From: Symmachiella dynata
GTDB taxonomy: Bacteria; Planctomycetota; Planctomycetia; Planctomycetales; Planctomycetaceae
Assembly (NCBI RefSeq): GCF_007747995.1
Contig: NZ_CP036276.1
Coordinates: 3,029,001 to 3,093,000 of the forward strand
Direction: 5' to 3'
Length of the DNA: 64,000 bases
Shown here: positions 1-64,000 of the stretch, piece after piece
How positions within the stretch are numbered: position 1 is the first letter of the stretch
Layout: every line of letters starts with the position of its first letter
Notes under the pieces: generated by a model
What the model was told of the DNA's origin: nothing
The model's input: only the letters and a program-made list of their open reading frames with translations
Databases searched by the model: none
Position numbers and translations under genes: made by a program

Positions 1-2077
1 ACCAAGCATGGTCGCGGATATTGCCGACATAGTGCCGGTGCTTGGCAATTGTCTGGATGTCTGAGTAGATGTGTGGGTTGAAGTGCTGTCCCCCCTGTCG
101 TTGGTAACGGCCCCCTTGAATCATGTGCCACAGGTGCGGAATCACACAAGCGGTGATGAACGCTTGCCCGCGGTCATTGAAATCAAGCCCCCACGGATTG
201 CTCGTCCCCCAGGCAAAAACCTCGAATTCATGTCGCGTGGGATGATACCGCCACACGCCGGCGTTCAGCGGAACGCGATCGTCGTCAGCCGTCCCCGGCT
301 TGCCGACATTGGAGTACGTAAACACACCGTGGCAACCATACAACCACCCATCCGGCCCCCAAATAAACGCGTTGAGCGTTTCATGCGTATCGCGATAGCC
401 GAATCCATCCAGCAGGATTTGCGGTTCCCCGTCCGGTACGTCATCGCCATCTTTGTCGGGAATAAACATCAGGTACGGAGCAGCACCTACCCACACACCG
501 CCAAAGCCGACTTCCATGCCGCTGACGAGATTCAGCCCTTCGATAAACACCTTCCGCGAATCGAGCACGCCGTCGCCGGTCGTATCTTCCAGGATGATGA
601 TCTTGTCTTTGCCCTGCCCTTCTGGAGCACGCACGGGATAGGTGTGCGCCTCGGCCACCCAAACCCGGCCCCGTGGATCGATCGCAAACGCCACCGGCTG
701 ATGCACCTGCGGTTCGCCCGCCGCCAATTTGACAGAAAACCCCTCGGGCACCGTCATATGCGCCGCTGCTTCCTCGGGACTCAATCCTGCGGCTAGCCGT
801 TTGATTTCCCGTGGCTGCGCATCCAAATACGCTTGTTTGTCAACGGTCTGTTGCTCATGCAATAACGCATGCGCCCCCTGCATGCCGCCCACCACAATGT
901 CGGGCAGGTTGTCATGATTCAGATCGCCGACAACCACCTGTCGCCCCACCCCTGTGTCATCGGCCGCTTTGTGTGGGATCCAATTCACCGTACCGTCGGG
1001 CTTGCGGACCAATTCAAACCAGTAGACCACCGCCCCGGCGTCCCACAGCGGGCTTTGCTCGTGATGCGACCAATAGGTCTTGCCGGTGACGATGTCCTTC
1101 AGCCCATCGCCGTTCATGTCAGCCAGATTCACCGTATGTAATTCGGTGAAGACCAAACCATAACGGTTCTCATCCGGCTCGCGGCCCATGATCAAATGCC
1201 GCTCAAACGTGATGCGTCCTTTTTCTTTGACCTGTTCAAACCACGCCAGTCCATAGGCGTGTGCTTCGAGGCTGGTAATCACATCGTTGTCACCATCACC
1301 GTCGACATCGTAGGCAAACATATCCGCCCCGCCCGGTCCGCTGAACTTGGCAGGATGAAACGTCCACAACGGATCGCCTTTCAGCTTCGGCGGCTGCGCG
1401 AACCAACCATCTTTGGTCATCACATCCGCGCGACCGTCGCCGTTGATGTCTCCCACTCCTAGCCCGTGTGAAAACGGTCCAGGCGCAACCTTTTCGGAGA
1501 TCTTATGGAACGTCCATTTCTCAAACGGCCGCTGCCAATCAATCACGGCATAGCCAAAATGGCCGTCGCGGGTGCAGATCAACTCGGGACGTTCATCGCC
1601 GACAATATCGACGAATTGTGGGGATTCGTTGGAGACCTGGTCGAAGACTTCGTGTTTGGTCCACAACTGATCCAGATTCTGCGGGCCGGGATTTTCGTAG
1701 ACAGAAGCCGGTGTGCCGGGAAAGCCCACGACGAACACATCAGGCTGTTTGTCCCCGTTGAAATCATGCACCCATGAAAAGAAATTGTCCGCGTAACGTT
1801 CGCGGGGTTGCGGCTGGGCGGGATAGATCTCGTGTTTGGTTTTGAAATCGGGACCGGCAAACCAATACGGGCCGTAGACGATATCGTTCGCACCGTCGCC
1901 GTCGATGTCTCCAAACGAGATGCCTTCGGAGAAATAGACATCGGTCAGCGGGACTGTTTGAAAACGATCTAACCGGTATTCATCCGCTGTGGCGAGGCTC
2001 ACCATCGCTACGCACAACAACACCGCGCCAACAAGACTGTGAGACCGCAGGCCTAATCGCTCAAAACCCACCAACAT
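1..2077 (-). CDS. PVC-type VCBS/propeller protein, C-terminus beyond the window
   Basis: An open frame of 692 codons runs from an ATG at 2077 to the left edge without a stop; the C-terminal part lies outside. A signal peptide is clear (hydrophobic stretch at about residues 15-29, then ATADE, cleavage near residue 31). Residues of about 35-380 carry FG-GAP/VCBS calcium-loop motifs such as GDIDGDGAND, VDGDGDNDV and GDLNHDNLPD, which form a seven-bladed propeller. After about residue 440 a second propeller begins (PEGFSVKLAAGEP, DTTGDGVLD) that matches the planctomycete 'membrane-bound dehydrogenase' domain and is followed by the family's typical HFNPH...HRHYVG segment. Relatives usually continue into HEAT repeats and a haem-binding C-terminus; that is inference here. 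It probably acts in the periplasm, perhaps as a sugar or alcohol dehydrogenase; the substrate is unknown. Confidence 0.85.
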   Translation of the reverse strand, partial: MLVGFERLGLRSHSLVGAVLLCVAMVSLATADEYRLDRFQTVPLTDVYFSEGISFGDIDGDGANDIVYGPYWFAGPDFKTKHEIYPAQPQPRERYADNFFSWVHDFNGDKQPDVFVVGFPGTPASVYENPGPQNLDQLWTKHEVFDQVSNESPQFVDIVGDERPELICTRDGHFGYAVIDWQRPFEKWTFHKISEKVAPGPFSHGLGVGDINGDGRADVMTKDGWFAQPPKLKGDPLWTFHPAKFSGPGGADMFAYDVDGDGDNDVITSLEAHAYGLAWFEQVKEKGRITFERHLIMGREPDENRYGLVFTELHTVNLADMNGDGLKDIVTGKTYWSHHEQSPLWDAGAVVYWFELVRKPDGTVNWIPHKAADDTGVGRQVVVGDLNHDNLPDIVVGGMQGAHALLHEQQTVDKQAYLDAQPREIKRLAAGLSPEEAAAHMTVPEGFSVKLAAGEPQVHQPVAFAIDPRGRVWVAEAHTYPVRAPEGQGKDKIIILEDTTGDGVLDSRKVFIEGLNLVSGMEVGFGGVWVGAAPYLMFIPDKDGDDVPDGEPQILLDGFGYRDTHETLNAFIWGPDGWLYGCHGVFTYSNVGKPGTADDDRVPLNAGVWRYHPTRHEFEVFAWGTSNPWGLDFNDRGQAFITACVIPHLWHMIQGGRYQRQGGQHFNPHIYSDIQTIAKHRHYVGNIRDHAW

Positions 2078-2223
2078 GCCGCTCTCCCTGGATGATGCTG
2101 AATCGAAAATTCGATCTACGCATCATAACCCAGCAGCGACAACGATGAAACACGCAGCCCCCCTCAAAACTACTCCCTCTCCCTCTGCAACAAATTGCAT
2201 CTATACAAGGGGAACCAAGCATC

Positions 2224-2385
2224 GGGTGGCAGCGATTGCCAACGGCAATCGGTGTGCCGTAGGCACAAGAAGCAGCAGTTTCAGCTGTCCCTGCCGATAA
2301 GACTTTGCTGGTTTCAGAGCGCGGGAATTGCGGCTTCGTGCGGGCTGCGCCCGCCCCGATTGCTGCCGCAATCGCGGCTACCCTG
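2224..2385 (+). repeat. MITE-like intergenic repeat, family A, copy 1
   Basis: About 162 bp bounded by GGGTGGC at the left and a degenerate complement (GGCTACCC) at the right. It contains an inner hairpin near each end (GATTGCC/GGCAATC on the left, GATTGC/GCAATC on the right) and a GGCACAAGAAGC core. Closely similar copies lie at 5437-5595 and, inverted, at 26426-26590. No coding sequence is evident inside. Confidence 0.75.
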
Positions 2386-2528
2386 AACTCTTTATCATCC
2401 GAACACTTGCTTGATTACTTATCTCGTAGATGCAATTGATTGCTCTGGGAGAGGGCCGGGGTGAGGGTTTTCGCACAACGTACGACATCCCAACTCAAAA
2501 GAATTACCGCACGCAATGATTCGCGTTC

Positions 2529-2551
2529 GGTGCGTCGCGACGCATCCTACG
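2529..2551 (-). repeat. Short palindromic repeat, family B (TCGCGA core), copy 1
   Basis: A self-complementary core TGCGTCGCGACGCA flanked by CCTACG, read on the minus strand as GTAGGATGCGTCGCGACGCA. The same unit occurs at about 7502, 10417 and 59511. All four are intergenic. Confidence 0.65.
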
Positions 2552-2572
2552 GTTGCACTCACCACATAGCAA

Positions 2573-2722
2573 TCACGGCCTGACGGCGGTCGCGGGTTTG
2601 GGCGGGTTCATCAGGCATGCCTCACACACCGGGCGCGGTGGCTTCGAGACGAACGCTTCCCATGCGCATCCGATCAGGATGATGCCGGCGAAGATCAAGA
2701 AGGCGCGATGGCGTGGCATGGG
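2573..2722 (-). CDS. Possible 49-residue small membrane protein
   Basis: A short frame with a basic start (MPRHR), a hydrophobic segment at residues 6-19 ending in GCA, and a cysteine- and proline-containing tail (CEAC, PPKP). It lies just beyond the 3' end of the SMP-30 gene on the same strand, 57 bases after its stop. There is no convincing ribosome binding site before this ATG. I do not recognise a family. It could be spurious; the hydrophobic stretch and the position in a plausible operon are the only arguments for it. Confidence 0.3.
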   Translation of the reverse strand, partial: PMPRHRAFLIFAGIILIGCAWEAFVSKPPRPVCEACLMNPPKPATAVRP

Positions 2723-2779
2723 GGTTCGGTGAATTCTCGAAGGTAAGATGATGGCAACGGCCAACTTCTTAATTATACC

Positions 2780-3739
2780 CTATTCTCCCGCCTTGGGGGG
2801 TAAAATTACCAACCCTTTGACCCCCAACGGGATACGAAACAACCCGCCACCGCCGGCTTCCCCACCCAGTCCGCCGGTGATATACAGCGTATTGGTTTCG
2901 CTGCCGCCAAAGGCCACGTTGCTGGTGGTGAGGTTTCCGCCGTCATAACGAGCGATCAGTTTTCCGGTGGGGTCCAATACTTGGACCTGTTTCATGCCGT
3001 AGTGCGCGACGTATAAATTGCCGGCCGCATCCAAGCACATACCGTCGGGCTGGTTATCGATTTGCCCTGCCGCCTCGTCTTTAGCCGGCAAATCGGCGAA
3101 CACTCGGCGTTTGCCCACCTTGCCTTGCCCCAGGACTTCATATTCCAAAATACGATTCTTTTTGCTCTCCGCCACTAACAAAATCTTTCCGCCCGGCCGC
3201 AAGACAATGCCGTTGGGGAACGCCAATCCCTCGTCGATCAAATGCGTCTTGCCAGCCGTATCAACATAGTGCACGGTGCCGATCGGGTTGGTGTCGCTCG
3301 ATCCTCCCGGATCGGTGAAATAAAACCCGCCATGCGGATCGAGTGAGAGGTCATTCGGCCCGCGAAGCGGTTTGCCCTCGCACTGCCAGGAAACAGCGCC
3401 GAGAATTTTGCCGTTGGCATCCAGATGCAACATCGCATGCTGAGAAGCGTCGCACACTATGTGCGTCCCGTCGGCCAATACCTTGTGCCCGTTGGGAGCA
3501 CCGGTCTTCGCCCAATCCCGATGTTCGCCATCGGGCGTGAATTGCGTGATCGTGTCGCCCCAGGAAATGTAACCGTACCCCTGGTGGTCAAACACCACAC
3601 CTTCGCAGTACTTGGGAACAACCAGCACCTTTTCGGTCGTGACGTCCGCAGGCGCAGGCAATTCGTCGGCGCCGTGTGCAAGGCTGCAAATCCCAACAAA
3701 ACCAACCGTAAAAACCATCCAGCGCAAGGTGTCGTTCAT
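2780..3739 (-). CDS. SMP-30/gluconolactonase-like exported protein
   Basis: 319 residues, usual length for an SMP-30/gluconolactonase/LRE family six-bladed propeller plus a signal peptide (residues 1-23, cleavage after AHG). The metal-binding residues of the family are recognisable: Glu46 in CEG, Asn129 in GPND, Asn176 in PNGI and Asp232 in QPDGM. These enzymes hydrolyse sugar lactones using a divalent metal ion; the signal peptide places this one in the periplasm. The substrate cannot be read from the sequence. It ends in a glycine-rich last blade (GGLGGEAGGGG). Upstream is a short palindromic repeat rather than another gene of the same operon, so it probably has its own promoter in 3740-3858. 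Confidence 0.85.
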   Translation of the reverse strand: MNDTLRWMVFTVGFVGICSLAHGADELPAPADVTTEKVLVVPKYCEGVVFDHQGYGYISWGDTITQFTPDGEHRDWAKTGAPNGHKVLADGTHIVCDASQHAMLHLDANGKILGAVSWQCEGKPLRGPNDLSLDPHGGFYFTDPGGSSDTNPIGTVHYVDTAGKTHLIDEGLAFPNGIVLRPGGKILLVAESKKNRILEYEVLGQGKVGKRRVFADLPAKDEAAGQIDNQPDGMCLDAAGNLYVAHYGMKQVQVLDPTGKLIARYDGGNLTTSNVAFGGSETNTLYITGGLGGEAGGGGLFRIPLGVKGLVILPPKAGE

Positions 3740-3760
3740 CGATCATTTCTCCCATTTATA

Positions 3761-3786
3761 CGTAGGGCAGGCTCCTGCCTGCCGGA
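3761..3786 (+). repeat. Short palindromic repeat, family C
   Basis: CGTAGGGCAGGCTCCTGCCT followed by GCCGGA: a hairpin with arms GGCAGG/CCTGCC. Two more copies facing each other are at 52491-52514 and 52558-52582. Intergenic in all cases. Confidence 0.6.
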
Positions 3787-3858
3787 GTTGTTTTTAAGGA
3801 CGGTCTCTATTAGACGTAATTCGCTGTAACATTTCCATGCCCACGCCGTGATCACCCG

Positions 3859-4089
3859 CTACCCCGGCCCATGCCCATAAATATGCTGAATCGGCGTTTT
3901 GTGACCCCAAGCGATGTCATCAGGGGTGAGTTGGAACACGTCAGCAATTTTTTTCCGCTCCGTCGGACTGGGGGTCCAGCGTCCCATGACAATGGCCAAG
4001 ACCCGCGACTCCTCCAGTTCGCTACGCTTTGTCAACTCGGCGACGGTGAGCTGGTGTTGTTGGCAAAGATCGGCGACGTTGGCGGCCAT
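3859..4089 (-). CDS. Mini helix-turn-helix protein, downstream paralogue
   Basis: 76 residues starting at ATG 4089. A strong AAGGAGG lies 10 bases before this ATG, at the end of the upstream gene, which decides the start. The protein resembles its neighbour: a short N-terminal helix, an XRE-like helix-turn-helix (LTVAELTKRSELEESRVLAI, residues 14-33), the conserved block GRWTPSPTERKKIADVF (36-52) and a WGHKTP tail. XRE domains bind DNA, so a small regulator is possible, but the recognition helix is not canonical. The start codon follows the stop of the upstream gene by two bases, so the two are translationally coupled. Confidence 0.75.
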   Translation of the reverse strand: MAANVADLCQQHQLTVAELTKRSELEESRVLAIVMGRWTPSPTERKKIADVFQLTPDDIAWGHKTPIQHIYGHGPG

Positions 4090-4091
4090 GG

Positions 4092-4349
4092 CTAAAAGTC
4101 CTCCTTCAATCCGTAGCGACGATAACGGACGTTGCGGGGATCCATCGTATGCCCCCAACTGATCCTCGCAACGTCGACACCGAAAGCGGCGGCGATTTTT
4201 TCACGTTCCGCGGGAGAGGGAGTCCACCGTCCCAGGGCGATCGCCTCGACACGCTCGGGAGGTAGTCCCGATTTTGCAGCGACATCCTCGATGCCCAGGC
4301 CCGTCTCCTCAAAAAACAAATCGATGGTTCTTGTCGAGGGTTGGCTCAC
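4092..4349 (-). CDS. Mini helix-turn-helix protein, upstream paralogue
   Basis: 85 residues starting at a GTG (4349). Residues 16-38 form an XRE-like helix-turn-helix (GLGIEDVAAKSGLPPERVEA), followed by GRWTPSPAEREKIAAAFGV (40-58), then ISWGHTMDP (63-71) and a basic tail. It is paralogous to the gene directly after it: both share RWTPSP-ER-KIA and WGH blocks and a similar spacing. The family is not one I can name. Such a pair could form a heterodimer acting on DNA, which is inference. Translation of the second gene is probably coupled to this one. Confidence 0.75.
   Translation of the reverse strand: MSQPSTRTIDLFFEETGLGIEDVAAKSGLPPERVEAIALGRWTPSPAEREKIAAAFGVDVARISWGHTMDPRNVRYRRYGLKEDF
4100..4106 (-). 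promoter_or_regulatory. Strong Shine-Dalgarno for the downstream mini-HTH gene
   Basis: AAGGAGG on the minus strand, inside the last codons of the upstream gene and 10 bases before ATG 4089. It fixes the start of the 76-residue protein and excludes the longer upstream reading in that frame. Confidence 0.75.
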
Positions 4350-4423
4350 TGTCGTTTCTCAAATGTGCGTTCCCAAATTCGTCCCGGCCCGTTTGAGCAG
4401 AGACACAAGGATGAGGACTGAGA

Positions 4424-5377
4424 TTACTTCGAATCGCCCGAATTGTTTATTCCGGAGACGAACTCCTCAATCGTAGCCTCTCCGTCTAAATAATTTAGCG
4501 ACACCAGAAACTGATCGACCCGGTTCATGGTTTCGACGAAGTGCCGATTTTTGCTGCGGCCGTAATTGAAAAAACCATGCCCCGCATCCGCGTAACCAGC
4601 CAATTCACAGCGGTTGCCCGACTCCTGCATCGCATCGGTAAACCACTGCACCGTCTGAAATTTCACCGTGTCATCCGCTTCGCCATGCAAAATCAAAGTC
4701 GGTGGCACGCCCACGCGGATGTGGTGATAGGGAGAGATCCGTTTTGGCTCCACGCCGGTCCGCTTGGGAAGTTGTTCGGGATTTCGCACCGGGAATTCGC
4801 CGTTCACCGGTGCCAAAACGACGGCAGGATTGAACAGGATCATCGCATTGGGCTGTGAGCTCACGGCGGCGTCTTCGTTTGGCTCATCCAATTCGTTGAT
4901 CGTCCCGGTGCAGGCCGCAATATGCCCACCGGCGGACCCACCCGACGCCACAATCCGCTCAGGATCAACGCCCAACCGCTCGGCGTTTTCGCGAATCCAA
5001 CGGACGGCCGACTTTGCATCAGCGACGCAACGATCCGCCTTTACCTTTTGCCGCGACAGCACGCGATAATCGGCCGCCATGGCGACCATGCCCCGCGAGG
5101 CGAGGTATTGGCATTGCTTTTCAAATTGCTTCGGTGAACCGCCCCGCCAGCCGCCGCCGAAGAAAAACACAATTGCCGGCCGCCGGTCAGTCGGTTTGTG
5201 TCCCTCGGGGAAATACTCGTACATGTTGAGCGACACGTCGCCGACCGTCTTGTAGACTTCAACAGTCGCCCCCTCGAGCGTGGGGGGATACGCCTGTTTT
5301 TTGCGGTCTCGTTGTGCAACCGCAGTATTTGCCACAACTAAACAAATGACGGTCGCTAAGAAGTAAGTCCGAAGCAT
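4424..5377 (-). CDS. Exported alpha/beta hydrolase (esterase, BD-FAE/acetyl esterase type)
   Basis: 317 residues. The ATG at 5377 is preceded by AAGGAG at good spacing and followed by a signal peptide (residues 1-21, cleavage after AVA); the open frame further upstream runs through a repeat element and is not coding. Alpha/beta-hydrolase hallmarks are complete: an oxyanion-hole glycine run FFFGGGWRGG (71-80), nucleophile Ser148 in GGSAGG, an acid in HGEADD (Asp235/236) and His267 in AGHGFF. The family hydrolyses carboxylic esters, often acetyl groups on plant polysaccharides. Here it probably acts in the periplasm on carbohydrate-linked esters; the substrate is inferred. It is transcribed towards the mini-HTH genes. 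Confidence 0.85.
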   Translation of the reverse strand: MLRTYFLATVICLVVANTAVAQRDRKKQAYPPTLEGATVEVYKTVGDVSLNMYEYFPEGHKPTDRRPAIVFFFGGGWRGGSPKQFEKQCQYLASRGMVAMAADYRVLSRQKVKADRCVADAKSAVRWIRENAERLGVDPERIVASGGSAGGHIAACTGTINELDEPNEDAAVSSQPNAMILFNPAVVLAPVNGEFPVRNPEQLPKRTGVEPKRISPYHHIRVGVPPTLILHGEADDTVKFQTVQWFTDAMQESGNRCELAGYADAGHGFFNYGRSKNRHFVETMNRVDQFLVSLNYLDGEATIEEFVSGINNSGDSK

Positions 5378-5436
5378 CGGTCTCTCCTTTTCGATTCGGC
5401 GTGCCTCACAATACCCAGACAAGGCATATTTCTTAT

Positions 5437-5595
5437 GGGTGGCACGGATTGCCAACGGCAATCCGTGTGCTTTAGGCACAAGAAGCTGCAGTTTCGACCG
5501 TCCTTGCCAATGAAACTTCCCTGGTCTAAGTAGGCGAAAATCGCAGCTTCTTGCGGGCTCCGCCCGCCCCGATAGCAAAGCTATCGCGGCCACCC
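5437..5595 (+). repeat. MITE-like intergenic repeat, family A, copy 2
   Basis: About 159 bp, bounded by GGGTGGC and GCCACCC, a perfect terminal inverted repeat of 7 bp. Inner hairpins are GGATTGCC/GGCAATCC at the left and CGATAGC/GCTATCG at the right. It lies between the hydrolase gene and the sugar-isomerase gene and resembles copies at 2224 and 26426. Confidence 0.8.
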
Positions 5596-5673
5596 ATTCA
5601 TCTTTTCAAAACAGCCTCTATTCCTTGAGCAGAACCTCATCCAAAACCAAAACGCACTTCGGCCAAATACGAA

Positions 5674-6603
5674 TTACGCAAGTTCGCTGCGGACACGTTC
5701 CAACAATTTCTTGGTCGCTATGATCCCTTCCGGCTCGCTCAGTTTGCTGCCTTCATACTCGATGCCGACGTATCCATGATAACCGGCGTCTAGCACGATC
5801 TGCATCATGCGAAGGTAGTCAGTGTGAATCTCATTTCCCTGTTCATCGAAATCGTGTGACTTGGCGCTGACCGCCTTGGCATAGGGCATCAACTCCGCCA
5901 CGCCCTGGTACCGGTCGTACATGTTGCCGTCGCCGATTCGGAAATTGCCGAAGTCGGGCAGCGTGCCGCAATTCGGGTTGTCGACCGTCTTCATCACGCC
6001 CGCCAACCAAGCCCCGTCGGAGGAGAGCCCGCCGTGATTTTCAACAATGATGCCGATCTTTTTCTCAGCACCAAATTCAGACAACCGCCGCAAGCCATCA
6101 GCCGCTAAAACCATTTGTTCGCCATACGACAACTTGTGGTCGCTACGGGCGTTGACGCGAATCGAATGGCAGCCAAGAAACTTGGCCGCATCGACCCATT
6201 TGTAATGATTCTCCACAGCCTTGATCCGTGCCGCTTCGTCGGGATCGCCCAAGTTGCCTTCGCCGTCGATCATGATCAACACATTCGCCACGCCCAGGTC
6301 GCTGGCCCGTTTTTTCATCTCTCCCAGATAGGCCATGTCCTTGGCCTTATCCTTGAAGAATTGATTCACGTACTCGACGGCATTGATGCCGAATTTCTCT
6401 TTGGTCGTTTTGGCAAAATCGAGATTGTCGAGTTTTCCGTCGAACAGCATCTTGTGGAGCGACCACTGTGCCAATGAGATTTCGTACAGCGGTTTTTTGT
6501 TTGCAGCGTTGAGTTTCAAACCGGTCAAGTGTGCGATCCCCATAGCAGAAGTAACGGAAGCGGAAACGGCCAAAAACTGCCGCCGCGTGGTGGACTGTGA
6601 CAT
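5674..6603 (-). CDS. Tat-exported sugar phosphate isomerase/epimerase-like TIM barrel
   Basis: 309 residues with a twin-arginine signal ([11 protein letters not shown], residues 5-15) and hydrophobic region up to about residue 26. The rest is an AP-endonuclease-2/xylose-isomerase-like TIM barrel (PF01261 type): metal-ligand positions Glu188 in IIVENHGG, Asp217 in LPDFGN and Glu282 in GIEYEG are visible. The family includes hydroxypyruvate isomerase, inosose dehydratase and 3-keto-sugar epimerases; planctomycetes carry many copies with Tat signals. It probably isomerises or epimerises a sugar derivative outside the cytoplasm with a metal ion; the substrate is not inferable. No partner gene is directly coupled to it. 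Confidence 0.85.
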
Positions 6604-6719
6604 GTTGCGTATCCTCGGTGTGCGAGTGGATGTTTGAGTGTAACCAAGTTCTATAATACGGTTAGCGAAACTCGGGCGAAAGTCTGGCGAGTTCGTTTAG
6701 GCGTCCGGTCGCCCCGCGC

Positions 6720-7478
6720 TCACGGCAACATCACCCGTCCGCCATCCGCAACGATCGTCTGGCCGTTGATAAAACTCGACTGATCCGACAGCAGATAAAA
6801 CACAGCGTCAGCAATTTCCCGAGGTTGTCCCATGCGGGGTATCGGGGTGCCGGCAACCATGTTGTCCAGCAGCGTCTCATCGACGTCGTCTAATATCTCG
6901 GTGCCGACCAAACCGGGAGCAACCGCATTGATACGGATTCCGTGTTTCACCAACGCTTCGCCGGCGCTCTTCGTGAATTCAATCACGCCCGCTTTGCTCA
7001 CCGAATAGGCGATCGCCATCGGCCGTCCGCGGATTCCAGCAATCGAGGCCACGTTGACAATTCGCCCGTAACCCCGCTCGATCATGCGATCCTTCACAGC
7101 CCAGGTCACGAGGTACAGCCCGGTGAGATTCACGTCCATCGTGCGCCGCCAATGCGCGGCTGTTGTTTGTTCGTGCGGCAATAATTCAAAAATGCCGGCG
7201 TTATTCACCAATAACTCCACTGGCCCGAACCGCTCTTCAATTGCGGAGACCATCTTTTCCACAGCGGTTTCATCCGAAACATCCGCCGCCAAAATCTGCG
7301 CCTGTCCACCGGCCGCTTCGACCAGCCGCGCCGTTTCTTCAGCGTCCTCTTTGCGAGAACGGTAATTCACAACCACATTGGCCCCCGCCTGCCCCAAACG
7401 AACACAACAAGCCCGTCCAATCCCCCGCGACCCACCGGTCACCAACGCCGTCGCCCCATCAAAACATTTTTCGCTCAT
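6720..7478 (-). CDS. SDR family NAD(P)H-dependent oxidoreductase (FabG-like)
   Basis: 252 residues. The ATG at 7478 has GAAGG seven bases ahead; an in-frame ATG 21 bases earlier lacks one. It is a classical short-chain dehydrogenase: cofactor motif TGGSRGIGR (14-22), NNAG (92-95), catalytic Ser145, Tyr158 and Lys162 (YSVSK). The C-terminus INGQTIVADGG is as in 3-oxoacyl-ACP reductase FabG. It is cytoplasmic and reduces a ketone or oxidises an alcohol; because there are no fatty-acid genes nearby, a dedicated role in fatty-acid synthesis is unlikely. An Asn-Tyr-Arg at the end of beta-2 (NYRSR) suggests NADP(H) preference. Confidence 0.88.
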   Translation of the reverse strand: MSEKCFDGATALVTGGSRGIGRACCVRLGQAGANVVVNYRSRKEDAEETARLVEAAGGQAQILAADVSDETAVEKMVSAIEERFGPVELLVNNAGIFELLPHEQTTAAHWRRTMDVNLTGLYLVTWAVKDRMIERGYGRIVNVASIAGIRGRPMAIAYSVSKAGVIEFTKSAGEALVKHGIRINAVAPGLVGTEILDDVDETLLDNMVAGTPIPRMGQPREIADAVFYLLSDQSSFINGQTIVADGGRVMLP

Positions 7479-7501
7479 CACAAAACCTTCAAAAATCAAA
7501 T

Positions 7502-7541
7502 GTAGGGTGCGTCGCGACGCACCTTTCTACGTAGGACGAAA
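7502..7541 (+). repeat. Short palindromic repeat, family B, copy 2
   Basis: GTAGGGTGCGTCGCGACGCA followed by CCTTTCTACGTAGGACGAA. The core is a perfect palindrome. It lies directly upstream of the SDR gene start. Confidence 0.65.
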
Positions 7542-7563
7542 GACTCACAGTTGCTAAAAAATC

Positions 7564-7652
7564 TCACGCCAAGCCGCAAAGCCCGCAATGAAATTCAAAT
7601 GCACACCCATTTCCTTCTCTGCGCCTTGGCGTCTCTGCGCGAGGCTTTTTTT
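7564..7652. repeat. 'Gene-clock' type intergenic repeat, family D, copy 1
   Basis: An inverted pair: CGCCAAGCCGCAAAG near the left and CTCTGCGCCTTGGCG...TCTCTGCGCGAGG at the right, with a spacer of about 40 bases. A related copy lies at 53950-54130. The same consensus (CTTTGCGCCTTTGCG-like) is common between genes in many bacteria. Confidence 0.55.
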
Positions 7653-7728
7653 GTTTGAGAAATTTGGGACGAAAGATGTTCGCATTTATTACCGTTCGCT
7701 GTTACACGTCAGATTAATGGACCTTTGA

Positions 7729-8115
7729 TTAAACTGTGCGATCAATCAAGGCAAGTGTCATAAAAGCAGCAACACAAGCAATGGCATTGACCGTCATCGA
7801 ATATTTCACAATCTCAATCACAACCTCTGCCTCTATACTATTCGCCTTAGCGTAGGCAGCGCACAGCAACCAAAAAACTAGAAATACCGCCGACACCACC
7901 CCAAAGCACCAATGCGGCGCATATTTGGCCGCCCACCACCACTTCGCCAAAATCCATCCCGACAATGGCACTAAAGTCGACAACCATATTATGAGGCCTG
8001 CTCCGATCGTCTCCGGATCAATAAGGATACTTGCAAGAACGACCGCCAGGATCGATGTTAGGCACGCCATGCAAGGTGCAAATAAAATTGTGCTCTTTTC
8101 GATATTCTTCCGCAT
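7729..8115 (-). CDS. Small four-helix membrane protein, unknown function
   Basis: 128 residues starting at ATG 8115, which is preceded by GGAGAG five bases ahead; longer in-frame readings lack this. Four hydrophobic segments at about 11-32, 38-58, 70-88 and 103-123 predict a four-helix integral membrane protein. There is a tryptophan cluster (KWWWAAKYAPHW) between helices 2 and 3. I recognise no family. It is flanked by a repeat-rich gap and the Gfo/Idh/MocA gene and appears to be a single-gene unit. Confidence 0.7.
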   Translation of the reverse strand: MRKNIEKSTILFAPCMACLTSILAVVLASILIDPETIGAGLIIWLSTLVPLSGWILAKWWWAAKYAPHWCFGVVSAVFLVFWLLCAAYAKANSIEAEVVIEIVKYSMTVNAIACVAAFMTLALIDRTV

Positions 8116-8216
8116 CGCATCTCTCCGTGAATCGTCGGTAACCCAATTCCCAATACGGCTTCTGGGACGTCTTGGGGCGACAAACATCACGGTTTAATGG
8201 CCGCTATTCCCACCAA

Positions 8217-9206
8217 TCATGCAAATTCCACCACACGTCCCGTCTGCGACGCTGTCTGTGCCGCTTCAATAATCCGCGTTGCCCACGCCCCTTGTTCCGC
8301 GGGAAACTCCGGGGGACGATTCTCGATGTCCGCGCGGGCGAAATCATGGACCACGCCGAAGTGTGCGTTGTCGGGATAGGTCGATTCAAACACCGGGAAG
8401 TCATCGCGGCCCAAGATGGTGAGCGGCTCCGCATTCCAAGGATCGCTCACAATGCTGCCCTGCGTGCCATGTAATTCCCAGGCAGGGACCCCATGCGGCG
8501 TGTTCCAGTTGCAGACCAGCGTCAGGTGTGTTCCCGATGCGTAGCGGACAAAGACGGTTTCTGTGTCGGGGGATTGCCAATCGGGGTGTGTCGTCTTATC
8601 GCAGGCCGCCCAAACAGCTACCGGTGGGCCGAGCAAGTAGTGCAACAGATCCAAGCGATGGCTGCCGACATCGGCTAACGCCCCACCCCCTGCCCTGCCC
8701 CGTACGCGCCAGATCTTGGGATCATCGGCAGCCGGGTTGAATTCGCTCAACTGCGCCACATGCGCGCGAACGACCGTTCCGAGGGCCTGTTCGTCGAGCA
8801 ACCGTTTCATCTCCCGCACCTTAGGCAACCAGCGGGCGTAATAGGCGACCGCACAATGGACGCTGTTTGCCTGCGCGGCAGCGATCATCGCATCGCATTG
8901 GGCGGCGGTGAGCGCCATCGGTTTCTCAACCAGCACATGCTTGCCCGCATTGGCAGCGGCAATCGTTTCAGGGGCATGCCGCTCCACCGGCGAAGCAACA
9001 TAAACGATCGACACATCCTCGTCGGCCAATAATGCATCGAGATTCGTGTAACCGCGTCCGCCATAACGTGCGGCATGTTCATCGGCCAGTGCAGAGCTAT
9101 GTGAAAAAAACGCGGCGATATGACTGTCGGGTTGTGCGAGAATCGCATCCGCGGCACGTCGACGAACAATGTCACTGCACCCCACAATTCCCCAACCCAC
9201 AGTCAT
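8217..9206 (-). CDS. Gfo/Idh/MocA family NAD(P)-dependent oxidoreductase
   Basis: 329 residues. The N-terminal Rossmann motif is GWGIVGCSDI (4-13) and the family lysine motif is EKPMAL (94-99). The C-terminal domain shows GGGALADVGSHRLDLLHY (173-190), including the conserved Asp179 and His183 region. Members oxidise or reduce hydroxyl groups of sugars and cyclitols. There is no Tat signal, unlike many planctomycete members, so it is cytoplasmic. Its ATG overlaps the stop of the upstream glycine-oxidase-like gene (ATGA), so both are co-translated. Substrate unknown. Confidence 0.88.
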   Translation of the reverse strand: MTVGWGIVGCSDIVRRRAADAILAQPDSHIAAFFSHSSALADEHAARYGGRGYTNLDALLADEDVSIVYVASPVERHAPETIAAANAGKHVLVEKPMALTAAQCDAMIAAAQANSVHCAVAYYARWLPKVREMKRLLDEQALGTVVRAHVAQLSEFNPAADDPKIWRVRGRAGGGALADVGSHRLDLLHYLLGPPVAVWAACDKTTHPDWQSPDTETVFVRYASGTHLTLVCNWNTPHGVPAWELHGTQGSIVSDPWNAEPLTILGRDDFPVFESTYPDNAHFGVVHDFARADIENRPPEFPAEQGAWATRIIEAAQTASQTGRVVEFA

Positions 9207-10330
9207 AACTTGCTCCCCGCATCCATGGTTGGTTGCTGCCGATCACAGGCATAATCATCTAAACACAGCGCCGGTTTTTCCCCCAGCACCAACGACGCCA
9301 TCAGCGTTCCGGTAATCGGGGAGAGTTGCAGGCCATCACGAAAATGCCCGGTGGCGACGAATAGGTTCTCCGTCCCAGGCGCGCGTCCCAAATAAGGCAA
9401 CCCATCCGCCGAACGCGGCCGCAACCCCGCCCAGGCGCGTTCGAATGTTGCTTCCGCCAAACAAGGCACAAGGCCCGTGGCAAAATCCAAGAGTCCGCTC
9501 AACCCCTCAGCGGTGTTGGTTTTATTGAAGCCAACCGATTCAACCGTTGCACCCACCAAAATCCGGCCATCAGGTCGCGGCACGAGATACTTTCTACCGG
9601 ACAAGAGTATGTGACCGAAGGGCAGCGGCTGCGCGCTCAGTAAAACAATTTGCCCACGCACCGGCTGTGTCGTCACGCTGCAACCAACGGTCTGTAAAAT
9701 ATGTTGCGACCAACTGCCGGCGGAGACCAAGAACTGGCCAGCGTTCAACACGCCGTCACTAGTATTGACGCCGATGATTTTCTCACCGCTGCGTTCAAAT
9801 CCGTAAACGGGCGTCCCGGCAATCATCCGCACACCGCGCGCCGTGCAAGCGGCCAATAAGGCTTTGACGTGTCGTGGATTGCGAATCTGTGCCATCTCTG
9901 GAATTCGATAGGCGGAAGAAATATTGTCCGCCAGATTCGGTTCGTAGCGGCGTGCAGCTTGAGGGGTTAAAGCTTCGACCTCGACGCCGCGTTGCTGGGC
10001 GAATTCGATGTCGTTGTGCAATGCGTCCGGCGGTCCACCGTAGCGAATCTCCAGTCCACCGGAGCGTCGATATCCATTGTCGATACCTGTCTCGGCTTGC
10101 AACGACTCACTGAATTGCGGCCACAATTCCTGGCTAGCAGATTGCAAACGTAAAGCGGGTTCGGCGGTTCCCGCCTCAGCGGTCGGCGGTAACATCCCGG
10201 CACCGGCCCACGACGCTTCACGACCCAGCGGACCCTGATCGACAACCGTCACCGAGGCGCCCCGCCCGGATAGCTCATAGGCAATCGATAAACCGATCAC
10301 CCCGCCGCCAATCACAATCACGTCCGACAT
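9203..10330 (-). CDS. thiO: Glycine oxidase ThiO-like FAD-dependent oxidoreductase
   Basis: 375 residues, the normal length for ThiO. It starts with the FAD-binding GGGVIGLSIAYEL (8-20); GPLGREASWAGAGMLPP (33-49) is typical of ThiO/DAO proteins, and the C-terminal GLRPRSADGLPYLG and VATGHFRDGLQLSP segments are characteristic of glycine oxidase. ThiO oxidises glycine to iminoglyoxylate for thiazole synthesis. No thiG, thiS or thiE is in the window; instead the gene shares an ATGA overlap with a Gfo/Idh/MocA oxidoreductase. It may be thiamine-related or a general D-amino-acid/sarcosine-type oxidase. AAAGGAAG lies about 15 bases before the start. Confidence 0.8.
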   Translation of the reverse strand: MSDVIVIGGGVIGLSIAYELSGRGASVTVVDQGPLGREASWAGAGMLPPTAEAGTAEPALRLQSASQELWPQFSESLQAETGIDNGYRRSGGLEIRYGGPPDALHNDIEFAQQRGVEVEALTPQAARRYEPNLADNISSAYRIPEMAQIRNPRHVKALLAACTARGVRMIAGTPVYGFERSGEKIIGVNTSDGVLNAGQFLVSAGSWSQHILQTVGCSVTTQPVRGQIVLLSAQPLPFGHILLSGRKYLVPRPDGRILVGATVESVGFNKTNTAEGLSGLLDFATGLVPCLAEATFERAWAGLRPRSADGLPYLGRAPGTENLFVATGHFRDGLQLSPITGTLMASLVLGEKPALCLDDYACDRQQPTMDAGSKL

Positions 10331-10675
10331 CAGCGTTTCCGGTCTTCCTTTATGATTCTTCGCATCGCTCCCTGTACTTCAACCACTTGATTCTAACGCA
10401 TCCAGCGCGCCTTTTTGTAGGGTGCATCGCGACGCACCTTTATAAATAGTACGAGCGATCAACAATTAAAATAAATCGCTCAGCACCAGTAGCATCGCCC
10501 AGTAATACTTAATGTCCCGATCAGCCGATCGTGTTACCCGCAGCGAAATTTAGATATCGGTTGTTGTTGTCTGTAGTTCACTGTGGCATACTAGTGACGA
10601 CTACGCTGCTGGGCCAACGACAACGATTTCGTGAATTCTGATTTAAGAACACGTGAACTAGCGAGGGACAGCGCG
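10331..10675. other. Divergent intergenic region with a family B repeat
   Basis: About 345 bases separating thiO (minus) and a small membrane protein gene (plus). It holds a family B palindrome at 10417-10440 (GTAGGGTGCATCGCGACGCA). Both promoters must lie here, but I could not assign -35/-10 boxes with confidence. No further gene is visible. Confidence 0.5.
10417..10440 (+). repeat. Short palindromic repeat, family B, copy 3
   Basis: GTAGGGTGCATCGCGACGCA followed by CCTT. One base breaks the palindrome relative to the other copies (A for G in the left arm). Confidence 0.6.
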
Positions 10676-10963
10676 ATGAAAGACATCCCGGAATTTGTAT
10701 GGGTCATCATCAAGGGAGTCGTCTGGATGATCCCCTTAGCGATCCTCACCCTGCGGAGTATTCTGGACCTGCGAAACAGTGACGGTCCCAGCCATGCCGG
10801 CAGCGCCTTCATTTTCCCCGTGCTGCTGGTCGCCATGATCCTGCCGTTTATCGCCGGAGTCACCCACCGTTCGCGCGCCGTCGCCCTGGTGGCCGGAGCC
10901 GTCTGGGGAATTTTGATGCTGTCGTACTACGTCTTCACTCCCGAGCTCTCATCAAAATTCTGA
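10676..10963 (+). CDS. Small three-helix membrane protein, unknown function
   Basis: 95 residues starting at ATG 10676, preceded by GAGGGA at seven bases. Hydrophobic segments at about 8-30, 43-62 and 67-86 predict three membrane helices with a short loop (DLRNSDGPSHAG) between the first two. No family recognised. The gene is alone on the plus strand between thiO and the sdh operon, and converges with sdhB. Confidence 0.65.
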   Translation: MKDIPEFVWVIIKGVVWMIPLAILTLRSILDLRNSDGPSHAGSAFIFPVLLVAMILPFIAGVTHRSRAVALVAGAVWGILMLSYYVFTPELSSKF

Positions 10964-11056
10964 GCGCGGGGGGTGAAGAACGACACCGGCATCCGGCGAT
11001 GGCGGGAGCGAACTTGCAGCTCTTGACTCAACGCGCCCCAATTCGGGCAGCATCGC

Positions 11057-11815
11057 TCAGCGTGATGATGTGAGCGATGCCTTGAAGTACTCGCGATTGA
11101 GGCGGGCGATGTTTTCCAGTGAAATGCCCGCCGGACAAGCCGCTTCGCATTCCGCCGTGTTGGTGCAGGCCCCAAAGCCTTCTTCATCCATTTGGGCCAC
11201 CATATTCAGCACGCGGTCAGCGCGTTCCGGCTTGCCTTGCGGCAACAACGCCATTTGCGAGACCTTGGCTCCGACAAACAACATGGCCGAAGCATTCTTA
11301 CAAGCAGCAACACAGGCTCCGCAGCCGATGCAGGATGCGGCGTCCATGGCACGGTCGGCATCCTGTTTAGGAACAGGCAGGGCATTAGCGTCTTGAGCAC
11401 TGCCGCAATTGACCGATACGTAACCGCCGACGGAAATCACACGGTCCAGTGCGCTGCGGTCGACGACCAAATCTCGCACAACCGGAAAGGCTCGTGCCCG
11501 CCATGGCTCGATCACAATCGTATCGCCATCGCGAAACCGCCGCATGTGCAATTGGCAGGTCGTGGTTTCGTTGTCCGGACCATGGGCTTGGCCGTTGATC
11601 ATAAGACTGCACATGCCGCAAATTCCTTCACGGCAATCGTGGTCGAACGCAACCGGCTCTTCATTTTCAGAAATCAACTGTTCGTTCAGCACGTCCAGCA
11701 TTTCCAAAAACGACATTTCGGTCGAAACACCGCGCAGTTGATACAGTTTGAACTCACCTTGTGCGTCGCCCGCGGCCTGTCGCCAAACCTTGAGCGTCAA
11801 ATTCAGTTCACTCAT
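11057..11815 (-). CDS. sdhB: Succinate dehydrogenase/fumarate reductase iron-sulfur subunit
   Basis: 252 residues. All three iron-sulfur clusters are visible: [2Fe-2S] with Cys61, 66, 69 and 87 (CREGICGMC plus CQLH), [4Fe-4S] with Cys162, 165, 168 and 172 ([11 protein letters not shown]), and [3Fe-4S] with Cys217, 223 and 227. It passes electrons from the SdhA flavin to the quinone-binding membrane subunit on the cytoplasmic face. It is the last gene of sdhCAB; its ATG follows the sdhA stop by two bases, indicating translational coupling. Sequence style is that of the type-B enzymes (large single membrane subunit). Confidence 0.96.
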
Positions 11816-11817
11816 CG

Positions 11818-13749
11818 CTATTTGTAACTCCTCTGGGTGAGTTTCACGGTTTCAAAGCTGAGCGGCTCGGTATGACGTGTCGGCTCTGAGGCCTCACCAT
11901 TGTATTGCCAAGCGGCGACGTGGCAGAAGTTTTCGTCATCCCGGCGGGCTTCATTCTCACCGGTTTGATATTCCTCGCGGAAGTGCCCGCCGCACGATTC
12001 CTCACGCTCCAATGCATCCTTGGCGAGCAATTCGCCGAACTCCAGAAAGTCGGCCAACCGGCCAGCATATTCCAGATTTTGATTTAGCGTTTCTCCCGCA
12101 CCGAGCACTTTGAGGTTTTGCCAGAACTCCTCGCGTAATGTACGGATTTTTTCGATCGCTTCTCGCAAACCCGCATCACTGCGCGACATGCCGCAATGGT
12201 CCCACATGATGTGTCCCAATTCGCGATGAATGCTATCCACTGAGCGATTGCCATTAATTTTCAGCATCGCTTCGGTGTGATTGCGGGCATCGACGACCGC
12301 TTCTTGGAACGCCGGATGGTGAGTCGTAACCCGCGGCAATTTGACGCTGGCTAAGTGGTTGCCGACCGTGTAAGGAGCGACGAAGTATCCGTCCGCCAGT
12401 CCTTGCATCAGGGCACTGGCCCCTAAACGGTTGGCCCCATGGTCTGAGAAATTGGCTTCGCCCAACACAAACATGCCCGGGATCGTGCTTTGCAGATTAT
12501 AGTCCACCCACAATCCACCCATCGTGTAGTGCACGGCCGGATAGATCCGCATCGGCGCGTGGTACGGGTCCTCGTCGGTGATCTTTTGATACATATGAAA
12601 CAGATTGCCGTACTTCTGACGAATCACATCTTCGCCGTCGCGGGCAATTGCATCCTTGAAGTCCAGATAGACCGACTTGCCGGTGGACCCGACTCCATAA
12701 CCCGCATCACATCGTTCCTTAGCGGCGCGTGAGGCGACGTCGCGGGGGACCATATTTCCGAAGGCGGGATAACGCCGTTCCAGATAGTAATCCCGGTCCT
12801 CTTCGGGAATTTCCCGCGGTTTGCGTTGGTCGTCTGCATCCTTGGGGACCCACACCCGGCCGTCATTCCGCAAGCTTTCGCTCATCAGTGTCAGTTTCGA
12901 TTGATAATCGCCCGACACCGGAATGCAGGTGGGATGAATCTGTGTGTAACAAGGATTGGCGAAATACGCACCTCGTTTATAAGCCCGCCATGCTGCTGTG
13001 ACATTACAGCCCTTGGCGTTCGTCGAGAGGTAATAGGCGTTGCCATATCCGCCCGTGCAGAGCAGAACCGCATGACCGGCGTACGATTCGATCTCGCCGG
13101 TGACCAAATTCCGGGCGACCACTCCGCGAGCGACACCATCCACGACCACCACGTCGAGCATTTCTCGGCGGGGGAACATTTTGACTTTGCCATGCCCCAC
13201 TTGACGCATCAACGAGCCATAGGCACCCAGCAAAAGTTGTTGTCCGGTTTGGCCGCGGGCGTAAAACGTCCGCGAGACTTGTGCTCCGCCGAAGGTGCGG
13301 TTGGCCAGCAACCCGCCGTATTCACGCGCAAAAGGGACACCCTGTGCGACGCATTGATCGATGATCGAACCGCTGACCTGCGCCAAGCGATAGACATTGG
13401 CCTCGCGGCTACGGTAATCGCCCCCTTTGACGGTGTCATAAAACAACCGTTTCACGCTATCGCCGTCGTTGGGATAGTTTTTGGCGGCGTTGATGCCCCC
13501 TTGGGCGGCAATACTATGTGCCCGTCGTGGGGAGTCCTGAATGCACAGGCTTGTAACGTTGTAGCCTAGCTCCGCCAATGACGCCGCCGCCGATGCACCC
13601 GCCAGGCCGGTGCCCACAACGACGATGTCGAATTTGCGTTTGTTATTGGGCGCCACCAACTTCATATCGAAGCGGTGTTTCTCCCATTTGTCTTCGATCG
13701 GTCCCGAGGGAACTTTCGCATCCAAAGTCGTTTCCGAGACGACGCTCAT
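11818..13749 (-). CDS. sdhA: Succinate dehydrogenase/fumarate reductase flavoprotein subunit
   Basis: 643 residues. The FAD Rossmann motif is [13 protein letters not shown] (43-55); the covalent-flavin histidine lies in [12 protein letters not shown] (78-89). The [14 protein letters not shown] segment and [19 protein letters not shown] near residue 445 are typical of the type-B family seen in Bacteroidetes and other deep groups. It oxidises succinate to fumarate, feeding electrons to SdhB. It lies in the operon sdhC-sdhA-sdhB; the gap to sdhC is 113 bases and contains a small hairpin (CCGCAGTGCGG-like), which might tune expression between the membrane and soluble subunits. Confidence 0.96.
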
Positions 13750-13862
13750 CGGCCAATCCTCTTCAGCACCCGCCGTGCGGGTTGGTGTCTCCCGCAGTGC
13801 GGGCTCGTATTATCCGTTTTCGGTCGCAATGTCTAACCAACTGTCCGCTTGCTTTTAGCAAT

Positions 13863-14603
13863 TCATTCGGGGGCTGCCGTGGCTGGGCTTTCCGGTGCCT
13901 CTGCTACCGGAGGTGTGCTCTCTCCCGAAAAATACCCAAAGATCCCCATCAGCGGAAAAGACGCAAATCCCAAGCTGATTGTCATCGCGAAGAGAATCCC
14001 CAAAATCTTAATCGGCTTGGTGTATTTCGGGTGATTGATTCCCAAAGATTGAAACGCGCTTTGAAATCCGTGCAACAGGTGAAAGCCCAGGACCAAGGTC
14101 CCGACCAAATACACGATGTGGGTGAAGCCTTGACTGAGAATTCGCGAGGCATTGGCGAATTCTGTTAACCCTTCTGGGCTGGGGGAGATCACGTCGAACT
14201 TAAAATGCCCCAAATGCACCAACAGGAACATCAGTACAACGAGCCCGGTGACGAACATGTATTTGCTGGCAAAATTCGGTGCCCCTTTGGAGGTCGTTTC
14301 GACGACCTTGGAGCGTTGCATGTCGTACCGCACTGCGCGGGCGGCCCAGTTTTCGCGGGCTGTGATGATTCCCAGCGCGATATGCAAAATCAACAGGATG
14401 AACAACCCCGTTTCAGCGATGGGCAGCAAAATCTTTTGCGAATGCAGAGCATGGGCATAGGCGTCGTACTGCTCAGCACCGACGTACAACAAAAAGTTTC
14501 CCGATAGGTGTACGACCAAAAATCCGCAAAGTGCCAGACCGGTGATGCCCATCAAGAGCTTCTTGCCGATCGATGACGACAAGGCTCGAATCAGCGAGGT
14601 CAA
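13863..14603 (-). CDS. sdhC: Succinate dehydrogenase cytochrome b558 subunit (type B)
   Basis: 246 residues with five hydrophobic helices. It fits the single-polypeptide b558 membrane anchor that carries two haems: candidate ligand histidines occur in VVHLSGN (residues 31-37), ILHIALG, LVHLGHF and GFHLLHGFQ. It anchors SdhAB to the membrane and reduces menaquinone or another quinone. The C-terminus after the last helix is a Pro/Ala/Glu-rich tail (about 20 residues, PPVAEAPESPATAAPE) that most homologues lack. First gene of sdhCAB; the promoter should be in 14604-14700. Confidence 0.92.
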   Translation of the reverse strand: MTSLIRALSSSIGKKLLMGITGLALCGFLVVHLSGNFLLYVGAEQYDAYAHALHSQKILLPIAETGLFILLILHIALGIITARENWAARAVRYDMQRSKVVETTSKGAPNFASKYMFVTGLVVLMFLLVHLGHFKFDVISPSPEGLTEFANASRILSQGFTHIVYLVGTLVLGFHLLHGFQSAFQSLGINHPKYTKPIKILGILFAMTISLGFASFPLMGIFGYFSGESTPPVAEAPESPATAAPE

Positions 14604-14946
14604 TGTCCGTCTCCCCGAAGGTGTTTCGCCCGAGTTTGTTTACTAGGGCGTCAAGTAGTGAAACTGATCAGCAATTGAGCCGGAAGCGCGTGACCGACGT
14701 GATTGCCGCCAAATCAGAAGTTCCTCAGGATTATAGGACAACCGGGTACACTTTCAATCGTACCGGCAATTGTTCTTGTCACGCGAAGCAAACAGCAGCC
14801 ACGATCTGTGCGTTTTGCCAGAATTTGCCAAACACATTGTCGCGGCGGGGCCCAGGCAGGGGAATTCAATCCACGTCCAATGCCGCTCCTTGCAAGCACA
14901 ACGTTACTGCCGATGATTGGCGCTGCAGCAGTCCGCACCCCACGCG
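14604..14946. other. Intergenic region between sdhC and rnr
   Basis: About 343 bases with no convincing gene on either strand. Both neighbours are on the minus strand, so it contains the end of rnr and the sdh promoter region. I see no strong terminator hairpin, repeat or RNA motif in it. Confidence 0.45.
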
Positions 14947-17343
14947 TTATGCCCCGCCCCGCTTGTTACGACGGCGTTTGCTTGGTTTTCCGCCTGCGGA
15001 AGAACGTTTTTTGTGGGCTCCCTTTTTCGGCGCAGTCATCTGTTTCTTTGCTTTTTTCTTTCGTTTCGCTTTTTCCCGGCTCGCAGCTGCCTTTTTCTTA
15101 TTCGACTTTTTGCGGGGCTGTTTGCCTGCTTTTTTTGCGGATGGCTTGCTGCTTTGGGTGGGGGGCTGCCGTTTTTTGCTTTGCTTTTTCTTGGCAGACG
15201 AATTTTTTGTCGCCGACGAATTCGTTGTTGTTGCCAAGACCCGGAAGTTCAATTCGCGGCGATCGACATCGACGTGCGTAACCACCACCCGCACCGTGCC
15301 TCCCAAGCGATATTCCTGTCCCGAACGGCGTCCAACAATCCGATGCGATTCCTGTTCGTAGTCGTAGAAATCCTCGGCCAAGGTCGAGATATGCACCAAT
15401 CCTTCGGCGGGTAACTCCAGCCCCTGGCAGAAAAATCCAAATTTCTGCACACCGGTGATCACCGCATCGAATTCCAATCCGATTTGATCAGACAGGTACG
15501 TCAGCAGCTTGACCTTGATCAGTTCCCGCTCTGCCTGTTCGGCACGGCGTTCATTGAACGAGCAGTGCTGCCCCAGCGCCACCAATTCCAAAGCGTCCTC
15601 ATGCCGTTTGTCCCCCTTGATCAAACGGTCCACAATGCGGTGGATGGTCAAGTCGGGGTAACGCCGAATCGGACTGGTGAAGTGGCAATAATTCTCCTCA
15701 GATAAGGCATAGTGCCCCAGTTCGTCCGGGGAGTAAACCGCCTGCTTCATGCTGCGCAACAGTGCATAATTCACCGCCCGCATCAGCGGTTGGTCACGAA
15801 CTGCATTGAGCAAATCTTGCACATGCGACTTGCTTTGATATTGCTTCAGTTCAAAGCCGAGTGAAGTCACAAACTCGCCGAAGGATTTGAGTTTGGCTTC
15901 GTCCGGCGCATCATGCACGCGGCGGAGGAAAGCGATCCCCTTTTCAGCCAACTTATCGGCGACGGCAATATTCGCCGCCAACATGAATTCCTCGATGATT
16001 TGATGGCTCGCGTCATGTTCGACCGACTTGGCTCCGATCACCTCGCCATCTTTGCCGAGCACAATCTTGGTTTCCGGCATCGAGAGTTCCAGCGCCCCAC
16101 GGGCGAAACGCCGCGCTCGCAACAACATTGCCAGTTCGTACATCCGCGCCAATAAATCCCGCACCCGGGCCGGCGCTCGCGATTTGTGCTCCTCAGGATG
16201 AAAAATGATCGGCAAAACTTGCTCATAAGCAAATCGCCGTACGACTTTAATGGCGGTATTCTTGAGTTCGACATGAATCGGCATCCCTTCGGGGGAAAAC
16301 TCGATCATTGCCGATTTTGTAAAGCGGACTTTGCCCTGTTGCAGGCTCGCCAGCGAATTGGAAATCACTTCCGGGATCATCGGCAACACGCGGTCGGGCA
16401 GATAGACGCTCGTTGACCGCTGTTGCGCCTCTTGATCCAGCCGTGTCCCAGGCTGAACGAAGTGTGAAACATCGGCAATGTGCACGCCCAGATGCCAATG
16501 TCCGTCGTCGCTCCGCGAGAGGGAAATCGCATCGTCAAAATCTCGCGCGGTCTTGGGATCGATGGTCACGATCGTCTCGCCGGTCAAATCCACGCGATCT
16601 CCCAGTTCGGACTCATCGAATTGCTGCGCTTGGATCCGCGCTTCTTCCAACACGTCTTCTGGGAATGCGTCGGGTAATCCATATTCGTGAATGACAGCCG
16701 CCGTATCGACTCCCGGTGCTCCCCGCGCCCCGAGCACTTCGGTAATGACCCCTTCTCCTTGCCGGAAATGGCTGGGAAAACGGACCATTTCGAACACGAT
16801 TTTATCGTCCGGTTGCGCCCCCTTGGCACCGGGATCCCCCACGAAAATGGGGTCGCTGAAGTTCGTGCCGTCGACCTGCACGTAGCTGCGGCCGCCGCTT
16901 TCGAAGTAGGTTCCCACAAACGCGTTGGTCGCCCGCTGCAGAATCTGTTCCACGCGTCCCCGCACGCGATCCCCGTCCCGGCCCTTTCCTTTGAGCAATT
17001 TGACGATCGCTTCATCGCCGGTCAGCGCATTGCCCAAGTTTTTGGGGGCAATGTAGATGTCTTCCTTGAACTGGGCCGTCTCGGCGTGCTGGATTAGAAA
17101 TCCAAACCCCCCTGCAGCCTTTTTGATCACGCCCGTCACGAAACCGTGCGGAGGAGTCGCCCGCAACAGTCCATTGCGGGTGGCAAAAACCGCCCCCGAT
17201 TCCACTAAGGCGTCCAACGCCTCCCGAAATGCGGGTAGATTTTTCTTGGGTACTTTGAGGAGTTTGGCCAGCGGAACCGCTTTAACGGGCTTGTACTCGG
17301 GTTTGGCCAGAAGTTCGAGTATCTGTTGTTCAATTTTCGGCAT
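14947..17343 (-). CDS. rnr: Ribonuclease R with lysine-rich C-terminal tail
   Basis: 798 residues. Order: N-terminal winged-helix (about 1-65), cold-shock-type domains (about 66-230), the RNB catalytic core with TIDPKTARDFDDAIS (260-274; Asp262, 268, 270 and 271 as Mg ligands), YALSEENYCHFTSPIRRYPD, and an S1 domain (about 620-700, DAVITGVQKFGFFCQGLELP). The last 94 residues are a low-complexity Lys/Arg/Ser tail with several KKK runs. RNase R is a processive 3'-5' exoribonuclease that digests structured RNA in the cytoplasm. E. coli RNase R also has a basic tail that aids unwinding; this one is longer and richer. Single gene. Confidence 0.93.
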   Translation of the reverse strand: MPKIEQQILELLAKPEYKPVKAVPLAKLLKVPKKNLPAFREALDALVESGAVFATRNGLLRATPPHGFVTGVIKKAAGGFGFLIQHAETAQFKEDIYIAPKNLGNALTGDEAIVKLLKGKGRDGDRVRGRVEQILQRATNAFVGTYFESGGRSYVQVDGTNFSDPIFVGDPGAKGAQPDDKIVFEMVRFPSHFRQGEGVITEVLGARGAPGVDTAAVIHEYGLPDAFPEDVLEEARIQAQQFDESELGDRVDLTGETIVTIDPKTARDFDDAISLSRSDDGHWHLGVHIADVSHFVQPGTRLDQEAQQRSTSVYLPDRVLPMIPEVISNSLASLQQGKVRFTKSAMIEFSPEGMPIHVELKNTAIKVVRRFAYEQVLPIIFHPEEHKSRAPARVRDLLARMYELAMLLRARRFARGALELSMPETKIVLGKDGEVIGAKSVEHDASHQIIEEFMLAANIAVADKLAEKGIAFLRRVHDAPDEAKLKSFGEFVTSLGFELKQYQSKSHVQDLLNAVRDQPLMRAVNYALLRSMKQAVYSPDELGHYALSEENYCHFTSPIRRYPDLTIHRIVDRLIKGDKRHEDALELVALGQHCSFNERRAEQAERELIKVKLLTYLSDQIGLEFDAVITGVQKFGFFCQGLELPAEGLVHISTLAEDFYDYEQESHRIVGRRSGQEYRLGGTVRVVVTHVDVDRRELNFRVLATTTNSSATKNSSAKKKQSKKRQPPTQSSKPSAKKAGKQPRKKSNKKKAAASREKAKRKKKAKKQMTAPKKGAHKKRSSAGGKPSKRRRNKRGGA

Positions 17344-17534
17344 AGAAGTCTCGGTCGGTTGGACACGGCCATTTCAAATCAGGTTCGCGGAATCCATCAA
17401 CAGAAAAGACGGAGCGTTGACTATACAGATTATCACGGTGACCCATGCAATGGGGGAAGAAACAGCGATGATCGCCCATAAACCGCAAAAATCCCGCCTT
17501 GCCGCCATGATATCTCCGCCGAGTACCGCGCAAT

Positions 17535-18914
17535 TCAATCCGCAAACACCTTTCCCGGATTCATCACGTTCTGCGGATCAAGTGTCGCCTTGATCGACCG
17601 CATCACGTCCCAGGCGGCACCATGTTCCTGTTGTAGGAATTCCCGTTTGCCCAACCCGATACCATGTTCGCCGCTACAGGTGCCCTCCATGTCGAGCGCG
17701 CGTTGGACCATGCGGCTGTTGAAATGTTCCGCTTCGGCTAATTCCTCAAGGCGATTCGGATCGACCAAAAACAGCACATGAAAATTCCCGTCTCCCACGT
17801 GCCCCAGCATCGGACAAGGCAACGAGCATTCCTGCAAATCCCGCCGTGTTTCCGCAATGCATTCGGCCAACCGCGAGATGGGAACGCAGACATCCGTCGT
17901 AACGCTCCGGCTGCCCGGTCGCGATTCGATGATGGCGTAATACGCATCGTGCCGCGCTTGCCACAGCTTGTTGCGTTGAGCCGCATCCGTCGCCCATTGA
18001 AAGTCGGTCCCCCCCTGCTCTGCCGCAATCCGCGCAACCCGCTGGGACTGTTCGACCACCCCCTGCTCCGTCCCTTGGAATTCGAGGAACAACGTAGGCG
18101 CCGGTGCGTAGTCGAGGCCGGAATAAGCATTCACCGCCTGTAGCGCCGCCTCGTCCAGTAATTCCATTCGAGCCAAGGGGATTCCCGCTTGGATTGTCTG
18201 GATCACAGTCTTCACCGCCGCAGCAACATCCGGAAACGGGCAGACGGCTGATGACAACGCCTCGGGAACACGATGCAGCCGGACCGTCACGGCTGTGATA
18301 ATTCCCAACGTCCCTTCTGAGCCGACAAACAGCCGCGTGAGGTCATATCCCGCCGCCGATTTGCGAGCACGGCGCGATGTGTGAATCACCCGTCCGTCGG
18401 CCAAGACGACTTCCAGTCCCAGCACATTTTCACGCATCGTGCCGTAACGAAATGCATTGGACCCCGACGCCCGCGTGGCCGCCATGCCGCCGATTGTAGC
18501 TGCGGCACCAGGATCGACCGAAAAGAACAGCTGGCTGCCTTCGAGTCGCTCATTCAACGCAACGTGCGTCACACCCGCATCGACGACCGCGTCCAGATCT
18601 TCGGGATGAATCGCGCGAATCTCATGCATCCCGCTCAGATCAATGCACAGCCCGCCCCGTGTGGCCACGATTCCTCCTTCGACGGCGGAACCAATGCCGT
18701 AGGGAATCATCGGCACCCCACGCGCGGAACAGATTTTAACGATTTCCGCAACTTCGGCGGTGGTTTCAGGAAACGCAACCGCCTCAGGTGCCACAGCAGG
18801 CTGCCAAGACTCGTCACTGCCATGCACGTCGCGGACACCATCGGCCAGCGTCAGCCGATCGCCGAGCAAGGCCGTCAATTCAGATTGTGCTTGTGAGAAT
18901 TTCGTCATCCGCAA
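17535..18914 (-). CDS. FAD-binding oxidoreductase, GlcD/D-lactate dehydrogenase family
   Basis: 459 residues. The PCMH-type FAD domain (about 40-220) shows PMIPYGIGSAVEGG (residues near 75-88), the pyrophosphate-binding RASGSNAFRYGTMRENVLG, and GSEGTLGIITAVTVRL; the C-terminal FAD-linked oxidase domain ends in CSGEHGIGLGKREFL. This matches bacterial D-lactate dehydrogenase (cytochrome)/glycolate oxidase GlcD and mitochondrial LDHD. It oxidises a 2-hydroxy acid, with electrons going to a cytochrome or quinone. No glcE or glcF lies nearby, so a single-subunit D-lactate or 2-hydroxyacid dehydrogenase is more likely than glycolate oxidase. No signal peptide is visible. Confidence 0.85.
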   Translation of the reverse strand: MRMTKFSQAQSELTALLGDRLTLADGVRDVHGSDESWQPAVAPEAVAFPETTAEVAEIVKICSARGVPMIPYGIGSAVEGGIVATRGGLCIDLSGMHEIRAIHPEDLDAVVDAGVTHVALNERLEGSQLFFSVDPGAAATIGGMAATRASGSNAFRYGTMRENVLGLEVVLADGRVIHTSRRARKSAAGYDLTRLFVGSEGTLGIITAVTVRLHRVPEALSSAVCPFPDVAAAVKTVIQTIQAGIPLARMELLDEAALQAVNAYSGLDYAPAPTLFLEFQGTEQGVVEQSQRVARIAAEQGGTDFQWATDAAQRNKLWQARHDAYYAIIESRPGSRSVTTDVCVPISRLAECIAETRRDLQECSLPCPMLGHVGDGNFHVLFLVDPNRLEELAEAEHFNSRMVQRALDMEGTCSGEHGIGLGKREFLQQEHGAAWDVMRSIKATLDPQNVMNPGKVFAD

Positions 18915-19547
18915 ATTCTAACCGCTGAATCGAGACTTCGCATCCCGTCGCAACGGACATCGCATCCAAAAGCTCGCGCACCTGGCCAGCACCCAACGTC
19001 TTCGTCTTCTGGTAAAAGCGAATCACGAAGCGCCGCTGAATTCGTCAATAATGGAATATTCCGCCCAGACCTCCTGAGCTGATCAACTCTTACAGTTCCG
19101 ATGCTCCTTGAAATTCGTGCAGACACCCAACTCCGCATAACCCTGATGATCGCGCATTGGAGACATCCGTTGGCTCAGCGTGCGATCTTCTCCGGTTCGT
19201 TCATGCACTCAAGATCCTATGTCCCTTTTCCTAAAGGGTTTATATCGCTTTGGCTTCATTCGCGGTGATCGGCGCGTGAACGTCAGGACCTCAATAATCG
19301 GCATGGTTGTTGCCACGCGTTTTAAAGCATTGATCCTTACATCTTGCAGATTCTACGTCGATGACTCAGTGCGGAGAAATTTCGCAACCAATAACTACTG
19401 GTCAGCTTCTCCAAAGTACGATCTACCTAGTGCGAACGTGAGACATGAATGTGCGTTGCAAATGATTTGCAACCTGAGTGCCAACGGAGGGGCCGCCCTA
19501 CGAGTCCGCTTTGGACGGACTTCCCCCAAGACTGTTGGTCACAAGTG
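18915..19547. other. Long leader region before sthA with no gene
   Basis: A divergent gap of 633 bases between the GlcD-like gene and sthA. Short open frames inside it are not supported by codon usage or homology. It contains a perfect 19-bp palindrome (19455-19473), listed separately, and a hairpin AGTCCG/CGGACT at about 19503-19521. The sthA start itself has no good Shine-Dalgarno. A regulated promoter or a leader RNA is possible. Confidence 0.5.
19455..19473. promoter_or_regulatory. Perfect 19-bp palindrome, Fur-family-box-like
   Basis: GTTGCAAATGATTTGCAAC: two 9-bp arms around one central base, 75 bases before the sthA start. The size and the AAATGATTT centre resemble binding sites of Fur/Zur/Mur-type metal regulators (symmetry of the 7-1-7 kind). 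No regulator of that family is in the window, so the assignment is inference. Confidence 0.5.
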
Positions 19548-21026
19548 ATGAAATACGATCTGGTTGTTATTGGCAGCGGACCTGCCGGACAAAAAGGCGC
19601 GATAGCTGCCGCCAAACTCAACAAGCGCGTCGCCATTGTCGAACGCGACTTCAATCAGTTTGGCGGCGTCTGCCTGCACTCCGGCACGATCCCCTCCAAG
19701 ACGATGCGAGAAGCCATTTTGCATCTCAGTGGCTATAGTCATCGCGACGTATACGGCGAGCAGTACCGTCAAAAACGTCGGATCACGATGGACGATCTGC
19801 GACGGCAGGTCGCGCACGTCGTCGAGCACGAACGTGATGTTGTTCAAGACCAGTTGGAGCGCAACGGGATCGACAGTTACGTCGGTGACGCGAGTTTCGT
19901 CGGCCCGCACGAGATCGCTGTCACCCGCGCCGGCGGAGAATCGGTGACCCTGCAGACTGAAAAAGTCTTGATCGCCAGTGGCACAAAGCCGGCACGGCCC
20001 GAGAGCATCCCGTTCGATGGCGAAACCGTATTCGATTCCGACGAGATCCTGAAGTTGTCGGAAATTCCACGGTCCTTGATCGTCATCGGCGGCGGCGTGA
20101 TTGGCATCGAGTACGGCATCATGTTTGCCACACTGGGGGTGCGGGTAACCGTTGTTGATGGCCGGCGACGGCTGTTGGAATTTGCCGACGCCGAAATCGT
20201 CGACTCACTGATGTTCCACGCCCGTTCGCTGGGCATGGTCTTTCGCTTGGGTGAGGACGTGGTGGGGATTGATCGCCTTCAGGAAAACCGGATCGCTTTG
20301 CATTTGGAAAGCGGCAAAAAGCTGATCGGCGAAAGCGTTCTCTATGCTGCCGGTCGCGCCGGCGACACGGAACGTCTGAATCTGGAAGCCGCCGGTCTGA
20401 CTCCCGATGATCGGGGCCGCTTGTGGTGTAACGAGCATCAACAGACCTGGGTGCCGCATATCTACGGTGTGGGCGATGTCGTCGGTTTTCCCGCTCTGGC
20501 CAGCGTTTCGATGGAACAAGGCCGCCGCGCCGTTTGCCACGCGTTCGATCAACCGTTTCACGGCTGTGAGGTGTTGCCCTACGGCCTGTATACGATTCCC
20601 GAAATTTCGATGGTCGGGAAGAACGAAGACGAACTAACCAAGGAACGCGTGCCCTACGAAGTCGGTGTCGCTCGTTTTCGCGAAATCGCCCGCGGTAAGA
20701 TTCTGGGGGACGACACGGGACTGCTCAAGATGTTGTTCCACCGCGAAACGCGCGAAATTCTCGGCGTGCACTGCATCGGCGCCACCGCCACGGAGATTAT
20801 TCACATCGGGCAAACGGTGATGGCCTTGGGAGGCACCATCGACTATTTCCGCGACACGGTCTTCAATTATCCCACCATGGCCGAATGCTACAAAGTCGCC
20901 GCCTTTGATGGATTGAATAAGCTGTCGCTGGAAGGCGAATTCGCCGCATCAGCGCCGTCCACATCGGAGAAGGAAGAGAAAACACCCCTGCCGCGTGAAG
21001 CCAATATCGATGTCATGGCTGTATAA
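19548..21026 (+). CDS. sthA: Soluble pyridine nucleotide transhydrogenase (Si-specific)
   Basis: 492 residues starting at ATG 19548 (MKYDLVVIGSGPAG), the usual length. FAD motif GSGPAGQKGA (9-18); the active-site region reads GGVCLHSGTIPSK (39-51), with only one cysteine of the disulfide pair (Cys42; Thr47 at the second place), which is the hallmark of SthA against lipoamide dehydrogenase. NAD-binding motif IGGGVIGIEYG is at about 182-192; the dimerisation domain follows. The enzyme balances NADH and NADPH in the cytoplasm. Its C-terminus is extended by about 25 polar residues. The long upstream region with a Fur-like palindrome suggests regulated transcription. Confidence 0.9.
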   Translation: MKYDLVVIGSGPAGQKGAIAAAKLNKRVAIVERDFNQFGGVCLHSGTIPSKTMREAILHLSGYSHRDVYGEQYRQKRRITMDDLRRQVAHVVEHERDVVQDQLERNGIDSYVGDASFVGPHEIAVTRAGGESVTLQTEKVLIASGTKPARPESIPFDGETVFDSDEILKLSEIPRSLIVIGGGVIGIEYGIMFATLGVRVTVVDGRRRLLEFADAEIVDSLMFHARSLGMVFRLGEDVVGIDRLQENRIALHLESGKKLIGESVLYAAGRAGDTERLNLEAAGLTPDDRGRLWCNEHQQTWVPHIYGVGDVVGFPALASVSMEQGRRAVCHAFDQPFHGCEVLPYGLYTIPEISMVGKNEDELTKERVPYEVGVARFREIARGKILGDDTGLLKMLFHRETREILGVHCIGATATEIIHIGQTVMALGGTIDYFRDTVFNYPTMAECYKVAAFDGLNKLSLEGEFAASAPSTSEKEEKTPLPREANIDVMAV

Positions 21027-21047
21027 GGGTGGCATCACCTCGGCTAG

Positions 21048-21536
21048 CTACGACTTGGGAATATCAAACCCCACGTCGACCGAGCATTCGGAAAAGTCGG
21101 TGGTCATGGGCAACCAATAATGTTGCGCCCAGCGTGGCGAATAGATGGTGTAGTCACCCCCGACAATCACTTGCGGCAAGCTGATGTTCAGGCCCAATGT
21201 TTCCATATGACGTTTGCCGAAACCGGCGATCATATTGGCCATTTCTCCGATCGCATCCAGCACATCTGCATCGACCTCGGTGGGCTGAATCCCTGTCATC
21301 CGCTCCAAAATCGCCATGGCTCCTTCAGCGGGAATGCTGAATGAAATCGCCCCGGTCATTCCACCACTGATACCAATCACCGACGTGACTTCATGCATCC
21401 GATGGCCTACGGAAACCGGCTGAATTTCCCCCATCGTGCAGCCACTATCCAGCATCATTTCCACGACTGAAATCGTCGATTCCGCGAACGGCTTGATCAA
21501 TTGCAATGCTGGATCTTGTTCAGTCGATGTCGTCAT
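21048..21536 (-). CDS. CheX-like chemotaxis/CheY-P phosphatase family protein
   Basis: 162 residues. The family signature with Glu98 and Asn101 (DAIGEMANMIAG, 94-105) is intact, as needed for CheX/CheC/FliY-type dephosphorylation of response regulators. GISGGMTGAISFSIP (55-69) is the typical beta-sheet/dimer segment. There is only one such signature, as in CheX. It would act in the cytoplasm on a phosphorylated CheY-like receiver. No other chemotaxis, flagellar or receiver gene is in the window, so its partner is elsewhere. Convergent with sthA, with only 21 bases between the stops. Confidence 0.82.
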   Translation of the reverse strand: MTTSTEQDPALQLIKPFAESTISVVEMMLDSGCTMGEIQPVSVGHRMHEVTSVIGISGGMTGAISFSIPAEGAMAILERMTGIQPTEVDADVLDAIGEMANMIAGFGKRHMETLGLNISLPQVIVGGDYTIYSPRWAQHYWLPMTTDFSECSVDVGFDIPKS

Positions 21537-21708
21537 GAAACTGTTTTCCCAATGGGGGCGCGTCGATCACGATAAGTCTGTCCATTTCTTAAATCGACCG
21601 TACTGCGCCACAGATTCAACACGACATCCGTGCGTCCGACTTCCCACTAAAACCGGTCAGGTCGTTGGCTCCATTGGGCGGAAAAATCGGAACAGCACGC
21701 AAACTCAC

Positions 21709-22704
21709 TCAACTGCAATTCCGCCGCAATTGCTCAACAGCCTGCTGGAAATCGGCCGGCAGCGGTGCTGAAATGACCAATGGGGCGCCCGTCAGCGGAT
21801 GCGAAAACGCAATTTCCGCCGCATGTAACGCCTGTCGATCCAGCAAATGCTCGTCGTCGGAAACTCCGTAAAACTCGTCCGCCACGATCGCATGCCCCAT
21901 GCTGGCTAGATGCACGCGGATCTGATGCAGCCGCCCCGTCAGCGGTTTGGCCTCGACCAACGAATACGGTAATTCAAATCGCTCCAACACTTGAAACCGT
22001 GTGACAGCGGCTTTGCTGCCTGTTGCCGTTGGGGCAACGCTCATCAGCCCACCGTCGGACGCCCGCCCGATTGCCGCATCGATCTCGCCCGTATTGTCAG
22101 CGATGTGACCGTGCACCAGCGCAAGATACGTCTTGGCCACCCGCCCCGACTGAAAGTCGATCGACAAATTGCGATGCGCATGGTGGTCTTTACAAACCAC
22201 GATCACTCCGCTGGTCAGCCGATCCAAGCGATGCACAATCCCCGGCCGCAACAGACCCGGCAGCGGCGTTTGCCGGTCGAGGTAATACTGCAACGCATTG
22301 GCCAACGTTCCGTCATGATAATTCCCACCCGGATGCGCGCTTTGCCGCGGCGGTTTATTCACGGCAATCACATGCTCATCTTCGTACAGGACTTCCAACG
22401 GCAGATCTTGGGCTTCGATCAGCTTGTCGGGCGGCTCAATCAACCTGACGCGCACTTGTTGGCCCGCTCGCACCCGAAACCGCGGTTCAGCCGGCACATC
22501 ATCAATCCACACGCACCCCCCGCGAATCAACCGCTGCATCCGCTGCGGCGTATAATTCCGAAAATGCCGCGTCAAAAACCGATCGATTTTCTCGCGATCC
22601 AAGTAGTTTTCGACCGTGACCACGGTGGTGTAGGGATATGGTGTTGTTGGCCGGGCGTTTTGCATATGATGTCGGAACAATGTACGAAGACGAATCCAAA
22701 TCAT
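21709..22704 (-). CDS. RluA family pseudouridine synthase
   Basis: 331 residues: an S4 RNA-binding domain at about 40-90 (REKIDRFLTRHF, RGGCVWIDD), then the catalytic domain with HRLDRLTSG (158-166, nucleophile Asp161) and the later motifs AKTYLALVHG and GRLHQIRVHLASMGH. It isomerises uridine to pseudouridine in ribosomal or transfer RNA. Order and motifs suit the RluC/RluD group; the exact target cannot be told. Divergent from the next gene, with starts only 60 bases apart, so their promoters overlap. Confidence 0.9.
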   Translation of the reverse strand: MIWIRLRTLFRHHMQNARPTTPYPYTTVVTVENYLDREKIDRFLTRHFRNYTPQRMQRLIRGGCVWIDDVPAEPRFRVRAGQQVRVRLIEPPDKLIEAQDLPLEVLYEDEHVIAVNKPPRQSAHPGGNYHDGTLANALQYYLDRQTPLPGLLRPGIVHRLDRLTSGVIVVCKDHHAHRNLSIDFQSGRVAKTYLALVHGHIADNTGEIDAAIGRASDGGLMSVAPTATGSKAAVTRFQVLERFELPYSLVEAKPLTGRLHQIRVHLASMGHAIVADEFYGVSDDEHLLDRQALHAAEIAFSHPLTGAPLVISAPLPADFQQAVEQLRRNCS

Positions 22705-22763
22705 TCAATCGCCCTGCTTTGTAACTGCACTCGCATGACGTGGAAAGCCCGACAGCGCCGCCA

Positions 22764-23483
22764 ATGACCGAGTCCCACGAAAATCTCTTGTTGCTTCCTG
22801 GCCTACACGGCGTTGGCTCGTTGTTTCCTCCCTTCATCTCCGCCATGCCGTCGCACTGGACGACGCATACGTTCGAGTATCCTCTCGATGCGGTGCGTTC
22901 CTATGAAGAGTGGACAGCGATAATCCGTGAGACTCTTCCCGAGCGCGAACCGTTCGTCTTAGTCGCAGAGTCTTTCTCCGGTCCAATCGCTGTCAAAATT
23001 GCCGCAACGCCACCACCCAATCTGCGAGCATTGGTTTTGACGGGAACATTCCTCTCCAACCCGGTGGCTCCCCTGCCGAAGTGGCTGGTCCGCGTCGCTA
23101 AACCGTTGTTGAAAATCGCGCCCGTTCCTCGCTTTATACTGCGGCGATTTTTATTGTCCCCAGATTCTTCGCCCCAGTTGGTGCAAGGAGTGTTTCAGGC
23201 GGTCGATTCACTCCCCAAAACGACAATGGTCGATCGGATCGTGTCCACGTGCATGGTCGACGTGCGCGAGGATTATCGCCGGTTAACGGTGCCGACGCTG
23301 GTCCTCATCGGACGACGGGAGCGACTCATTCGCCCTCGGGCGGTTGCGGAATTCAGCCGTTTGCGTCCTGATGTGCAGATCGCCGAATTCGATGCGCCTC
23401 ACCTGATTGTAGAGTCCAAGCCGCAAGAATCCGTTACCGCTATCGCACAGTTTTTGCAGCAACTGTCGACATCCGAAGCGTGA
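22764..23483 (+). CDS. Alpha/beta hydrolase, small carboxylesterase-like
   Basis: 239 residues from ATG 22764 (an in-frame ATG at 22740 is also possible). The fold is suggested by LLLPGLHGVGSLF (8-20, oxyanion region), the nucleophile elbow VAESFSGPIA (67-76, Ser70), and DAPHLIVE near residue 214-221 with the likely catalytic histidine. The acid residue is not obvious: LIGRRERLI replaces the usual GxxD. No signal peptide, so cytoplasmic. Substrate unknown; relatives are annotated only as alpha/beta hydrolases. Confidence 0.75.
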   Translation: MTESHENLLLLPGLHGVGSLFPPFISAMPSHWTTHTFEYPLDAVRSYEEWTAIIRETLPEREPFVLVAESFSGPIAVKIAATPPPNLRALVLTGTFLSNPVAPLPKWLVRVAKPLLKIAPVPRFILRRFLLSPDSSPQLVQGVFQAVDSLPKTTMVDRIVSTCMVDVREDYRRLTVPTLVLIGRRERLIRPRAVAEFSRLRPDVQIAEFDAPHLIVESKPQESVTAIAQFLQQLSTSEA

Positions 23484-23536
23484 ATGCTTGATGCGCCGAA
23501 AAAACACTGTTTGAAAATTCATTGAGAACCCCCAAC

Positions 23537-24814
23537 ATGCAACACGATACAGCTTTTCAAATGGCGGCTTCCAATATCCGTTTCGGTGCTGGAATCACCG
23601 GCGAAGTCGGCATGGACCTCGTCGACATGGGGTTGCGACGGGTGATGTTGGTCATCGATCCCGCCCTCGTCGCTTTACCAACCGGCAAGACGGTGATTGC
23701 CTCGCTGGACGATAACGGGATCGATTACGAACTGTTCGACCGCGTTCGCGTTGAGCCGACCGATGCCAGTTTTCAAGACGCAGCCCAGTTTGCCACCGCA
23801 GGCAACTTCGATGCATTTGTCGCTGTCGGCGGCGGCAGCACGATCGATACCGCGAAAGCGGCCAATCTGTACTCCTCGCACCCGGCTGATTTTTTGGAAT
23901 ACGTCAACGCACCCATCGGCCGCGGCCGTCCCGTCCCCGGCCCCTGCAAACCGCTTATTGCCATCCCCACCACAGCAGGCACGGGGAGCGAAACGACCGG
24001 CGTCGCCATCTTTGACTTTGTCGAACATCATGCCAAGACCGGCATCGCTCATCGCTTTTTGAAACCGACACTCGGCATCGTCGATCCTGAAAATACCCGC
24101 ACGCTCCCAGCGGCGGTGGCAGCGGCGGCTGGGTTGGATGTGCTGTGTCACGCGATGGAATCCTACACTGCGATTCCCTACACAGCGCGCCCTAAACCGG
24201 CGCGGCCGATCGAGCGGCCGGCCTATCAAGGCAATAACCCCATCAGCGACCTCTGGTCAATGCGCGCACTGGAAATGTGCCGTGAATCGTTATTACAAGC
24301 CGTCGCGCATCCCGAAGATGATCATGCCCGTGGACAAATGATTCTCGCATCGGCGCTGGCCGGCATCGGCTTTGGCAACGCTGGCGTCCACCTGCCACAC
24401 GGCATGTCCTACCCGGTGGCCGGCATGGTCCGCGAATTTATGCCCGCTGGTTATGTGACCGATCACCCGATCGTCCCGCACGGCATGTCGGTCATTCTCA
24501 ATGCTCCCGCCGTCGTCCGCTTCACCGCTTCCGCCTGTCCGGAAAGGCATCTGCAGGTCGCCGCAGCTTTGGGAGCGGACATCAACGATGTTGACGAACG
24601 CGACGCCGGCGACATTCTTGCTGACACGATTATCGACTACATGCAAAAACTAAACATGCCGTCCGGTCTCGCCGCTGTCGGGTATACAGATGCCGACATC
24701 CCCGCCCTGGTTCAAGGCACGCTGCCCCAACACCGTGTGACGAAACTTGCCCCCAAACCGGCCGGCGAAAAAGAGTTGGCGTCGCTGTTCGCCGATTCGT
24801 TAGAGATTTGGTGA
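23537..24814 (+). CDS. Iron-containing alcohol dehydrogenase, HOT (ADHFE1)-like
   Basis: 425 residues from ATG 23537; a TTG 15 bases earlier is in frame but unlikely. Fe-ADH features: cofactor motif VGGGSTIDTAKA (about 95-106), IPTTAGTGSETTG, and metal-binding histidines in VLCHAMESY and HLPHGMSYPV and HPIVPHGMSV. The insert ARPIERPAYQGNNPISDLW is characteristic of hydroxyacid-oxoacid transhydrogenase, which exchanges a hydrogen between 4-hydroxybutyrate and 2-oxoglutarate without free NAD. The next gene, a cytochrome P450, starts 50 bases after the stop, so a joint role in oxidising a P450-made alcohol is plausible but inferred. Confidence 0.85.
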   Translation: MQHDTAFQMAASNIRFGAGITGEVGMDLVDMGLRRVMLVIDPALVALPTGKTVIASLDDNGIDYELFDRVRVEPTDASFQDAAQFATAGNFDAFVAVGGGSTIDTAKAANLYSSHPADFLEYVNAPIGRGRPVPGPCKPLIAIPTTAGTGSETTGVAIFDFVEHHAKTGIAHRFLKPTLGIVDPENTRTLPAAVAAAAGLDVLCHAMESYTAIPYTARPKPARPIERPAYQGNNPISDLWSMRALEMCRESLLQAVAHPEDDHARGQMILASALAGIGFGNAGVHLPHGMSYPVAGMVREFMPAGYVTDHPIVPHGMSVILNAPAVVRFTASACPERHLQVAAALGADINDVDERDAGDILADTIIDYMQKLNMPSGLAAVGYTDADIPALVQGTLPQHRVTKLAPKPAGEKELASLFADSLEIW

Positions 24815-24864
24815 TTGGAGCAGAGGAGTTATTCGACTTCGCAAACAATTTAAGGAGAGCCGCC

Positions 24865-26406
24865 GTGCCAGGAAAGCTATCGGCATTTATGAACGACCAT
24901 GTCCCCGGCTATCGGCGTATGACGCGCCTGCCTGGTCAAGTCTTTGGCGTCAATCCTTTCGGTGGCGATATTCGACCAACGCGGGTTCCGGTTCTCCAGC
25001 CCGGTTCCGGCCGCCCCGCATTGCCGTTTCCTCATCCTTGGAATTTTGACGAACCAATTCGGATTCTCGAAACCTACTTTTGGGGTGCCGATGACGAACA
25101 GGGAGCGGGAAGACACAACCGCTACTTAGATTGTCCCGGCTTTTCCCCCATTTTGGTCACACGCGATCCCGGTGTGATTCGGGCGATTACGACCAACACC
25201 GGCGACCGCGCGGGACAATTCGATCGCGACACTCTTCCCTCCACCGGCATTGCGCGGGCCACGGGAAAGGATACGCTGCTCTTTGCGAACGGAGCGATCT
25301 GGAAACGACAACGCAAGCTCGCCGCCTCGCCGTTTGGCAAGACGACGCTGTTTCAGCCGGAGATGTTCCATGAATTCGCCGAAACATTCCGCAGCACCAT
25401 CACGCTCCGTTTGGACGCGCTGCGCAACCACTTCGAACAAACCGGTCAGAAGACGTTAAGCATCTCGTTGGAACCGGAAATCAAAGTGGTGATGTTGGAG
25501 ATGATCGTCAATAATTTCTTTGGCGCCGAAGTCGCTTATGAAGAGTTGCGCGATCGGTTCGTCCCGGCGCTGGAGCGAGTCATCGACCACATCGTCCGTG
25601 ACACGGTCATCAATCAGATCGGTATTTCGATCGCAAAAATGCCAAGCCTCAACGCCCGCATTGCACAAACCAAACAGGACTACGCCAGCTTCGAAGAACT
25701 GACCGCACGGGTCCTCGCCGTACGAAAAAAGGCGACCGGACTTTGGAAGCAATTTCGGTCCGACGCGCCCGACGAAGCCTTGCGGAGCAACATCAAGGTG
25801 TTTTTAGCCGGTGCTTTGGAAGCGACGACCTCCTATGCGACGTGGACGCTCTCGCATCTCGCGCGAAATTTACCGGCACAGGAAAAAGTTTATCAAGCGG
25901 TCCAGGAAATCGAGGACTACACACCCGAAAACCTAGAATCCGCCAACTACCTGACGCATGCCTTGGATGAATCGTTGCGCCTCACGCCGTCTCTATACTT
26001 TCTTCCCCGCAGAGCCACAGCGGACACTCGGATTGAAACAGCCGACGGCCGCAGCCTGCTCATTCCCCAGGGAACGCATATTCTGTTAGACGTCTGGCAT
26101 GCGAACCGGCACGACGACTTCTGGGGTATTGAAGCCACCGGTTATCCCGCCCACGAATTCGTCCCTGAGCGCTGGGCGGAATTGGCCGCAGCGGGGCGGG
26201 CGTCGAAAGAAACCCTGCACTTCGGTTTCGGCCACGGCCCCCGCGTTTGCCCGGGCAAACACCTCGGCCAACTCGAAGTCGCTCTCGTCGTGGGCGCCTT
26301 CGTCAAAGTCTTCCAATTCAAAGCCCTCCATCCAGAAAACCCCGCCAAGGCAGGCGTCTCCACCAAACCCCTGGACGGGACGCTGGTTGAATTGGAACTA
26401 CGCTGA
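24865..26406 (+). CDS. Cytochrome P450
   Basis: 513 residues starting at GTG 24865, decided by AAGGAG seven bases ahead. Conserved parts: the I-helix FLAGALEATTSYATWTLSHL (about 332-351), ExxR in DESLRLTP (about 390), FVPERW, and the haem-binding FGFGHGPRVCPG with the axial cysteine near residue 466. There is no membrane anchor, so it is a soluble class that takes electrons from a ferredoxin or flavodoxin; the Fpr-type reductase at 41334 could be the electron donor system's reductase, which is speculation. It is longer than typical bacterial P450s (about 400) by roughly 100 residues, mostly at the N-terminus. Probably co-transcribed with the HOT-like dehydrogenase. Confidence 0.92.
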   Translation: MPGKLSAFMNDHVPGYRRMTRLPGQVFGVNPFGGDIRPTRVPVLQPGSGRPALPFPHPWNFDEPIRILETYFWGADDEQGAGRHNRYLDCPGFSPILVTRDPGVIRAITTNTGDRAGQFDRDTLPSTGIARATGKDTLLFANGAIWKRQRKLAASPFGKTTLFQPEMFHEFAETFRSTITLRLDALRNHFEQTGQKTLSISLEPEIKVVMLEMIVNNFFGAEVAYEELRDRFVPALERVIDHIVRDTVINQIGISIAKMPSLNARIAQTKQDYASFEELTARVLAVRKKATGLWKQFRSDAPDEALRSNIKVFLAGALEATTSYATWTLSHLARNLPAQEKVYQAVQEIEDYTPENLESANYLTHALDESLRLTPSLYFLPRRATADTRIETADGRSLLIPQGTHILLDVWHANRHDDFWGIEATGYPAHEFVPERWAELAAAGRASKETLHFGFGHGPRVCPGKHLGQLEVALVVGAFVKVFQFKALHPENPAKAGVSTKPLDGTLVELELR

Positions 26407-26425
26407 CAGATGTTAGATGACATCA

Positions 26426-26590
26426 GGGGTGGCCGCGATAGCTCCGCTATCGGGGCGGGCGTAGCCCGTAAGAGGCCGCAATTACCGCGAACATCTTGCT
26501 GTTAGAAGCTACCGAAGAAACCATGGCCCGTCGAATTGCGGCTTCCTGTGCCTGACGGCACACCGATTGCTGCGCAATCGCTGCCACCCT
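26426..26590 (-). repeat. MITE-like intergenic repeat, family A, copy 3 (inverted)
   Basis: About 165 bp bounded by GGGGTGGCCGCGATAG and GCTGCCACCC. Relative to copies 1 and 2 it is inverted. It fills the gap between the convergent P450 and pepA genes, where its hairpins could serve as a bidirectional terminator. Confidence 0.8.
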
Positions 26591-26606
26591 TTGGTTGTTC
26601 GAGCGA

Positions 26607-28097
26607 TTAGCTAAACCGTCCCGCCACCTCCACCAACGTCCGCACCATCACCCCCGTCGCACCCCCCTCTTGGTGAGGTTGGTTTTTGTCCGAAAACGCC
26701 GGGCCGGCGATGTCCAGATGGACCCATTTGGTGTCCCCCACAAACTGCTCTAAAAACTTAGCGGCCGTGATCGCGCCGCCCCATTTGCCGCCGACGTTTT
26801 TGATGTCCGCCACGTCGCTTTTGATCAATTCGTCATACAGCTCGTACATCGGCATCTGCCACAACAATTCTCCGCGGTCTCGCGAAGCGGCCAGAACGGT
26901 GTCGCACCATGGTTGATCATTCGTAAACGCTCCGACAACATCGTTGCCCAGCGCCACCATGCAGGCGCCGGTGAGCGTGGCCAGATCGATGATGCAATCC
27001 GCCTTCTGATCGACGGCATAACTCAGCACGTCGGCCAGAACCAAACGGCCTTCGGCGTCGGTGTTGTGCACTTCGATCGTCACACCATTGCGAGCGGTGA
27101 GTACGTCGCCCAACTTGTATGACGATCCGTTGACCATGTTTTCGGTCAGTCCCATCAACGCGACGACGTTTACGGGAAGTTCCAATCGCGCAATCGCAAT
27201 CATCGCTCCCAACACCGTCGCGGCGCCGGCCATGTCCATTTTCATATCCAACATGCCGGCGCTCGGCTTGAGGGACAGTCCCCCACTATCAAACGTGACC
27301 CCCTTGCCGCACAAGTACAACGTTGGAGCGTCCTCCGCACTGCCGTTGTGTTTGAGACTCACCATTCGCGGTGGTTGATCGCTACCACGGGCGACGCCGA
27401 GTAGGGCTTCCATTTTCTCTTCACGCAAACGGTCCTCGTCAAAGATTTCGCAGCCCAGTCCGTATTGATTTGCCAAGCCTTCAGCAACGGCGGCAAAGCT
27501 GATTGGATTGATGTCCTGTGCCGGGCGATTCACCAGGTCACGTGTGAGGTTGACCGCTTCGCCAAAAATCTGTCCGCGATCAATTGCCGATTGCAGCTCC
27601 GTTTCGTCATCCGCCGGAGCAATGACGACGGTCGCGTTTTCGAACGCGAAACGTTTTGGCTCCCGATGATAAATCCCCTGCCCCATACAGCCGATTTCCA
27701 ATGCGGCAACCGCCGTTTCCAATTGGTCAGCCTGCGAACAACCGTCGCGCGACAAATCCGGCAGCGCGATGGCAATCGTCGTCGTTTCCTTCGAAGAGAC
27801 CAGCCGTGCTGCGGTCATTACCGCTTTGTGCAACGACGCGCGCGTGATTTCCTCCGGTTTTCCGACCCCCAGCAGTAGGACACGCTTGGCGGCGATATTC
27901 GCCGCATCCAGCAACGCCACGGTTTCAGCGTTTTCCCCAGTCAGATCCTTCGCCTCTCGGACCCGAGAAATCGATCCTCCCAGTGATTCGTCCAGTGCCG
28001 ACACGGTCGCCGGAAATCCGTCCGCTGCGGGGATTCCCACAATGAGCCAATCCGCTGGTACAGAATCATAATTTTGCGTGACCAATTGAAAATTCAT
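26607..28097 (-). CDS. pepA: Leucyl aminopeptidase (M17)
   Basis: 496 residues starting at ATG 28097 (MNFQLVTQNYDSV). The catalytic half has the M17 signature NTDAEGRLVLADVL (about 345-358), the KGVTFDSGGLSLKP segment with metal and catalytic lysine residues, and DMAGAATVLGAM. The N-terminal domain is the usual macro-like fold. It removes N-terminal amino acids from peptides in the cytoplasm as a di-zinc or manganese hexamer. AAGGA lies ten bases before the start. Single gene, divergent from the cytochrome c/propeller gene at 28340. Confidence 0.93.
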   Translation of the reverse strand: MNFQLVTQNYDSVPADWLIVGIPAADGFPATVSALDESLGGSISRVREAKDLTGENAETVALLDAANIAAKRVLLLGVGKPEEITRASLHKAVMTAARLVSSKETTTIAIALPDLSRDGCSQADQLETAVAALEIGCMGQGIYHREPKRFAFENATVVIAPADDETELQSAIDRGQIFGEAVNLTRDLVNRPAQDINPISFAAVAEGLANQYGLGCEIFDEDRLREEKMEALLGVARGSDQPPRMVSLKHNGSAEDAPTLYLCGKGVTFDSGGLSLKPSAGMLDMKMDMAGAATVLGAMIAIARLELPVNVVALMGLTENMVNGSSYKLGDVLTARNGVTIEVHNTDAEGRLVLADVLSYAVDQKADCIIDLATLTGACMVALGNDVVGAFTNDQPWCDTVLAASRDRGELLWQMPMYELYDELIKSDVADIKNVGGKWGGAITAAKFLEQFVGDTKWVHLDIAGPAFSDKNQPHQEGGATGVMVRTLVEVAGRFS

Positions 28098-28194
28098 GGC
28101 AGATTCGTCCTTGGTTATCTTCGAGTGTGCAAGATGGGATTTTCGGGAGCCGTCAATTCGAGCGAATCGATTGTCGAAAAGCAAGGGCGGTCGG

Positions 28195-28215
28195 CGGACG
28201 ATTCTGTCGTCCGCT
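28195..28215. other. Strong hairpin in the pepA divergent region
   Basis: GCGGACGA/TCGTCCGC, 8-bp arms and a 5-base loop (TTCTG), in the 242-base gap between pepA and the next plus-strand gene. No T-tract follows. It may be a leader structure of the downstream gene. Confidence 0.4.
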
Positions 28216-28339
28216 GCGGTGGCGATTCCGCGGAGCCGCGGTTAAACTATATGTCTCCCGCCCCTTTTGCTTCGCCGACTCCAACAATGTCATCTGCCGG
28301 CGCATTCCTCGCACGAAGGCCACAAGGAAATCTGTCTTT

Positions 28340-31300
28340 ATGAACACCCGGACTTGCCACTTGCCGTTAATTGCTTCCCTCGTCCTGCTCGCGTTAGCTT
28401 CAGCCCCGCTGTCTGTCTTCTCGGCTGACGACGAGGAAAAACCACTCGCCGACCGCCTGCCCCGTATCCCAGCCACCGAATCGGATAAGGCTTTAGACAC
28501 GTTTGAGGTCCAACGCGGCTTCTCGCTGGAAACAGTCGCCCACGAACCAAACGTTGCCGACCCCGTCAGCGCTTGTTTCGATGAAAACGGACGCATGTTC
28601 GTCGCTGAAATGCATGGTTATCCCTACTCGCAGGAACCGACCAAACTGAATCCTAAAGGGGGCGGCAAACAGGATGCAGGCATCGTGCGGATGTTGGAAG
28701 ACACCAATGGCGACGGCATCTATGACCGCAGTGTGGTTTTTGCTGACAAGATCAGTTGGTGCACGTCGGTGCTGTGTTATCGCGGCGGCGTGTTTGTGAT
28801 TTCACCGCCCCATATTTACTACTTCAAAGACACCAACGGCGACGACGTGGCAGATATTCGTGAAATCGTCTATTCCGGATTTGGCCGCGGCAACGTACAA
28901 GCCTTGCCCAACAATTTGAAGTGGGGCTTGGATAACAGAATCTACGGCGCCGGCGCCAGTCTGGGGGCGGAAATCACCAATCGCGGTGAGAAGATGGCCA
29001 AAATTGGCCAACAAGACTTTCGCTTCGACCCGGTCAGCGAAAAACTGGAACCGCAGTCAGGCGGCGCACAATTCGGGATGTCGTTCGACGATTGGGGCAA
29101 TCGCTTTTTGGCCACCAACAGCAATCACATGATTCACGTGGTCTATCCCTATGAATATTTGGTGCGAAATCCGTATCTGCCGGTCCCCGGTGTGACGCGG
29201 AGCATCGCCAAAGAAGGGGGAGCGGCTCCGGTCTTTCGCCGCAGCCCACCCGAGCCGTGGCGGGTTGTACGGACGAAGCGGCGGATGGAAAATCCCAAGT
29301 TCGCGAAGAATGCGGGAACCGAACGTTTTGCCATTGGATTTTTCACATCGGCCACCAGCCCCACGATTTATCAAGGCAACGCCTACCCACCCGAGTATCG
29401 CGGAAACGCCTTCATTGGCGATGTCGGCGGCAATCTGGTTCATCGGAAAACTGTGGAATCCGACGGCGCAAGTTTCGTTGCCACCCGTGCCGATGAAAAT
29501 GTGGAATTTATCGCCTCGACCGACAACTGGTTCCGCCCGGTCAATTTCGTCAACGCCCCGGACGGCACGTTGTATGTGCTCGATATGTATCGCGAAACCA
29601 TTGAACACCCCTATTCGATCCCCGAAGACATCAAGGCGCACCTCGACCTGGAAAGCGGCCACGATCGCGGGCGGATCTATCGCCTCGTCAGCCCCGACAT
29701 GCAGCGCATCAAGCCGCCCAAACTCGGAAAAGCCTCGGTCGAGGAACTGGTCAAAAACCTGGAATCGCCGAACATCTGGAACCGCGAAACAGCGCAGCGT
29801 CTCATCTGGGAACGCCAAGACAAATCGGCCGTTGCCCCGTTACGAAAACTTTTACGCGAATCCTCATCCGAATTGGGCCGCCTGCACGCGCTCTGCACGT
29901 TGGACGGCATCAAGTCACTCAAAGCCGACGATGTGCTGATTGGACTGTCTGATCCGCATGCCGGTGTCCGTCAACATGCGGTCCGCCTCTCCTCGACTGT
30001 GGCTGACAAGTCGTCGGAGGTGATGTCCCAACTCGTCGAACTGGTCGACGACCCCGACTATCGCGTCCGTCTGCAATTGGCATTCACCTTAGGAGACATC
30101 GCCCAGGAAGAAGCGGCTGAGGCGCTCGCACAAATGGCGATCCAATACTCCGACGACAAGGAAATGCGGATTGCCATCCTGTCCTCAATGACCGCCAATG
30201 CCCCCGCTGTGGCGCTGCGATTGTTGGCGAACGATAAATTCCGCAATACCGCTCGATCAGCAGAAATCTTATCGCTACTGGCCGGAATCGTGGCCTCAGG
30301 CAAAAACCCCACGGAGACGGTCAAGCTCTTAGCCGCCATCAGCACGCTTCCCGAGGATTCGCTCAACGTGCAGCGGCGGATGCTCAAAGCCATTGGCGAA
30401 GGCTTGGCTCGCAACAAATCCTCGATCGGCAAATTGCTGGCCGGCGATAAAAAACACAAAGTCCCAGACGACGTGAAACAAAGCGTCGCCGCTTTATTCA
30501 CACGAGCCGGTGAAACAGCGATTGATGAGAAAGCGCCCCCGGCCAATCGCAGTGCGGCTGTCGAAATCTTGGCCTATGCCGACTTCGATACGGTGGCGGA
30601 CACGCTGACTGAATTGATCACGCCGCAAACGCCGACTGCACTGCAAATCGCCGCTGTCAATGCGCTCTCCACGCAAAACGACGCGCAAGTCGCCGGTGTC
30701 TTACTCGAGGGTTGGCGCGGTTATTTCCCCGCAGTCAGAGCCGCCGTGATCGAAGCCTTGATTCGCAGCGACGACCGGACTCAGCAACTGCTCGTTGCGA
30801 TGGGAGATGGTGAAGTCACCTCGGCCGAGTTACCGCGCGATAAAAAACAGTTACTGCTGAACCATCAAAACGACAAGATTCGCGCCGCTGCTCGCAAATT
30901 GTTTGGCGGCGAAGTCTCCGGAGATCGTGGTAAGGTCGTCGCTGAGTATCAAGCAGCACTTGAATTGGAAGGCAATGCCGAGCGCGGCAAAAAAGTCTTC
31001 GAGAAGACCTGCTCCGTCTGCCATAAGGTAGGTGAACTTGGCGTGCAAGTGGGACCCGATTTGGCCTCTACGCAAAATAAAACGCCACAAGATCTACTGG
31101 TCAATATCCTGGACCCCAACCGCGAAGCCTTGCCGCAATACACGACCTATAGCGTGGTGACCTCGGCGGGCAAAACCCTCTCGGGCATCGTCACCGGCGA
31201 AAGCGCCAACAGCATCACCCTGCTCCGTGCCGAAGGCAAACAGGACGTCGTGCTGCGGGCGGAAATTGATGTCTTAGCGTCGAATGGCGTCTCGCTGATG

Positions 31301-31390
31301 CCCGAAGGCCTCGAAAAAGACATTCCGCCCCAAGCGATGGCGGATCTGTTGGCGTTCATACGTCAGATTAAACCCGCCAAAGCCAAATAA
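28340..31390 (+). CDS. PVC-type propeller/HEAT-repeat cytochrome c protein
   Basis: 1016 residues from ATG 28340, preceded by AAGGAAA. A signal peptide (residues 1-30, cleavage near VFSADD) precedes a propeller domain of the 'membrane-bound dehydrogenase' type (about 50-460; MLEDTNGDGIYD, YYFKDTNGDDVAD). HEAT-like helical repeats follow (about 465-840; DPDYRVRLQLAFTLGD and similar), and then a c-type cytochrome domain with CSVCHK at about residue 890 and the typical GPDLASTQNKTPQDLLVNILDPN downstream. It is predicted to be a periplasmic dehydrogenase with one covalent haem; the substrate may be a sugar or alcohol. It is followed by a DUF1080 protein, a frequent neighbour of this family. Confidence 0.9.
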   Translation: MNTRTCHLPLIASLVLLALASAPLSVFSADDEEKPLADRLPRIPATESDKALDTFEVQRGFSLETVAHEPNVADPVSACFDENGRMFVAEMHGYPYSQEPTKLNPKGGGKQDAGIVRMLEDTNGDGIYDRSVVFADKISWCTSVLCYRGGVFVISPPHIYYFKDTNGDDVADIREIVYSGFGRGNVQALPNNLKWGLDNRIYGAGASLGAEITNRGEKMAKIGQQDFRFDPVSEKLEPQSGGAQFGMSFDDWGNRFLATNSNHMIHVVYPYEYLVRNPYLPVPGVTRSIAKEGGAAPVFRRSPPEPWRVVRTKRRMENPKFAKNAGTERFAIGFFTSATSPTIYQGNAYPPEYRGNAFIGDVGGNLVHRKTVESDGASFVATRADENVEFIASTDNWFRPVNFVNAPDGTLYVLDMYRETIEHPYSIPEDIKAHLDLESGHDRGRIYRLVSPDMQRIKPPKLGKASVEELVKNLESPNIWNRETAQRLIWERQDKSAVAPLRKLLRESSSELGRLHALCTLDGIKSLKADDVLIGLSDPHAGVRQHAVRLSSTVADKSSEVMSQLVELVDDPDYRVRLQLAFTLGDIAQEEAAEALAQMAIQYSDDKEMRIAILSSMTANAPAVALRLLANDKFRNTARSAEILSLLAGIVASGKNPTETVKLLAAISTLPEDSLNVQRRMLKAIGEGLARNKSSIGKLLAGDKKHKVPDDVKQSVAALFTRAGETAIDEKAPPANRSAAVEILAYADFDTVADTLTELITPQTPTALQIAAVNALSTQNDAQVAGVLLEGWRGYFPAVRAAVIEALIRSDDRTQQLLVAMGDGEVTSAELPRDKKQLLLNHQNDKIRAAARKLFGGEVSGDRGKVVAEYQAALELEGNAERGKKVFEKTCSVCHKVGELGVQVGPDLASTQNKTPQDLLVNILDPNREALPQYTTYSVVTSAGKTLSGIVTGESANSITLLRAEGKQDVVLRAEIDVLASNGVSLMPEGLEKDIPPQAMADLLAFIRQIKPAKAK

Positions 31391-31528
31391 CGGCGGCGCA
31401 CTTTTTTTCGCGACCAATTGCCGCCGCTGCGCGCTTTGATTATTGTCAGAACAGAATGCTCAAGCGCGAACCGCGCTAATGCGTACCTGCACACCATTTT
31501 CCAAATGTACACTTGGGAGAAGATACCG

Positions 31529-32176
31529 ATGTTGAAAGCCGTGAGTTTGACTGCTGTTGCCGTTATGTGCCTGTTGCTCGTGGTCCCGATGGACTCCGGC
31601 GCCGCTGAAAAGGCGGACGAGCAAGGCTGGATTAGCCTGTTCAATGGAAAAGACTTTACCGGTTGGCGGATCAGTGAAGATGGAGACTGGAAAGTCGAAG
31701 ACGGCGTGATCGTCGGCGGCGGCAATCGTTCGCACGTCTTCAGCGACAAGAAATTCAAGGATTTTGAATTCAAGACCGAATGCCAACTCGAGCCGGGCAG
31801 TAACTCGGGTGTCTATTTCCACTCCGATTACGTCGAAACCTGGCCGGTGGTGGGCTTGGAAGTCCAACTCAACAACACACACGGCGACCCGCGTAAAACC
31901 GGCAGCCTGTGGGGCGTGACCCATGCTTTCGAATCAGCCGCTAAAGACAACGAATGGTTCGAACTGCACGTCAAAGTTGTCGGCAATCACGTGCAAACAT
32001 TCGTCAATGGAAAAATGATCATCGACTACATTCAGCCCAATGGAGTCACCGACGATCGCCGCGTCCGCGAAGAAGGGGGCAGTTTCGCCCTGCAGGCGCA
32101 CGATCCGAAAAGCGTGATGAAGTTCCGCAACATCCGCGTGAAGCCGTTGGATAGCAAAAAATCGAAAGATAAATAA
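31529..32176 (+). CDS. DUF1080 protein (3-keto-disaccharide hydrolase domain)
   Basis: 215 residues from ATG 31529 with GGGAGA ahead. Signal peptide (1-27, cleavage near SGAA). The rest is one concanavalin-like DUF1080 domain: WISLFNGKDFTGW (33-45), SNSGVYFHSDY and VGLEVQLNN are standard. Members bind or hydrolyse 3-keto-glucosides; they are very abundant in planctomycetes and secreted. Located 138 bases after the propeller cytochrome gene and probably co-transcribed, ending at the terminator downstream. Enzyme activity versus carbohydrate binding cannot be decided here. Confidence 0.88.
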   Translation: MLKAVSLTAVAVMCLLLVVPMDSGAAEKADEQGWISLFNGKDFTGWRISEDGDWKVEDGVIVGGGNRSHVFSDKKFKDFEFKTECQLEPGSNSGVYFHSDYVETWPVVGLEVQLNNTHGDPRKTGSLWGVTHAFESAAKDNEWFELHVKVVGNHVQTFVNGKMIIDYIQPNGVTDDRRVREEGGSFALQAHDPKSVMKFRNIRVKPLDSKKSKDK

Positions 32177-32208
32177 TCATCGTGAAACGATGAAAATGGC
32201 ACAAGCTA

Positions 32209-32243
32209 AACAGCCCTCGGACACACCCCGAGGGCTGTTTTCG
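32209..32243 (+). terminator. Rho-independent terminator after the DUF1080 gene
   Basis: A GC-rich hairpin, ACAGCCCTCGG pairing with CCGAGGGCTGT around a short loop, followed by TTTTCGTTT. It starts 33 bases after the stop codon. Confidence 0.85.
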
Positions 32244-32445
32244 TTTCCCAACCAATAGACTGCACAAAAATACGACATGCTGGTCATTCACATTTTGTTG
32301 GATACCGCGCACGCTCAATCGGTCTGCCGGGCGAAAAAATTAGACTTGCCATTTCCAGAAACCAGCGAATCCCAGTACAGTGCATACCGTCGACTCGGCG
32401 ACTGTGCGTTGGTCACTTGCACCGACAGTTTTGGGAAAAAACACC

Positions 32446-34644
32446 ATGCATCCGCTCTGCAGCTCAAGGATCATGACAACCGTACTGCTCACGCTGTTGT
32501 CATACGCAATCACTTCTCCTGCCAGTGGTGAACCACCACAGCGTTGGCAGCCGGGCGATCCGGCTCAGGTATTACCGGGACTCATTCCTGCTCCGGCTGA
32601 AATTCCCGGCATCGGACGCTGGCAGGCGATGCCGTTGCCAATCCGCAGCTATGTCAAATCAATCAAGTTCAGCCCTAACGGCAAATCGTTCGCATTCGGA
32701 GATGGGCATTATGTGCGGATTCATGACACAAACTCCATGCAACTGACCGGCGTGCTTGTCGGTCATACCGGCAACGTCACCTCGCTCGACTGGAGTCCCG
32801 ATGGCCAGTGGTTAGCCTCTGCTGCTACTGACAACACCATCCGACTGTGGCAGGCCGACGGTGTTCCTGGACCGGTTTTGGAGGGACATACCGACACGGT
32901 TACCGGTGTCGCCTGGCAGCCGCAGGGCACGCTGCTCGCATCAACTTCGCTCGATGGCACCATTCGCTTTTGGCAACCCGATGGGAGTCCGGGACAGATC
33001 ATTCGCGGGCACGAATCCCCCGTGCGCATGCTGGATTGGCATCCCGGCGGAAAACAACTCGCCGCCGGCGATGAGAATCAACAGGTCCGCATCTGGACTG
33101 TCGACGGACAACCGGGACCGGTCCTCAATGGCCACGTCGGCCCAATCACCGCCGTGCGATATAGCCCCGATGGCAATTGGCTCGCGTCAGGAAGTTCCGG
33201 CGTGGTTGCGGGTGAAGAGCCGCAAACCGTCGCACCAGCCGTCCGATTGTGGACCCCCGATGGAAAAGCGGGACCGGTCATGCAGGGGCATTCCCGGAAA
33301 ATCAATGCCCTGGCCTGGAGCCCCGATAGTCAGCAGTTGGTCAGCGCCGCCGAAGACCGATCGGCCTTGATCTGGAATCTTGACGGAACACGAACGGGAC
33401 GCGTCGAAGAAGAGGACGAAACCACGAATTTAATCTTTGCCATCGACTGGCATCCGGTGCATAACTATTTCATCGTCGGCGGCCGGTGTGTTGTCCGTTA
33501 TCTCACGCTCAACGGTCAAATCGGCCCGAGTAAATTGATCCGCCCGCGCGGCTCGAAACTGATGTTCGTCGATTGGAATCCCCAGGAGGATAAAATCGCT
33601 GTCGCCGGCCGCGACGGAACAATCGACATCTGGTCATCCGATTTCGAAGTCCGCCAAACGATCGAAGCCTTTCGAACCCCCGTCACTTGCGTTCGTTGGA
33701 GTCCCGATGGCAAACAATTGGCCTCCATCGCCTATCATGCGTTAAAAGTCTGGAATACTTCCGGAGAAAACATTCTCGGATTCCCGTTGAAAGGATCGGT
33801 CAGCCGCGACTTGGCTTGGACGGCCGACGGGCAACATTTGGCCGCGGTCACGAGCAGCGGCGGACAGGTCTTTCTCTTCGATGAAGAGGAGGAAATCCAA
33901 AACTTCACGCTGCACAACGCCCAAATCCATGGCGTGAGTTTCAGTCCGGACGCCACGCAATTGGTCACCGTCGGCGGCGATAGTTACCTCCGCTTGCACG
34001 AACTCAAAGACAACGCGAAGGGACGTTCTCCTGGAGCGGTACTCAAAGTTCCCGATGGCGATGTCGATGCGGTACAATTCAGCCCCGACGGCAAATGGAT
34101 CGCCTCAGGACACGCCACCACGGCACGATTGTGGCACCCCGATGGAACAGCCGGACCGGTCATCCCCGGGTTTACCGCCGCGGTGTTGCGACTCGATTGG
34201 CGCCCCGATGGCCGGGCCTTTGCCACCGCCAGTTGGGATACGAGCGTCAAAATCTGGAAAACCGACGGCAGCCTGCTTCACGAATTGCCACCACATTCCG
34301 CCCCCTGCTGGGGTATCTCTTTCAGCCCCGACGGCAAAAAAGTGGTCACCTGCGGTTGGGACGGAATTCTGCGCGTGATCGATATCGAATCGGGTGCCGT
34401 GCTCGCCGTCGCGGTCTATGTCGCCGACACGAAAACGATGGAAGCCCCCCACGATGAACGCCGCCAATCACCACTCAGTTTTAACCGCGCCGGCCAATTG
34501 CTTTCCGGTGATCGAAGCATTCTAGAATCCCGCATGGTCTACCTCGTCCAGCAACCCTCCGGGGCGATGAAGATTCTTAAGCCTTCGGAATTCTTCAGTC
34601 AGGCCCCGGGAGCAGATTTGACATCAGCCACAGCGAATCCATAA
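32446..34644 (+). CDS. WD40 repeat protein, first of a tandem pair
   Basis: 732 residues from ATG 32446, with a signal peptide (about 1-27). The mature chain is almost entirely WD40-like repeats, about 13-14 units of roughly 41 residues: e.g. WSPDGQWLASAATDNTIRLW, then a connecting PDGxPGPVLxGH between blades. That would make two seven-bladed propellers. It begins with PPQRWQPGDPAQVLPGLIPA after cleavage and ends in PSGAMKILKPSEFFSQ. WD40 propellers are protein-protein interaction platforms; exported ones are a planctomycete speciality. The next gene is a paralogue with identical layout. Function unknown. Confidence 0.85.
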   Translation: MHPLCSSRIMTTVLLTLLSYAITSPASGEPPQRWQPGDPAQVLPGLIPAPAEIPGIGRWQAMPLPIRSYVKSIKFSPNGKSFAFGDGHYVRIHDTNSMQLTGVLVGHTGNVTSLDWSPDGQWLASAATDNTIRLWQADGVPGPVLEGHTDTVTGVAWQPQGTLLASTSLDGTIRFWQPDGSPGQIIRGHESPVRMLDWHPGGKQLAAGDENQQVRIWTVDGQPGPVLNGHVGPITAVRYSPDGNWLASGSSGVVAGEEPQTVAPAVRLWTPDGKAGPVMQGHSRKINALAWSPDSQQLVSAAEDRSALIWNLDGTRTGRVEEEDETTNLIFAIDWHPVHNYFIVGGRCVVRYLTLNGQIGPSKLIRPRGSKLMFVDWNPQEDKIAVAGRDGTIDIWSSDFEVRQTIEAFRTPVTCVRWSPDGKQLASIAYHALKVWNTSGENILGFPLKGSVSRDLAWTADGQHLAAVTSSGGQVFLFDEEEEIQNFTLHNAQIHGVSFSPDATQLVTVGGDSYLRLHELKDNAKGRSPGAVLKVPDGDVDAVQFSPDGKWIASGHATTARLWHPDGTAGPVIPGFTAAVLRLDWRPDGRAFATASWDTSVKIWKTDGSLLHELPPHSAPCWGISFSPDGKKVVTCGWDGILRVIDIESGAVLAVAVYVADTKTMEAPHDERRQSPLSFNRAGQLLSGDRSILESRMVYLVQQPSGAMKILKPSEFFSQAPGADLTSATANP

Positions 34645-34709
34645 ACGAATTCACGCAACGGAATGAGTTGCCAAGAAGACAACGTTATGACTTCACAAAG
34701 GAAAATCGC

Positions 34710-36914
34710 ATGAAATCGCTAAGTCGCTCGTGGTTCTTCGCCATCACCGTACTCACGTTGCTATCCCCGTTGGGAAGTCGCATCGCTTCCGCTGCAGATG
34801 CGGCCGACTGGCAACCCGGTGATCCAGCCAAGGGACTTCCCGGTTTAATTCCCGCTCCTGCTGAAATCCCTGGGCTGGGACGTTGGCAGATGATGCCGTT
34901 GCCGCTGCGGGGATATATCGAGATGGTCGCCTTCAGCCCCGACGGAAAATCGATCGCATTCGCCGACGGCGGGTACGTGCGGATTCATAACACCTTCTCC
35001 ATGAAATTAACCGGGGCTCTGCTCGGGCATAACGGCAATGTACGAGATATTGACTGGAGCCCTGACGGCAAATGGATTGCCACAGCTGGTGAAGATTCCA
35101 CAGTACGCATCTGGAAATCAACCGGCGAGCCGGGACCGATTCTCAAGGGGCACACCGCGGCCGTGCGAGCTGTTGCCTGGAATTCCGACAGTCAATCACT
35201 CGCTTCCGCGGGGCTGGATGGAACCATTCGCTTTTGGCAGACCGACGGCACGCCGGGCATCGTGATTGATGGTCACAACGCGCCAGTGCATACGTTGGAC
35301 TTCAGCCCCGATGGCAAAACCTTAGCGGCCGGTGATGAGAACCATCTGGTCCGACTGTGGAACGTCGATGGTACAGCCGGACCTGTTTTAAAAGGACACT
35401 TGGGAGCGATTACCGAAGTGGAATGGAGCCGCGACGGTGCTTGGTTGGCCACCTGCGATACAGGGCGCGTTCCCGTGTTGCTGGGGCAAGCGCAAGAACC
35501 GACCATCCGGCTGTGGACACCCGATGGTAAACCCGGTCCCGTGTTAAGCGGACATTCACGTTCCATCAATGCCATCACTTGGAATCCTGATAGCAAAAAA
35601 CTGGTCACAGCTGGCGAGGACCGCCAGGTGATTGTCTGGGATACCGATGGCAATCAACTCGAAGTCGTGGACCAGGGACGCAAGGATCGAAACGATGTCT
35701 TCGCGCTCGACTGGCATCCTGACAAACCGTTCTTTGCCGCTGGCGGAAGATTCTCCGTTCGATATTTTTCGCCAAACGGCCCATTCGGCCCGACCAAGTT
35801 AATCCGCTTGCCGGGGACCAAGCTGGAATGCATCGACTGGAGCCCGCAAGACGAGACGTTGGCCGTTGCCAGCCGCGATGGCACGGTCCGCATCTGGTCC
35901 AACGGCCTGCGGTCAGAAACAATCATTGTAGCGCATAATCGGCCGACGAATTACGTTCGTTTTCATCCCGACGGAAAACGACTGGCAACTGTCAGCTTCG
36001 ATGAATCCTTACGTGAGTGGGACACAGCCGGCAACCTGCTTCAAACGCATGCGGTGAAAGGCTTTATTGGACGATGTATCTCCTGGTCCCAGGACGGTGA
36101 TTTATTGGCCGCCTGTTACCGTTTCAACAAAGGGAATTGCGCCGTTTTTCGCGACGGAAAAGATCAGGAAAGCTTCGTCATGCACAATGGCCAGCCGCTT
36201 TCGCTTGATTTCAATCCCCAGGGCACACAAATTGTCAGCGGAGGCGGCGATGGAAAAATCCTGCTCACGCGACTGACCACTGACGATACGCAACGGCAGA
36301 CGCTTGCAGAGCTAACCGCCGACGACGGCGATGTCGACTCGGTTGCCTGGAGCCCCGATGGAAAATGGATCGCTTCGGGACACGATTCGTCCGTGCGGCT
36401 ATGGCATCCCGACGGACAGGCTGGACCGGTCATGAGTGGCTTCGAAGCTGCCGTCATGCGGTTGGATTGGAGCCCGGACAGCAAAATGCTCGCCACAGGC
36501 AGTTGGGACACGACCGTTCAACTTTGGAATGTGAACGGCGAAATGATCCGCAAACTCCCCGGACATGCGGCCCCCTGTTGGGGCGTGTCGTTCAGCCCCG
36601 ATGCCTCCCAATTGGCGACATGCGGTTGGGACGGCGTGATGCGTCTCTTGGATACCAAAACCGGAGAGATTCAAGCACTGGCCATCTTTGTGGCGGATAC
36701 GGAAGTGATTGAAAACGACATCAACGAACGCCGCCAAGCCGCCGTCAGCTTCAATCGCGCCGGGCAAGTCCTGTCAGGGGACCCCCAGATTCTCGACGCC
36801 CGATTCGTCTACCTCGTCGAACAACCCTCCGGCGCAATGAAAATTCTTAAGCCCTCGGAATTCTTCAGTCAGGCCCCGGGAGCAGATTTGAAAACGACCG
36901 GAAACGATGAGTAA
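34710..36914 (+). CDS. WD40 repeat protein, second of a tandem pair
   Basis: 734 residues from ATG 34710, preceded by AAAGGAAAA. Signal peptide with cleavage near ASAADAA (about residue 29). Same architecture as the preceding gene: an opening WQPGDPAKGLPGLIPAPAEI, about 14 WD40 blades with PDGxPGPVLSGH linkers, and the ending PSGAMKILKPSEFFSQ. The two proteins look well over half identical, and the last 60 or so bases of the genes are nearly identical at DNA level. The gap between them is 65 bases without a terminator, so they are probably one operon. Function unknown; likely periplasmic scaffold. Confidence 0.85.
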   Translation: MKSLSRSWFFAITVLTLLSPLGSRIASAADAADWQPGDPAKGLPGLIPAPAEIPGLGRWQMMPLPLRGYIEMVAFSPDGKSIAFADGGYVRIHNTFSMKLTGALLGHNGNVRDIDWSPDGKWIATAGEDSTVRIWKSTGEPGPILKGHTAAVRAVAWNSDSQSLASAGLDGTIRFWQTDGTPGIVIDGHNAPVHTLDFSPDGKTLAAGDENHLVRLWNVDGTAGPVLKGHLGAITEVEWSRDGAWLATCDTGRVPVLLGQAQEPTIRLWTPDGKPGPVLSGHSRSINAITWNPDSKKLVTAGEDRQVIVWDTDGNQLEVVDQGRKDRNDVFALDWHPDKPFFAAGGRFSVRYFSPNGPFGPTKLIRLPGTKLECIDWSPQDETLAVASRDGTVRIWSNGLRSETIIVAHNRPTNYVRFHPDGKRLATVSFDESLREWDTAGNLLQTHAVKGFIGRCISWSQDGDLLAACYRFNKGNCAVFRDGKDQESFVMHNGQPLSLDFNPQGTQIVSGGGDGKILLTRLTTDDTQRQTLAELTADDGDVDSVAWSPDGKWIASGHDSSVRLWHPDGQAGPVMSGFEAAVMRLDWSPDSKMLATGSWDTTVQLWNVNGEMIRKLPGHAAPCWGVSFSPDASQLATCGWDGVMRLLDTKTGEIQALAIFVADTEVIENDINERRQAAVSFNRAGQVLSGDPQILDARFVYLVEQPSGAMKILKPSEFFSQAPGADLKTTGNDE

Positions 36915-36947
36915 AACCTTGCCTGTTAGTCAGGGAAATGTAAATCA

Positions 36948-37463
36948 ATGCGACGCCTCACACCTGCAATTCTGATGATTGCTCTCGCTGGATGCGGTAT
37001 TGAGGATTCTAATCCGGAGGACAGCAGTTACACCGGCGAAGAAGCGAAATCGCACTTGTCACTTTGCGATCCGGAACATCTCCCCGAATCAATGACTGAC
37101 CTCTGGGTCTACGATGGTGGTAGTTTCGGTGGCATGATTTATTACGTGTCGTTTCAATGCGAAACGCTCGAGGATTGCTGGGCGGCTGTCCGTGAATTCC
37201 GTGCACCAGAGGCAACCGAATTCGCCAATCGCATTCAAACCAAATTCGCGGTGAATCAGCATGGTCCAAGTTTCTACTTCAAGAACCTACAACATCCACA
37301 CTGGGATGTCTCGCAAATAAAAAATGGCGTCTCCTATGAAACGGATCGGAGTGATGAGCATATGGATTTCTGGGCCATTGATCTGGACCGGCTGCGCGTA
37401 TACTTTCATCATGAGTCCGGAGGCTTCCCCGATGACCCGCCATCAGTCCGCCACGGCAGGTGA
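36948..37463 (+). CDS. Small lipoprotein of unknown function
   Basis: 171 residues. The N-terminus is a lipoprotein signal with lipobox LAGC (residues 13-16, lipidated Cys16), followed by a negatively charged linker (EDSNPEDSS). The mature part contains two further cysteines close together (CETLEDC) and a GPSFYFKN motif; I recognise no family. It starts 33 bases after the second WD40 gene and may belong to the same transcript, so an outer-membrane or periplasmic association with the WD40 proteins is possible. Confidence 0.7.
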   Translation: MRRLTPAILMIALAGCGIEDSNPEDSSYTGEEAKSHLSLCDPEHLPESMTDLWVYDGGSFGGMIYYVSFQCETLEDCWAAVREFRAPEATEFANRIQTKFAVNQHGPSFYFKNLQHPHWDVSQIKNGVSYETDRSDEHMDFWAIDLDRLRVYFHHESGGFPDDPPSVRHGR

Positions 37464-37632
37464 GCTACGATGAGAGATCAGCACACGGTGCTTTGAAGCC
37501 ATAGGTTTGGATTTTCAGCGTATTTCACCGCAATGTTTCTCAACCGAAAAAATTCCGATAGAACTGCGTCTAACTTGTTGTAACTAGATATCTCCCTGCC
37601 GTTGAATTCCGAACCGTTGGAAACACCCCGAC

Positions 37633-38427
37633 ATGTCCGATTCCCATCTCTGCACCATCGCCCAGCATGGCGTCGCCTGGCTCACCATGAACCGCCCCGA
37701 GAAGCGGAATGCCCTCACACGGACATTACTGGCGGAGTTGTTGGTCGATGTCCGCAAATTAGCGGCGAATTCTGATGTGCGGGTGATCGTCTTGAACTCA
37801 ACCGGCCCGGTGTTTTGCGCCGGGATGGATTTGGCCGAAATGCAGGAGGTCGCTCAAAGTCCCGACGCGGAAGATTTTTGGCAGCAAGACGCACAACTTT
37901 TTTGCGACCTGCTCACTGCCCTGTTCACCGCCCCCAAGCCGGTGATCGCCATGCTGCAAGGTCCAGTCCTTGCCGGCGGCGTTGGATTAGTTCTCGCCTG
38001 CGATCTGGTGCTGGCCGCCGACACCGCCTTTTTCTCGCTCCCCGAACCGCGGCGCGGCATTGTCGCCTCGATCGTCACCCCGCTCTTGGCCTATCGCGCT
38101 ACCGCCGGTGGCGCCTCGTCGTTACTCCTTTCCGGGGAACGCATCGCTGCCACCCGCGCCCGAGAATGCGGCCTCTGCCACGATGTCGTCTCAGCCGAAG
38201 AGCTGAGCGGACGCCTGGAAGAACTGATCGCCGCACTGCTGACCAATTCACCGCAAGCCCTGGCCGAAACCAAACGCCAGTTGATGGTCACCGCCGGCGC
38301 CAACGTCGTTCAACAACTCGAAGCGGCCGTCGATGCCTCCGCAGCAGCACGAAAAACAACCGATGCGCGCGAGGGACTCGCTGCTTTCCTAGAAAAACGA
38401 TCGCCCCATTGGCAGCCGGAAGATTAA
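37633..38427 (+). CDS. Enoyl-CoA hydratase/isomerase (crotonase) family protein
   Basis: 264 residues, the normal length. Oxyanion-hole motifs are GPVFCAGMDLAEM (about 57-69) and GPVLAGGVGLVLACD (112-126); the catalytic region has FFSLPEPRRGIVA with the conserved glutamate. Start MSDSHLCTIAQHGVAWLTMNRP is typical. It would act on acyl-CoA thioesters in the cytoplasm, by hydration, isomerisation or dehydration. No other beta-oxidation or leucine-degradation gene is adjacent; the next gene is convergent. A methylglutaconyl-CoA hydratase-like role is possible but not demonstrated. Confidence 0.88.
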   Translation: MSDSHLCTIAQHGVAWLTMNRPEKRNALTRTLLAELLVDVRKLAANSDVRVIVLNSTGPVFCAGMDLAEMQEVAQSPDAEDFWQQDAQLFCDLLTALFTAPKPVIAMLQGPVLAGGVGLVLACDLVLAADTAFFSLPEPRRGIVASIVTPLLAYRATAGGASSLLLSGERIAATRARECGLCHDVVSAEELSGRLEELIAALLTNSPQALAETKRQLMVTAGANVVQQLEAAVDASAAARKTTDAREGLAAFLEKRSPHWQPED

Positions 38428-38446
38428 CCTACCGCGTACGGCGCGA

Positions 38447-39151
38447 CTATTTCTCCAACCCCTCAAACAAGCGGCTGCCAATACGCACCATCGTCGCCCC
38501 TTCCTCGATGGCGATTTCCAAATCGCCCGACATCCCCATCGAAAGTTCCGGCAACGCAAGTCCCTCGTGCGCAGCAATCAGTTCGTCACGCAGATTCCGC
38601 AAACCGGCAAACGTCGCGCGGGCTTCACCAGGATCACGCGATTCGGGCGCCATCGTCATCAGTCCGCTCACCTCGACATGCCGACACTCCGCAACGGCAT
38701 CCCAAGACGCGCGCAACTCCTCAGGAGCAAACCCCCCCTTGGTCGCCTCGCCGCTGACATTCACCTGCAACAGCACCCGGGACGTCAGATTCAATTCTTC
38801 CGCCACACGATCGACCGCCCGCAATAGCTTCAGCGAATCAATCGAATGGATCAATCCGGCGACCGGCAATGTTTTACGAATTTTATTACGTTGCAAATGC
38901 CCGATGAAATGCCAACAAACCTCGTCGCCCAGCAACGGACTCCGCTGGATCAATTGTTGAGGCCGTGATTCCCCCAACTCGGTCACCCCCATCGCAACCA
39001 ACGCCTGCACCCATTCCCATTGGGCATATTTGACCACCGCAATCAACGTCACCGATGACGATTCGCGTCCCACGCGTGCGCAGGCATCGGCAATTTGTTG
39101 CTGTACCGATTCGTAATTCCGATGAATCGTCTCAGATGTCGTTGTCATCAA
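38447..39151 (-). CDS. YggS family PLP homeostasis protein
   Basis: 234 residues. The conserved YggS/PROSC parts are present: AVVKYAQ (PLP lysine at about residue 41), HFIGHLQRNKI, LLQVNVSGEATKGGF, GLMTMAP and LSMGMSGDLEIAIEEGATMVRIGS (phosphate-binding end). YggS binds pyridoxal phosphate without known catalysis and buffers PLP in the cytoplasm, affecting amino-acid metabolism. It converges with the crotonase gene with 19 bases between stops. The usual proC or cell-division neighbours are absent. Confidence 0.92.
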   Translation of the reverse strand: MMTTTSETIHRNYESVQQQIADACARVGRESSSVTLIAVVKYAQWEWVQALVAMGVTELGESRPQQLIQRSPLLGDEVCWHFIGHLQRNKIRKTLPVAGLIHSIDSLKLLRAVDRVAEELNLTSRVLLQVNVSGEATKGGFAPEELRASWDAVAECRHVEVSGLMTMAPESRDPGEARATFAGLRNLRDELIAAHEGLALPELSMGMSGDLEIAIEEGATMVRIGSRLFEGLEK

Positions 39152-39418
39152 TGTCGTTCACTCGTTGCTGTCACTAGCATAAGTCGCGGGCGCAAGTCAT
39201 CTGCTTTGGTGCCTACCGAGAAACACAGCCTCCTATGCTGCACCTCCCATCCCAGACCATACGTCGCCCGCGCCTCTGAATCAATCGAATCGGCTGTCAC
39301 GTCGGTCAAGCATTTGCCAAAGACCGACGATTTTGTTAATGGTCTAAACCCGGCTACCGTTTATGCAATGTACTTCATGATGCACCACTTTACTCTGTTT
39401 GATTTCAACGAGGATTCG

Positions 39419-40321
39419 ATGAGTTCCACAACTTGGTTGACACGATGCAGCCTCTTCGCTGCATCTCTGGTGATTTTCTCGCAGTCCGTGACCGCGGCAG
39501 AACCGAAACCCGAATTGTTGTGGCCTGATGGTGCTCCCGGTGCGGTGGGCGACGAACCGCTCGACAAACCGACGATCACTATCTTTCCTGCCCCAGCGGA
39601 CATCGCCAACGGCGCTGCCGTGGTGGTTTGTCCCGGTGGAGGATATGGGGGATTGGCGGCTGGCTACGAAGGGGACGACGTTGCACGTTGGCTCAATACG
39701 CTGGGTGTGACCGGCGTCGTCTTACGTTATCGACTCGGGCCACGCTATCACCACCCTGCCCCGCTGCAGGACGCCCAACGCGCAATTCGCACCATCCGTG
39801 CGCGGGCCAAGTCCCTAGGCATCGACCCCGAGCGGATTGGGATTCTCGGCTTTTCCGCCGGTGGCCATCTGACCTCCACAGCCGCCACGCATTTTGACAA
39901 CGGCGAAGGCAAATCGGCTGACCCAATTCAACGCGAGAGCAGCCGGCCCGATTTTGCCATCCTTTGCTATCCGGTGATTTCCATGACCGATGAAGCAATG
40001 ACACACAAGGGTTCGCGGAGAAATCTTTTAGGCGACAAACCCTCAGCAGAGTTGATGAATTCGGTCTCCAGTGAGAAGCAAGTCACGGAAAATACTCCCC
40101 CCTGCTTTTTGTGGCACACAACCGGCGACAAAGGCGTGCCCTCTGAAAATAGCATTGCGTTTTATTTGGCATGCAAAGAAAAAGGGGTGCCGGTGGAGAT
40201 ACACATCTTCGAAAAAGGACGTCACGGCTTGGGGTTGGGCAAACCGGACGAGGCCGTTTCAGCTTGGCCTCCCTTGTGTGCGACATGGTTGAAGGAACGC
40301 GGCCTTTTGAACAAAAAGTAA
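39419..40321 (+). CDS. Exported alpha/beta hydrolase, acetyl-xylan-esterase-like
   Basis: 300 residues from ATG 39419, five bases after GAGG. Signal peptide (1-27, cleavage near VTAAEP). The start of the mature protein (LLWPDGAPGAVGDEPLDKPT) is typical of planctomycete BD-FAE-like esterases. Motifs: CPGGGYGGLA (71-80), nucleophile Ser146 in GFSAGGH, Asp in TTGDKGVP and His in KGRHGLGL. It probably removes acetyl groups from polysaccharides in the periplasm. It resembles the hydrolase at 4424-5377 in fold but not closely in sequence. Single gene. Confidence 0.87.
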   Translation: MSSTTWLTRCSLFAASLVIFSQSVTAAEPKPELLWPDGAPGAVGDEPLDKPTITIFPAPADIANGAAVVVCPGGGYGGLAAGYEGDDVARWLNTLGVTGVVLRYRLGPRYHHPAPLQDAQRAIRTIRARAKSLGIDPERIGILGFSAGGHLTSTAATHFDNGEGKSADPIQRESSRPDFAILCYPVISMTDEAMTHKGSRRNLLGDKPSAELMNSVSSEKQVTENTPPCFLWHTTGDKGVPSENSIAFYLACKEKGVPVEIHIFEKGRHGLGLGKPDEAVSAWPPLCATWLKERGLLNKK

Positions 40322-40470
40322 AGCGGCCTTGGTAATGATGGCGGTAGATTGCGACAGTTGCGTGAAGCAGGTCACAGTGATTTCAAGTCTGCGTGACTAT
40401 GATGCATGCAGACGACAGTCGGGACTGCGCAAAGGTCACGTTCAATGGTAGTGCGAAGGGAGTCTGGGAA

Positions 40471-41124
40471 ATGCAAAAGTCTGACCGACTTGTGTTGGTC
40501 TTAATGGTGGGTGGCGTGCTGGTCATGTTGTTGTGGATGATACGCGCCGCGAATCTGTTCCCCTCCTCAGACTCGCCCCAACCCGGGTTTGGCCTCGCTC
40601 CGGGAGCCCCGGCCCCGGCCATCAAGGCCGTCGGTTGGATCAACGGTGAAGCCCCGACTGCGGAATCACTCGAAGGTAAAGTGGTTGTTGTGGATGCTTG
40701 GGCGTATTGGTGCGGCTACTGCATGCAGGACGCACCGGAATTGATCGCACTCTACAAAACCTATGAGGGGCAAGAAGACGTCGTTTTTATCGGGCTGACC
40801 GCAGAAGGTGAAGCAAACTTAAGCGACTCGCGGGAGTTTGTAAAACAGGCGGGGTATCCGTGGCCCAACGGTTACGGCGCCTACGAAACCATGCTGCAAT
40901 ACGGCAACAGCTACTTGCCTGCTGCGTGGGTGATCGGCCGTGATGGCAAGGTCACTTGGAACTTGGGGATGGAGCACATCGAAAGCATGAAAGAAGCGAT
41001 CGACCGCGCTTTGGCGACTCCGCCCCCCAACGCTGCTCCAACCGAAGAAGAAGCTGCAGCCACCGCCGATGGCCCTAAAAACGCCGCTGACAGCGCTGAT
41101 TCCAATGAATCCCCAGCCGAGTAA
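40471..41124 (+). CDS. Membrane-anchored TlpA-like thioredoxin
   Basis: 217 residues from ATG 40471. An N-terminal membrane anchor spans about 8-25; a thioredoxin-fold domain follows with active site WCGYC (80-84, Cys81 and Cys84) preceded by VVVVDAWAY. The cis-proline region is YLPAAWVI. The C-terminal 35 residues form an acidic alanine-rich tail. TlpA/ResA-type proteins reduce disulfides outside the cytoplasm, for instance in cytochrome c maturation, which would suit an organism rich in c-type cytochromes. CGYC is an unusual dipeptide compared with CPPC or CEPC. Confidence 0.85.
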   Translation: MQKSDRLVLVLMVGGVLVMLLWMIRAANLFPSSDSPQPGFGLAPGAPAPAIKAVGWINGEAPTAESLEGKVVVVDAWAYWCGYCMQDAPELIALYKTYEGQEDVVFIGLTAEGEANLSDSREFVKQAGYPWPNGYGAYETMLQYGNSYLPAAWVIGRDGKVTWNLGMEHIESMKEAIDRALATPPPNAAPTEEEAAATADGPKNAADSADSNESPAE

Positions 41125-41333
41125 CACTCCTATCGGTAGACAACATCCACAGGGATGGTGATAATCCTTGTTCGCTGAAAATCGGCCACCGACGCGTGTT
41201 TTTGTGGTTGTTTTGGCGAGATCAATGCCGGGCGTTTTCTTTTCAGCGGTCCGCCAATACCAAGCCATTGCCCTCGCATTCGGCGACGCAAACACGATTT
41301 GCTGCCTATCTTTTCTAAGAATCCAACAATCGA

Positions 41334-42281
41334 ATGGCCGACTCTCTTTCTCCATCCCGCATTCAAGAATTGCGGGACCGACATTACAACGCCACCGTGG
41401 TGGACCTGCGGCTCATCCATGACGAATTGATGGTCATCCGCATCCGCCCCGACGAGCCCTTCCCGCAATTTCGCGGCGGACAATATACGGTCATCGGTCT
41501 GGGCAACTGGGAACCGCGCACTTCCGGTTCGCAAGCGGAGCAACTCAGTGAAAAAGACCTGAAAAAGGTCGTCAAGCGCGCCTACTCCATATCCTGCCCG
41601 GTCCTTGTGGATGGCAAATTGGTAGCCGCTCACGATATGGATTATCTCGAATTTTATATCGCCCTGGTCCGTGTCGCCGATCGCAAGCCACCGGCGCTGA
41701 CACCGCGACTGTTCGCGCTCAACAGCGGCGATCGGTTATTTCTCGGCGGCAAAATTACCGGACATTACACGCTGGAGCAGGTCGCCGATGACGATGATGT
41801 AATCCTGCTGGCCACCGGAACCGGCGAAGCGCCGCACAACGCCATGCTCGCTGAACTGCTACAGCGCGGGCATCGCGGTAGGATCGTTAGCGCTGTCTGC
41901 GTGCGGTACCGTAGCGATTTGGCCTACATCGACACCCACAAACAGGTCGTCGCCGATCATCCCACGTATGCCTATTGTCCAATGACCACCCGGGAGCCGG
42001 AAAACCTCGACGAAGCTCACCCCAATTATGTCGGCAAGCAATACCTGCAAAAGTTCATCACGTCCGGCGAACTGGAAGACGCACTCGGCCATCCGCTGAA
42101 CCCTGCCAAAACGCACGTCTTTTTGTGCGGCAATCCGGCGATGATCGGCATCCCTGAAATCAACGACGGTCAACGCGTTTATCCGCAGCCGACCGGTGTG
42201 ATCGAAATTCTTGAACAGCGCGGCTTCCAAGCCGACGAAACCGGCGCGCCGGGCAATATACATTTTGAGAAATACTGGTAA
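41334..42281 (+). CDS. Ferredoxin--NADP reductase family protein
   Basis: 315 residues. The FAD-binding half has FRGGQYTVIGLG (46-57) and RAYSISCP (82-89); the NADP half has LLATGTGEAPHNAML and a C-terminal HVFLCGNPAMIG. The final residues end in HFEKYW, typical of the bacterial Fpr subgroup with a C-terminal aromatic residue. It moves electrons between NADPH and ferredoxin or flavodoxin in the cytoplasm. An inserted loop (EPRTSGSQAEQLSEKD) sits between the FAD motifs. No ferredoxin gene is adjacent. The gene is 78 bases before the symporter gene and may be co-transcribed. Confidence 0.87.
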   Translation: MADSLSPSRIQELRDRHYNATVVDLRLIHDELMVIRIRPDEPFPQFRGGQYTVIGLGNWEPRTSGSQAEQLSEKDLKKVVKRAYSISCPVLVDGKLVAAHDMDYLEFYIALVRVADRKPPALTPRLFALNSGDRLFLGGKITGHYTLEQVADDDDVILLATGTGEAPHNAMLAELLQRGHRGRIVSAVCVRYRSDLAYIDTHKQVVADHPTYAYCPMTTREPENLDEAHPNYVGKQYLQKFITSGELEDALGHPLNPAKTHVFLCGNPAMIGIPEINDGQRVYPQPTGVIEILEQRGFQADETGAPGNIHFEKYW

Positions 42282-42359
42282 TGGGTTATACGGATTTCGA
42301 TTTTCTAGTTTAGGATTTCCCACGCAACCCCCTTCCCCGACGAAAGGTCCCCTCCCCTC

Positions 42360-44408
42360 ATGGGTGAAGTCTTTACCCCACTCGATCTGGTGATTTTCTT
42401 TGTGGCCTTGATCGTGGTGATGGGGGTCGGCCTCTATGCCGGACGCAAGGAAGAGACCTCAGGCGATTACTATCTCGCCGGTCGTAGCGTCCGCTGGTGG
42501 GGTGTCGCCGGGTCGATCTTCGGCAGCAACGTGAGCGCCAACCACATGGTCGGCATGATGGGGGTCGGCTTTACGATCGGCTTCGCTCAAAGCCACTTCG
42601 AGCTAGGCGCCATCGCCGGTTTGATGCTGCTCTGTTACGGGTTTTTGCCAGTCTATCGCAAGTTAAACCTCTACACGCTCTCCGAATATTTGGAAAAGCG
42701 CTACGACGCGCGGAGCCGTATCAGCTACGCCGTGATCATGGTGCTGATCATGGTCGTCGTCCAAATGGGACCGGGCCTCTACATTGGTGCCCGTTCGATC
42801 TGCCTCGTTCTGGGGGGCGACGCGGTGCATGAAGTCGAAGCGGAAGGCGCCGACGAGGGGCTGACGAGTATTCAGGTCAATACAAACTACTATTACGGAT
42901 TCGTCATCGCGCTGTCAGTCGTCGCAGCCGCGTATACGATTCAAGGCGGACTCAAAGCGGTCATCATGACCGACGTGCTGCAATCGGTGCTGCTGTTGGC
43001 TGCGGGGCTGGTCGTCGCTTGGTTGACCTTCCACCGTTTGGGAGGCTGGGGCGCAATGATGTCGCTCGATGCCGCTCAAGATGGTGCGCAAAAAATGCAC
43101 CTGTACCTCCCTTCGAACCACGCACAACTCCCCTGGACCGGTGTGCTCACCGGCCTGATGGCGATGCACTTTTTCTACTGGGGGACGAATCAGTTCATCG
43201 TACAACGCGCCCTGGGCGCGCAGTCCGATGCCGAGGCGCGATTAGGAATCGTCACCGCTGGGTTTTTGAAGCTATTGATCCCGTTTTTCAGCATCTGCGG
43301 AGGCGTGGCCGCGTTTTATCTTTTCCGTCGCGAATTGCCCGAAGAGAAGATCGACTCCGATGCGGTTTTCACCCGATTGGTGCTGTTGATCATCCCAGCC
43401 GGTTACGGCATCGTCGGACTGATCTCTGCCGGCGTGATCGGCGCGATCTTGTCCTCGGTCGATTCGATGATGAACTCTGCCGCCACCATCGTGGCGGTCG
43501 ACCTCTATCAGCGTTACATCAATCCCCAGGCGACCGACCGGCAGATGATCTGGATCGGCCGCGTGGCGATTGTGGTCTTTGTCATCATTGCGGCGCTCGT
43601 TGCAATATTTATCCTCGACCCCAACTCAACGGACAATTTCTTTTTACAAATCGCCAACTATCAAAATTACTTTACTCCCGGGCTGTTGATCGCGTTTGCC
43701 ATGGGCATGTTTTGGCGGCGCGGCACCGCCACGGCCGGTTTCGCGACGATTGTCGCCGGCGTGGTGTTCTCCTGGGGTGTCGAAGCGGGTTACAACCACT
43801 ACGTCGGCGGCGGACTGAGCCGCGAGGCATACGAATTGGTGCTCAACCCCGACCAACTCGAGAATATGACCGAAGAAAAAGTGTTCCCCGAGGAACTAAA
43901 AGGCATGACCCACGAGCAGCGCACGGAATTCCTTGCTACCCAAGAATCACAGATGTCGACCACCGTGCGATATTTTGGACCGCAATTGAACTTCTTTCAC
44001 CGCGTCGTGTTTGTTTTGGGACTCAGCGCCATCGTCTATGTCCTGGTCAGTTTTGTAACGCACCGTGATCCCGAAAAGGAACGCTACACTTGGACCGATC
44101 TGGGGGGCCATGCGCCCGAAGATTTACGCCACATTTTCCTGGCCATCCTCGCCTCCATCCTGGTCTTCGCCCTTTTAGGTACGCTGTTGTACCACGACAT
44201 CCTCACCCCATTGCTCTCAGCCAGTATGGCGTTCCTTTGGACCCTTGTATTATTCGCGCGAGCGGCGGGAACTTCGATTGCCAAACGACTCGCCTCCGGT
44301 AACAAAGATGCCGGAAGGTCAGCCATAGTCCTGTGGATCACCGAAGACCGCCTCTGGGCCGGACTGCTCTGCGGCTGGGCGGTGTTTATGATGTATTACT
44401 TCAAGTGA
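42360..44408 (+). CDS. Sodium:solute symporter (SSS family)
   Basis: 682 residues with about 13-14 hydrophobic helices, longer than the usual 500-550. The conserved SSS parts are present: GDYYLAGRSVRWWGVAGS (35-52), SNVSANHMVG, the AAAYTIQGGLKAVIMTDVLQ helix, and GVIGAILSSVDSMMNSAATI. It resembles SGLT/sugar-type symporters. After about residue 480 a hydrophilic loop of roughly 65 residues (YELVLNPDQLENMTEEKVF) is followed by three more helices. Sodium-driven uptake of a sugar or related solute across the inner membrane is likely; the substrate is unknown. Confidence 0.9.
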   Translation: MGEVFTPLDLVIFFVALIVVMGVGLYAGRKEETSGDYYLAGRSVRWWGVAGSIFGSNVSANHMVGMMGVGFTIGFAQSHFELGAIAGLMLLCYGFLPVYRKLNLYTLSEYLEKRYDARSRISYAVIMVLIMVVVQMGPGLYIGARSICLVLGGDAVHEVEAEGADEGLTSIQVNTNYYYGFVIALSVVAAAYTIQGGLKAVIMTDVLQSVLLLAAGLVVAWLTFHRLGGWGAMMSLDAAQDGAQKMHLYLPSNHAQLPWTGVLTGLMAMHFFYWGTNQFIVQRALGAQSDAEARLGIVTAGFLKLLIPFFSICGGVAAFYLFRRELPEEKIDSDAVFTRLVLLIIPAGYGIVGLISAGVIGAILSSVDSMMNSAATIVAVDLYQRYINPQATDRQMIWIGRVAIVVFVIIAALVAIFILDPNSTDNFFLQIANYQNYFTPGLLIAFAMGMFWRRGTATAGFATIVAGVVFSWGVEAGYNHYVGGGLSREAYELVLNPDQLENMTEEKVFPEELKGMTHEQRTEFLATQESQMSTTVRYFGPQLNFFHRVVFVLGLSAIVYVLVSFVTHRDPEKERYTWTDLGGHAPEDLRHIFLAILASILVFALLGTLLYHDILTPLLSASMAFLWTLVLFARAAGTSIAKRLASGNKDAGRSAIVLWITEDRLWAGLLCGWAVFMMYYFK

Positions 44409-44428
44409 TCCCATCACCGACGGTCCGC

Positions 44429-45799
44429 TCAGATCAACTCAGCAATCGGCGCACCATTCGGCAGAATAGGCGTGGGGCGGCCGCCGTGGTCAGGGAAATG
44501 CGTCGTCAACGGTACGCCGAGGTGTTTGTACCATGTGGCCAACAGATCGTTGGGCCTCACCAACCGGCTGAGGACTTCGTCCCCCTTGGAATTCGTCGCC
44601 CCCACCGCTTGGCCCATCGGCATGCCGCCGCCGGAGAGAAACACTGACATCGTGCGGCCCCAATGTTCGCGACCCGGCTGGCCTTTAAAATTGCTCAACC
44701 GTGGCGTATGCGACATTTCTCCCATCACGACCAACAACACATCATCTTGCAGACCGCGGGAGTGGATATCCTCCACCAGTGCTGAGACGACTTGGTCGAG
44801 CACCGGCAGGCGGATTTTCATTTGCTCAAAAATATTCCACACCGACGCATGGTCATCCCAACTGAACGCCTTTTGTCCGGGAACCGTTGCAAAGTCAATG
44901 GAAACAATCCGCGCTCCCGCTTCGACTAATCGTCTCGCCAGCAGACAACGCTGCCCCACCGCATGCCGTCCGTAACGGTCACGCGTGCGCGGATCTTCGC
45001 GGCCGATATCAAAGGCCTCCCGAGCAGCATCGCCGGTCAGCATGGCGACCGCTTTGTGGTTGAATTCATCCACCGAATCCATCATCCCCGACGCATCGAC
45101 GTCGCGGCGGTATTGGTCGAATTCTTTGAGCAAGTCGAGTCGCTGCGCGAATTGCGGTTTGGTCATCCCGGCCAACGAGGTATTCGGTACGCTGAATTTG
45201 TCGGAGTTGGGATCCGCTTTGACAACAAACGGATTGTGCGCCGTTCCAAGATACGCGCCGCCTTGATAGCGCGTAAAAGGCATGGCAACCAACGGCGGCA
45301 TCCCATCGACGCGGCTCCCCAGGAGTTTGCCCGTGACGGCAAACAAGTCAGGATGATCCGGGGCATATGGAGGCTGTTCCAAGGCGTTGCCTGGATAGCC
45401 CGATAACATCGTATGCGTGCTATTCACATGCCCCGGGCTGTCGTGACTGATCGAGCGGACGAGAGCGAACTTGTCGCCCAGCCCGGCCAATTTCGGCAGG
45501 TGCTCGCTGATTTCTAAACCAGGAACGTTCGTCGCAATCGGATCGAACTCTCCCCGAAATTCCGCTGGCGCTTGCGGTTTGAGGTCGAACGTCTCCATGT
45601 GACTCGGACCGCCCCACAGCCACAGCAAAATGATCGACTTGCCGCCCGTTGCGGATTGCCCAGCTGAAGCGGCCAAACTTTCGGCGCGTAACAAATCCGC
45701 CAACCCTAAAGCGGACCATCCCACCAATCCGGAGCGCAAAAATGTCCTGCGACGCATTGTGCCGATACAAGAAGTAGGTGGCTGTGGGGAGTGCGTCAT
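44429..45799 (-). CDS. DUF1501 domain protein, Tat-exported
   Basis: 456 residues. The N-terminus has the twin-arginine signal RRRTFLRSGLVGWSALGLAD (16-35) after a short leader with CIGT that is usual in planctomycete DUF1501 proteins. The body matches the sulfatase-like alkaline-phosphatase-fold DUF1501 family: LLWLWGGPSHMETFDLKP (residues near 57-74), DSPGHVNSTHTML, VVMGEMSHTPR and REHWGRTMS. The family lacks a proven activity. DUF1501 genes usually sit next to a DUF1553/DUF1549 cytochrome gene; here that partner is missing. Located convergent to the symporter gene. Confidence 0.88.
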   Translation of the reverse strand: MTHSPQPPTSCIGTMRRRTFLRSGLVGWSALGLADLLRAESLAASAGQSATGGKSIILLWLWGGPSHMETFDLKPQAPAEFRGEFDPIATNVPGLEISEHLPKLAGLGDKFALVRSISHDSPGHVNSTHTMLSGYPGNALEQPPYAPDHPDLFAVTGKLLGSRVDGMPPLVAMPFTRYQGGAYLGTAHNPFVVKADPNSDKFSVPNTSLAGMTKPQFAQRLDLLKEFDQYRRDVDASGMMDSVDEFNHKAVAMLTGDAAREAFDIGREDPRTRDRYGRHAVGQRCLLARRLVEAGARIVSIDFATVPGQKAFSWDDHASVWNIFEQMKIRLPVLDQVVSALVEDIHSRGLQDDVLLVVMGEMSHTPRLSNFKGQPGREHWGRTMSVFLSGGGMPMGQAVGATNSKGDEVLSRLVRPNDLLATWYKHLGVPLTTHFPDHGGRPTPILPNGAPIAELI

Positions 45800-46156
45800 C
45801 TCAAAAGGGCCAGTGAGGTTATTTGTAAGCCGGTATTAGGAAACAGGTGGTCGATACCTTATTGAACATCTGCGAAAAATAGTCTTCGGCATAAACAACA
45901 ACCGCCGGACTGTCATATCAGCAGATGTCGATCTATCTTACTTAAAACCACCCGCTTTGCCAGTCCGATTGAGCGACTTCGCCGACCAGGAGCGGTTTAA
46001 TAGTTATTGCCAACATGCCAGGCGAGCCTCGATGCCTGCCCACCCCGAGTTTCCAGTCCCACCCTGGGCTTCTCACCACCTGTCAGATCATGTAAAAGCA
46101 AAAACGCAATAGGCCGATTGGGCTGGGTTTTTGAGCGAAAACAGAAAGTGAAGCCG
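45800..46156. other. Intergenic region, divergent promoters
   Basis: 357 bases between the DUF1501 gene (minus) and an unknown exported protein gene (plus). Nothing recognisable: no repeat family, hairpin with T-tract or RNA gene. It should contain both promoters. Confidence 0.4.
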
Positions 46157-47557
46157 ATGTTCCGGATGACCGTGCGCTGCTTGTTGTTAGTCGTGATTTG
46201 CGGAGTGTTTACCACGCCGTCGAACGCTGCCGATGCGTATTCGCTTGTCGAAGACTATACGAATCCCCGCGAATTCGCTGTGACGGTCGAAATGAAAGTC
46301 ACCGGCAAGATGCAAGCTTCCGCCGGTGATAAAAAAACGGCGATCAACATGAAGCTGAACGCCAATGCGGAACTCGATTACGATGAGCGGCGCTTACCCC
46401 CTGCCGGACGGGATTCCCGGGCACTGCGCTGCGTGCGGTATTATCGATCCGCGCATGCCAACATCCAAGTCGACGGTCAAACCACCTTGCCCAGGCTGCG
46501 ACAAAAAAACAAATTGATCGTCGCCGAAGGACAACCCAACGGAGTGCGGTACCACAGCCCGGAGCGTCCCCTGTACTTCACCGAATTGCAATTACTGGGT
46601 GCTCCCGGAGACAGCCTGGCCGTTCTGGCCCTGTTGCCTAGCCGCGATGTGGAAATCGGGGAATCATGGAAGCTCGAGGATTGGACGGCTCAATTCTTTA
46701 CGTCGCTGGAAGCTGTCGAAAAGGGGGGGATCGAGTGTACGGCCAAATCGTTGGAGAACGATTTGTTGCAGGTCCATTTCGCCGGCGAGTTGACCGGCGC
46801 CATCTATGGCGCCTTTACGACTGTCACGGTCGACGGTGATTTCTGGTTTGATGTGAAGAATCACTATGTGACAAAAATGGAACTCAAACAATCCGAAAAA
46901 CGGACCATCGGCGTGGTCTCGCAAGGTTTGGATGTCGAAGCTCAAGTCACCATGAACCGCACCCTCAAATCGGGTGAAAAATCGTTGTCGGACGAATCGC
47001 TGGCCGGCGTTCCCTTGGAACCGAATCCGGCGAATTTGCTGATCGCCTTCGATTCCAATGCCTGGAACGTCCGCTTTTTCCACGATCGTTTGTGGCACCT
47101 CTACAAACACGAACGGGACGCCGCTGCTTTTCGACTGGTCGATCACGGCAGTTTCCTCGCCCAATGCAAGATCGCCCCGCTCAAATCAGCAAAGCCGGGC
47201 AAACACCTTTCCGAAGATCGATTTCTCAAAGACATTCAAACGACCTTGGGAGACCAGTTCCACGGCGTCACGTCGGTCGAGCAGGTCAAAGGCAAAGCGG
47301 TCGATGGTGAAGAGGGACGTTACATCTATCGCGTCGAGACCTTCGGAAAAATCGGCGACCATGAAGTGACCTGGATCCACTACCTGATTGCAGCGCCGGA
47401 TGGACGTCAAATCGCGTTGATTTTCACGGTGGGCAAAGACGTTCAAGAAAAATTCGAAGGCCGCGATCTCCAACTCGCCACCAGCGTCGAATTCCTGCCC
47501 GTTGCCAATTCGGCTCAACAAGCGGCTGAACCGACACAAGCTGATCGGACCAAATGA
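46157..47557 (+). CDS. Exported protein of unknown function
   Basis: 466 residues from ATG 46157 (a second in-frame ATG is at 46166). Signal peptide 1-24, cleavage near SNAADAY. The mature protein is rich in beta-strand-like alternating segments (residues 40-290, e.g. AVTVEMKVTGKMQ, FTTVTVDGDFWFDV) and has a separate C-terminal domain from about residue 300 (PANLLIAFDSNAWNVRFFHD). I do not recognise a family; it looks like other planctomycete periplasmic proteins. No enzyme motif is visible. Alone on the strand, with a possible terminator after it. Confidence 0.75.
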   Translation: MFRMTVRCLLLVVICGVFTTPSNAADAYSLVEDYTNPREFAVTVEMKVTGKMQASAGDKKTAINMKLNANAELDYDERRLPPAGRDSRALRCVRYYRSAHANIQVDGQTTLPRLRQKNKLIVAEGQPNGVRYHSPERPLYFTELQLLGAPGDSLAVLALLPSRDVEIGESWKLEDWTAQFFTSLEAVEKGGIECTAKSLENDLLQVHFAGELTGAIYGAFTTVTVDGDFWFDVKNHYVTKMELKQSEKRTIGVVSQGLDVEAQVTMNRTLKSGEKSLSDESLAGVPLEPNPANLLIAFDSNAWNVRFFHDRLWHLYKHERDAAAFRLVDHGSFLAQCKIAPLKSAKPGKHLSEDRFLKDIQTTLGDQFHGVTSVEQVKGKAVDGEEGRYIYRVETFGKIGDHEVTWIHYLIAAPDGRQIALIFTVGKDVQEKFEGRDLQLATSVEFLPVANSAQQAAEPTQADRTK

Positions 47558-47631
47558 CCGCTGGACGTTAAAACCGTCACAATCGGTGATTTTGTGACCC
47601 GATCTGTTGTGAAAAGACAACACTGACCGTC

Positions 47632-47660
47632 CCCGCAAGCCGCCTGCGGGCTACGTTTTT
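47632..47660 (+). terminator. Possible terminator or small hairpin
   Basis: CCCGCA pairing with TGCGGG, then CTACGTTTTT. A further hairpin GTCACAA/TTGTGAC lies at about 47576-47598. Arms are short, so this is tentative. Confidence 0.35.
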
Positions 47661-47746
47661 GGTGTAACGGGCCACCTTGCTACACCTACTGAGATGCGGT
47701 CGTGGGTGCGCCTTCACCACAGCGATTTTCATAACGGTCAAATGCA

Positions 47747-48679
47747 ATGAATGCTTCAATTTCAAGCGAACTGGGAAACATCAGTTCCTCGTTTTGGATC
47801 ATGGTGTTGTTGGCTGTTGCAATTGCCGCAGGAACGGGATTCGCAGCCGGAATCTTCTATGCGCGTTGGAGCGACAAACGCTCATTCTCAAAAGCGCGGG
47901 CCGGTGTGGCTCAACTCTTTCAAACCGTGATCTCCACCATCGATACCGCGCAAGAGGTTTGTCGCCTGTTGGAAAAATGTCCCGGGACGTTTCTAAAGCC
48001 CAATCAAACCGAGCAATTGGTCCAGAAACGCAACGGCTTATTAGAGGCGATTTCCGGTTTGGTGCGACGTCACGATCCCAGCTACGATGCGACCCCCTCA
48101 CCGGTTGTGGCCCCTTCCCCTGAGCCGACGCCGTTTAACGTCGAGTGGACGATTGAACCGACTGACCCGGCAACCGGATTACCGGGACGGCAGGCATTCG
48201 ACGAGAACCTCGCACTGTTGATGAACGCCGGGCAAGAGAGTGAACGGACAAGCGGTCTGCTATTGATTAAGATCGACAAGTTCGAAAATCTCCGGAGCCG
48301 CCTCGGTGTGGGAGACAGCGACAAGCTTGTCAAAAAAATGATGGCCGTCGTCTGCCGATCCGTCCGCGATGAGGATTTGGTCTGCCGCTATTCCGCTGAC
48401 ATGCTGGCCATCTTGATGCCTGACACCGATCCTGAAACCGGACGGTCAGTCGCCGGAGCCGCCCGAGATTCCATTCGCGCGTATCATTTTCGCGTTGAGG
48501 AGCATGGTCCGGAGATCTTTGTAACAGCCAGTTTTGGCTACACCGCTTGCCGCCCGCTGGATAATCCCGATCTCGCCGTCAATCGCGGTGCGGATGCATT
48601 GTCTAAGTCACAGCAGCGCGGACGCAATCAACTGCATGCGCATGATGGTCAATCGATCAAACATTGCCTCGCCGGCTGA
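47747..48679 (+). CDS. Membrane-anchored degenerate GGDEF-domain protein
   Basis: 310 residues. One membrane helix at about 16-38, a linker with a coiled-coil-like region (50-110), then a GGDEF-fold domain from about 136: the start DPATGLPGRQAFDENL is normal, but the active-site loop at 216-220 reads SADML (in RYSADMLAIL) instead of GGDEF. A diguanylate cyclase with this loop would not bind and cyclise GTP. It may instead bind c-di-GMP or GTP as an effector, or have lost function; the inhibitory RxxD site is not obvious. Upstream lies a hairpin region. Confidence 0.82.
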   Translation: MNASISSELGNISSSFWIMVLLAVAIAAGTGFAAGIFYARWSDKRSFSKARAGVAQLFQTVISTIDTAQEVCRLLEKCPGTFLKPNQTEQLVQKRNGLLEAISGLVRRHDPSYDATPSPVVAPSPEPTPFNVEWTIEPTDPATGLPGRQAFDENLALLMNAGQESERTSGLLLIKIDKFENLRSRLGVGDSDKLVKKMMAVVCRSVRDEDLVCRYSADMLAILMPDTDPETGRSVAGAARDSIRAYHFRVEEHGPEIFVTASFGYTACRPLDNPDLAVNRGADALSKSQQRGRNQLHAHDGQSIKHCLAG

Positions 48680-49089
48680 GCCTTCCCGCTCCGATCGAAT
48701 ACACCAGAGAAACGCTCTTCTCTGGTGAAAAAGTCATTCCTGGGCCAGATTTTCCTTCCGCCACCGCTGCCATTTGTCGCGTGGTGATTGTCGACCGTTG
48801 AGTCGAATTCATGAAATCCGACCCAACAGCGGCACGACGTTGACCGTAAGCTATTTGAGCCGACTATATTAGGCTTTTTCCGCAACGGGCGGATGGTCAA
48901 CTGCATCTTGCCTCGTTTTAGGATATCGCATAGGATCGATAAGTTCCCTAAGCCAAAAGCCTAAGGATCACTCGCGCGGGACGGTTTGACCGGCCCGAGA
49001 AACCCCGATTGGGCCAAATTCCGGGGTGGACCGTGGGACCAGTCGCCGAAATCAGACCTATTCATTCATCGCCACGGACAAATTGTGTG
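48680..49089. other. Intergenic region before the S41 protease gene
   Basis: 410 bases without a convincing gene. It contains the inverted pair CCAGAGAAACG...CTCTTCTCTGG near 48700-48725, directly after the GGDEF gene, which could act as a terminator, and presumably the promoter of the protease gene. Confidence 0.4.
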
Positions 49090-51225
49090 ATGCCCATGAA
49101 CTTAAAATCGCCATATCGCGTTGTAATCAAATTCTCGCTGGCTGTCGCCTTACTGGTCGCCACGGCTTATGGGGCGTCTCGCCTCAAAGAAGCACCCCAA
49201 GGGCAGACGCGGGTCGCGATGCTGGTGGCGAAAATGGTCGAACGCTTTCACATCAGCCATCAGTCGATCGACGATGACGTCTCTGAGAAATTCTTGGAAC
49301 GCTATCTAAAAGATCTCGATCCGCGGAAATTGTATTTCACCAAGGCCGATGTCGAACTGTTGCGCCAAAAATCCAAATCCTTGGATGACGAGATCAAAGC
49401 CGGCGATGTCAGCTTTGCATTCACAACCTACAAACTTTTCACGCATCGGCTATTGGAGCGGATTAAAAAAGCTCAAGTGCTGATCGACAGTGAGCACGAT
49501 TTCAATGCCGACGAAGAAATGGTGGTCGATGCCAAAGAAACGGACTGGGCCACCGAAGCAGAACTCGACGAACGTTGGCGCAAGCAAATCAAGTATGACT
49601 TGCTGGTCCTGAAATTGGGCGACGACGCCGATGCCGACAAAGTGGCCGAGGATGCCGGCGCAGTGAAACGGGACGACGAAGATGCCCCCGCCAAAACTTT
49701 GGCAGAGGCCAAAAAACGTCTCCACAAACGTTACGCCAATATCGTCACGATGACCAAGCAGACCGAGCCGGAACAGATCTTGGAAATGTTCCTGACCGCT
49801 CTGACGACCACCTTTGATCCGCACTCAAGCTACATGTCCGCCTCGACGCTGGAAGAGTTCCAGATCGCGATGCGACTGAAGTTGCAAGGAATCGGTGCCG
49901 CACTGCGGGTGACCGACGGATACACGGTTGTTGCGGAGGTTGTCCCCGGTGGCGCTGCGGACGCGGACGGTCGCTTGAAAGAGGGAGACAAAATCATTGG
50001 TGTCGGGCAAGGTGAGGATGGCGAAATCACCGACGTCGTGGAAATGAAACTCTCCAAAGTCGTCAAAATGATTCGCGGCCCCAAAGGGACCGTGGTCCGG
50101 CTGCAAGTCAAACCGGCTGACGGCAGCGAAACGAAAATCTACGACCTGACCCGCCAAGTCATCGAACTGAAATCTTCACGCGTGACGGGTGAAATTATCG
50201 ATACTGGAAAACGTATCGAAGGTCGCCGTGAAAAAATCGGCGTGATCAATATCCCCTCATTCTATCGAGACTTCGACGCTGCCCAAAATGGCGTTGCTGA
50301 TGCGTCAAGTACCGCCACCGATGTCAAAAAGGTGCTGCGATCGTTCGCTTCACAAGGCGGCGTCGATGGCATCATTATTGACTTGCGAAATAACGGCGGC
50401 GGTGCATTGATCGAAGCGATCGACGTTTCCGGATTGTTCATCGATGATGGTCCCGTTGTGCAGGTCAAATCGTCAACAGGACGCGTCGAAGCACTGGACG
50501 ATGAAACATCAGGTGTCGCTTACAGCGGACCATTGATGGTGATCACCAATCGTTTGTCCGCCTCCGCCTCCGAGATTTTTGCCGGTGTGATCAAAGATTA
50601 CAAACGGGGAATCCTCGTCGGTGATACCACAACGCACGGTAAAGGTACGGTCCAAAGCGTACGGCCTGTTGATACGGAATTCCGGCTCAACAAATCAGAA
50701 CCGACCGGCGGTGCTTTGAAAATTACGATTCAACAATTCTATCGCGTGAACGGCGATAGCACGCAAAACCGCGGCGTCACAACCGATGTGTCGCTCCCGT
50801 CGCTGATCGACCACTTCGACATCGGCGAATCATTTTTGGACAATGCCCTGGAGTTCGACCAAGTCAGTCCAGCAGACTATGCCGCGACTGCAGCGGTCAA
50901 TCCTGAAATTATCTCCGCACTGAAAAAGGATAGCCAAAAACGCGTCCTAGCGGACAAGGGATTCCAACGCGATGAACGCGTCATCAGTCGCTACCTGAAA
51001 CGTAAAAACCGTAAGACGGTTAGCCTCAACGAAGAAGAGATGCGGCGTGAACGCGAGGAAAGCAAAGCGGACAAGGACGAAGAAAAAGACGATACCGAGA
51101 AAAAACCGGGTGAAAATAAACCCAAGGAAATTTTCCCCGACAAACATTACAACAACGAAGTGCTGGCCATTATGCTGGACTACATCGATTTGCTGCACAA
51201 AGGCACAACCGCCAAAGCACGCTAA
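49090..51225 (+). CDS. C-terminal (tail-specific) processing protease, S41
   Basis: 711 residues from ATG 49090 (or 49096). N-terminal hydrophobic segment (residues 14-28) is a signal peptide or anchor. An N-terminal domain (about 45-240) is followed by a PDZ domain (about 265-350, AEVVPGGAADADGRLKEGDKI), the S41 protease core and a C-terminal helical domain as in Prc/Tsp. The Ser-Lys dyad lies in SASASE (about 490-495) and GKGTVQ (Lys518). A long charged linker (about 655-690) with many Lys/Glu residues precedes the end. It cleaves periplasmic proteins from their C-terminus. Ends at a strong terminator. Confidence 0.92.
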   Translation: MPMNLKSPYRVVIKFSLAVALLVATAYGASRLKEAPQGQTRVAMLVAKMVERFHISHQSIDDDVSEKFLERYLKDLDPRKLYFTKADVELLRQKSKSLDDEIKAGDVSFAFTTYKLFTHRLLERIKKAQVLIDSEHDFNADEEMVVDAKETDWATEAELDERWRKQIKYDLLVLKLGDDADADKVAEDAGAVKRDDEDAPAKTLAEAKKRLHKRYANIVTMTKQTEPEQILEMFLTALTTTFDPHSSYMSASTLEEFQIAMRLKLQGIGAALRVTDGYTVVAEVVPGGAADADGRLKEGDKIIGVGQGEDGEITDVVEMKLSKVVKMIRGPKGTVVRLQVKPADGSETKIYDLTRQVIELKSSRVTGEIIDTGKRIEGRREKIGVINIPSFYRDFDAAQNGVADASSTATDVKKVLRSFASQGGVDGIIIDLRNNGGGALIEAIDVSGLFIDDGPVVQVKSSTGRVEALDDETSGVAYSGPLMVITNRLSASASEIFAGVIKDYKRGILVGDTTTHGKGTVQSVRPVDTEFRLNKSEPTGGALKITIQQFYRVNGDSTQNRGVTTDVSLPSLIDHFDIGESFLDNALEFDQVSPADYAATAAVNPEIISALKKDSQKRVLADKGFQRDERVISRYLKRKNRKTVSLNEEEMRREREESKADKDEEKDDTEKKPGENKPKEIFPDKHYNNEVLAIMLDYIDLLHKGTTAKAR

Positions 51226-51257
51226 TCTGTCCAGCAGAACTTGCTGACGCTCACCCT

Positions 51258-51297
51258 AAAAAAGGAGGTGGTTTCGAATTGAACCGCCTCCTTTTTC
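51258..51297 (+). terminator. Rho-independent terminator after the S41 protease gene
   Basis: AAAGGAGGTGGTT pairs with AACCGCCTCCTTT around a short loop, followed by a T-run. It lies 33 bases after the stop codon; the A-rich left side makes it possibly bidirectional. Confidence 0.85.
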
Positions 51298-51377
51298 TAC
51301 GCGCCGACAGGCTGCAGATTCTTTCAAAATATCTCGCGCCACTCGACGTTGTCCTCTCGACTTTCTAAGATACCGGC

Positions 51378-52394
51378 ATGATTGCCATCGAAGCTGACAA
51401 CCTGACAAAAATCTATCGCGTTTACCGTAAGCGCGAGGGCCTTTTTGCATCGGTCAAAGGGCTGTTTCACCGCGAATTCAAAGAAGTCCATGCCGTCGAA
51501 AACGTCAGTTTTCGCATCGACCAGGGTGAAATGGTCGCCTTCTTGGGCCCCAACGGCGCAGGAAAAACGACCACGCTGAAACTGCTGTCCGGGCTGATTT
51601 TTCCCACTGCTGGAACGGCTACGGTACTGGGCTATGTCCCTTGGCAACGAGATAATGCCTACCGCCGACGTTTTTCGCTGGTGATGGGCCAAAAGAACCA
51701 ACTCTGGTGGGATCTGCCAGCGCAAGAGTCGTTTCAGCTGCACAAAGAAATCTATCGCATCGAACCGGACGTGTTTAAAAATCGTCTGGACGAATTGACC
51801 GATCTGTTGCAAGTCCGCGACCTCGTCGGCCAACCGGTCCGCGAACTCTCCTTGGGCGAACGGATGCGGTTAGAACTCATCGCCGCTCTACTGCACGGCC
51901 CCGACGTGCTTCTATTAGACGAACCAACCATCGGCCTCGACGTGATATCGCAGCGGAAGGTGCAAGAGTTCCTCAAATTCTATCAGGACGAGCGCAAGTT
52001 GACTGTCCTGCTTACAAGCCACTACATGAAGGATGTGGAGGCCCTGTGCAAACGAGCAGTGATCATCAACGAAGGAGTGATCAAGCACGACGGCCCGCTC
52101 GAGGAAATCGTCGATCGCTTCAGCACGCATAAGGTGATCGAACTACAATTCTCCGGCACAACCATTCCTTCCGATTTGGCCGAATTCGGCGAAGTCTTCG
52201 ACGAAAAGCCGCCACGGGTCAAAATCAAAGTCCTCCGCGCAAAAATTCCCGTCGTCCTCACCACCTTGCTGTCACGGTACTCGATCGAAGACGTCAGCGT
52301 CAGCGATCGCCCCTTGGAAGAGGTGATCGCTGAAATGTTCACCGCCACGACGGATGAAAAAGAACCAGCCGCTATGCCAACCGGCTCCGCATAG
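51378..52394 (+). CDS. ABC transporter ATP-binding protein (ABC-2/NatA type)
   Basis: 338 residues. Walker A is [11 protein letters not shown] (55-65), the signature [11 protein letters not shown] (157-167), Walker [13 protein letters not shown] (177-188), and the switch histidine is in LLTSHYMKD. The C-terminal 100 residues form the extra domain of the NatA/YhaQ-like export ATPases. These ATPases drive an ABC-2 permease, exporting drugs, lipids or polysaccharide. No permease gene follows; downstream are repeats and a minus-strand gene. It would work with a permease encoded elsewhere. Confidence 0.9.
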
Positions 52395-52416
52395 CCGATT
52401 ACATCGACTGTAGTTC

Positions 52417-52446
52417 GGGTGCCACTGGCGGCTCGTCCGCCAGTGC
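52417..52446 (+). repeat. Short hairpin repeat, family E, copy 1
   Basis: GGGTGCCACTGGCGG followed by CTCGTCCGCCAGTGC: arms CACTGGCGG/CCGCCAGTG. A near-identical copy lies at 58385-58414. Intergenic, in both cases after a plus-strand gene. Confidence 0.65.
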
Positions 52447-52490
52447 GATACCAAGAGCAGCTCACCAAACGAAGTACGCATCCAACCAAC

Positions 52491-52583
52491 CGTAGGGCAG
52501 GCTCCCGCCTGCCGTGGGTTCCATGTGACGTGACTTCCATGGACGTAACGCGATCCGAGCGGCAGGCGGGAGCCTGCCCTACA
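52491..52583. repeat. Inverted pair of family C repeats
   Basis: CGTAGGGCAGGCTCCCGCCT and, 50 bases later, its inverse, AGGCGGGAGCCTGCCCTAC. Each is itself a hairpin and together they can form a long stem. They sit between convergent genes (ABC ATPase and the sialidase-like gene), so the structure may terminate both transcripts. Confidence 0.7.
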
Positions 52584-52598
52584 CTGAGCGTTTGCTAA

Positions 52599-53849
52599 TT
52601 ACACCAGTCCATTCGGCTTCGCCCAGTGTATCCGCGCGACATAAACACTCCCGTCGCTGCCATGTTTCTCCACCCCCTTGGGCTGCATCCATTCGCTGAC
52701 GGTCACCCAGGTCTCGTCCGGGCTGATGTCCGTAACACCAAAATTCCCCAGCCGTGCGCCCCGCTCGGGAACCAAGACCCGCTCTGTCTCGCGAATCACC
52801 CGTAACCGCTCCGGGTCGACTTGTGCCATGAACAACGGGGCACGGTGCCGAAAGACATGGTCGTTATTCGCTCCGCGACGGGTATACACCAAAAACAATC
52901 CGTCGCTGTGCGTCACCCAATGTTGCTGCGTGTTGTAATTACCTAACGGCTGACCATCGTCGAACCGCCATTCCTGGATCGGCTCAAACTGCTGTCCGTC
53001 GTCGCTTCGCGTGATGAAGCCGCGTTTGTCGTTGCGGATCGTCAAAAAGTATTTGCCGTCAAATCGCGTCAAGGAGGGTTCGTGCAAGCCCCGCGTTTTG
53101 TCGTCGATATACAATTCCGTACCGTTCTCCAGGTACGTAAGGGTCGTGCCGTCAAAACCACACCGTGCGATGGTGACATGCGAGTTCTTGCCGGCGGGCA
53201 CAAAATACAACGGCAAGAGAATTGTCCCGTCCGCCAGATCAAACCGCTGCGTACAACCGGCTCCAGCGTCGTTGAATTTTTCATCATGCGATAGGTCCAT
53301 CTTCCGCCAAGTCTTCCACTGACTCTGCTTAGGGTCATACACCGCATAGGCCGTATGCCGTGGACGAGGCCGTGTGACTTTCCATTCGGGTGTGTAGACG
53401 ACTGTGTGTCCGGTCCCCAGTAAGGTTTTAGTTTTAGCATGCAACTTCGGCCAAAAATCACTGAGCGCCACCGGCCGCTCCTGCCCATTGATGTCCTCGA
53501 TTCGCGGGGCGAGCGTCTCCATTTCCGCAGCCGCGGTCCACGACTTGCCCAAGTCGTCGGTCTGCATTCCAAACACCCCTTTGAACACGTCGCTGCCAGA
53601 CAAGTCCAACGTGTTCATCGTCATCACGACGCGCGGATCCCCTCCCCGCCCTGCTCCCCGCACAATCCCCGCACGGGGGTGACTCCAGCACCGTTTGCCA
53701 TCAAACAACTTCGTCGGCACATCTCGCGTCAAACGATAATCAGGCGCCGCATCCACGGCTGCCTCGTCCGCACCGGCAACACCGCCGTAGGTCAGATAAG
53801 AAATTCCGGCACACAAAGATGTCTGCAAAAAACGTCGCCGCTCAAACAT
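52599..53849 (-). CDS. Sialidase-like exported protein, Tat signal
   Basis: 416 residues from ATG 53849, decided by AAGGA just ahead and by the Tat signal [15 protein letters not shown] at the start. The mature chain looks like a six-bladed propeller with Asp-box-like sequences ([18 protein letters not shown]) as in exo-sialidases and BNR-repeat proteins. Catalytic residues of sialidases are not certain. Such proteins often act on sulfated or acidic glycans. It is a single gene on the minus strand. Function as a glycosidase is inferred from fold only. Confidence 0.75.
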
Positions 53850-54260
53850 CAATCGATTCCTTGTAAACAAAGTGATCATTTTCCCGTTTAACAACGTACC
53901 AGCCCCATCCCCCCATCACAATCCCCGCATTCGCGCCTGCGTAAAAAAAATACCTCGCGCATAGACGCGAAGGCGCAAAGAAATGTGATGCAGGTCAAAA
54001 CGAATGCCACCACATTTTCTGAAGTCAAAATCACATCACTTGACGCTCCACATGAATCGACATCATGAACGCCCCTTTCATTTATTACTTCTCTTTTTCT
54101 CTGCGCCTCAGCGTCTCTGCGCGAGTCTTATTTTTCCTAAAATCAAGCCTACACAACACCCCAGCATGAACAAGTTTCTCTCCAGAGTGTTGACACTCCG
54201 CGCACCGGCCTGTATTGAAAATGCAGGGCACAACTCGATTCCACTTCTGGAGAATACCCC
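53850..54260. other. Divergent intergenic region with family D repeat
   Basis: 411 bases. It contains a second copy of the family D repeat: TACCTCGCGCATAGACGCGA near 53952 and CTCTGCGCCTCAGCGTCTCT near 54099, arranged as an inverted pair about 150 bases apart. The promoters of both neighbouring genes must lie in what remains. No gene is convincing here. Confidence 0.5.
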
Positions 54261-56063
54261 ATGCAACGTTGGCTGTTCGTTCTCATCGCCGTCTTGTCCT
54301 TTGTTTCAACGACCTGCGCTGCTGACGCCGTCGTTACCATCGACTCCCCGATGCCGCCCCCCAACTGGGCTTTGCTGGAACGCCAACTGCTACGCGCCCA
54401 AGCGGATGCGTGCGCAGAGTTTTTTGAGAAGTATTTCGACGAACGCGGGTACCTGCTCTGCGTCGAGCGCTGGGGCGGTGACGATGGGCCGGATGACGCT
54501 ATTGAAAACTGCAACGGCTGGCCAATCCTGCACGCTATGGGTGCATCGGACAACGTGCTGCGGATGTACAAAAAAGCTTGGGAGGGACACCTGCGGCAAT
54601 ACACTGCCGCCAAAACCACCGAGGTCCCCTTCGCCCGCGACGGGATGTACTACAAGGAATTTCCCGTGATGTTCGACTGGCAACATAACGGAGAAGGCAT
54701 TTCGGTTTTTAATCTGCAGGGACTTTCCGATCCCGAAGATATCGACTTCGGCCAGCGCGTGCGGCGGTTTGCCGGGTTTTATATGAACGAAGATCCCGGT
54801 GCGCCGAATTACGATCCGAAGCACAAAGTCATTCGCAGCATGATCAACGGCAGTCGTGGACCGTTGATGCGTAAAGCGACCGGATTGGATTGGGCGGGCG
54901 ATCCGATCGAAGTCGAAAACCGTTTCGGATTGGGGCATGGCGAACGCAATTACGAGGAAATGGTGGCCCACTTCAAAAATTACAACGACGTCGTCGGCGA
55001 CCATCCGCTCAATTTGATATCCACCACGTTGGCCCTGAATGCTTATATGCTCACCGGCGAAGAAAAATACCGCACCTGGCTGTTGGACTATGTCGATGCC
55101 TGGCTGCAACGGATGGATCAAAATGGCGGCGTGATTCCCAGCAACATCGGCCTCGACGGCACCATCGGCGGAGCCGCCGACGGCAAATGGTACGGTGGAA
55201 CCTACGGCTGGGGCTTTACAGTGGTGGTCCCGCAAACCGGAAAACTAGCGGACCGCAATCGGCAGTATTGGGGCTTCGTAGGTTTTATGAACGCGTATCT
55301 GCTCACCGGCGACGACCGTTATCTACAAGCTTGGCGCAAACAGGCGGACGTGATCAATGCGCAGAAAAAAATCATCAACGGACAAGCCATGTACCCCCGC
55401 ATGTACGGTGACGAGGGTTGGTACAGCTATGTGCCGCAGCCGTACGAGTACAACGCGCGGGAAATCTATTTTCTCTCCATGGATCCCGAAGATCGTCGCC
55501 GCGCTCCCCAAACCGGTTGGTTTGATTTTCTCGACGGCAAAGATCCCGACTATCCCGAAAACGCATTACGCGCCGATTTCGAAATACTGCGCCGCAAAAT
55601 CGAAGGCATGCGCGACGACACAACCACTCCCGATACACGATTGGCCGACGACCCCATGCAGTTCAACCCAGCCCGCGTTCGCACCTTACTGCAACTGACA
55701 CAAGGGGGATGGCTCGTCGAGCGACGCGGTGCGGCATTATTCGCGCGGCTGCGCTATTTCGATCCCATCGCCCGCCGTGCGGGACTTCCCGAAGACGTTG
55801 CGGCATTGGTCACGAAAATGACCGATGACATGACGGTCGTCACACTCGTGAATATCAACCAACAAGATTCGCGCACCGTCACCGTGCAAGCAGGCGGATA
55901 CGGTGAACACCAATTCTCCTCCGTAGAACGCGCGGACGAAACCACAAACGTCGACGCCCCCACGTTCACCGTCAAACTTGCCCCCGGTGCCGGCGAGACT
56001 TTAACGCTGCACATGCAACGGCACGTCAACCGACCAACCATGTCCTTTCCTTGGAACCGCTGA
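54261..56063 (+). CDS. Secreted alpha/alpha-toroid-like protein, glycosidase-type
   Basis: 600 residues from ATG 54261, with GGAGAATA ahead. Signal peptide 1-20, cleavage near TTCAADA. The body is helical with alternating hydrophobic helices and Trp/Tyr/Gly-rich loops (WGGDDGPDDAIENCNGWPIL, KWYGGTYGWGF, GDEGWYSYVPQPYEYNARE), which resembles (alpha/alpha)6-barrel glycoside hydrolases or lyases acting on uronic-acid glycans. A C-terminal beta domain (about 495-590) looks like a Greek-key sandwich. I cannot name the family or confirm catalysts; a carbohydrate-active enzyme is a likely guess. Confidence 0.72.
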   Translation: MQRWLFVLIAVLSFVSTTCAADAVVTIDSPMPPPNWALLERQLLRAQADACAEFFEKYFDERGYLLCVERWGGDDGPDDAIENCNGWPILHAMGASDNVLRMYKKAWEGHLRQYTAAKTTEVPFARDGMYYKEFPVMFDWQHNGEGISVFNLQGLSDPEDIDFGQRVRRFAGFYMNEDPGAPNYDPKHKVIRSMINGSRGPLMRKATGLDWAGDPIEVENRFGLGHGERNYEEMVAHFKNYNDVVGDHPLNLISTTLALNAYMLTGEEKYRTWLLDYVDAWLQRMDQNGGVIPSNIGLDGTIGGAADGKWYGGTYGWGFTVVVPQTGKLADRNRQYWGFVGFMNAYLLTGDDRYLQAWRKQADVINAQKKIINGQAMYPRMYGDEGWYSYVPQPYEYNAREIYFLSMDPEDRRRAPQTGWFDFLDGKDPDYPENALRADFEILRRKIEGMRDDTTTPDTRLADDPMQFNPARVRTLLQLTQGGWLVERRGAALFARLRYFDPIARRAGLPEDVAALVTKMTDDMTVVTLVNINQQDSRTVTVQAGGYGEHQFSSVERADETTNVDAPTFTVKLAPGAGETLTLHMQRHVNRPTMSFPWNR

Positions 56064-56085
56064 TATTCGACGCAGGTTTTTTACT

Positions 56086-56110
56086 CGTTCCCAAGCTCTA
56101 CTTGGGAACG
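56086..56110. repeat. Perfect 10-bp hairpin after the toroid gene
   Basis: CGTTCCCAAG, a 5-base loop (CTCTA), and CTTGGGAACG. It starts 23 bases after the stop codon; a T-tract does not follow it directly. Such CGTTCCCAAG hairpins are common between genes in several bacterial groups; it may also act as a terminator. Confidence 0.5.
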
Positions 56111-56243
56111 CAATTTCACGAAGCTCCGCTTCGCTGAGTGAGACGCTCGCGAACAATCCATGTCTATGTCATGAATTGGAATTAGGAACCCGAAGTAATC
56201 ATCCGCTCCTAATGCAAATATAACCTCAGGGGACAGCGAACTT

Positions 56244-57092
56244 ATGATCTTCGACATCCATAGCCACGCCTGGGCCTATCCCGATCATTTTGGCGACGAT
56301 TTTCGCGAACAAGCGCAACGCCGCGCCAAACCGGGCGAGACGCTCGATTTGACGGTTCGGTACGAAGATTACCGCGCGACGGCTCCCGCAGAGGTCCGCA
56401 CCGTCGTCTTCGGCGGCAAAGCCCAACTCAGTGGACTCTGGGTCGATGACCGTTACGTTGCCAATTACGCCGAACGGCACGGCGATAATGTCGTGGGGTT
56501 TGCATCGATCGACCCTACGCAACCCTCCTGGAAAACCGAAATGCACAACGGTATCGAGCAGTTGGGATTGAAGGGAATCAAACTGCTGCCGATGTACGCC
56601 GGGTTTTTCCCCGATGACAAAATACTCGATCCGCTTTGGGAGTATGCCGGCGAAAGAAAACTGCCGGTGTTGTTGCATACCGGAACGACTTTTATTGCCC
56701 AGGCCCCCTTGGAATGCACCTTGCCGCGGCATGTGGACAACGTCGCCGCTCGTTTTCCCAACGTCCCCATCGTAATGGCGCATCTCGGGCATCCTTATGA
56801 GGGGGAATGCGTTGCCGTGATTCGCAAGCATCCCAATGTCTATGCCGACATCAGCGCCCTGCACTACCGCCCTTTTCAGTTGTACCACAGTTTGATGCTG
56901 GTGCAGGAATACGGAGTGTGGGACAAAGTCCTCTTCGGAACCGACTATCCCTTCACAACGGTCAATGCCACTGTGGAGGGGCTGCGCAAATTGAACGATA
57001 TGCTCGTCGGCACCGCACTGCCACGATTGGAGACTGAACAGATCGAGCAGATGATTTATCGCGATAGTTTTAGTTTGTTGGGAATCACGTGA
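56244..57092 (+). CDS. Amidohydrolase family protein (TIM barrel, ACMSD-like)
   Basis: 282 residues. Metal-site motifs: DIHSHAW (4-10), LLHTGTT, MAHLGHPYEGE and FGTDYPFTT. This matches the amidohydrolase_2 (PF04909) group that includes aminocarboxymuconate-semialdehyde decarboxylase and lactone hydrolases. It is cytoplasmic and likely acts on a carboxylic acid or lactone with zinc. AGGGGA lies upstream of the start. It is followed by a carbonic-anhydrase-like gene after 92 bases. Substrate unknown. Confidence 0.85.
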   Translation: MIFDIHSHAWAYPDHFGDDFREQAQRRAKPGETLDLTVRYEDYRATAPAEVRTVVFGGKAQLSGLWVDDRYVANYAERHGDNVVGFASIDPTQPSWKTEMHNGIEQLGLKGIKLLPMYAGFFPDDKILDPLWEYAGERKLPVLLHTGTTFIAQAPLECTLPRHVDNVAARFPNVPIVMAHLGHPYEGECVAVIRKHPNVYADISALHYRPFQLYHSLMLVQEYGVWDKVLFGTDYPFTTVNATVEGLRKLNDMLVGTALPRLETEQIEQMIYRDSFSLLGIT

Positions 57093-57184
57093 ATCCGGAT
57101 TGCGGAAAATGTGGAGCGGCTTCACAATGGTCGCAGACACATTCGCCGACTTCTCATCCACGACGATCCTCAATCCACCATCCA

Positions 57185-57817
57185 ATGACCAACTCCCACA
57201 ACTATGACGATTGGCCGAGCGGCCCACTGCCGCCCGAACCGCCGATCCCCTTCCCTGACGTACATTGTCATTGGGATGCTCTACACGCCGCCCCTCGCAT
57301 CGACGAAACCGCCTGGGTTGCGCCGGGCGCGGTCGTCATGGGACGCGTCCGCATGAAAGCCCGTAGTTCTGTTTGGTACAACTGCGTGCTTCGCGGCGAC
57401 AATGAATACATCGAACTCGGCGAAGACACCAACGTTCAAGATGGTTCGGTGCTGCACATCGACCCCGATTACCCCTGCATCCTGGGCGATCGCGTCACCG
57501 TGGGCCATATGGCGATCGTGCACGCCTCGGTCGTGGGTGACGGCGCATTGATTGCCATCGGCGCCAAGGTCCTCAGCCGTTGCGTGATCGGCGAAGGCGC
57601 CTTGATAGCCGCCGGCGCCGTTGTGATGGAAGGCACACAAGTCCCCCCGCACACCCTGTGGGCGGGTTGTCCGGCGCGTCAAATCAAAGAACTGGACGAA
57701 AACCAACGCGCCCGCCTCGCTCGCACCTATCAACATTACGTCAACAACACCGCCATCCACCTCGCCCGCTTCGGCCGTGCGCATATCGAGGCGATCACCA
57801 AAGACGCAGGCATTTGA
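57185..57817 (+). CDS. Gamma carbonic anhydrase family protein
   Basis: 210 residues from ATG 57185. The left-handed beta-helix hexapeptide repeats are clear (VAPGAVVMGRVRM, ALIAIGAKVLSRCVIGEGALIAAGAVV). The three zinc histidines are His91, His108 and His113 (VLHID, VGHMAIVH). Length and motifs match the short YrdA/CamH-like subfamily. It probably hydrates carbon dioxide; the short members often lack measurable activity because the acidic loop glutamates are missing, and I see no such loop here. The N-terminal 30 residues are proline-rich and unusual. Confidence 0.85.
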   Translation: MTNSHNYDDWPSGPLPPEPPIPFPDVHCHWDALHAAPRIDETAWVAPGAVVMGRVRMKARSSVWYNCVLRGDNEYIELGEDTNVQDGSVLHIDPDYPCILGDRVTVGHMAIVHASVVGDGALIAIGAKVLSRCVIGEGALIAAGAVVMEGTQVPPHTLWAGCPARQIKELDENQRARLARTYQHYVNNTAIHLARFGRAHIEAITKDAGI

Positions 57818-57857
57818 ACTCAAGACTCAGACGTACGCACTCACTCGGGATCCAACC

Positions 57858-58361
57858 ATGACAAAATGCAGCATCTGCGAACACGCCAATCCGCCGCTGG
57901 CCAGGGAATGCGAAAGCTGTGGGATGCAGCTTACCCTCGATAGCGACGCGGCCGCCGCCGATGGTCGAATCCAAGACCGGGTGCACCAGTTGGTGGCTGA
58001 AGGAAATAAAATCGAGGCGATCAAACTGTATCGCGAACAGACCGGCTGCGGCCTCGTCGAAGCCAAGAACGCTGTCGAAGCCCTGCTCCGCGGCGAAACC
58101 CCGCCCCCGGTCGCTCCCCGCCCGCAAATATCCTCCTCGATTGATCAAGACATCGTCGCCCTGCTGCACGAAGGTCGCAAAATCGAGGCCATCAAGCTGT
58201 ATATCGATCAAGTCGGCGGCGGCCTCCGCGATGCCAAATTGGCCGTCGATACCCTGGCCCGCGAACACGGCATCGAAGCCGCCGGCAAGAGTGGCGGTTG
58301 CTTAAGCCTGCTCATCCTCGGCCTAACGCTCACCGCCACAGCCGGCTATCTGCTGACCTAA
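57858..58361 (+). CDS. Zinc-ribbon membrane protein with two L7/L12-like helical repeats
   Basis: 167 residues from ATG 57858. An N-terminal zinc-ribbon has two CxxC pairs (Cys4/7 and Cys18/21). Two repeats of about 39 residues follow (41-79 and 98-136), each with the pattern KIEAIKLYREQTGCGLVEAK: this resembles the C-terminal domain of ribosomal protein L7/L12 (IKxVREITGLGLKEAK). A C-terminal membrane helix (149-166) ends the protein. The repeats may bind a translation factor or another protein, and the membrane end would hold it near the membrane. Function unknown. It sits 40 bases after the carbonic-anhydrase gene and probably shares its transcript. Confidence 0.72.
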   Translation: MTKCSICEHANPPLARECESCGMQLTLDSDAAAADGRIQDRVHQLVAEGNKIEAIKLYREQTGCGLVEAKNAVEALLRGETPPPVAPRPQISSSIDQDIVALLHEGRKIEAIKLYIDQVGGGLRDAKLAVDTLAREHGIEAAGKSGGCLSLLILGLTLTATAGYLLT

Positions 58362-58384
58362 CCCACTCGCCCCCTCCCGAAAAA

Positions 58385-58414
58385 GGGTGCCACTGGCGGC
58401 TTGCCCGCCAGTGC
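58385..58414 (+). repeat. Short hairpin repeat, family E, copy 2
   Basis: GGGTGCCACTGGCGG followed by CTTGCCCGCCAGTGC. Almost identical to copy 1 at 52417; it lies between the L7/L12-repeat gene and the phosphotransferase gene. Confidence 0.65.
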
Positions 58415-58447
58415 AAACCGCGTGACAGGCAAAAACACCGCTGAATA

Positions 58448-59476
58448 ATGATCGACCTCAACGCCGAGAACGTCGTTTCCTACCTCAAGTCAGCCGGACA
58501 CCTGGCCCCCCAGGAATCTGCGACGGCCACCGAGTTATCTGGCGGGGTCTCGAATATTGTGATGCGCATCAATCGCCCCTCTGGCGACGATTGGGTGATC
58601 AAACAATCCCGCCCACAATTGCGGACCGACGTTCCTTGGTTCAGTCGCATGGACCGGATTCACCGCGAAACTGACGTGATGCGAATCTTGGACCGCTTCT
58701 TGCCCACCGGCATCGTCCCGCAAATCGTAATCGAAGACCGCGACAATTTCTGGTTTGCCATGCAAGCCGTCGACGCCAACCACGCCGTCTGGAAACAGCA
58801 GTTGCTCGACGGACAAGTCGACCTCTCAGTCGCTGCGAAACTCGGCACCTATTTGGCTGCAATCCACCGCGAAACCTCTCAGCGTGCAGAGCTGACGGAG
58901 ATGCTGCGCGATCAAACGGTGTTTAACGAGTTACGAGTCGATCCGTTTTATCGACATTTGGCAAACCAATTCGCCGACGTCCGTCCCGCGATCGAATCCA
59001 TGATCGAAGAAATGGCCGCCACGCCGATCTGTCTGGTACTAGGCGATTTCAGCCCCAAGAACATTTTGATCACACCGACTGGCATTGCCCTCGTCGACTT
59101 CGAAACCGGGCATCGCGGCGATCCCGCTTTTGACCTGGGTTTCTTCCTCAGCCATTTACTGCTCAAGACCGTATTACACGCGGATCGTTTCGATGATTAT
59201 GCCGACCTGACCCACGAATTTTGGAAAACATATCTCGCCGGAATCCAACCGCTGAAGGCAACCGCATTCGCACCGCACGAACTCCGCCGCCGCACATTCG
59301 CCCACCTCGCCAGTTGCATGTGGTCCAGAATCGACGCCACCAGCCCGGTCAACTACCTGCCCAACGAACGAGAAAAAAACATCGTCCGCAATTTCAGCCG
59401 CCAATTACTGCTCAGTCCCCCTGAAACCTGGGAGCAAGCGATCCAAGACCTACGCACACAAACCCATCAACCTTGA
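58448..59476 (+). CDS. Phosphotransferase, APH/methylthioribose-kinase-like
   Basis: 342 residues. Protein-kinase-like small-molecule kinase features: ELSGGVSNIVMRI (29-41, nucleotide loop), VIKQSRPQLR with Lys52, the catalytic loop VLGDFSPKNILI (197-208; Asp200 and Asn205; the usual His is Leu198), and the metal loop LVDFETGHRGDPAFDLGFF (215-233; Asp217). The best fit is 5-methylthioribose kinase and related APH enzymes; the substrate could be a different sugar. It is cytoplasmic. The next gene in the same direction is an enolase-family protein, 441 bases away with repeats between. An MTR kinase role is an inference. Confidence 0.8.
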   Translation: MIDLNAENVVSYLKSAGHLAPQESATATELSGGVSNIVMRINRPSGDDWVIKQSRPQLRTDVPWFSRMDRIHRETDVMRILDRFLPTGIVPQIVIEDRDNFWFAMQAVDANHAVWKQQLLDGQVDLSVAAKLGTYLAAIHRETSQRAELTEMLRDQTVFNELRVDPFYRHLANQFADVRPAIESMIEEMAATPICLVLGDFSPKNILITPTGIALVDFETGHRGDPAFDLGFFLSHLLLKTVLHADRFDDYADLTHEFWKTYLAGIQPLKATAFAPHELRRRTFAHLASCMWSRIDATSPVNYLPNEREKNIVRNFSRQLLLSPPETWEQAIQDLRTQTHQP

Positions 59477-59510
59477 AGCCCCCCACCCTCACCGTTACGG
59501 TAAACCCCAA

Positions 59511-59557
59511 CGTAGGATGCGTCGCGACGCAACTTTCGATGTAGGACGAACGGTCAC
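59511..59557 (+). repeat. Short palindromic repeat, family B, copy 4
   Basis: CGTAGGATGCGTCGCGACGC followed by AACTTTCGATGTAGGACGAA. Same as the copy before the SDR gene, including the trailing GTAGGACGAA. Confidence 0.65.
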
Positions 59558-59656
59558 TCCCGATGAAACAAATCGCTGCACACGCATAGACGAAAGAATT
59601 ATTGCCGCGGAGTTCACAGCGCGATCATGCCGCAACCAAGTTTTAGAAAACAAAAA

Positions 59657-59719
59657 GCCACAGAGGCCACAGAGGCCACAGAGGCCACAGAGAACACCGA
59701 GAACACCGAGAACACCGAG
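59657..59719 (+). repeat. Tandem 9-mers, GCCACAGAG x4 and AACACCGAG x3
   Basis: Exactly four copies of GCCACAGAG (59657-59692) run into three of AACACCGAG (59693-59719). An inverse CTCTGTGGC occurs three times around 59768-59803, so a folded structure is possible. The two units look like tandem expansion inside a CACAGAG/CACCGAG-type intergenic repeat. Confidence 0.8.
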
Positions 59720-59775
59720 AAAAGCTATAGTGAGCAGTTATCGAGGTTGAATAGATCTCTCTGTGAACTCTGTGG

Positions 59776-59813
59776 CCTCTGTGGCTAGTACTTGCCTCTG
59801 TGGCTAGTACTTG
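59776..59813 (+). repeat. Two-unit 19-bp direct repeat
   Basis: CCTCTGTGGCTAGTACTTG occurs twice head to tail. It is the counter-strand partner of the CCACAGAGG array and lies about 105 bases before the enolase-like start. Confidence 0.75.
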
Positions 59814-59917
59814 CCTGCGATTCTTACCGTTGGATGCCTCATCGCAACGATTCACGTAGTACAAACCAACACAGCAAAAAACCTCAAGCCTGTCTCCTCA
59901 AGCCTCAAACCCCACCC

Positions 59918-61261
59918 ATGCCCAAAATCGAACAGATCCACGCCCGCGAAGTCTTCGACAGCCGCGGGAAACCGACCATTGAAGTGGAAATCCGTTGTGC
60001 CGACAGTCGTGCGGGGCGGGCGATCGTTCCCAGCGGCGCCAGTACGGGCCGCTTCGAAGCCTGTGAACTGCGCGATGGCGACACGAATCGCTTCGGCGGC
60101 AACGGCGTGTTGCAAGCGGTCAGCCATGTGAACCACGAAATCGCCGCCGCTTTGACCGGCATGGATGCCGCGGATCAACAATCGATCGATCGCGCGCTGT
60201 GCGACCTCGACGGAACGGAAAACAAATCGCGTCTCGGCGCCAACGCCATCTTGGGCGTTTCACTTGCCGCCGCCCATGCCGCTGCCGAGGCTCAGCAACT
60301 TCCTCTCTGGAAACATTTCGCCCAACTGTGGCAGTCCGCCGCCGATCTCGGTCAGTTCCCGCCACCGACAGCCGCTCTAGGGCAGCAGCCATTGATGCCG
60401 TTGCCCATGGTGAACATGATCTCCGGCGGACTACACGCGGGGCGTAATTTGGATTTCCAGGACTACTTGATTCTCCCCGTCGGTGCCACATCTTACCGTG
60501 AAGCACTGGAATGGATCATCACCATCTACCATCGGTTAGGCCGACTGCTCACCGAAAAGGGATACGAAGGTGTCCTGGTTGGCGACGAAGGGGGATACGG
60601 TCCCAAGTTAACATCCAACGTCCAAGCGGTCGAACTCGTGATCGAAGCCATCGAAGCCTGCGGACTCAAACCTGGCACCGACGTCGCCATCGGTCTCGAC
60701 GTCGCCTCCTCGCACTTTTACGACGGCACGCACTATCGTCTCGCTGCCACCGGCGATGAGCGTCTCAACTCCGGGGACGTGATCGACTTGTTAGAAAAAT
60801 GGGTCAGTGCCTATCCGATTGTCAGCATCGAAGATGGATTGGCAGAAGATGATTGGGAGGGCTGGCAGGAATTGACGCGGCGATTGGGAGATCGCGCACA
60901 ACTGATTGGCGACGACCTGTTTGTCACCAACCGCCGACGATTGGAAAAAGGCTTAGAGCTTGCCGCCGGAAACAGCGTGTTGATTAAGGTCAATCAAATC
61001 GGCACCGTGTGGGAAACTTTTGAGACGCTCCGACTCGCACTGCAAAATGGCTTCTGGCCGGTCGTCTCGGCCCGCAGCGGCGAAACCGAAGATCACACCA
61101 TCGCCGACCTAGCCGTCGCAACAGCCGCGGGACAAATTAAGATCGGTTCTATCGCCCGCAGTGAACGGTTGGTGAAGTACAACCAACTCTTGCGGCTGGA
61201 AGAACAAGTCGGCCACGATGCCTACCAGGGAGGCCGAATTTTCTCGGCGCTGAAATCATAA
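59918..61261 (+). CDS. eno: Enolase-family protein with altered active site
   Basis: 447 residues from ATG 59918 (MPKIEQIHAREVFDSRGKPT). Length and order are those of enolase, with an extra insert at about 135-157. Retained sites: SGASTG (39-44), His173 (HAG), Glu224 (GDEGG), Asp261, Glu305, Asp332, Lys357 and Lys408. Two usual residues differ: the glutamate of QEF is Asp182 (QDY), equivalent to yeast Glu168, and the histidine of SHRSGETED is Ala385 (SARSGETED), equivalent to yeast His373. It may still be a phosphopyruvate hydratase, or have another substrate. The kinase upstream is a possible partner. No other glycolysis gene is near. The name eno is family-level only. Confidence 0.75.
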   Translation: MPKIEQIHAREVFDSRGKPTIEVEIRCADSRAGRAIVPSGASTGRFEACELRDGDTNRFGGNGVLQAVSHVNHEIAAALTGMDAADQQSIDRALCDLDGTENKSRLGANAILGVSLAAAHAAAEAQQLPLWKHFAQLWQSAADLGQFPPPTAALGQQPLMPLPMVNMISGGLHAGRNLDFQDYLILPVGATSYREALEWIITIYHRLGRLLTEKGYEGVLVGDEGGYGPKLTSNVQAVELVIEAIEACGLKPGTDVAIGLDVASSHFYDGTHYRLAATGDERLNSGDVIDLLEKWVSAYPIVSIEDGLAEDDWEGWQELTRRLGDRAQLIGDDLFVTNRRRLEKGLELAAGNSVLIKVNQIGTVWETFETLRLALQNGFWPVVSARSGETEDHTIADLAVATAAGQIKIGSIARSERLVKYNQLLRLEEQVGHDAYQGGRIFSALKS

Positions 61262-61519
61262 AACACGAATCAAGATAAAACTCGCCATATAATCGTGCCC
61301 AACAGGCGTTTGAAATGAAATTTTCCCGCTGCGGCATGCGTCTTAAATGGATGCATTGAGCAGTTTTGTCGATAAATTTACTAGTAGCAAACCGACCGCT
61401 TCGGCGGGTTTTACGATGGATCGATATGTAGTAACGCGGTTTGCCTAAACCTTGATGAACAGCTTTCTTATTTTTTACAAGATGCGGCGACGGTGTTTCG
61501 CTCGTCGCATAAGTCGCTT

Positions 61520-62230
61520 ATGAAATTGCAACGGACTGCAATCCAACCTGTTCTGCAGAGCACTCTCTGCCTGATGGTCTGTCTCATCGTCTGCGGTTGC
61601 CGCTTGCCGGGACGCCACGTCGACAACAGCATGACCTCGTACGAGCACGCCACCATCTCCTATGATGTCGCTGGCTGCTGCCGCAATTTGCTAACGGGGG
61701 AAAGCGAAATCACCCCTGTGGCATACAGCACCGACCAATCAACGGATGTGGAAGACTCGGTTTGGAAATCGGCACAACTCTCGATTCAATACCCGCACCC
61801 CGATGAAGTGCCCGAGATGGCCCAAGTCAAATTGCGGCTGTCGAGTCTCGCCCCAGACGATGAAATGCCCCGCGTCTCGGGGGCCAGTCCGCTTGCCGGT
61901 GGGATTTGCAACGACGAACTGTGGGTGATGGACATTCCCAAGGTTGAGTTGGACCAATTGTTGATTCAACTCTCTAACCGCGGACAAACCGCAACCGAGC
62001 CACTCCCCGCCGCCGATGCACACCTGAACGTGATGGTCAACCAACAGGCCACCGCCAACACCTCAAGTCGCGAACCGCAATTGGACGAATTCGTCAAACG
62101 GGTCTATCAACAAGGTCGCCTGCGAGGATTTATTCCTTGTCAACAGGCGCAACAATCCGCCCCACAGGCCACGCCCCGCTTTCCGTCGCTGACGCAAACG
62201 TCGTCATTTCAACTCGACCAAAAACTGTAA
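61520..62230 (+). CDS. Probable lipoprotein of unknown function
   Basis: 236 residues from ATG 61520. The N-terminus is hydrophobic (LCLMVCLIVCGC), with a plausible lipobox ending at Cys27. The mature protein is acidic, rich in Gln/Thr/Pro towards the end, with a short CC pair in VAGCCRN. A CNDELWVMDIPKVELDQLL segment around 130-150 is the best-defined helix. No family recognised. Its last 27 bases overlap the end of the opposite gene (62204), so the two genes converge with overlapping stops. Confidence 0.68.
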   Translation: MKLQRTAIQPVLQSTLCLMVCLIVCGCRLPGRHVDNSMTSYEHATISYDVAGCCRNLLTGESEITPVAYSTDQSTDVEDSVWKSAQLSIQYPHPDEVPEMAQVKLRLSSLAPDDEMPRVSGASPLAGGICNDELWVMDIPKVELDQLLIQLSNRGQTATEPLPAADAHLNVMVNQQATANTSSREPQLDEFVKRVYQQGRLRGFIPCQQAQQSAPQATPRFPSLTQTSSFQLDQKL

Positions 62231-64000
62231 CAGGTCCGCCGCCTGTTCGGCCGTCATCTCTCGCAGCAGCATCTCGGGCATCAGCGACTTGTCCTGCGGC
62301 TGCAGAATCTCGATGTCCGCGCGGGAAATGCGAATCAACTCGTGTTGATTGTCCTTGAGCACCACTTCGTTCTCGGTTTTTTCCACCAACAATCCGGCAT
62401 GCACCTGCCCCCGTTTGGTTTCGACGATATAGCTCACGTAATCCTTGTGGATCTCCTTCGACGGGTTGAGGATCGTATCCAAGATTTTCATCTTGTCTTT
62501 GTCCTTCGCCACATGCGTCAACTCCGGCCCCAATTCACGGCCTTCGTCGCCGATTTTGTGACAGTCGCGACACTGCACACCGGCCGCCTTGAAAAACAAC
62601 TCCCGCCCTCGCTCCGCATCGCCTGTCAGAGCCAGAATTTGCTCCGGACGAACCAACGGCCCCAGACGACGCACACGCTGTTCCTCAGGGACAAACCGTT
62701 CAAACAAATCCCGCACTAATGGATTCGTGTGTGCGGCGCCGGCGGCGATGATCTCCCCGCGTAGCGGCGAAGCGGGTGGCTCCTGATCGACCAGACCCAC
62801 CGCCACCATCGCTCCACTGACATTTTCGAGCAACTTCTTAATCGCCGCGGTCCGTTTGGCGACCACATCGCTGTTCAAATCCTCAGGCTGGGCACTCTGG
62901 GCAGCGGTCGTCGTATCCCCTTCGGCAGGCAATTCGGCCACCCATTGCCGAAACAATTTCAGTGCCTCTTCATCCACGACCGCCGACCCCAAAACCGGCA
63001 TCCGCCCCTGCCCCAGTTTCGATAAGCGATACAAAATCACCGACCGCTCAGGCGCCCCTTTGGCGATCAACTGGCCGTCATCAATGCTGAAGTTTCCATG
63101 GTTCGGCGGGATGTTAAAAATGTTCGCCTTTTTCTCATCGCTCGTGAATTCCAATTCCATCTTCGCATTGCCGCCGCCGTCCGAAACATGGCAGTGTGAA
63201 CAGTTGGCGTGCAAATAGGACCGTGCACGGGCATTCAATTCGGCCGATTCGTCATATGGGTTTGAAAGCTTAGGCAACTCCTCAATCGACTTTTTCGGCG
63301 ATTCCTTAAACATGCCGATATGGTCCCAAGCACGGATTTGATTATCCGTGACTCCGCCAAAGTCGTAGTCCCGATTCATCTGCAACGTGTTCAGCCCCAG
63401 GACCCATTTGGCGGCGCGGGAATGGCAACCCATACACTCCGTGCGGGCGGCATACCGCCACGTCTGTTGCCGCACTCCCTTCGGCTCCGCCGCATCGCGA
63501 ATTTGAAATTTGCGATCCATGCCGTCGCGCCCCACCAAATCGGCGTCGTCCCCAGCATCGTTCCACATATAGGTATACGCCATCCATTCCCCCTCTTGCC
63601 GCGTCAGCAACCGCGTTTCGATCGGACGCCGGCTCGCTGGATTTCCCGCTTCCATCTCCAACGACAATGTCTGCGCCGCCACCGTGTTGTTGGGAAACTC
63701 CCAACCGCGATGCCCGCCGTACGTAATCTGTTCCTCTCCCGGGACTCCTACGAATCGCTGGACGTGCGCCCCATCCACCCATGCCGGCGCATTGACCGAA
63801 TAGGGCAACACCCCCGCCGCTGGGATCTGCTCAGGGACCGATGTAAACAGACCGGTCTCACTCAGTTTCCGCGGAAACTCCTCCGCTGCATGCGCCGGCG
63901 CGCCGCTCGGCACCAAGGAAAAGATTTCACCGCTCAACGCAACCAGATACAGTTCGCGATCATGATCATGTCCAAACGTCGCGACTTTATACGTCGAGTC
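62204..64000 (-). CDS. Fusion of sugar dehydrogenase-like domain and multihaem cytochrome c, N-terminus beyond the window
   Basis: 598 codons run open to the right edge, so the start is outside. The first visible segment (DHDRELYLVALSGEIFSL) looks like the last blade of a PQQ-dependent glucose/sorbosone dehydrogenase propeller. Then comes a domain of the SO_2930/diheme type with PEGV-like VLPYSVNAPAWVDGA and WMAYTYMWNDAGDDADL, containing CMGCH and CSHCH, followed by a C-terminal cytochrome domain with CRDCH (GVQCRDCHKIGDEG, GPELTHVAKDKDKM). Three haem c sites in total. It probably sits in the periplasm, oxidising a sugar and passing electrons to the respiratory chain. Confidence 0.85.
   Translation of the reverse strand, partial: DSTYKVATFGHDHDRELYLVALSGEIFSLVPSGAPAHAAEEFPRKLSETGLFTSVPEQIPAAGVLPYSVNAPAWVDGAHVQRFVGVPGEEQITYGGHRGWEFPNNTVAAQTLSLEMEAGNPASRRPIETRLLTRQEGEWMAYTYMWNDAGDDADLVGRDGMDRKFQIRDAAEPKGVRQQTWRYAARTECMGCHSRAAKWVLGLNTLQMNRDYDFGGVTDNQIRAWDHIGMFKESPKKSIEELPKLSNPYDESAELNARARSYLHANCSHCHVSDGGGNAKMELEFTSDEKKANIFNIPPNHGNFSIDDGQLIAKGAPERSVILYRLSKLGQGRMPVLGSAVVDEEALKLFRQWVAELPAEGDTTTAAQSAQPEDLNSDVVAKRTAAIKKLLENVSGAMVAVGLVDQEPPASPLRGEIIAAGAAHTNPLVRDLFERFVPEEQRVRRLGPLVRPEQILALTGDAERGRELFFKAAGVQCRDCHKIGDEGRELGPELTHVAKDKDKMKILDTILNPSKEIHKDYVSYIVETKRGQVHAGLLVEKTENEVVLKDNQHELIRISRADIEILQPQDKSLMPEMLLREMTAEQAADLLQFLVELK

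Follow-up and report, generated by a model that had tools for sequence, protein, structure and literature searches.

Why do two neighbouring genes that agree at only 60.0% of their bases end in almost the same stretch of DNA? The question arises in a 64,000-nucleotide stretch of Symmachiella dynata DNA (the window), where genes A and B lie in tandem, in the same orientation and at nearly equal length. An earlier note on this DNA had suggested recent duplication with gene conversion, or strong constraint at the C-terminus. The features on which the argument turns are these:

32446..34644, plus strand: gene A, 732 amino acids, probably an exported WD40 protein (open reading frame and translation, Pfam WD40, 93% amino acid identity to the orthologue in the sister species G001).
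34537..34621, plus strand: tail block copy 1, at the 3' end of A; matches copy 2 at 79 of 85 bases, 37 of them in one exact run.
34622..34709, plus strand: the last codons specific to A (TSATANP, stop) and the A–B spacer; no significant match in either congener, and missing at the G001 locus.
34710..36914, plus strand: gene B, 734 amino acids, probably an exported WD40 protein (open reading frame and translation, Pfam WD40).
36807..36891, plus strand: tail block copy 2, at the 3' end of B, offset from copy 1 by 2270 bases.
36892..36914, plus strand: the last codons of B (KTTGNDE, stop), common to the single G001 gene.
36948..37463, plus strand: a small lipoprotein-like gene, 171 amino acids, 33 bases after B; present in G001 (89%), with no match in G002.

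Residue-by-residue alignment of A and B over 732 codons gave 52.9% amino acid identity, and Pfam PF00400 (WD40) scored above the Pfam cut-off in both (E = 2.6e-96 for A and 4e-104 for B). The two proteins open with a common LPGLIPAPAEIPG and end in a common PSGAMKILKPSEFFSQ, as the earlier note had reported, and their lengths agree with its two exported proteins of about 730 residues, a size for which its word "giants" was too strong. Export was judged by eye from signal-peptide-like N-termini; a 19-residue hydropathy scan at a threshold of 1.6 picked out no segment at either N-terminus. A structure model of B (mean pLDDT 75.3, pTM 0.58, three-sequence alignment), in which the arrangement of the halves is uncertain, is predicted to adopt a beta-propeller fold. 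Its top two Foldseek matches in the PDB were the WD40 propellers 2ymu and 1nr0 (E = 5.0e-47 and 1.3e-34; TM-scores 0.44–0.60), a likeness of fold only at this pTM. Just upstream of A, the window encodes a large protein with DUF7133, HEAT repeats and cytochrome c (28343–31387), followed by a 3-keto-disaccharide hydrolase-family gene (31532–32173).

The 3' ends are indeed closer than the rest of the genes. Identity in the tail block (79/85 bases) compares with 1190/2004 bases in the body (A residues 30–697), and the tail contains the longest exact run shared by A and B, 37 bases, the second longest being 17. We compared codons at identical residues only, leaving out M and W. In the tail (A residues 698–725), 22 of 26 codons matched, compared with 135 of 324 in the body, so synonymous identity is not uniform along the genes. 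A permutation scan of codon labels, with a scan length chosen from the tail itself, gave p = 0.0019 (100,000 shuffles), and the longest run of identical codons, 12, equalled the maximum across 20,000 shuffles. A local excess of synonymous identity of this sort is the pattern expected of gene conversion, and it supports that part of the earlier proposal. Near the other end of the genes, 12 of 26 codons matched in a 40-codon stretch from residue 41, close to the body level, and the common opening is, by its codons, amino-acid conservation.

The genus sample comprised three genomes: the window genome (G000), the sister species (G001) and G002. G001 carries a single WD40 gene at the locus (L039; hereafter G1A), whose protein shares 93% identity with A and 53% with B. 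The one WD40 gene of G002 (hereafter G2; L041, also L057), 57% identical to A and 49% to B, is followed by an enoyl-CoA hydratase-like gene, as judged by translation. Two further paralogues in the window genome are termed P3 and P4. In the body, synonymous identity between G000 and G001 orthologues was 480/590 (0.81) for A and G1A, 469/590 (0.79) for P3 and 521/582 (0.90) for P4, which has diverged more slowly than the other two. The A–B tail, at 0.85, resembles this species-level divergence, and over 84 bases the tails are nearly equidistant (80 matches for A–G1A, 78 for A–B and 78 for G1A–B). These values suggest that the homogenisation of the tail is roughly as old as the G000/G001 split.

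The bodies tell of a much older separation. A recent whole-gene tandem duplication followed by fast body divergence would fit the order, orientation and near-equal length of the two genes, but we consider it extremely unlikely. Body synonymous identity between A and B is 0.42, which sits with the other deep comparisons (0.35–0.45) and far from the 0.81 of A and G1A; this divergence rules out the recent duplication that had been suggested. A clade of A, G1A and B that excludes G2 was also marginally rejected (p-AU 0.0435; group tested after the tree was seen). By codon divergence, A and B appear to be old tandem paralogues, with B far older than the G000/G001 split. The 300-base 5' regions of A and B, considered as a possible mark of whole-gene duplication, shared short words only (best E 0.13).

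Strong constraint on the tail, whether on the protein (sorting or anchoring) or on the DNA or RNA (a regulatory element), would account for the conservation of the tail at the residue level across paralogues, where ten columns are invariant in eight sequences. Protein-level constraint, however, leaves the identical codons unexplained. Synonymous codons of the tail are not kept with G2 (5/17 for A–G2) or in the P3 comparison (7/18), and the orthologous A–G1A tail (23/27 codons) is no more conserved than the body (480/590). Because of the A–G1A and A–G2 results, homogenisation is a better account of the block than base-level constraint, and we regard strong constraint as very unlikely. An Rfam search of the tail returned no match at gathering thresholds, and the idea of an RNA or DNA element was dropped on this result and on the lack of synonymous conservation with G2 or P3. 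The tail block is most likely a short gene conversion tract between A and B.

Constraint for sorting or anchoring also fares poorly on the distribution of the motif. A profile built from the last ~60 residues of eight family members matched 17 places in 59 genomes at E ≤ 0.01, the matches falling in 6 genomes. Four places are in the window genome: A, B, the M56–WD40 paralogue P3 and the WD40 paralogue P4. C-terminal sorting signals of the PEP-CTERM-like kind end many exported proteins that are otherwise unrelated, whereas the A/B motif occurs in the window genome only in its own WD40 family and is internal in three other loci, where 456 (L079), at least 492 (L083) and 288 (L086) residues follow it. 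The motif thus does recur in other proteins, but in the window genome all of these are WD40 relatives. A sorting tag is therefore unlikely. In the model of B, residues 687–721 are built as strands and two short helices, with low confidence (48–61 pLDDT in 10-residue blocks), and as modelled the tail is a small strand–helix module that follows the last propeller and is more than a terminal tag. The internal copies, YLVE..G....PSEF-like, lie in large planctomycete open reading frames; the stretch examined of the one in L079 contained no SPDG-like words.

The G001 locus shows where the block lies relative to a rearrangement. G001 DNA aligned without gaps to window positions 27515–34619 at 91.7%, and a second alignment, at 88.4%, covered 36323–41776, starting inside the paralogous body of B and spanning the end of B and the lipoprotein-like gene. 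The G001 gene has the body of A and the last codons and downstream flank of B, with the junction inside the tail block; past the block, five 20-base bins matched B at 18–19 of 20 bases, compared with 2–9 for A. The unit missing from G001 is 2270 bases, the offset between the tail copies. Codons of G001 in the block are A-like up to GGG and then B-like at GCA, at CCC and after the block. The switch takes more than one clean step: AAG, an A-like codon, comes after the first B-like codon; upstream, CTC is B-like amid A-like codons; and two block codons occur in G001 only. The tail block is best read, from these alignments, as the point where A and B became joined.

The earlier note had also raised the possibility of a conserved WD40–WD40–lipoprotein order, which the two congeners do not share: G001 has one WD40 gene and the lipoprotein-like gene, and G002 has one WD40 gene and no lipoprotein match. 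We considered whether G2 might be a chimera of A and B. The excess of A–G2 over A–B identity is greatest at A residues 320–520 (0.60 vs 0.45, then 0.56 vs 0.34), and A–B identity is the higher at residues 220–320 and 520–600. Neither site patterns nor regional trees showed a clear breakpoint, and the idea was set aside.

We favour a history, with a probability of about 0.6, in which an ancestral A–B tandem of old paralogues existed in the genus and collapsed in G001. Around the time of the G000/G001 split, a short conversion tract with a core of about 57–70 bases would have copied the tail between A and B. The resulting direct repeat could then have served as a crossover site, and recombination across it in the G001 lineage would have removed 2270 bases, made up of A's own end, the spacer and the body of B, and left a fused A–B gene. 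Collapse is favoured because homogenised tails require A and B to have been in one genome. Against it, if the tandem descended vertically from before G002 branched off, B must have been lost a second time, in G002.

Possible but rather doubtful is the reverse course, in which the ancestor, like G001, carried one gene and DNA bearing B recombined at the tail in the window lineage. One crossover, as when a circle integrates, would give A with a new end, the spacer, B, and the old end with the lipoprotein-like gene. The end products are the same as those of collapse, and one event replaces two losses. A search for B orthologues in G001 and G002 found none, every match there at E ≤ 1e-60 being G1A, G2, P3 or P4, and DNA searches with the spacer region (34622..34709) gave a best outside match of E = 0.104, in G001, and none in G002. 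In addition, the third residue after the last leucine of the tail is T in G2, P3, B and G1A and another residue in A, a faint hint that the G001-type end may be the older end of gene A. An incoming B would, however, still need a tail ~93% like that of A with a body 53% like it, which implies that A and B had already been homogenised in some genome. The G+C and GC3 of B (0.571 and 0.621) also resemble those of A (0.583 and 0.637), and no donor appeared at the thresholds used. Outside the genus, 170 family genomes gave no match at E ≤ 1e-60. At E ≤ 1e-45, matches occurred in 6 of 397 class genomes drawn evenly; the three that belong to other genera gave 32–39% identity. A GTDB contig scan returned two loci, G002 and one weak 28% match.

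In the body tree, the order of B, G2 and P3 is hardly resolved. Its best version places B outside A, G1A and G2, the branches around B are weakly supported (64/96 for this placement and 48/57), and a grouping of B with P3 was kept by the AU test (p 0.274). Since only two congeners were compared, loss in G001 and gain in G000 are indistinguishable. A third course, that WD40 paralogues in the genus swap bodies or copy number through the conserved tail as a recurrent recombination hinge, seems to us quite unlikely; if it were true, single, tandem, A-type, B-type and fused forms would alternate within populations.

The small lipoprotein gene that the earlier note had placed close behind B is present as the 171-residue open reading frame, with a lipobox-like LAGC judged by eye and no Pfam or NCBIfam match. 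We considered whether it travels with the WD40 tail; a 73% relative in genome G434 matches the window only across the lipoprotein gene, in 3235 bases compared, and this idea was rejected. In locus L068 (304–744, 1501–2019), from another genus, a 73% lipoprotein relative lies near an open reading frame whose product has the N-terminal domain of a phage integrase (PF13495), a neighbour which hints that the lipoprotein gene may move.

What A and B might do is suggested by their relative P3. In the window genome, locus L042 (4170–8077; C1, about 4122–4126 kb) encodes a BlaR1-like M56 peptidase (PF05569) joined to WD40 propellers, and a BlaI-type repressor gene (PF03965) lies immediately upstream. 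P3 has four hydrophobic segments, the last at 408–426, ahead of the propellers, and P3 is possibly a sensor in which a WD40 propeller replaces the penicillin-binding sensor. A kinase–WD40 relative (L047) has one hydrophobic segment between the kinase and the propellers. BlaR1 membrane topology served as our model for propeller location. Together with the segment layout of these two proteins and the signal-peptide-like starts of A and B, it suggests that the propellers of A and B are extracytoplasmic. Over ~705–712 residues, A and B align at 48–49% with the propeller half and tail module of P3, but they differ from BlaR1-type M56/BlaI pairs in having a short N-terminus where the M56 membrane part would be. 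Before the linker common with P3 there are fewer than 35 residues, too few for an M56 domain, and PF05569 was absent from the best 25 of 43 Pfam matches for A and the best 25 of 44 for B. There was also no BlaI-type gene among the four window neighbours scanned. We infer that A and B are related to P3 as sensor-side or scaffold proteins that lack the membrane part. According to PMC5587647, certain Planctomycetes are enriched in WD40 proteins, and the products of neighbouring genes are often kinases.

Short-tract gene conversion and direct-repeat deletion between tandem paralogues are known together as concerted evolution. A and B resemble such cases in carrying a homogenised tract in otherwise diverged neighbours, and in the fused gene of the sister species, whose junction lies inside the common tract. 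They differ in that the tract is very short (~57–85 bases) and lies at the extreme 3' end of genes otherwise 60% base-identical. The event would thus be of a known kind, ordinary recombination between related neighbours, in a WD40 family found here in one genus only. Among the entries listed in our literature search, no title or abstract opening described the A/B case. The locus is an easily read example of homogenisation over a very short tract, in bacterial paralogues whose DNA is only ~60% identical, and G001 shows the apparent crossover product of recombination between the A and B tails. A "conserved C-terminal motif" in two neighbouring genes can be a trace of recombination rather than of function.
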